Position numbers and translations under genes: made by a program. DNA of 23,257 nt, from positions 1-23,257 of the IMG/VR virus record IMGVR_UViG_3300012354_000069, one strand, 5' to 3'. Under the pieces are notes generated by a model, which was not told the DNA's origin, searched no databases, and saw only the letters and a list, made by a program, of their open reading frames with translations. Source of the DNA: a virus. Positions 1 through 23,257 of the stretch are shown here, piece after piece (position 1 is the stretch's first letter; every line of letters begins with the position of its first letter).

Positions 1-3000
1 AGATCATGATGGGCGCCGTCGCTCCGTCACTGCCCACGACTCCGCCCACGGCGAAACCGGGCACGTTCGCTTGCTGCGCTCTCGTCAGCACTCGAGTGCC
101 TGGCCGCGCCATCGTCAGAATTGAGTCGTAGCCGCGATCGACCCCGGGGACGGTGATGCCGAATGCGCCGCCTGGCGCAACCATCATCTCGCCCGGACGT
201 ACTCTGATGGCGGTGAAGTCGCTACCGCGAAACGGCACGAATCCACCACCTGCAAAGGTCGGAACAAATGCCGAAGTAAACTGCTTCGCTGTGTCGCCGG
301 CCTTAGCCGCGGCCTGAATGCGCGGCCAGTAGAAAGGCTCAATGTCGTTCTGCCATTGAAGCGTCGCGTTGCGTTTGGTTTTAGAATCCTTCAGCGTGGC
401 AACGTTCGCGAAATACTGGTTCTTGATGTCATTGAATTGCGAAGTCGCTTCCGCTAATCCAATGTCACCGTGACTGGCGTGGGCCAGCAACACCTGCAGG
501 TTATGGACCGCGTCCGTCGACCATTGATCGCGTAGCTTTTCCTCAGCACGCCGGCGCGCATTGCGGCTAAGAATGAAAGCGCCGACAAGTAGCAATGGCG
601 CAGCGATCGCCGCCACTGGCCCCAATACCGCCAGCAGTGGGCCCAGCGAACTGGCGAGAGCGCCGCCGGAAGCGAAGATTGCGGCGCCGAGACCAACAGC
701 AGTCCCGAGCAGCCCGCCGCCAATCCCTCCGAGGATTCGCCCGAGACCCGATTGACCACCCAAACCAACTCCGAGCGTCAAACCCAATATTGGGGCAAGC
801 GGCCCCAGGGCGCCGGCGATCCCCGCGCCACTCAACAGTGAAGCGCCGCCGGCGCCGAGCCCTCCGCCACCACCCGCGATATTCTGAAGCGCGCCAAGAA
901 TCCCGGCTCCGGACTGAGCCCCGGCCAGTGACGCCGGAGCAGTTATTCCGCCGCCGAGGCCTCCGATTCCAGGAATCACCCCGCCTAAGCCCGCAAGGTT
1001 CACCAGAGAAAACGCGCCAGTGTTTTGGCCGCCCGTTCCGCCAACATAAGCACGCCCGCCGCTTCCTCCAGCAAACCCACCAGTGAGAAATTGACCGAGG
1101 CCTCCTCCTGTGCCACCGCTGCCACCACCGAAGAGATTGCTTAGAAAGCCGAAGAAACCGCCGCGGCTGCCACCGCCTCCACCGCCAAACGTCGGAGTTC
1201 CGCCCGGCTGCGATCCAATTCCCAAGAGCAGTTGCAGAATTTTCGACAGCGCCAAATGTGTCAGGTCTTTGAGGAACTGGCCAAGAATCTGGCCGGCGGT
1301 ACCCAAGCGTTTTGTCATTCGATCGATTGCGCTGTCGACGCCGTCGAACCACGACTTCACCGAATTAGTGCGCACATCTTCGAAGGTTTGCTGCAGCGTC
1401 TTCTGCTCGCTCAAAAAATGAATCAACCCGTCATCGAGCCGAGCAAAGTCGACGTCCGTTTGGTGCGCCAGTTTCACCAGATCCGCGGCGCGCTGTTCCG
1501 CTGCCTTGGCACTGGCGCCGGCAACTTCTTCTTCGGCTTTGACCCAAGCAAGTTGATATCGTAGCGCCGAGAGCTCGCCCGCATGCGCAATGTTGTATTC
1601 GGACTGCGCGATCTGAGTGTTCAAATCAAGAACTGCATGAAGCTGATCGAGGTCAAACTTTTCTTTCAACGACTGCTGGAAGGGAGCCGAGCCGAAAATG
1701 GCGTTCACGCCTCCGAGAGCGACTATTGCAGCAATTTCCGAGCGCACACCGGCCATCGCGCTATAGAAGTTCTGTAAATAGCTGGTCTTCGCGATTAACA
1801 CATCCTGCTGATTGCCAGCAGCCAATCGGTCAAGCTGGTCCAGCGTTAGCTGCAGCTCGACAAAGCCGGACTGAGCGAGCTTACGACGCTCTTCTGCTGC
1901 GCGATGCCGGGCCAAATCGAGCGCGAGTTCCGTGTCGATCAGGTCATGACCGAGCCTTTCCTCGATGCGCCGAATCTCTTCGGTGGCGTCATTCGTCGCC
2001 TTCAATCGGGATGTTTGCTCTTCCTGGAAGATACGCTTGCGCAGACCACTCTCACCGTAGACTTCCACGGTTAACTGCCGCTGGCGTTCGCGCTCCGCAT
2101 CAAAGGATCGCACCGCTGTAAGCGTCGCCTCTGCGGTGGCCTGCTGAAAAAGAATGGCCTGTTCTTGAATAGATTTAAGGAGGCCAGGTGATTCTGTTTT
2201 GGTCCCGAGCGTAGGTTTACCGGCGCGGGCTGCCAGCAGTTCTTCGATGGCTAACGTCTTCGCGCGCGCATCGACCACCTGCACCGAAATATCCAGTTCC
2301 GCCCGCCTCAGCGCTACCAGAGTTTGCCATGCGGCTGTGTGCTTTTCATCGAATTCGAGGCCAATCAACCGCGCTTCGTTCGTCTGATACTCGAGTACGC
2401 GCAGCTTGGCCGCATTGTCGCGGTCCTGTTCGGAAATTTTTAGAATTTCCTTCCGGGTATTGTCTTCGCGCTGTAGGTCGCGAAGCGCTGCCTGACGGGC
2501 TTCTTTTTCGACCGGAATGGCCGCGCCAATTTCGAAATTCAGCTTGTGACGAATCGTGAATATCTCCTCGTATTCCTTTTTCGTCGCTTCGAGATCAGAT
2601 TTTTCAACCTGCAAATCAAAGAGCCGGCCGCCGCCACGCTTCAGCGCCTCAACCTGGGGCCGCAGCCTGGTGAGTTCCTCAATGAGCTGCTGGATCGCCG
2701 TTTTTTGGATTTTTGGCAAGATTGCCTCTTCGAGACCTTTCTTGATTTTCTCGAATTGGTTCAAACGGTTGGTCAAATCGGTCAGCTCTTTGTCTGACCG
2801 GAGTTGTTTCAGTCCCTCTTTCACCGAGGCCGCTTGCGCGGCCACGGCCGCAATCCGACCTTCGATCGCCGCTTTTGCCGTCTTATCTTCGCCCTGAGCC
2901 AAGTCATCAAATGCCTGCTTCAGCACATCGACCTGTTTTGCTGCATCAGCGGCTTTGGGCGTGAACGAATCGAATATCTCGCCGAGTTTTTTGGTCTGGT

Positions 3001-4660
3001 CCGCAGTGAATCCGGATGCTTTGAAGAGCGCCAGCATCTGGTCACGATTCAGACCAAGGGCCTCAGCATTAACGACCAGTTTGGCCTGGTTGTCGGTTAG
3101 CTGCTTGCTGTAATCTCCGATCTCTCCGTTCAGCTTGTTAATGTTGTCGCTGATGTACCCGATATTGGCTCGCGCTTCCGACTGCGTAAAAACCGTCCCT
3201 AAACCCGCTTGGTACTCACGGATTTTGGCCTGGTAGCCGCCAATTAGGTTTTGATTGAAAGAGATTTTTTCCTGAAGGTCTAAAATGCCGGCGCCGACCG
3301 TTCGCAGACTCGCCTCGAGTCCGCCTTTATTGATTTCGACATTCCGAGCGATTTCTGCGGTGAGAGCTGCGATCTTTTGCTTTTCAGTTTCGAGAGCTTC
3401 GATGTAAGTGCGGGTTTGCGGATCCAGTTGCCTTAAGACTTCATTTAGTTTTTGGTGCCGCTCAGTCGAGCCTTCCTGCGCTGAAGCGACTTCGTTTGCG
3501 GCCGTGGCCAACTTTTTGGTCGACTCCCAGGCGCCAGCCATCGATTTGATTTGTTCCTCAGTAACGGCATTTGCTTTTTCTGCCGCGCTGGCTTCGTTAG
3601 CGAAGGCGACCACGATGGCCCCAATGGCGATCAACGCGGCGGCCCATGCGCCAACCGCCACCGCAGTAGTCGCGGCGGCGCCCTGAATGAGGCCAGCCGT
3701 CCCAAACATCACTTTACCAAGCAAGGAAACCGACTGAATCACGGCACCGACGCCGCCAAGCAAACCAGGAACCAGTTGTGTATTAAGAGCGACGAAAGAG
3801 AGCGTCAGAATTGCAACAGCCGAAGTTACTGCAACGAAAGTGCCCGGATATCGCGCGATTATGATCAACAGCTCGGACGCGACCTTTACCCCCAGACCGA
3901 ATGCCCCCTGGAACAACCCGCCAATTGACTCTTTGGCGTCGTCGGCCAGCCGCTGCATTGATAACAACTGTTTATAAGCCGAACCCATGGCCGCATCGTA
4001 AGCGCCTTCCAATCGCACTCCGCTCTCAATCACTGCATTAAGGAGAATTTGCTGGCGCTGAGTTTCGGTGAGCGCGTCTTTATTTACGCGCATGGCCTTG
4101 GCTCCTTTTGTAAGAGCCTCCTCAACCGAAATGAATACACCGGCCGACCTGAAGGCTTCGGTTCTGCCAATCTGGATTGCGTTGATGAGGTCTCGAAACG
4201 TTTCGGAAGAATTCTTGTTGGCTATAACAGCGGCATTCTTGGCGACCGTAGCCAGTTGTTCGGCTTTGGCGACATCGAGATTTAGCCCGACCATTTGCGA
4301 GAGGACCTGCACGGCATCCTGGCGCGAAATATTGGCCGCAGTGAGGGCCTTAATCTCTCGCTCTATCGTGTCAGAAGAAATGCCGTTCGTGCGCGCGAGC
4401 TGCTGCAAGGCGATGTCCAACTCGCCGCTGCGACCGGCAAAGAGCGTCGTATCAACGATAGCCTCCTTAATCCAGCGCAAACCTTCTCGAATAGCTCCAA
4501 CAAACAGTTCAGCGTCCACGATGGTGTGGACTAAACCTCCGTGGGCACTTCTCGCCGCAGAATCCAGGGTGCTAAAAGAGTCGGCGAAACCTCTTATTTC
4601 GCTCGCGCCTTCGCGTGCGCCCTGGAGCTGAATGACTATTGGAACAAATCGTGCCGCCAT
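1..4660 (-). CDS. Phage tail tape-measure protein (3' end outside window)
   Basis: The frame is open from ATG at 4660 to the left edge, about 1,553 residues without a stop; the C-terminus is missing. Tape-measure proteins set tail length, are packed inside the tail tube and help DNA entry. Visible order: N-terminal helical region; hydrophobic block at about residues 260-355 (one stretch reads IIIARYPGTFVAVTSAVAIL); long Lys/Glu/Gln-rich helical and coiled-coil region, about 360-1100; Gly-rich segment, about 1150-1290; second hydrophobic stretch near 1340-1365 (LLAVLGPVAAIAAPLLLVGA); then a globular end. Great length, membrane-like segments amid coiled coil, and position just after the G/T chaperone genes all fit. 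The start ATG has only a weak ribosome site. The Gly-rich part could be a flexible hinge (inference). Confidence 0.9.
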   Translation of the reverse strand, partial: MAARFVPIVIQLQGAREGASEIRGFADSFSTLDSAARSAHGGLVHTIVDAELFVGAIREGLRWIKEAIVDTTLFAGRSGELDIALQQLARTNGISSDTIEREIKALTAANISRQDAVQVLSQMVGLNLDVAKAEQLATVAKNAAVIANKNSSETFRDLINAIQIGRTEAFRSAGVFISVEEALTKGAKAMRVNKDALTETQRQQILLNAVIESGVRLEGAYDAAMGSAYKQLLSMQRLADDAKESIGGLFQGAFGLGVKVASELLIIIARYPGTFVAVTSAVAILTLSFVALNTQLVPGLLGGVGAVIQSVSLLGKVMFGTAGLIQGAAATTAVAVGAWAAALIAIGAIVVAFANEASAAEKANAVTEEQIKSMAGAWESTKKLATAANEVASAQEGSTERHQKLNEVLRQLDPQTRTYIEALETEKQKIAALTAEIARNVEINKGGLEASLRTVGAGILDLQEKISFNQNLIGGYQAKIREYQAGLGTVFTQSEARANIGYISDNINKLNGEIGDYSKQLTDNQAKLVVNAEALGLNRDQMLALFKASGFTADQTKKLGEIFDSFTPKAADAAKQVDVLKQAFDDLAQGEDKTAKAAIEGRIAAVAAQAASVKEGLKQLRSDKELTDLTNRLNQFEKIKKGLEEAILPKIQKTAIQQLIEELTRLRPQVEALKRGGGRLFDLQVEKSDLEATKKEYEEIFTIRHKLNFEIGAAIPVEKEARQAALRDLQREDNTRKEILKISEQDRDNAAKLRVLEYQTNEARLIGLEFDEKHTAAWQTLVALRRAELDISVQVVDARAKTLAIEELLAARAGKPTLGTKTESPGLLKSIQEQAILFQQATAEATLTAVRSFDAERERQRQLTVEVYGESGLRKRIFQEEQTSRLKATNDATEEIRRIEERLGHDLIDTELALDLARHRAAEERRKLAQSGFVELQLTLDQLDRLAAGNQQDVLIAKTSYLQNFYSAMAGVRSEIAAIVALGGVNAIFGSAPFQQSLKEKFDLDQLHAVLDLNTQIAQSEYNIAHAGELSALRYQLAWVKAEEEVAGASAKAAEQRAADLVKLAHQTDVDFARLDDGLIHFLSEQKTLQQTFEDVRTNSVKSWFDGVDSAIDRMTKRLGTAGQILGQFLKDLTHLALSKILQLLLGIGSQPGGTPTFGGGGGGSRGGFFGFLSNLFGGGSGGTGGGLGQFLTGGFAGGSGGRAYVGGTGGQNTGAFSLVNLAGLGGVIPGIGGLGGGITAPASLAGAQSGAGILGALQNIAGGGGGLGAGGASLLSGAGIAGALGPLAPILGLTLGVGLGGQSGLGRILGGIGGGLLGTAVGLGAAIFASGGALASSLGPLLAVLGPVAAIAAPLLLVGAFILSRNARRRAEEKLRDQWSTDAVHNLQVLLAHASHGDIGLAEATSQFNDIKNQYFANVATLKDSKTKRNATLQWQNDIEPFYWPRIQAAAKAGDTAKQFTSAFVPTFAGGGFVPFRGSDFTAIRVRPGEMMVAPGGAFGITVPGVDRGYDSILTMARPGTRVLTRAQQANVPGFAVGGVVGSDGATAPIMI

Positions 4661-4674
4661 GCTAGACTCTGCCC

Positions 4675-4959
4675 ATGCTGCTCCTACTAATCTTCCTGCT
4701 GCTGCTCGTCATCGCCCTTTGGATTTTCAGAAAATGGCTGCTGTCGGCAGTTTTGCTAATAGCCAGTCCATTTGTTTTGCTGGTTCTAATCGCCAAAGGG
4801 TCCGATTTACCTCGGCCGGTTCGCCTCTCAATCGTGGTGCTTATTCTCCTCGGATTTGCATTCGCGGTTGCGAAAGCCGTGCAAAATCGACGGAAGATGT
4901 TGACCGTCGATCGCGGAATCGCCGCAAAGCAGCGGGCTCGCGAGAACGCCGCTACCTAA
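4675..4959 (+). CDS. Small membrane protein on the opposite strand, unknown function
   Basis: A 94-residue ORF fills the gap between the T stop and the tape-measure start and is the only plausible plus-strand gene. It starts MLLLLIFLLLLVIALWIF, has a second hydrophobic stretch around residues 24-40 and a third around 50-66 (LSIVVLILLGFAFAVAKAV), and ends in a basic tail. So two or three membrane spans with a charged C-terminus are predicted. Its stop overlaps the T stop by 4 bp in a convergent arrangement. No clear Shine-Dalgarno or promoter is visible upstream. No minus-strand frame of useful length covers the gap. Size and topology would suit a holin-like or other small membrane protein, but I see no family signature. 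Confidence 0.5.
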   Translation: MLLLLIFLLLLVIALWIFRKWLLSAVLLIASPFVLLVLIAKGSDLPRPVRLSIVVLILLGFAFAVAKAVQNRRKMLTVDRGIAAKQRARENAAT

Positions 4960-5369
4960 CCGCCTCTGGTTGCCACCAAGATCTCGAACATTTGCGCCGT
5001 CCGTATTTGGTGCGCACGCTCGTAACTACCGACTGTTTCATCCCAAACCATCACAAGTTGCTTTTCCAGTTCCGTCAGATCGTCGGGAAAGCCAAAGCCT
5101 GAATCACGTTCACGGACCAACTGCTCAATAACGTCGACAATTCCATCGGTTTCGAGGCCGCCCGCTACCGCAGGCGGTTCTGACCCGCTGCTTACCGCCT
5201 GCTCCTCAATGCTTACTGTCCTTTTCGGGCACGATGGGCAACGCACCGGCGAATCTTCCGCTGACGACAGATATATCTGGCATTGATCTTCTCCGGGACA
5301 ATCCTGCTCGCTTCCGACCTGATAGAGTTTTCCAACCCGATCAGCAATGGCCTGAGCGAGCTCGGCTAG
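4956..5369 (-). CDS. Tail assembly chaperone T extension, made by -1 frameshift from G
   Basis: This frame is open from the slippery site at the end of the upstream G gene to TAG at 4956-4958. Its only usual start is a GTG at 5246, which would drop the first 41 residues, so expression as a G-T fusion (about 293 + 137 residues) is the better reading. In lambda and most long-tailed phages the G/GT pair binds the tape measure and recruits tail-tube subunits; this gene lies between the tube protein and the tape measure as expected. The N-terminal part carries four cysteines (CPGEDQC then CPSC), a possible zinc site. A REP-like palindrome at 5158-5177 is translated in frame as part of EPPAVAGG. 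The C-terminal half is helical and acidic. Role is assigned by context, not by a sequence signature. Confidence 0.65.
   Translation of the reverse strand, partial: LAELAQAIADRVGKLYQVGSEQDCPGEDQCQIYLSSAEDSPVRCPSCPKRTVSIEEQAVSSGSEPPAVAGGLETDGIVDVIEQLVRERDSGFGFPDDLTELEKQLVMVWDETVGSYERAHQIRTAQMFEILVATRGG
5158..5177. repeat. REP-like palindrome inside the T frame
   Basis: Arms of 8 bp (one wobble in RNA of the minus strand) flank a TACC loop, read as GGTA on the coding strand. It is translated as PPAVAGG. The loop matches that of the hairpin at 16735-16748, which suggests related repeat families. Confidence 0.6.
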
Positions 5370-6247
5370 TTTTTTCTTGCCGCTTCAACCTCACGCGACA
5401 GGTGCTCAAGAACAACTATCGTTTGGTGATGCAGCGGTATGCGCCCCACGTAACCGCTCGTACTCTCGACCAATTGCCCGTAAAGAGCGCTGAGTTTCTG
5501 AAACTTCGCCGGAATCCGGATCTCGCCCTGATTCAAGTGAGTCCCCTGCACCAGCCACCGCTCTTTCTGAATGGATTTGAAAGTCGCGATCTGGTCTTTG
5601 TTCGGCTGCTTCATCTGATGGGGCAGGATCAGCTCATAGCCTTCAAAGAGGGCTTTCAATTGAATCGTCGACGGCGCCGTGGTGTTGCGATTCAACGGCA
5701 AACGTTTACCGGGCTTTGCAATTGGCAACGGCATCACCTGGGCAGCCAGGTAAGCTTTATCAATTACATCTGCCATCTCGGATTCGGTGACGATCGCGTT
5801 GGTCCCATCTTTCCAGTCGTCCGGCAAGTTTTCGCCTGGTTCGCCGAATCCCTCAGCCGTCAGAGCACGATCTTTGAACAGCCACACGCTCGCTTCAAAC
5901 GACTTGTCGACGGATTCCATTGCATTGCGCTGGCCCGTCTGCGCCTTATCGGCCTGGAACATTCGCCGATCCAAAAGCTTTTCGTAATCAATTAAGGCCG
6001 AGTCTGTCTGTGGGCCCAGCACAAACGCCACTTCAACCTGCTCGCCTTCGTATTCGATCGCGAACGGAACACGCTGGTTCTTGTCTGCGTCGTAGAGAAT
6101 CGTCTCAGTTTCGGGTTTCGAGTTTCGAGTTTCGAGTTGTTCGATCACTGCCCCACCATTGCCTTTTTGCGCAGCCTCAAGACTGCCTGTTACCAGCACC
6201 TGAGCGCCGCTGGGTTCCTGATTTTCACTTTCTAACTTCTCCTCCAT
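5366..6247 (-). CDS. Probable tail assembly chaperone G
   Basis: The gene encodes 293 residues and starts at ATG 6247 behind a very strong ribosome site (GGAGGAGGG, 5-nt spacing). It precedes the tape measure and ends on a slippery heptamer feeding a -1 frame, the hallmark of the G/GT chaperone pair that coats the tape measure during tail assembly. Residues 1-50 are low-complexity, and EQLETRNSKPETET is written by a 7-bp tandem repeat (6103-6137). The rest is a mixed alpha/beta domain with motifs I do not recognise. It is longer than many G proteins (about 140-200 residues), so the N-terminal part may be an add-on. Expression may be controlled by the leader hairpin at 6271-6296 that ends 23 nt before the ATG. 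The identification is by context. Confidence 0.65.
   Translation of the reverse strand: MEEKLESENQEPSGAQVLVTGSLEAAQKGNGGAVIEQLETRNSKPETETILYDADKNQRVPFAIEYEGEQVEVAFVLGPQTDSALIDYEKLLDRRMFQADKAQTGQRNAMESVDKSFEASVWLFKDRALTAEGFGEPGENLPDDWKDGTNAIVTESEMADVIDKAYLAAQVMPLPIAKPGKRLPLNRNTTAPSTIQLKALFEGYELILPHQMKQPNKDQIATFKSIQKERWLVQGTHLNQGEIRIPAKFQKLSALYGQLVESTSGYVGRIPLHHQTIVVLEHLSREVEAARKN
5369..5375 (-). promoter_or_regulatory. -1 ribosomal frameshift site A AAA AAC (G to GT)
   Basis: In the G frame the last codons are AGA AAA AAC followed at once by TAG. This is a canonical X XXY YYZ slippery heptamer in the correct phase. Slipping back one base continues with CTA GCC GAG in the long downstream frame that runs to 4956. 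The position, immediately before the tape-measure region, is where long-tailed phages conserve a programmed frameshift. Confidence 0.75.
6103..6137. repeat. Heptamer tandem repeat (TTCGAGT type), in frame in G
   Basis: Five 7-bp units, three of them identical (TTCGAGT) and two diverged (TCTCAGT, TTCGGGT). They lie inside the G gene and are translated as part of LETRNSKPETE without breaking the frame (35 bp). Confidence 0.9.
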
Positions 6248-6270
6248 TTTTTCCCTCCTCCAAATTTGAA

Positions 6271-6296
6271 AGCCCGGCCTCCGAAGAGACCGGGCT
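6271..6296 (-). terminator. Hairpin with UUCG loop before G (terminator or attenuator)
   Basis: Minus-strand RNA forms AGCCCGGUCUC - UUCG - GAGGCCGGGCU, an 11-bp stem with one G-U pair and a stable UUCG tetraloop, followed by UU, C, AAAUUU. It ends just before the ribosome site of the G gene at 6247. The short U tract makes it a moderate intrinsic terminator; it may work as an attenuator or processing site. It is part of the leader element 6271-6360. Confidence 0.6.
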
Positions 6297-6360
6297 GCCT
6301 TACCTCAGTCGATAACGCGACGGCGACCGCCGCGCTTTAATTGTCAAACACGCTTGCTAC
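6271..6360 (-). promoter_or_regulatory. Leader element copy 1 (upstream of tail chaperone)
   Basis: On the minus strand the order is GTAGCA, TTGACAATT, a GC-rich imperfect hairpin starting GCGCGG, then GGTAAGGCAGCC leading into the terminal hairpin. The same order of blocks recurs at 10279-10363. TTGACA resembles a -35 box, but no -10 box follows at the right distance. Further upstream in the gap (6248-6464), a 9-nt block AAAGGCGAG (near 6450) can pair with CTCGCCTTT (near 6370), suggesting a folded leader RNA. I do not match it to a known riboswitch. Confidence 0.5.
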
Positions 6361-6464
6361 TCTTCTTCAAAGGCGAGCGGCCCGCAGCCCCCTACGAACC
6401 GCCCGCTGCCCTTGCTTAGTTCTTTGAAACTCAACGATGCAGGCACTCGCCTTTATCGTTTATG

Positions 6465-6701
6465 TTAAAGACCAAGCGCATTACTCCGATCGCTCGGAGC
6501 ATGCTCCGCCGTGCCTTGCGGCACCAATCGTGTCTGGCTGCGCCAAAGAATCTTTGCATCTTCAACTCGCCCGCTGTCACAAATCTCACCTTCACCAGTG
6601 AGGATGCGCTGTTCGGCTTCTTTTCGGGCGAAGCCGGCGCCTCGATGTTTGGCCCAAAGCCATCGCCACTCATTACCAACTTTGTGCTGAGCTCTAAACA
6701 T
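6465..6701 (-). CDS. Small hypothetical protein (78 aa)
   Basis: ATG at 6701 follows the stop of the upstream gene by 12 nt and the frame runs to TAA at 6465. The protein begins MFRAQHKVGNEWRWLWAKHR and is rich in Arg, Glu and Trp, with no membrane segment. A preceding in-frame TTG at 6704 gives one extra residue. A rival frame (6431-6679) covers the same DNA, but the chosen one begins right after the previous gene, and its codon choices and mixed charged composition look more like a gene. Without it the gap before the tail chaperone would be 466 nt. I recognise no family; it is the last gene of the cassette. Confidence 0.5.
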   Translation of the reverse strand: MFRAQHKVGNEWRWLWAKHRGAGFARKEAEQRILTGEGEICDSGRVEDAKILWRSQTRLVPQGTAEHAPSDRSNALGL

Positions 6702-6713
6702 CAAGAATCTCGC

Positions 6714-7517
6714 TTATTCTTGCTGTCCAATCTTCATTGTCGTTAATTTCGGCACGCGCGCGGGCGCGCCTCCACCAGCGGCGTCTTTGTAGGCGATAAT
6801 TAAAGCGCCCCACGCTTTCGAGGCTGAAATGCTCGGAGCGAAGGTTTGGCTTCCCGCTGAACTCAAGACTTTGAACTCCATCAGGCCACTGATGTTCGAA
6901 GTATCGCCGCCACCAGAAGTGCCAGCGAAGCTAGACGCCACCAGGGTGTAGGTTAGATCCTGCGAAAGACTTGAACTGACCGTCTCGGCTCCGAGCCCGC
7001 CAATCAATAACGTAGAACTGGCAATTGTGGACTTAGTAACACTCGGCGTCGTGCTCGTTCCGGTCGCTGAATTACTCACGTCGACACGGCTACCGCTCTG
7101 ATCGAGCCCATTAAAGGCATCAAGAACCATTATTCTCGCGGTTAGAGTAGGGTGTGTAACTATTATCGACTGCGAAGTAGAGATCGAGCTGGTGACGGGG
7201 GCACTACAAATGACCGTTCTGACGCCACTGGTGCCAGATCCGTTGGAGATATCAAGATTGACTGTATAGGTGTTTCCCGCGTCATCCGAGCATGACACCG
7301 TGCCGCTTGCCGGATCACCTGCCCAAACTACGACGACTAGTGCATTGGCCGGAACTGTTGCCCCTGGAGTTTTCGAAATCGTTGTCCCGCTGGTCTTGCT
7401 GGAATTAGTAACACCGACGGCGCTCACTTCGGTAATCGCGGCATGGACTGGTAGCGCGCAGAGAGCTAATACCAAAGCGGAGAGAACAATTTGAAACTTG
7501 AAACGCAAATTCTTCAT
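6714..7517 (-). CDS. Secreted-type beta-rich fibre/adhesin-like protein
   Basis: This 267-residue protein has a Sec signal peptide: MKNLRFKFQ, hydrophobic core IVLSALVLALCALP, then VHA cleavage site. The mature part is Ser/Thr/Gly/Val-rich and beta-stranded, with SCSDDAGNTYTV near residue 85, a pattern seen in bacterial surface and phage receptor-binding-like beta proteins. The ATG overlaps the TGA of the upstream paralogue gene (ATGA), so translation is likely coupled. The signal-peptide start is partly written by a TTGAAAC-type heptamer repeat (7491-7504). The C-terminus is a short basic tail after a GGGAPAR linker. Its place in a tail-gene cassette suggests a virion fibre or a surface protein made by the lysogen; a Sec signal favours export. 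The function is inferred. Confidence 0.75.
   Translation of the reverse strand: MKNLRFKFQIVLSALVLALCALPVHAAITEVSAVGVTNSSKTSGTTISKTPGATVPANALVVVVWAGDPASGTVSCSDDAGNTYTVNLDISNGSGTSGVRTVICSAPVTSSISTSQSIIVTHPTLTARIMVLDAFNGLDQSGSRVDVSNSATGTSTTPSVTKSTIASSTLLIGGLGAETVSSSLSQDLTYTLVASSFAGTSGGGDTSNISGLMEFKVLSSAGSQTFAPSISASKAWGALIIAYKDAAGGGAPARVPKLTTMKIGQQE
7491..7504. repeat. Heptamer repeat (TTGAAAC x2) at signal-peptide start
   Basis: Two exact TTGAAAC units with diverged flanks encode part of the N-region of the 267-residue secreted protein. On its own this is short, but it falls at the same place as the longer arrays of the neighbouring genes. Confidence 0.6.
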
Positions 7518-8245
7518 TTATAGAATACCGTTAAGTACACGCCCGTCGCGGCGTTTGTGTTGTCGGTCGAGGAGCCCCCGCCGGTAAGACAGAATCCAAT
7601 TCCCGTCCCATAGGTCTCGCCCACCGTGTAAAAACTTGAGAGACCAGCGCCGGCGCCAGTCCCGTGCGGAATCGGAATTGTGCGGATGAATCCCGTCGCC
7701 GAAGAGCATGTCGGTGACGACGAAAGGTTATAGAGACGCAGGTAATAGATCGTGCTCGTCGTGTTGATGAGCTCAACGCCATAGAGCAGGCCCGCCGCGT
7801 TCTTACAGTTCGTCGCATTAGTCGAGGCAGCACTCTGTAACACACAGGTCGAGGCGCCGTTCGTCGTGCCCGGTACCGGTTGAAACAACCATGCCGTCGA
7901 GTTCGCCGTATTACCGGGCTGCACAGTCCATGTGCCGGACTCGATCGCATTAACGCTGAACGCCGTGTTGTCACTGGCGATCGTGACGCGCGGCGAACCG
8001 GTGTTAGTTACGCCGTTACCGGTCGAAATCGTATTGCCGCCAACCTGTGCGAGGTTGACGGACAGTGCGCCGCCTGCGCTGACTGTCGCCGCGTTTCCGC
8101 CCTGCGTGACCTGCACGCTGGAGCCTGACGAATTTACCTGCGCAAAACAGTAGGCAGCAGGCAGAAGGCAGAAGGCAGCCAAGAGTAGCCCGCGGATCGC
8201 GACCCGCCGTACTGACTTCTGACTTCTGACTTCCGACTTTTGCAT
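7514..8245 (-). CDS. Fibre-like secreted protein, paralogue 2
   Basis: 243 residues starting at ATG 8245, 1 nt after the upstream TAA; an in-frame TTG at 8260 would lie inside the upstream gene. A signal peptide is clear: basic N-region KSEVRSQKSVRR, core LLLAAFCLLPAAYC, cleavage FAQ. Both N-region and core are written by heptamer tandem repeats. The mature domain is close to the upstream gene product: both have a VTQGGNAA / ITQGGNTA motif, RVTxASDNTAF, and SGTWTVQPGNTAN. SGTWTVQPGNTAN-type motifs occur in phage virion accessory proteins (recollection). The C-terminal half differs and holds three or four cysteines. A tandem duplication followed by divergence of the distal, perhaps receptor-facing, half is the simplest reading. 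Confidence 0.8.
   Translation of the reverse strand: MQKSEVRSQKSVRRVAIRGLLLAAFCLLPAAYCFAQVNSSGSSVQVTQGGNAATVSAGGALSVNLAQVGGNTISTGNGVTNTGSPRVTIASDNTAFSVNAIESGTWTVQPGNTANSTAWLFQPVPGTTNGASTCVLQSAASTNATNCKNAAGLLYGVELINTTSTIYYLRLYNLSSSPTCSSATGFIRTIPIPHGTGAGAGLSSFYTVGETYGTGIGFCLTGGGSSTDNTNAATGVYLTVFYK
8151..8178. repeat. Heptamer array encoding a signal-peptide core
   Basis: Four units (TAGGCAG, CAGGCAG, AAGGCAG, AAGGCAG) with flanking half-matches. Read on the minus strand they encode AFCLLPAAYC, the hydrophobic core of the signal peptide of the gene 7514-8245. Confidence 0.9.
8212..8239. repeat. Heptamer array (CTGACTT) encoding a signal-peptide N-region
   Basis: Three exact CTGACTT units and one CCGACTT. 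Read on the minus strand they give KSEVRSQKS, the basic N-region of the same signal peptide. Confidence 0.92.
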
Positions 8246-8246
8246 T

Positions 8247-8921
8247 TTATTGGTATCCAATCATGCCGCCAGTTACACCGGTGCCGCCCGCCGACCATTT
8301 CACTCCCGTGGTGAAAGGAATTCCGTTAAAGGGGATAACCATGTTTGACAGCCCCGGCACTGAGAACGCCGGACCGACTCCATTCACGGGCGTACCCGCA
8401 TTATCTGTGAGAGTCACCGTCTGCGCGCTGGCATTTGTGTTATTGAAATAGACGGCTATCAGACAGGTCGTCGAGCTGAAAACGGCGGTCGAAGATGTGG
8501 GAACAGCTATAAGGGCCTGGCTAACGGCGGTTGTGCCGCAGGTCGTCGCCGGCACCTCCTTCACAAGCCAGGCTGTCGTATTGGCAGTGTTACCCGGCTG
8601 GACCGTCCAGGTACCCGATTGTGTTGCATTGACGCCGAACGCCGTATTATCCGACGCCACGGTTACTCGCAACGAGCCAGTACCTGTCACCCCATTTCCC
8701 ATCAGCGGCGTAACGCCGTTGATTTCGCCGATGTTGGTCTTTAGCGCGTTCGCCGCATCGACGGCGGCAGTGTTGCCGCCCTGGGTAATGGAGACCGAGC
8801 TGCCCGGTCCGCCCGATTGCTGCAACTGCGCCTGCGCCGCTAAAGGCAAAGCACAAAACGCAAAGAGCAGTAACGCGAAGCGCAGGACTTGAAACTTCAA
8901 ACTTGAAACTTGAGACTTCAT
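8247..8921 (-). CDS. Fibre-like secreted protein, paralogue 1
   Basis: 224 residues from ATG 8921, overlapping the upstream TGA (ATGA), with a strong ribosome site GGAGGT 9 nt before it. Signal peptide: MKSQVSSLKFQVLR, core FALLLFAFCALPLA, cleavage AQA. The N-region is made of five 7-bp units. The mature N-terminal domain (about residues 35-130) closely resembles the product of 7514-8245 and carries SGTWTVQPGNTAN; the C-terminal part is beta-rich and Gly/Thr-rich, ending GGMIGYQ. The two proteins probably serve as alternative or paired fibres/decorations. A 12-bp perfect palindrome (8931-8942) overlaps the ribosome site and could fold over it in mRNA (inference). Confidence 0.8.
   Translation of the reverse strand: MKSQVSSLKFQVLRFALLLFAFCALPLAAQAQLQQSGGPGSSVSITQGGNTAAVDAANALKTNIGEINGVTPLMGNGVTGTGSLRVTVASDNTAFGVNATQSGTWTVQPGNTANTTAWLVKEVPATTCGTTAVSQALIAVPTSSTAVFSSTTCLIAVYFNNTNASAQTVTLTDNAGTPVNGVGPAFSVPGLSNMVIPFNGIPFTTGVKWSAGGTGVTGGMIGYQ
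8884..8918. repeat. Heptamer array (GAAACTT type) encoding a signal-peptide N-region
   Basis: Five units: AGGACTT, GAAACTT, CAAACTT, GAAACTT, GAGACTT. On the minus strand they encode SQVSSLKFQV right after the start codon of the gene 8247-8921. Confidence 0.92.
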
Positions 8922-9406
8922 TTCGGTTTTACCTCCGGAGGTTTGGTTGATTGATTAACGACCGGCTGCGACGCCGGACGCGGAACAAATTTCAATGAAT
9001 CCAGATCAAGAATGTATTTCGTAAGATCGGCGTTTGCATGGACAGCGCTTTCACGGACCGCGTCGTTAATTTTTGACTCGTCACTCTTGATCAGTTCCTG
9101 CAGCTCCTTATAGCGCGCTTCGATGCGCTGCATTTCGAGCAGCTTTTTGTCTTCTTCGTATTGCAGGCTCCGAAGTCTCAACTGGTCTTCAGTCTTCATT
9201 GCCGGCGTGATTAACACTCCATTCGAGGGAGCAGATCCCTGCGGCACAACCATAGTCGGCGTGCCGGAAGTGTCCGCTGGTTTGGATTGCGCCCACGCAG
9301 TAAGCAGTGAGCAGTAAGCAGTGAACAGTAAAACCAAAGCGCACATCACGACCCGCGGCCATTCCCGACCTCTGACTTCTGACCTCTGATCTCTGTTTTT
9401 AGACAT
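8918..9406 (-). CDS. Secreted or periplasmic coiled-coil protein
   Basis: 162 residues from ATG 9406, which overlaps the upstream gene's stop by 8 nt; an earlier in-frame TTG (9415) is less likely. Signal peptide: N-region NRDQRSEVRGRE, core VVMCALVLLFTAYCSLLTA, cleavage AWAQ. Both parts are written by different heptamer arrays. The mature protein has a linker rich in Pro/Ser/Thr, then a charged helical stretch, about residues 75-130 (EEDKKLLEMQRIEARYKELQ), likely coiled coil, and a Pro-rich tail. No family is recognised. In context it may be a trimeric stalk or an export-coupled accessory of the fibre proteins encoded next to it; that is inference. Confidence 0.75.
   Translation of the reverse strand: MSKNRDQRSEVRGREWPRVVMCALVLLFTAYCSLLTAWAQSKPADTSGTPTMVVPQGSAPSNGVLITPAMKTEDQLRLRSLQYEEDKKLLEMQRIEARYKELQELIKSDESKINDAVRESAVHANADLTKYILDLDSLKFVPRPASQPVVNQSTKPPEVKPK
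8931..8942. promoter_or_regulatory. 12-bp palindrome over a ribosome-binding site
   Basis: ACCTCCGGAGGT is a perfect palindrome whose GGAGGT half is the Shine-Dalgarno of the gene starting at 8921. It sits at the 3' end of the upstream coding region. Self-pairing in such a short palindrome would be weak. Confidence 0.4.
9301..9328. repeat. Heptamer array encoding a signal-peptide core
   Basis: Four units alternating TAAGCAG, TGAGCAG, TAAGCAG, TGAACAG. Read on the minus strand they give LFTAYCSLLTA, the hydrophobic core of the signal peptide of the gene 8918-9406. Confidence 0.92.
9363..9397. repeat. Heptamer array encoding a signal-peptide N-region
   Basis: Five diverged units (TCCCGAC, CTCTGAC, TTCTGAC, CTCTGAT, CTCTGTT). 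On the minus strand they encode NRDQRSEVRGRE, the N-region of the protein 8918-9406. Confidence 0.88.
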
Positions 9407-9728
9407 CCTGTTCAAACCCTCCTAATGAAATCTGACAATCTGCGCCGTCTCCGAGCGTGACTACGAGCTTGTCGCCGGCTTCCAGCGGCTGTCTTAGATT
9501 GAAGTCCCGCGTCACTTGTCCCTGCTGGCATGTAATTCCGTCGGGCAAGAGCTCGACGTCGACCAAGCCTCGGCGAATTGAGACCATGATACTGAAAGGG
9601 CCACCGGCCTTGCCTTTGGCGTGCAGCAGGGCAAAACCGGCCGCTTTACCAGCCGGGCATTCGTAGACTTCATACTCACCACTCGCATTGAGCCTGCCGA
9701 GAAAAAGGTTTTTTACTCTGACTGCCAT
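9399..9728 (-). CDS. Small beta-rich hypothetical phage protein (109 aa)
   Basis: ATG at 9728 lies 2 nt after the stop of the 59-residue gene, and its own TAA overlaps the next start. The sequence begins MAVRVKNLFLGRLNASGEYE and shows alternating hydrophobic residues and glycine turns (VSIRRGLVDVELLPDG, VVTLGDGADCQISLGG), suggesting a compact beta domain. There is no signal peptide, unlike the next four genes. It sits between the collagen-like mini-protein and the fibre-like genes, so a small tail-tip or fibre-adaptor role is possible. I do not recognise a named family. Confidence 0.75.
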   Translation of the reverse strand: MAVRVKNLFLGRLNASGEYEVYECPAGKAAGFALLHAKGKAGGPFSIMVSIRRGLVDVELLPDGITCQQGQVTRDFNLRQPLEAGDKLVVTLGDGADCQISLGGFEQDV

Positions 9729-9730
9729 CT

Positions 9731-9910
9731 TCAGAACCCTAACCAGCCGAGAATCGCTGCGTCGTCGCCACCCTGACCGGGAATTCCCGGCGGACCTTGC
9801 ATGCTTTCTGAAATAATATCGACGCCCGTTTCCTCGATCACGACGATGCTCTGTTCGTCAACGATCTCGATCGTCGTCACTTCCTCGATAATTTCGATCG
9901 TATCGGGCAT
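9731..9910 (-). CDS. 59-residue collagen-like mini-protein
   Basis: ATG at 9910 directly follows the TGA of the upstream gene (TGAATG) and TGA lies at 9731-9733. The protein starts MPDTIEIIEEVTTIEIVDEQ, has repeated acidic-hydrophobic strands (about residues 4-34), then a short collagen-like GPPGIPGQG stretch (about 39-47) and the hydrophobic end ILGWLGF. Phages often place Gly-X-Y collagen-like segments in fibre-related proteins, where they help trimer formation. The tight packing on both sides (0 nt and 2 nt) supports a real gene despite its size. A trimeric linker or fibre adaptor is the likely role. Confidence 0.8.
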   Translation of the reverse strand: MPDTIEIIEEVTTIEIVDEQSIVVIEETGVDIISESMQGPPGIPGQGGDDAAILGWLGF

Positions 9911-10273
9911 TCACGCTCGCGACCTCTCAAATCTGAGTTGGCCAAAGAATCGTTGCCGTTTATCGCCGTCAGCATCTTCCTGCTCGAACCGAATATCTGC
10001 GGTGCGCCATTCAAATGCGTCGACTGATTCGTCTGAGATATAAATCTTCACGGTCTTTGCGTCGAGATCGATAATCAGCTTTTGACCGGCCGGTCCGTCA
10101 GCATCGATCGTGAATTCGTTTTGACCGCGCGGTTTGACAAACAATTTGAAAACTGAGCCATCGAGCGCCTGCAGCGTTCCATCAGGATTACGAAAGCGAA
10201 TGACTTTCGAAAAGGACCGGTCGCGGGTCAGCGTCCACGGCCTGGCAATTGGTGTTTCATTCCTGATCATCAT
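9911..10273 (-). CDS. Small Ig/BppU-N-like tail protein
   Basis: About 120 residues. TTG 10276, ATG 10273 and ATG 10270 are all in frame; ATG 10273 is chosen. No Shine-Dalgarno precedes them, because the 3' arm of the leader hairpin (10279-10310) ends just before. The sequence has the pattern WTLTRDRSFSKVIRFRNPDG..LDGSVFKLFVKPR seen in small phage proteins with an immunoglobulin-like fold related to baseplate upper protein N-domains (recollection of the family, not a search). It is the first gene after the tail-tube gene and its leader, and opens the fibre-like cassette. A baseplate/fibre attachment role fits. The unusual start context suggests translation controlled by the hairpin. Confidence 0.65.
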   Translation of the reverse strand: MMIRNETPIARPWTLTRDRSFSKVIRFRNPDGTLQALDGSVFKLFVKPRGQNEFTIDADGPAGQKLIIDLDAKTVKIYISDESVDAFEWRTADIRFEQEDADGDKRQRFFGQLRFERSRA

Positions 10274-10278
10274 CAAAA

Positions 10279-10310
10279 CAGCCGAGTCGCTCTTGGGAGC
10301 GTCTCGGCTG
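10279..10310 (-). terminator. Strong hairpin with U tail before the cassette
   Basis: Minus-strand RNA: CAGCCGAG, A, CGCUC, CCAA loop, GAGCG, A, CUCGGCUG, then UUUU. That is 8 bp plus 5 bp separated by one A-A mismatch. It is a good intrinsic-terminator shape for the tail-tube transcript, yet the next start codon follows within 6 nt. It could act as an attenuator that lets part of the transcription through. Confidence 0.65.
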
Positions 10311-10363
10311 CCTTACCGAATGTTTGCGCGGGGCGATTCCCGCGCCTCAATTGTCAATGCTAC
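10279..10363 (-). promoter_or_regulatory. Leader element copy 2 (upstream of the fibre cassette)
   Basis: On the minus strand: GTAGCA, TTGACAATT, hairpin GCGCGGG/CCCGCGC, GGTAAGGCAGCC, then the terminator hairpin. All blocks match copy 1 (6271-6360) in order, with different stem sequences but preserved pairing. The rest of the 202-nt gap (10364-10478) is G-rich, with GGGGGCAT occurring twice; no gene is seen there. Confidence 0.55.
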
Positions 10364-10478
10364 ATAGGGGGAAATGCAGGGACTGGCTGCGTAATGCCCC
10401 CGCAGACATCTAGTTCCCAGATATGCCCCCACCCTGAAGCGATCTGAGAACAACGCTCAGCCGCCCTGCAAGCTCTCA

Positions 10479-11555
10479 CTAGCTCGTGTATGAGCTCACA
10501 GTGTTTATCAGCGTTACTTCAACATTCTTGTTGCTTACGGCGGCGTCATACATCACGTTCGATTCAATGCCCAGCGTAACCAGGCCATTGCGTTCAGCGA
10601 CCGGCGCCGCTTTGAATGGCGCGCGGTAGGCCTTGATCGAAAGTTTATTGTTGTAAGTGCCGTCGATCGCGGCGCCGACGATGTCATTCGTAATGATCAA
10701 GCGCGTCTGCGCCAGCAGGTAAGCCAGGAAACCATCGTTGCTCAACAGGCGGACATTGAATCCGAAATTAAAACTCTGGTCACCCAGCAACGCTTCTGTT
10801 CGTACCTCGCCACTGTCCGGATTGCCCGTGGTCTGAAATGCCGCCGCGCCGGGGCGATAACCGTCATCGTTCAAAATCTGATTGACAACATCGAACGCCC
10901 AGCTATTGACTCGTTGTGGAGCCGTGGCCATGTTCGTCACGGTCGCTCCGTCATCGGTCTTGAGGGTGCATTGCGACTCATACGCATAATGCGCGCCGGC
11001 AAGATCGACACCGGCCAGGCCCGAAGGCGAGACAAGCTTGCCCGACCCCTGCAACTGCTCAGAGACGCTCAAGCGCGCGGAACCCTCGCCACGGAAGCCC
11101 AATTGCGCGGACACTACTGACGGAAACTTGCGGTCGATCGCGCTGCCGAGTTGCTCGACAATTGTCGCGGCAGGTAACTGCCGCGAAACCGTAAAATCCA
11201 TCGGACTGTAAACGTGTTGATAGACGGTCGGCGAGCCAATCGCATCGGGCTGCGTGGTCACAACCTTGCCGAAACCCATCAGGAGCGCGCGGCCGATCTC
11301 TTCGAAGCAAAGATCGTATTCGAATTGGCGCTGCGCTTCGTGGGCAACCAGCCATTGTTCAGTTGCCTGCGGCTGGCCGGTGGCATATTCCTTGTTGTCG
11401 GCGATCGTCGGCGCTGCGGTGGCGAGATTCTTATCCTTCGCCAGCACCTGCTTAAAGTTCGCAGCGACGCCGGTGGCCGTGGCAGTGTTGTAGTCAGCCT
11501 GTGGAATCTTCGAGCGCCAGAATTTTCGTTGCGTAATGTGTTGTGGTGTCGGCAT
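10479..11555 (-). CDS. Probable major tail (tail tube) protein
   Basis: 358 residues from ATG 11555 with a good ribosome site (AGGAGA, about 8-nt spacing). It begins MPTPQHITQRKFWRSKIPQ and is beta-rich, with an N-terminal Lys/Ala-rich part, a middle domain (AQLGFRGEGSARLSVSEQLQ) and a C-terminal strand pattern NVEVTLINTVSSY. Position after the connector and terminator genes and upstream of the chaperone and tape measure is where the tube protein is encoded in siphoviruses and myoviruses. Tube proteins stack as hexameric rings around the tape measure. No contractile sheath gene is visible beside it, which favours a siphovirus-like tail. The length is at the larger end for tube proteins, so an added surface domain is possible. 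Confidence 0.65.
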   Translation of the reverse strand: MPTPQHITQRKFWRSKIPQADYNTATATGVAANFKQVLAKDKNLATAAPTIADNKEYATGQPQATEQWLVAHEAQRQFEYDLCFEEIGRALLMGFGKVVTTQPDAIGSPTVYQHVYSPMDFTVSRQLPAATIVEQLGSAIDRKFPSVVSAQLGFRGEGSARLSVSEQLQGSGKLVSPSGLAGVDLAGAHYAYESQCTLKTDDGATVTNMATAPQRVNSWAFDVVNQILNDDGYRPGAAAFQTTGNPDSGEVRTEALLGDQSFNFGFNVRLLSNDGFLAYLLAQTRLIITNDIVGAAIDGTYNNKLSIKAYRAPFKAAPVAERNGLVTLGIESNVMYDAAVSNKNVEVTLINTVSSYTS

Positions 11556-11574
11556 TGTGCTGTCTCCTGTTTTC

Positions 11575-11660
11575 GCCCTTCTCTAATGGGAGAAGGGTTG
11601 GGGATGAGGGCTTGTCGCGCTGTGTGCCCCTTGCCCTTATTCCCTCTCCCGTCGGGAGAG
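11575..11660. repeat. Pair of REP-like palindromes in a gene junction
   Basis: Two inverted repeats fill most of the gap 11556-11671: CCCTTCTC/GAGAAGGG with a 6-nt loop (11576-11597), followed by GGTTGGGGATGAGGG-like sequence, and CTCTCCC/GGGAGAG with a 3-nt loop (11644-11660). Sequences of this CCCTCTCCC...GGGAGAGGG type are widespread dispersed repeats in bacterial chromosomes. Confidence 0.75.
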
Positions 11661-11671
11661 AAAGAGTATCG

Positions 11672-11992
11672 CTACTGCCCTGGCGTGGCCGGCGCGCCGC
11701 CAATTTTGCCTTGCGGCGGCGTCGTCTTTTCTGGCTCCTGCGGCGTCGTCTTTTCCGGCTCCTGACTCACAGCCGGCTTTTCGGTGGCTTCAACGAAAAC
11801 TCCAGTGCCCAGCAAAAGACGCGCTTCTTCCGCGTCGCATTCGAACGGCTGGTCCTTCGCGTCAAACTTGCGAGAGTATTCGCCGTGGCCAATCTCGATC
11901 GATGACGCCGGGGGCAGCGGCTCGCCTGTCTTCGGGTGATTGCCGGCGGCCGGCTGACCGGGCGCGAATTGAAGTTTGATTTTGTCCGCCAT
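11672..11992 (-). CDS. Small hypothetical protein with repeated acidic/Pro tail
   Basis: 106 residues from ATG 11992, ribosome site AGGAG 8-10 nt before. The N-terminal part (MADKIKLQFAPGQPAAGNHP, then a segment ending LLLGTGVFVEAT) looks like a small globular domain. Residues 75-92 hold an 8-residue tandem repeat QEPEKTTP, encoded by a 24-bp direct repeat (near 11730-11765), and the end is a Gly/Pro tail. It lies between the tail-terminator-like gene and the tail-tube gene. It shares with the 100-residue protein at 14574 a short conserved core and a low-complexity acidic tail, a layout common in small phage structural or assembly proteins. The function is unknown. Confidence 0.75.
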   Translation of the reverse strand: MADKIKLQFAPGQPAAGNHPKTGEPLPPASSIEIGHGEYSRKFDAKDQPFECDAEEARLLLGTGVFVEATEKPAVSQEPEKTTPQEPEKTTPPQGKIGGAPATPGQ

Positions 11993-12046
11993 TTGACGCT
12001 CTCCTTTTTGGCACCCTCCCTAACGGTTGGGTTTCTGCCTTCTGTC

Positions 12047-12511
12047 TTATCCGCCCACGGGTCCACCCGTCTCATTCACCAGCAATACGGCGTTCGAGAT
12101 TGAATAAGGTTTTGACTCTATTGAGTCCCAACCACGCGGCCAACGGGTCACGCGCGAATCGTTGACACGGCCTCCCATCGTCGGATCGTCGTGAAACAAT
12201 TTGGCCAACGCCTTACTCAACTTAATCATCCTGGTGCGGGCTGCTTTCCGATCGCTTCGATTCGGCCCGCTGACTACTGACAAAATTACCAGCGGCACAA
12301 CGCCATCGAACTCAAGCTCCTCATCCGCGCCTGGGCTCGGGGCCAAATCCGATTCGGCATCGCCAACACGGATGCAGTATTCTTTCTCGATTCGGCGAAA
12401 GACGGTGTCGTGGAGCTCGGCGCCGAACAAAGGTTCGCCGCTCTGCGCCGCGTCGATCGTTTCTTTGAGAAAGTCGTAAACAAGGTCTTCAATCGCCGAC
12501 TCATCACTCAT
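12047..12511 (-). CDS. Probable tail terminator / minor tail protein
   Basis: 154 residues from ATG 12511; GTG 12514 adds one residue. The start lies inside four perfect copies of a 7-bp repeat, each with an ATG, only one of which is in frame. The protein begins MSDESAIEDLVYDFLKETID, has an acidic middle and a beta region (VVPLVILSVVSGPN), then a basic helix (SDRKAARTRMIKLSKALAKL). Size and order after the gp10-like gene fit the tail-terminator or tail-completion slot, whose product caps the tail tube; this is inference by position. No classical ribosome site is seen apart from GA-rich repeat units, so reinitiation after the upstream stop (14 nt away) is likely. Confidence 0.6.
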   Translation of the reverse strand: MSDESAIEDLVYDFLKETIDAAQSGEPLFGAELHDTVFRRIEKEYCIRVGDAESDLAPSPGADEELEFDGVVPLVILSVVSGPNRSDRKAARTRMIKLSKALAKLFHDDPTMGGRVNDSRVTRWPRGWDSIESKPYSISNAVLLVNETGGPVGG

Positions 12512-12528
12512 CACTCATCACTCATCAC
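12501..12528. repeat. Four perfect heptamers (TCATCAC) over a gene start
   Basis: Four exact TCATCAC copies. On the minus strand they place an ATG every 7 nt (12525, 12518, 12511, 12504), in changing frames; only 12511 opens the tail-terminator-like gene. The repeat also contains the stop of the upstream gene at 12525-12527. Confidence 0.95.
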
Positions 12529-13220
12529 TGAGATTGCTGTTCCTGGTTCGCGAAGGCTTCAACAACTGCATCCCAAATTGCGGGAATCTTTTCTTCCAAA
12601 CGTTTCGCGGCGCGTTCGTCAAACGGATTCGGCCGCCGGCCTTTGATTGAGCGCCGCACGATGTAGGCCTGGCCGCCGCTCGTGATGTAACTTTCCGGTT
12701 TCCCGTCCCTTGTTGGCGGCGAACTGACTGGAATCAACAAACCTTTTGCACTCACTGGTCGAATCGGAGCACCGCGGGGACCGTAAACACCGGTCCCGCG
12801 CGCCACTGCCTCGGCGTAATTGAACGCCGGTCGCCCGCGAAGGCTAATTTCGCGGGTCTTGCCGCTCGGCAGGTGAAGCAGTCCTCCTTCATCTCCGACC
12901 TGGCGCGAAACAGCGGAAATGCTTAACTCAGCTCGCAAATTCGGATAGTCGATAGAGTGGCTGACGCCCTGCGCCAAGTTCGTCGTCACTTTCGGCACTT
13001 CCTCGTAGAGTAAAGCTTCGCCTGTCTCGGCGGTGGTTCGCAGTCCCTCTTGGGCCATTTGCTGAAACTGGAAGCCGAAGTCTTCGACTTGCTTAACGTC
13101 AACTGTGATTTTTGGTTCGTTTCCCATCACGCTGCCAAAAATTAGGAACAAAATGCAGAGAGCACGCACAGTTTGAAAAAGTCTCTTGATCTTCTTCTCT
13201 TCGCGCTCGGCCTTTAACAT
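12525..13220 (-). CDS. HK97 gp10-like head-tail/tail completion protein
   Basis: 231 residues from ATG 13220, overlapping the upstream stop, with GAAGGAG in good position. The body carries patterns typical of the gp10-like family: AEAVARGTGVYGPRGAPIRP near residue 145, then GQAYIVRRSIKGRRPNPF near 193 and a helical C-terminus (KRLEEKIPAIWDAVVEAF). Such proteins act at the neck or tail end during joining. An oddity is a hydrophobic stretch at residues 20-31 (ALCILFLIFGSV) behind a Lys/Arg-rich N-terminus, like a signal anchor; an internal ATG at 13127 (MGNEPK) would give a more usual soluble form. The family call is from motif memory. Confidence 0.65.
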   Translation of the reverse strand: MLKAEREEKKIKRLFQTVRALCILFLIFGSVMGNEPKITVDVKQVEDFGFQFQQMAQEGLRTTAETGEALLYEEVPKVTTNLAQGVSHSIDYPNLRAELSISAVSRQVGDEGGLLHLPSGKTREISLRGRPAFNYAEAVARGTGVYGPRGAPIRPVSAKGLLIPVSSPPTRDGKPESYITSGGQAYIVRRSIKGRRPNPFDERAAKRLEEKIPAIWDAVVEAFANQEQQSQ

Positions 13221-13672
13221 TGAATCGAGGCTCCTTCGGTAATGTCGGGCGCTTGCACACTCTCCGGCGGTCCCGGCGTTCCGTTGCTCAGCATATAGGG
13301 CCGGGCAATCATCTCAGCCGTATCCATAAATTCCTGCTGCAACGCGATGATCTCGCTCGGCGAGTGATAGGTAATCGTGACATTGCCTTCAACTTTTTCC
13401 GTTCTCACTACACCGGTTGGCCGCAACGCAGTATTGATTCCCACGATTGCGAAGCCCATTACTAAATGCGCTTCGGCATTTTCAAGAACCTCGGCGCGAT
13501 CGAGATCGTCGGGTTGCTGAGAAAGAGCGTCGTCATAAATTTCATCGCCTACCCATTGACGCAATCGCAGACTGGCGGCCGATAGCGCTCGGCTGAAGCG
13601 CGGATCCTTGATCTGTTCATCGATATCAAAGATTTCGCGCAGGTCATCGACTGTAATCAACCCGTCCGGCAT
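13214..13672 (-). CDS. Head-tail connector protein (gp6-like)
   Basis: 152 residues from ATG 13672, overlapping the upstream TAA by 1 nt (TAATG). The sequence opens MPDGLITVDDLREIFDIDEQ and continues with helices (RFSRALSAASLRLRQWVGDE, then AHLVMGFAI), the usual build of small connector or adaptor proteins that sit under the portal. It resembles the alpha-helical gp6/gp15 connector group in length and helix pattern. It is followed by the gp10-like gene, and the two probably act together to form the neck between portal and tail. The C-terminal part is Pro/Ser-rich. Confidence 0.65.
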   Translation of the reverse strand: MPDGLITVDDLREIFDIDEQIKDPRFSRALSAASLRLRQWVGDEIYDDALSQQPDDLDRAEVLENAEAHLVMGFAIVGINTALRPTGVVRTEKVEGNVTITYHSPSEIIALQQEFMDTAEMIARPYMLSNGTPGPPESVQAPDITEGASIQC

Positions 13673-14511
13673 TAGATCGGTTTCAACTGAATCGTGATAT
13701 TAAGGCCCGCCAGGGCCGTCAACGTTCCGCCCAACTTCACTCCCAGGCGATCACCAACCGCAAGTTGCAGGGTCGCCGTCGTTCCTGTCAGCGTATATAA
13801 AGTCACGGTGTTGTTGGCCGTCGTGTTGCAGTTATAAGAGCCCGTGCCGAGCACGGTGCCGCTTCCCGGCGCTGTGGTGCCGGTAAGCTTTTCGACGTCC
13901 GCCACGCAGCCTGACCCGCCCTGAGTTCGCTGGACGATGCGAATAGCCGTAACCTGAAAAGCCCGGTTGGCCATAAATACCTGATCGCCGCTGGCGCTGC
14001 TCGCGCCCAGACCACCGAAGTTGATCGCAATCTGCTGGGGTACGATAACGCCGCCGACAGTCAACGAATCTGCATCGGTAAGCGCCACAGTCTTTCCGGT
14101 GGCAAAAGTCACACTGTTCAATGCCGTAGGAATCTGCGCTGCGGCAGCCGTGCCGGAGATATCGGTAAACGCCGGTTGGGCTCGGCTAACGACTCCCAAC
14201 GCGCTAATTGCCGTCAGGAATTGATTGGCCGCGCCAGTATTAGGCTGTACCGTAGTTGAATTCGCGTTCGGGAAGGTGACCGTGCGCGTCGTCCCATCGG
14301 TGATGTTAGACAAGTCGAGCTGCGCGGATTTCGTCCCCCTGGTGAAGGTGACGCTCTTATCGGAACGCGGTTCGATTCGGATCTCACCGAGGCGATCGAT
14401 GCGAACGTGGCTTCCTGTTCGATCGATTGACTGGATGCCTGAATTGGTGGCCGCCAGGCCGGCAACGATCAGCAAGACGATCGCCGCTATTGCTGCAAAT
14501 TGTTTCTTCAT
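13672..14511 (-). CDS. Fibre-like protein with signal peptide, within the head genes
   Basis: 279 residues from ATG 14511, supported by AGGAG 8-10 nt upstream; a CTG/TTG-like extension to 14538 would run into a palindromic repeat and is rejected. The N-terminus is a Sec-type signal or anchor: MKKQF, then AAIAAIVLLIVAGLAA. The mature part is Thr/Ser/Gly-rich and beta-stranded. It includes FTDISGTAAAAQIP near residue 117, a pattern common in phage tail- and head-fibre proteins, and SVTFATGKTVALTDADSLTV, which looks like a trimeric beta-helix repeat. Its position between a small head gene and the connectors suggests a head fibre or decoration. A Sec signal on a virion protein is unusual. Confidence 0.7.
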   Translation of the reverse strand: MKKQFAAIAAIVLLIVAGLAATNSGIQSIDRTGSHVRIDRLGEIRIEPRSDKSVTFTRGTKSAQLDLSNITDGTTRTVTFPNANSTTVQPNTGAANQFLTAISALGVVSRAQPAFTDISGTAAAAQIPTALNSVTFATGKTVALTDADSLTVGGVIVPQQIAINFGGLGASSASGDQVFMANRAFQVTAIRIVQRTQGGSGCVADVEKLTGTTAPGSGTVLGTGSYNCNTTANNTVTLYTLTGTTATLQLAVGDRLGVKLGGTLTALAGLNITIQLKPI

Positions 14512-14529
14512 CGTCGTTCTCCTCTGGAG

Positions 14530-14549
14530 CGCAGGCAATCTTGCCTGCG
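14530..14549. repeat. REP-like palindrome (GCAGGCAA/TTGCCTGC)
   Basis: Perfect 9-bp arms with a 2-nt centre, in the 62-nt gap between two minus-strand genes. There is no U tract, so it is not a terminator. This GCGCAGGC...GCCTGCG type resembles dispersed chromosomal palindromes. Confidence 0.75.
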
Positions 14550-14573
14550 GTTTGCGAGCGTGACTGCGCTGAC

Positions 14574-14876
14574 TTAACCTTCGGCAGACTCGCCGGCTTC
14601 CGGCTCGGATTCAGCTTCCTGCTCGCCTTCAGACTTCTGAGACTGCGACGCCGGCTTCGTCTTGACTTCAATCAAGCGACCGGCGCGAATTGCGGCGGTC
14701 GTAACCCTGCCGACGCGTTTACCCATGTCGATTTCAACTGTCTGATCCCTTAAAATCTTGACGCCGGTTTCCGGATCGTGAAACCCGGTGTCCTGGTGCT
14801 TGAGTTGGAATAACCGCTTGTCGCTTTTCGGCGCGCCCTTTTTCGAGTCATCGCCGTTCTTTTTTGTTTCCGCCAT
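14574..14876 (-). CDS. Small hypothetical head-region protein
   Basis: 100 residues from ATG 14876, GGGAGGG in position. The N-terminus is Lys/Asp-rich; the core RLFQLKHQDTGFHDPETGVK..LRDQTVEID, followed by VTTAAIRAGRLIEV, is a short beta-like domain as often encoded next to major capsid genes. The C-terminal 25 residues are acidic (SEGEQEAESEPEAGESAEG) and low-complexity. The gene follows the capsid gene after a hairpin-bearing 84-nt gap. A head-assembly or head-completion role is plausible; I cannot name the family. Confidence 0.7.
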   Translation of the reverse strand: MAETKKNGDDSKKGAPKSDKRLFQLKHQDTGFHDPETGVKILRDQTVEIDMGKRVGRVTTAAIRAGRLIEVKTKPASQSQKSEGEQEAESEPEAGESAEG

Positions 14877-14911
14877 TTCATTCCCTCCCGAATCAAAAGC
14901 AAATAGTTAAT

Positions 14912-14943
14912 GCCGGGGCGAGGTTCTAAAGCCTCGCCCTGGC
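14912..14943. repeat. Palindrome after the capsid gene (REP-like or terminator)
   Basis: Arms GGGCGAGG/CCTCGCCC (8 bp) around TTCTAAAG, extended by GCC/GGC after one mismatch. It starts 17 nt after the capsid stop. No U tract follows directly in the minus-strand RNA, so mRNA stabilisation or a dispersed REP-like repeat is as likely as termination. Confidence 0.6.
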
Positions 14944-14960
14944 TCAAGGCGCTTCACGCT

Positions 14961-16214
14961 CTACCGTCCGCTGTACGGCGCCATCCACGTTGGGAACTGA
15001 TTCGCTCCGCCAACGGCGTTGAAGTCGAGCGTTCTGTCAATGACCACCCGGCTGTTGCGTTGCAGATTCGAAAAGCCTGTCCAGATCCGCGCGTAGGAAC
15101 CATTCAGACCCTTCTTCACGTCGCGATCGCTTTCGATCACCAACGCCTTCGCCGTCAACTGAACCATCGACATCGAATTATCTTCGAAAGCGAGCTGGTC
15201 AGCCGCCACCGCGGTCGAGACATAGAGGTCCTGCTCGGTCGGGAGCGGAGTCTTCACGTTCGTTTGCAAAAGAGCGGAACCGTTGAATTGCTTATTTTTC
15301 ACTTCCGGCATATTCAAATAGTCAACCGCCGTGATTTCATTGCCGATGATCGATGTCGAACGCCGGCCCAGCAGCGCCAGGCGGGTCCACACCCGAAGCA
15401 CGTCCATGTACTGGAACCCTTCGAGTATGTCTTGGACTCCGATAACCGCGGCAGCCTCCGAACCGTCCGCCTGATCGCCATCGGTCAGGACGCGCACGGC
15501 GTCGTTGTTCAAGTCGGCACCCAGCATGCGGCCCAGGTCTTCGAAGAAGATGGACAGCAGGTCGAGTGTATTGAACATGATCGCCTCGTCGGTGATCTCG
15601 ATGCCTCTCTCGAACTCGCCGATTTCAACGGTCTTCTTGCCAAACACGACCGTGCCAACCCTATGTGTCGCGCCTTCAGTGCGCGGCTTAGTCGCGGCAT
15701 CGCTGAGCTCGATCTTGGGCACGACGGCCGCCGGTTGGGGCACCATGATTTCGCGCACAACCAGGTCTGGATAGAACGTGGCCTGCACCGCACCACGCAT
15801 CACCGGATCCAGGAAAACTTCAGGCGAGATAAAGCGCTCGCCACCTGCCTGCTCGCCGGTAATCGCGAACGAGGCGATCGCCTTACGCATGGCTGCAAGC
15901 TGCTCGCGGTAGGCCAGGCCCATGCCGCGGCGAATACCCTCGCGAACGTATTCGAGGGCGACTTCCCCATAGCCGCTTGAAAAAAGGTCTTTGGCCGTGG
16001 TGCGATTTTCCTCAATACCCAGGTCGGCGAGGAGGTGTCCGGTCGAGAGTGGCTGATTGTCCAGCCCTTTGTAGTTCTCTTCAATGAACTGACGCAGCGT
16101 AATGTCGCGAGGCCGCTGATGCTGCTTGCCCGCCAGGTCGGTGTAAGGACCTTTGCGCATGGCGTCGATCCCACGCATCATCTCGTCGTATTTGGCTTTT
16201 AGTTCGTAGCTCAT
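14961..16214 (-). CDS. Major capsid protein (HK97-fold type)
   Basis: 417 residues from ATG 16214 with a strong ribosome site (AAGGAGAG). The order and patterns are those of a major head protein: helical N-arm (MSYELKAKYDEMMRGIDAMR), a middle with ITGEQAGGERFISPEVFLDP, a loop region VVPKIELSDAATKPRTEGAT, the beta hinge HRVGTVVFGKKTVEIGEFER followed by GIEITDEAIM, then NNDAVRVLTDGD and the C-terminal VVIDRTLDFNAVGGANQFPT. The GxEITDEA-like motif before the spine helix is common in capsids assembled with a decoration protein and a separate protease. It lies downstream of the protease/scaffold and decoration genes. The call rests on context plus these motifs. Confidence 0.85.
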   Translation of the reverse strand: MSYELKAKYDEMMRGIDAMRKGPYTDLAGKQHQRPRDITLRQFIEENYKGLDNQPLSTGHLLADLGIEENRTTAKDLFSSGYGEVALEYVREGIRRGMGLAYREQLAAMRKAIASFAITGEQAGGERFISPEVFLDPVMRGAVQATFYPDLVVREIMVPQPAAVVPKIELSDAATKPRTEGATHRVGTVVFGKKTVEIGEFERGIEITDEAIMFNTLDLLSIFFEDLGRMLGADLNNDAVRVLTDGDQADGSEAAAVIGVQDILEGFQYMDVLRVWTRLALLGRRSTSIIGNEITAVDYLNMPEVKNKQFNGSALLQTNVKTPLPTEQDLYVSTAVAADQLAFEDNSMSMVQLTAKALVIESDRDVKKGLNGSYARIWTGFSNLQRNSRVVIDRTLDFNAVGGANQFPTWMAPYSGR

Positions 16215-16232
16215 GATTTCTCTCCTTGTGTT

Positions 16233-16267
16233 AGTTGTCAGTTGTCAGTTGTCAGTAGTCGGTAGTC
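16233..16267. repeat. Heptamer array (AGTTGTC type) upstream of the capsid gene
   Basis: Five units: AGTTGTC three times, AGTAGTC, GGTAGTC. It lies in the 101-nt gap between the decoration-like gene and the capsid ribosome site. Confidence 0.93.
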
Positions 16268-16282
16268 AAAGCCACCCCGGCC

Positions 16283-16310
16283 CTGACCCCTAACCCCTGT
16301 CGCCTAACCT
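16283..16310. repeat. Second heptamer array (CTAACCC type) in the same gap
   Basis: Four units: CTGACCC, CTAACCC, CTGTCGC, CTAACCT. The sequence is unrelated to the neighbouring array but the period is again 7 bp. Confidence 0.75.
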
Positions 16311-16315
16311 CCAGT

Positions 16316-16705
16316 TCAGTAGATCAGAAACGTGCCAATTGCGTTATTGCCTGCGCCGATCAAGCAAACGCCTTTGTCGACTTTCGGATCGGCGCCGGCG
16401 TAGGTCTTGAACCGCTGCACTCCGGCGTTATTGTCGCCAATCTGAACGTGCGCGGCGGCCGCGATCGCGCCATCACACGGCGCCTCGACCAGGTAACCAA
16501 AGCGCGTCTGGATTGTCCCGGGGCCGTCAGCGACGCGAGCCGCTTTGAAGACATAGCCGATCGCGTCCTCAGCCGCGGCCGCGCAAGCGTCGACCAGATC
16601 GTCGCCAGTGATCTTGACCATCGTGCCTTTCTCCAAATTGGCCGTATGAATGTTCACGGTCACGCCCACGTTATCGTTAACCGGCGTAAGAATTTTGATT
16701 GACAT
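16316..16705 (-). CDS. Probable capsid decoration (cement) protein
   Basis: 129 residues from ATG 16705, AAGGAG 8-9 nt before. The start MSIKILTPVNDNVGVTVNIH followed by ANLEKGTMVKITGDD and later CDGAIAAAAHVQIGD and GVCLIGAG forms a small beta-rich domain similar in layout to phage head decoration proteins and DUF2190-like capsid cement proteins, which bind the outside of the expanded head. Position between the protease/scaffold gene and the major capsid gene is the standard place. Repeats fill both flanking gaps. The assignment is family-level and from memory. Confidence 0.6.
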   Translation of the reverse strand: MSIKILTPVNDNVGVTVNIHTANLEKGTMVKITGDDLVDACAAAAEDAIGYVFKAARVADGPGTIQTRFGYLVEAPCDGAIAAAAHVQIGDNNAGVQRFKTYAGADPKVDKGVCLIGAGNNAIGTFLIY

Positions 16706-16725
16706 GCTTTTTTCTCCTTCGTTGC

Positions 16726-16794
16726 GTTTAGAGCGGGGCTACCGCCCCACAGTCGTTTCCCCTGCGGAGGGCGGGCAGAAGCCCGCCTCTAAAC
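16726..16794. repeat. 69-bp element with terminal inverted repeats and two inner hairpins
   Basis: GTTTAGAG (16726-16733) pairs with CTCTAAAC (16787-16794). Inside are two hairpins: GGGGC-TACC-GCCCC (16735-16748) and GGCGGGC-AGAA-GCCCGCC (16770-16787). The cruciform-like build suggests a REP/BIME- or MITE-like dispersed repeat placed exactly between two genes. Confidence 0.75.
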
Positions 16795-16804
16795 AGTTTT
16801 CTTT

Positions 16805-18487
16805 TTACAGCAGCGACGAAGCCGGTACCGGCGGCGGCACCGCATCCTGCGTGCGCGCAGCTTCTTCCACTGAGCTGCGCCGCGACACTTCGGTCGAGCC
16901 GCACTTTGCGCATTTCGCCTTGAACTTCTCGTCGACGCGCCCAGCATAGAGAGTCTTCAGTCCGGGAAGCTGCGAGGCGTCGGCGTTCGCGATTATGCCT
17001 GCCAGGACCTCGGGCAGCGTGACCTGCTTATCTTCGCCCGTTACGCCTTCGCTGATCGTCGCCAGGCGCACAACCTCGGTACGCTCCGCGTCGATCACCG
17101 CCTGGGCGGCAGTCGCTTTAGCTTCCGCAGACGTGACTCGCGTTGAAAGCGCGTCCACAGCGGCCAACACGACCGAGTCCTCGACTTCATCGCCGGTTTG
17201 CGCTTCCAGTCCGAGCGCCTTCTTTTGTTCCAGTGTGAGTTTCACTTTCTTTGTCTCCTTGTCTGTGTCATCTGCGGATTGGCTTTGCGAGCCGCTTTTC
17301 TTCCAGGGAACCTGGATTTTGTCGTCGCCGTACTGCTTGCGCGCCTTCGTGTAATACTTCTCGATTCGGGATTTCACTCCGCCCCGATCGGCGTCGGGAA
17401 TCTGCACGCCGCCACGGCTGCCCTGCATTACGGCCGCGCAAGCGGTGACACCTGGCCAGATGGCGACGACTTTGCCATTGACGATGTCGCAGAACGGCAA
17501 TTTATAGCTGCCAAAGTTCAGAGCCTTTGTCGATTCGTGCCAGAAATGAGCCCGGCCGTATTTCGGCCAGTTCATCTTCTCTTTCGTGCCTGAGCCATCG
17601 TGCGACGCCCACTTGCGCAAGCGCGTCTCCGCCGCGCCGGCATCCCACGAGGCGCCGCGATCCGAGAGCGGCCAGTCGGTCGCGCCCGAAGCAACGAACG
17701 AAATCAGACTCTCAGGATCGCCGGCGACGGCCATCTCTGTATCGCCGCTTTCGTCTTCTTCACCCCACGGCAAATGCTCGTTCGATTCAGGATTCGCGCC
17801 CTGAAAAACCAGCGACAATTCATAGAAGGCGACGATCTTCGTAACCAGAATGCGAACGATCTCGCCGTCAATGTCCTGGCCGAGGTTGCGGAAGAAGATG
17901 CCCTGCTCAAGCAGATCCGGATGCGAAGCGTCCCATTCAAAGTCAACTGTCGCCGACACCGAATGAATCGCCGGCGGCTTCATCAACAGGCCACGGGCGA
18001 TCTTCGGGTTCATCTTCCAGTCGATCTTCAGCTCGACGTTGACACCCGGAACACCGCCAACCTGATCGCCTTTTGCGTCCCATGTCGATTGATTAACTGC
18101 GCCGATCCAGTTTGCGACGCGCCAGTAAACATGGTCTGTATAAACGGTCTGGCCTTGCAGCAGAGGCGCCGCAGCTTCAAGCATTCCGGGCTTAGTGAAG
18201 TCCAGAAAGTAGCCCGGAATCAGAGTCGCGCTCAGCGCGCGAAACTGTGGATAGATGAAATCGGAATCGAGCGGATTGATTTGGTCGAATGTCAGACCGG
18301 CATCGACAAAGTCATCAGCACTGAGCGATTCTTTTGCTGCCAGCTTCGCAGTCAGCTTCGCCATCTGATCGTCGCTCAGAGGCCCAACGGAAGCCGGACG
18401 AGTAACCGCCAGCGTCTGGCCAAACGGCAGATGCAAGCGAACCTTGCCGCTTCGATTACCAAGACTGATTTGAAGGTGTTTCTTCAT
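16805..18487 (-). CDS. Prohead protease with scaffold-like C-terminus (Mu gpI-like)
   Basis: 560 residues from ATG 18487, overlapping the upstream stop (ATGA). About residues 75-240 look like a prohead protease domain: LMKPPAIHSVSATVDFEWD supplies a candidate histidine and serine, and the stretch YELSLVFQGANPES matches the ELSLVxxGANP ending typical of these proteases. About 280-390 is an extra domain (RLRKWASHDG, NFGSYKLPFCDIVNGKVVAI, GGVQIPDADRGGVKSRIEKY) often found joined to such proteases. After a Ser/Lys linker comes a helical, Ala/Glu-rich segment (about 420-500), probably scaffolding. The C-terminus has a KCAKCGS pair of cysteines. The protease normally cuts the scaffold and itself during head maturation. 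Confidence 0.7.
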   Translation of the reverse strand: MKKHLQISLGNRSGKVRLHLPFGQTLAVTRPASVGPLSDDQMAKLTAKLAAKESLSADDFVDAGLTFDQINPLDSDFIYPQFRALSATLIPGYFLDFTKPGMLEAAAPLLQGQTVYTDHVYWRVANWIGAVNQSTWDAKGDQVGGVPGVNVELKIDWKMNPKIARGLLMKPPAIHSVSATVDFEWDASHPDLLEQGIFFRNLGQDIDGEIVRILVTKIVAFYELSLVFQGANPESNEHLPWGEEDESGDTEMAVAGDPESLISFVASGATDWPLSDRGASWDAGAAETRLRKWASHDGSGTKEKMNWPKYGRAHFWHESTKALNFGSYKLPFCDIVNGKVVAIWPGVTACAAVMQGSRGGVQIPDADRGGVKSRIEKYYTKARKQYGDDKIQVPWKKSGSQSQSADDTDKETKKVKLTLEQKKALGLEAQTGDEVEDSVVLAAVDALSTRVTSAEAKATAAQAVIDAERTEVVRLATISEGVTGEDKQVTLPEVLAGIIANADASQLPGLKTLYAGRVDEKFKAKCAKCGSTEVSRRSSVEEAARTQDAVPPPVPASSLL

Positions 18488-18801
18488 CCGATTTCCTCGG
18501 CCTCAAGCACTTCATCGCGCGGAACCTGCTTGCTTTCATCCCGTTCCATGATTTCTTTCGCAGTGGCGACTTCCACTGCCACCGGCTGCAATGGCTGACC
18601 GAAAGTTGAAACCCAAAGATAAACATCGGCGCCTTCGGCGATTTTCTTTCGGTCCTCATCGGACAATTCCCAACGAGTCAATACCTGGTGGTCGGGGGCC
18701 ACGAGTTTCACCGCCGGCAGTCGCATGTACTCCGGCTGATTCTCCGCGAATACTGTTTCGGCTACGTTATAGCCCGGCAATACTGGCGATGCTGGTTTCA
18801 T
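18484..18801 (-). CDS. Small conserved head-region protein (105 aa)
   Basis: 105 residues; ATG 18801 overlaps the head-morphogenesis stop and its own TGA overlaps the protease ATG (both ATGA), so the three are probably translationally coupled. It contains a compact domain with LPAVKLVAPDHQVLTRWELSD, then EDRKKIAEGADVYLWVSTFG and PLQPVAVEV; the C-terminus is acidic. I recall small proteins with the LTRW-LSDEER-IAEGADIYL pattern in phage and prophage head regions, but no function. It may be a head accessory protein. Confidence 0.75.
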   Translation of the reverse strand: MKPASPVLPGYNVAETVFAENQPEYMRLPAVKLVAPDHQVLTRWELSDEDRKKIAEGADVYLWVSTFGQPLQPVAVEVATAKEIMERDESKQVPRDEVLEAEEIG

Positions 18802-19802
18802 TTCTGCGTCTCGTCGTACTCTGCCTGCTCGTGTCCGCTCTTCGGCTCGCCTGCTCCCGGTACCACGCCTGCTACGCGCGTGCGGCAGTTAGGGTGGTAC
18901 GGCGGAAAGCCGCGACCCTCGGCCACGAGCGAATTGTCAACAACTCCGTTCGTGATTCGATCCTTGACGTACTCAACCGGGTCCTGCGCGTACGCACGGC
19001 CCAAGGCGCTCTTGTAAATCTCCAGCGCGTATTCGCCCGGATCCATCTTCGACAATCGGTCGACAGCTTCGACCATTGCGCCCACGCGAATATATTTGCC
19101 ATCCAAATGGCGGCAGATTTCAGTGGTACGGTTATCAATAACTGCAACGATCTTCGCGAGCTTAATTGTCGAGCTCTCACCGAGCTGGTGAATGTAAGCG
19201 AAGTTGCGAATCCGCTGAACGCTCGACCGAATGATCGTCTTGACGCCGTAATCATTGACCCGATCAAGCTTGCCGCCGGCTGCGCGCCGAAACGCTTCAA
19301 TCGATTCGGTCGTCTCACGTAAAGCCGCGCTGCCCTGCTCGAGATAAGTTTCGCGAAAGAACTTCCAGAGTTCGTCGCGCCGGTTATCGACAAACGAGCT
19401 GAAGTACCAGCCATCGAGATCGTTGAAGAAATTGACCGCGCGGGTGTCCGCGGAGCCGAAGCGCAGTTTCGGGACGGGTCCGCTGCCAAAGACTGAGGTG
19501 TCGCGCAATCGGTAGAAGCCGTAAATGTCCTTCGTGGTCCGTTTGACGATCGCTTCAGCTCGCGCCGACGTGAACGAACCTTTGTAAGCCGTTTTGACTT
19601 CCTCAATGATTGCATCGGCAAAAACGTCGGCAGAAGAAAAGTCAGCGGTATCAGCATTGCCGAGAAAGCGTCGAATCCGCTCCAGCGCAACTGCTCGAGC
19701 TTCGCCGGCGATTGGATCGACAAGCTGAACGTACCTGGCAATGAATCGGTCGAGTAACGCATTGATTTCTTCTTCACTGAGTTTCTTCAGTCCTACGCTG
19801 CT
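18798..19802 (-). CDS. Mu-F/SPP1 gp7-like head morphogenesis protein, fused to portal by -1 frameshift
   Basis: The frame runs from the portal gene's poly-A tract to TGA at 18798: 334 residues beginning SSVGLKKLSEEEINALLDRF. The first ATG, GTG or TTG is TTG 19508, 294 nt in, which would remove about a hundred well-formed helical residues. The C-terminal part shows the MuF domain: IRNFAYIHQLGESSTI, then VIDNRTTEICRHLDGK and the ending PPYHPNCRTRVAG, with the conserved Cys/His residues. MuF proteins are minor head proteins injected or used in head assembly, usually encoded right after the portal. Here the reading frame, the slippery A AAA AAA G site and the lack of a start argue for synthesis as a portal-MuF fusion. 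Alternatives: a CTG/ATT start, or one missing A in the assembly. Confidence 0.75.
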   Translation of the reverse strand, partial: SSVGLKKLSEEEINALLDRFIARYVQLVDPIAGEARAVALERIRRFLGNADTADFSSADVFADAIIEEVKTAYKGSFTSARAEAIVKRTTKDIYGFYRLRDTSVFGSGPVPKLRFGSADTRAVNFFNDLDGWYFSSFVDNRRDELWKFFRETYLEQGSAALRETTESIEAFRRAAGGKLDRVNDYGVKTIIRSSVQRIRNFAYIHQLGESSTIKLAKIVAVIDNRTTEICRHLDGKYIRVGAMVEAVDRLSKMDPGEYALEIYKSALGRAYAQDPVEYVKDRITNGVVDNSLVAEGRGFPPYHPNCRTRVAGVVPGAGEPKSGHEQAEYDETQK

Positions 19803-21352
19803 TTTTTTTTGAAATCGATAACCCTGCCGTCTACGTCCTGATGACTATCTGCTGATTCGTCCGCTCCAACCGGCGTCGAAGCGATTTCGATCCTGGAGGG
19901 TGCAAACCGATACCGCTGCGACTGCCGGTCGAAGCGGAACGTGGCCGAAAATGACGGGCTCTTAGCCCGGAGACCCGTTCCAGCCACACCTTGCGCTGCC
20001 ACATTCAGCAGCGCCGGATCGAAAGCTTTCTCGTAACCCAGCTCCTGGGCAACCTGATCAGGCGACGTGATTCCTTTCACGCCGCGGTCAATAGTCATCG
20101 TCTGCTCAATCTGTCGCGCCTCGGCCGCTTGCAAATCATTTCGTGACTTAATGTGGTTGAAGGCGATTGAAACGTCCGCTTCAATGCCGGCCAAGGCCAG
20201 ATCCAGGCGATAGGTTTGCTCCTGGCGCCGCTTCGCCAATCGCTGAACACTCTCCGCCTGAGAAACGAGCATGTGGTAGACGACGTCGGCAAAGGTTTCA
20301 GTGCTGGTGTAATTGCGCCCGTGGGCGAAGGCCATCGAGCCCATGCCCGAGAACACCTGCTCTTCAACCATCTCGAAAATATCGGAAGCGCCGCGCGCAT
20401 CGGAAACGACATTGGCGTGATCGACCTTCTGATCGTTGAAAGTAACCAGGAGCCCTTTGTTGAAATTCGAGTCGAGAACCTGCCGAACGTCCGACAGATA
20501 CTTCTTTGCTGCTGCTTCGTATTCGTCGGCTGTTTGGCCAACCTTCTTCGGCGGCTTTGTTAACGCCACCGAGACCAGGCCAAGAATGCCGAGCTTTCGC
20601 ACGATCCACTTGATGTTATCCATCGCATCTTTCTGTGGACCGAGCAGAATATCGACGGCGGCAGACGCCGGCGGTTTGGCGTAGGGTGAATTCTCGATCG
20701 TCTGGAGCGCGTAATAGTGGTAGGTCAATGGATTCAACTCAATCAATCCGATTGCGCCCTTAGCTCTTTGCACCTTCTGCTGGCCCAGCAGCGTGAAAGC
20801 CATCTGCATCGGCAGGTATTGCCCATTCTCATAACGGAACCGAATCTGGTCGACGGGTACAAGTACCGTTTCTTCCACGCGCTTGGCGTTGAGATCGACC
20901 ACGTCCTCGCTCGACAACGCGCCAAAGCAGGAAATCTGCCCCATGTAGGCGTTCATCAATCCATCGACGCCGCAACCGTTCCGATAAATTCGCTGGGCTG
21001 CATCGTTCAACCGCGCCAGCACGGCTTCAGCCTGGCTTTGGTCTTTGGTGTCGACGGTAATCATGTGGCCGGCATTCGCCAGAGCTACATGGTTGGCAAT
21101 GAATTGAGAAAGATCGGGATTTCCAAGCCACAACCGTTTCAGATCGCGAAGCAATTGCAGATCGAATGGCGGCGCAACATAGCCGAGGCCCGGCATCAAC
21201 CCGAGCCCGCCGCCAGGCGAAGTCTCGATCGACGATCGACCTTCCGGTGGAAAGGCAGATGCCGGCGGCAAGGCGACGGACGGTGAAGGCTCGAAACTGA
21301 TTCCGAACCATCGCTCCCACCAGGGCATTTTTTGTTTCTGCGTTCTGCTCAC
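19793..21352 (-). CDS. Portal protein
   Basis: 519 residues if GTG 21352 is used; ATG 21328 (MPWWERWFG) is the likely alternative, and neither has a good ribosome site. The dodecameric portal forms the head vertex through which DNA is packed and leaves. Supporting patterns: FDLQLLRDLKRLWLGNPDLS after a flexible Pro-rich N-terminus; GCGVDGLMNAYMGQISCFGA (about residue 140-160), VPVDQIRFRYENGQYLPMQM with the following beta wing; a long helix with KKYLSDVRQVLDSNFNKGLL; and MGSMAFAHGRNYTSTETFAD near the stem. Next to it lie the terminase and MuF genes, as in SPP1- and Mu-like heads. It ends VIDFKKKAA on a slippery A tract. The start overlaps a degenerate heptamer array. Confidence 0.85.
   Translation of the reverse strand: MSRTQKQKMPWWERWFGISFEPSPSVALPPASAFPPEGRSSIETSPGGGLGLMPGLGYVAPPFDLQLLRDLKRLWLGNPDLSQFIANHVALANAGHMITVDTKDQSQAEAVLARLNDAAQRIYRNGCGVDGLMNAYMGQISCFGALSSEDVVDLNAKRVEETVLVPVDQIRFRYENGQYLPMQMAFTLLGQQKVQRAKGAIGLIELNPLTYHYYALQTIENSPYAKPPASAAVDILLGPQKDAMDNIKWIVRKLGILGLVSVALTKPPKKVGQTADEYEAAAKKYLSDVRQVLDSNFNKGLLVTFNDQKVDHANVVSDARGASDIFEMVEEQVFSGMGSMAFAHGRNYTSTETFADVVYHMLVSQAESVQRLAKRRQEQTYRLDLALAGIEADVSIAFNHIKSRNDLQAAEARQIEQTMTIDRGVKGITSPDQVAQELGYEKAFDPALLNVAAQGVAGTGLRAKSPSFSATFRFDRQSQRYRFAPSRIEIASTPVGADESADSHQDVDGRVIDFKKKAA
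19802..19810 (-). promoter_or_regulatory. Slippery nine-A tract at the portal end (-1 frameshift or transcript slippage)
   Basis: Portal codons TTC AAA AAA AAA GCA GCG TAG contain an in-phase A AAA AAA G heptamer. After a -1 shift reading continues AGC AGC GTA GGA CTG in the head-morphogenesis frame. A weak ACTGA/TCAGT hairpin lies a few nt downstream. Nine A residues are also long enough for RNA polymerase slippage. Confidence 0.65.
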
Positions 21353-21362
21353 TGCTTGTTAC
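21335..21362. repeat. Degenerate heptamer array at the portal start
   Basis: Units TTTCTGC, GTTCTGC, TCACTGC, TTGTTAC. The array covers GTG 21352 and both candidate portal starts' upstream region. It resembles the TTACTGC/TCACTGC array at 9301-9328. Confidence 0.55.
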
Positions 21363-21370
21363 TCGCTCTA

Positions 21371-21389
21371 GTGTTGACTGTGTCAACAC
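21371..21389. promoter_or_regulatory. Inverted repeat GTGTTGAC-TGT-GTCAACAC in the terminase-portal gap
   Basis: Perfect 8-bp arms around 3 nt, 18 nt upstream of the portal GTG. The AT-rich, operator-like shape fits a protein-binding site or a weak RNA hairpin; there is no U tract. Confidence 0.5.
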
Positions 21390-21491
21390 ATCTTGCATTG
21401 GCGGCCCTGTGCCGATCCTGACCGTCTCACAGTCCGCGTCGCGCCTGAATCTCCTGCGACGAGCGGCAAAGCGCGCAAGCGCTGCTGCCTT

Positions 21492-21526
21492 CAACTCGAG
21501 ACTCGAAACTCAAAACTCGAAACTTC
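21492..21526. repeat. Heptamer array (AAACTCG type) at the terminase end
   Basis: Five units: CAACTCG, AGACTCG, AAACTCA, AAACTCG, AAACTTC. It begins at the terminase stop codon and fills part of the gap to the portal. It is close in sequence to the array inside G (6103-6137). Confidence 0.9.
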
Positions 21527-23257
21527 ATCTGGCATAGCCAACTTCCGGCATGACGCCGACAAACCCTCCGGTCAACGACTCACGCGCGCGAATCACGTAA
21601 TTCGCAATCAGCGTTGCCATAAAAAGATCGTCTTCGTATCCCGGCATCGCGCCTAACTTTCCGTTATCAAACCAAACAACTGTCTTTGCTTCTTCGCAAA
21701 AGAGGGCCGACGGCTGCATATCCTTTTTGCGAATCGATTCTTCCAGCATCATGGCGGCGTTGGATTTCGAACCGGCGCCCTCGAAGCTCGTCGGGAAACC
21801 CAGATCGGCCTGCTGCCTTGCTTCATCTACATTCAAAGACCCGGTATCAATCAGCCGTTTCAGCCGCTCACTTAGGTGCCGGTAAATCCGATCTTCGTAG
21901 CCCAGGTCGCAAAGCTTCTGGATTACGGCGATGCCCATATTGTTGCGCTCGGGGGCGATCGTGGCGCCGTTATAAAGCTCCGAAAGCTCTCCTACGCGAT
22001 ACGCCAACCGGTCCGGACTCATCAGGGGCTTTTCGGAATGAACGTTCGCGCCCGTCTCGACATCGATGACCGCAATCGCGCAATGGTTACTGGTCGACTT
22101 ACCAAGCGAGCTATCCACGCCAATCACGTACTCGCGGCCATCCTTCGGCGCTACTGGTTCGCATGGCTCTTTCAGGAATTGCTGACTGACTACCGGCCTG
22201 CCCGTCTGCTCGAAACAATCAACATCGTTTTCGAGATACTCAACCAGGAAATCCTTCTCGCCGATATCGCCAATCTTCATTCGGCGCCAGGCGATGTATT
22301 CAGCAACCTCCGGGCGATTCCAACGCGATAGCTTCTGCTTCGCGCCACGGCCCACCGCGATCGACTCAGGACGGAGATAATTGAACCGCTTCAGGTGGTC
22401 GAAGATTGCGCGACCAACGGCCATCTCCTGTTTGGTAACTACCGCGGCATCGAACCTCGAACGATTTGCGGCCCGGGCCACTTCGCTCGCGCCGGCCGGA
22501 AGGATTTTCCAAACGTCGCTGATCGTCTCTCCGGGATTAAGAAGAACGAACTTTCCGCGGGCCTTTTTGAAGGTGGCGTTTTCGATGCGATAGGCTCGCT
22601 GCCACCACCATTCATACTTGTGACTGGTCCACCCGCCTTTCTTCTTTTTCTTCCCGTCCTGGTAGGTGCTGAAGAACAGCTCCATACCGTAGGGCGTGGA
22701 TTCCATCGAAGTGTCCGCATTCGGCGCTGCGTTCATAAGAGCGACCAGGGTTTTCTTCTGATTGCCCTTCCAGAACGGAACTTCCGTCATGCGCAGGCGG
22801 TTGATTGCCTGGCCGCGGCCTTTTCCTTCATGACCGGCAGCGACGTTGCGAATCACCAGGTGGTTGTCAACGCTTCCGGCTTTCGTATCGTGAATCCAGA
22901 TGTGCTCTCCGGAGTATTCCCGCGTCGCCAGGCGCAGATGATTGGGCAAGTTCTCAAACATCAGCATCTGCGCTTCGCGGAACTTCTTTTCGGTGTCCGG
23001 ATCCTGAACCACGTTCCGAACCTCGATGCCGGAAAGCACCACTGAATCCGCGAGGTCACAACCCAGAAAGTATTTGCTGAAGCCAACTTTTCTTCCTTTG
23101 AGCAGCGCATCCTTGCCGGTGCGCTTTTCGTGAAAGTCAGCTTGCGCGTCGTTGAACTTCAGCAACTTCAGTTCGTTCTCGTCGAACTCGTCGCGTATGT
23201 AGATGAAGTTTTCAATGAACTGGCGGCGTATAGCCTTCCCGATTACCGGGTCTTGCC
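21525..23257 (-). CDS. Terminase large subunit (5' end outside window)
   Basis: The frame is open to the right edge, so the start is missing; the TTG at 23165 lies inside the gene, since IYIRDEFDENELKLLKF continues upstream in frame. The terminase motor cuts concatemers and pumps DNA into the head. ATPase part: a deviant Walker A (GRKVGFSK, about 70 bp into the visible coding past 23165), the acidic LRMTEVPFW acting as Walker B with catalytic Glu, then FFSTYQDG and YEWWWQRAYR. Nuclease part (RNase H-like): YVIGVDSSLGKS with the first metal-binding Asp, APERNNMG with Glu, and YEDDLFMATL with the last acidic pair. The C-terminus GVMPEVGYAR is intact. The portal follows, as expected. Confidence 0.93.
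   Translation of the reverse strand, partial: QDPVIGKAIRRQFIENFIYIRDEFDENELKLLKFNDAQADFHEKRTGKDALLKGRKVGFSKYFLGCDLADSVVLSGIEVRNVVQDPDTEKKFREAQMLMFENLPNHLRLATREYSGEHIWIHDTKAGSVDNHLVIRNVAAGHEGKGRGQAINRLRMTEVPFWKGNQKKTLVALMNAAPNADTSMESTPYGMELFFSTYQDGKKKKKGGWTSHKYEWWWQRAYRIENATFKKARGKFVLLNPGETISDVWKILPAGASEVARAANRSRFDAAVVTKQEMAVGRAIFDHLKRFNYLRPESIAVGRGAKQKLSRWNRPEVAEYIAWRRMKIGDIGEKDFLVEYLENDVDCFEQTGRPVVSQQFLKEPCEPVAPKDGREYVIGVDSSLGKSTSNHCAIAVIDVETGANVHSEKPLMSPDRLAYRVGELSELYNGATIAPERNNMGIAVIQKLCDLGYEDRIYRHLSERLKRLIDTGSLNVDEARQQADLGFPTSFEGAGSKSNAAMMLEESIRKKDMQPSALFCEEAKTVVWFDNGKLGAMPGYEDDLFMATLIANYVIRARESLTGGFVGVMPEVGYAR

Follow-up and report, generated by a model that had tools for sequence, protein, structure and literature searches.

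Organization of the portal-MuF junction

The DNA analysed in this study, referred to below as the window, is an IMG/VR record of 23,257 bp representing a linear fragment. Its minus strand carries a portal gene and, immediately downstream, a gene for a MuF (head morphogenesis) protein. The two open reading frames overlap in different frames, and the second of them has no ATG, GTG or TTG start of its own. The features of the junction are as follows:

19793..21352, minus strand: portal gene, 519 codons (519 aa), GTG start and TAG stop; the free portal protein would be its default product
19802..19810, minus strand (T9 on the plus strand): A9 tract, the putative slippage site, read as AAA AAA AAA in the portal frame
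19793..19801, minus strand: early stop of the unshifted frame, GCA GCG TAG, directly 3' of A9
18798..19844, minus strand: MuF (head morphogenesis) open frame in the -1 phase, with its stop at 18798-18800
19511..19801, minus strand: N-terminal MuF region devoid of start codons, 97 codons without ATG, GTG or TTG, predicted to be helical and conserved among relatives

On the minus strand the portal gene ends with GTT ATC GAT TTC AAA AAA AAA GCA GCG TAG. As a previous examination of the letters alone (the sequence-only reading) had pointed out, A AAA AAA G lies in phase within this end, and the X XXY YYZ rule for slippery heptamers is satisfied in the window. The run at 19802-19810 is also the sole homopolymer of at least seven residues, of any base, in the whole 23,257 bp. 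The MuF frame is limited upstream by a TAG at 19845-19847 and shares 49 nt with the portal ORF. It is indeed open in the -1 phase through the tract and, in agreement with the same reading, offers no ATG, GTG or TTG for 294 nt downstream, the first being the TTG at 19508. Beyond A9, translation would meet a stop after 2 codons in the 0 frame and after 8 codons in the +1 frame. A change to the -1 frame would join 517 residues of the portal to 334 residues of MuF, the latter part beginning with AGC at 19802; the resulting 851 aa, recomputed here, match the sizes proposed before (519 for the portal, about 851 for the fusion).

The portal protein matches phrog_3753 (E=4.5e-85), and its structural model (pLDDT 65) resembles solved portals in the PDB, the best being that of HFTV1 (5e-9). 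Residues 486-519 are predicted to be disordered, and thus the junction would sit within a flexible tail. The product of the second frame matches phrog_241, a head morphogenesis family, at 3.1e-14, and PF04233 with E=1.5e-6, which is 0.3 bit below the gathering score. Comparison of its model (pLDDT 77) with a viral structure library gave matches to minor capsid proteins. No match under E=1 was obtained when this model was compared with the PDB by Foldseek, and a profile sequence search of the PDB with MuF gave no meaningful match.

The residues encoded ahead of any start codon had been said to look like real protein, and the comparison with relatives bears this out. Over the first 66 MuF-frame codons past the portal stop, twelve close prophage-like sequences differ 768, 358 and 1683 times at codon positions 1, 2 and 3, respectively, and relatives align with the window straight from the KKK junction (T/SEEEID-ILD-FI-KY). 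Judged from this pattern of differences and from the conservation that extends from the tract onward, the MuF frame upstream of any start codon is coding.

Survey of relatives and conservation of the A tract

Scans of viral contigs with single proteins were nearly empty, yielding one portal relative (L002) and none for MuF; alignment-based scans were therefore needed. Applied to viral contigs and bacterial genomes, these gathered about 250 loci, many of them overlapping, from which clustering at 85% portal identity left 116 non-redundant representatives. Among the portal relatives nearest to the window are loci of Acidobacteria MAGs. A cultured phage with such an arrangement was not found, since tblastn against cultured phages gave no match for MuF and portal relatives at only 20-26%.

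The sequence-only reading had left undecided whether relatives would keep the A tract with two frames or possess one fused ORF, and both states occur. MuF lies in the -1 frame in 37 of the 116 representatives and forms a single ORF with the portal in 52; in 5 it is in the +1 frame, and the remaining 22 have no detectable MuF. The longest A-run in the overlap of the 37 loci of the -1 type is A10 in 16, A9 in 18, A7 in two and A5 in one. Hence, 34 of these 37 have A9 or A10 within a short overlap, as do 20 of 23 when clustering is performed at 60% identity. Both A7 relatives (L067 and L070) are exactly in the A AAA AAG phase. The locus with A5 (L194, near position 5254) is the sole -1 relative without a tract, and a TTG, perhaps a true separate start of MuF, overlaps its portal stop.

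Outside the junction, only seven other A9 or T9 runs were found in 36 of the -1 loci (346 kb), and A-runs of at least nine occur at 2 of 280 other long-ORF ends in -1 loci, which served as a control. In the 22 representatives without MuF there is no A-run longer than six near the portal stop. Portal genes with neither a detectable MuF directly downstream nor a long A tract are seen in L033, L074 and L083, placed near the window on the tree, as well as in L003, L004 and L036.

Among loci in which a tract accompanies split frames, 34 of 35 are of the -1 type. The exception, L138 (near position 4889), belongs to a prophage-like group whose other members have A10; its own tract is A9, which changes the phase of MuF from -1 to +1. 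Either this difference in length is genuine or the assembly is at fault here. A later scan revealed nine more contigs with the -1 arrangement and A9 or A10, close to the window by their MuF, and one fused locus without a tract (L231).

Transcriptional versus ribosomal slippage as possible mechanisms

That a programmed frame change of one kind or the other joins the portal and MuF genes appears to us nearly certain. The -1 joining at the A tract, as put forward by the sequence-only reading, is strongly supported by its conservation in distant relatives; the heptamer emphasized there, however, is probably not the operative signal, as a tract length of at least nine is conserved instead. The codon preceding the tract ends in A in all 27 representatives with the AAA AAA AAG/C phase (13 of 13 at 60% identity), against an expected share of 19% of codons ending in A in the same portals; GTA, ATA, CTA and TTA typically precede AAA AAA AAG, in GC-rich genomes. 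Since the base that precedes the three lysine codons is not part of the heptamer A AAA AAG, the invariable presence of an A there indicates selection for length beyond the heptamer.

Early closure of both frames other than that of MuF is, like the tract, the selection on its length, the frames, the lack of a start and the conservation, a property read directly from the genes. The +1 frame closes early among the -1 loci (geometric mean of 6.5 versus 18.9 codons, p=0.0004). Eight fused representatives hold A9 or A10 in or near the linker. Of these, seven were inspected (L038, L048, L050, L066, L142, L145 and L195), and stops occur within 0-7 codons in both of their shifted frames (geometric mean of 2.0 versus 7.6 codons; none of 5000 permutations was as low). 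Judging by these frames, slippage in the fused tract loci would release free portal, that is, it would act with inverted polarity. The permutation and product statistics correct only partly for relatedness, and they should be regarded as strong rather than literal. Neither an upstream SD-like site nor a downstream structure or hairpin was enriched relative to matched positions in 24 loci.

Slippage commonly sets in at nine A residues, and conservation of A9 has been regarded as a sign of purpose (PMC1088944). In tssM, slippage occurs in both polarities, with yields of 20-25% and 15-25%, without SD or structure (PMC4256274). As far as can be judged without expression data, the conservation of length beyond the heptamer, the early closure of the third frame, the inverted polarity and the absence of enriched stimulators favour transcriptional slippage over ribosomal -1 frameshifting, though the latter is not excluded.

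Programmed -1 frameshifting of ribosomes on an unaltered mRNA, at A AAA AAA G in the window and at A AAA AAG/C in many relatives, remains possible, if doubtful. Every tract holds an in-phase heptamer, and phage structural genes commonly use ribosomal recoding (PMC5009743). The phase of the tract varies, a point against such a mechanism, yet the A AAA AAG/C phase, on which bacterial ribosomes slip, is found at the end of 29 of 36 tracts, and L067 and L070 have only A7 in that very phase. It may thus be that ribosomal slippage acts alone or additionally. On the other hand, seven A residues would suffice for it but the relatives retain nine or ten, and in 27 of 27 cases the additional A falls outside the heptamer; closing the +1 frame early is unneeded for a shift to -1 only; and the stimulators that could have been expected are not enriched.

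It is highly improbable that MuF is instead translated without any fusion, from its own start other than ATG, GTG or TTG (CTG at 19790, or ATC or ATT), by coupling to the portal stop. The CTG, the earliest near-start in the MuF frame, does lie just past this stop, and in L194 a TTG overlaps the portal stop. Nevertheless, no start of MuF is conserved across the -1 relatives, in which the distance from the tract to the nearest ATG, GTG or TTG has a median of 35 codons; such a start would also leave the conservation of A9 and A10 without a reason, and in relatives the fusion is encoded as one ORF. The least credible possibility is that the split arose artificially, during sequencing or assembly, or that a permanently fused gene has mutated recently: homopolymers are error-prone, the A count in the window comes without read-level data, many relatives have a continuous ORF and L138 bears A9 amid an A10 group, but the same split recurs in 37 non-redundant relatives, which stem from numerous independent assemblies, and in one direction at 34 of 35 tract loci, where errors would run both ways, and even a true A10 here would constitute a slippage tract of the inverted type.

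Relationships among the loci and an RF2-like signal

The window falls into a clade of 13 rows, ten of which have the -1 arrangement with A9 or A10 and three lack MuF, while the surrounding background is largely fused. According to the sequence-only reading, raw reads with ten A residues (one continuous ORF), or homologues with an independent ATG start of MuF, would have spoken against the frameshift. Neither was encountered in the assembled sequences: homologues from the window's own clade show no consistent independent start, and a continuous ORF with ten A residues is not typical of them. A second clade, greater in diversity and with spirochaete-associated loci among its members, contains a mix of -1 and inverted tract states. 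Several inverted-tract loci nest among -1 members (for example L050 with L031 and L049, and L195 with L027 and L051), and on a quick tree with many open forks the tract/no-tract state requires nine changes.

In the second tract clade, the MuF proteins exceed that of the window by about 100 aa (L029 6353-7606, L031 2149-3381, L035 6329-7681, L132 4944-6260). Pfam searches with these proteins gave only MuF and chance-level matches, none of which names the extra C-terminal part. As MuF proteins elsewhere bear C-terminal toxin domains, this part may be a cargo domain.

Four relatives with MuF in the +1 frame (L080, L085, L086 and L088) form one supported clade. Their portal genes contain an in-frame AGG TAT CTT followed by TGA, TAG, TGT or CGG, and the conserved sequence of MuF starts directly after CTT. 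This layout is that of the +1 shift signal of RF2 (prfB). The signal, GAGGTATCTT, is located at 0-based offsets 3870 in L080, 6562 in L085, 6451 in L086 and 6406 in L088. The gene, however, is different, and L086 and L088 have no stop at the shift site; the signal is absent from the window. The arrangement shows, at the level of predicted reading frames, that the portal-MuF join is reached by a different signal as well.

One could propose that attachment of MuF is an interchangeable trait, and to us the arguments for and against this appear evenly balanced. Lineages of this portal family would switch among four modes of expression: a permanent fusion, transcriptional slippage in which free portal is the default, slippage in which the fusion is, and an RF2-like +1 ribosomal shift. 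A single gene start would then provide a mixed ring with a set dose of MuF, together with any C-terminal domain, at the vertex.

Proposed mechanism

The explanation which we prefer, and consider fairly likely despite the lack of RNA or protein data, is that slippage at A9, most likely transcriptional, yields both free portal and a portal-MuF fusion. RNA polymerase would add or drop A residues on the tract, and the mRNA pool would carry all three downstream frames, one reading MuF and the other two terminating within a few codons. Because expression would slip near the 3' end of the portal gene, one start would give two proteins: the free portal of 519 aa and a portal of 851 aa bearing MuF on its flexible C-terminal tail. 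Fusion subunits may then join free ones in the portal ring, placing MuF at the portal vertex. The occurrence of slippage, its transcriptional nature, the ratio of products and their role in the virion are all inferred.

It is plausible, though untested, that only a few copies of MuF are present at the vertex. Slippage of about 10-20% may be considered for the dose of MuF in a twelve-subunit ring, a value which comes from arithmetic on precedents and not from any measurement. The low-copy idea is weakened by the permanent fusions: as many relatives are permanently fused, full occupancy is tolerated there, and the family as a whole does not depend on a low ratio. In addition to the ribosome-compatible phase of most tracts and the two A7 relatives, our proposal has to contend with L194, which is -1 without a tract, and with the 52 permanently fused representatives, according to which a mixed ratio is not essential.

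Comparison with known systems

SPP1 gp7 is a separate protein with its own start, unlike MuF of the window, which would be reached through the portal frame. Common to both is the position of MuF directly downstream of the portal and the PF04233 domain of the MuF superfamily (PMC5576092). Permanent portal-MuF fusions have been described in Microbacterium phages of clusters EA3, EA5, EA8 and EB (PMC7302621). These give one polypeptide, as predicted here, but from one gene, with MuF on every portal and with no reported frame change.

Thermus thermophilus dnaX (A9), IS elements and tssM of Citrobacter and Yersinia share with the window a run of at least nine A residues near the end of an ORF and a second product made by a frame change (PMC1088944, PMC4256274). 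They also operate without stimulators and in both polarities, giving a longer or a shorter product. They are, however, other genes, whereas the present case concerns the portal of a phage and the head gene that follows it, and slippage has not been measured in it. Recoded structural genes of phages comprise the tail chaperones G/GT, the capsid extensions of phages A2 and T3/T7, and cases in Listeria phage PSA (PMC5009743). One start likewise gives two structural products there, one of which carries a C-terminal extension, but the recoding is ribosomal, affects tail or major capsid genes, and follows other rules of tract and phase.

In the open-access papers searched, most subscription papers being outside this coverage, we found no previous description of a recoded portal-MuF junction. 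If our proposal is true, this would be the first such case in those open-access papers, and a natural route to a mixed portal ring, with twelve-fold symmetry broken by gene expression. One protein family would allow several recoding solutions to be compared with permanent fusion, and the copy number of MuF would become testable. Another consequence would be that in many phages, among them those of Acidobacteria and spirochaetes but also of other hosts, MuF is overlooked or cut short by gene callers.

Other observations

A candidate tail chaperone frameshift near position 9400 of the window was not supported: a GGGTTTG heptamer is present, but the ORF downstream of it occupies the other phase and has its own TTG. 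In L003 (MT835790.1), the large terminase ORF at 2244-4757 encodes 838 aa, compared with 509 aa in the close relative L036, and the inserted block resembles an intein.
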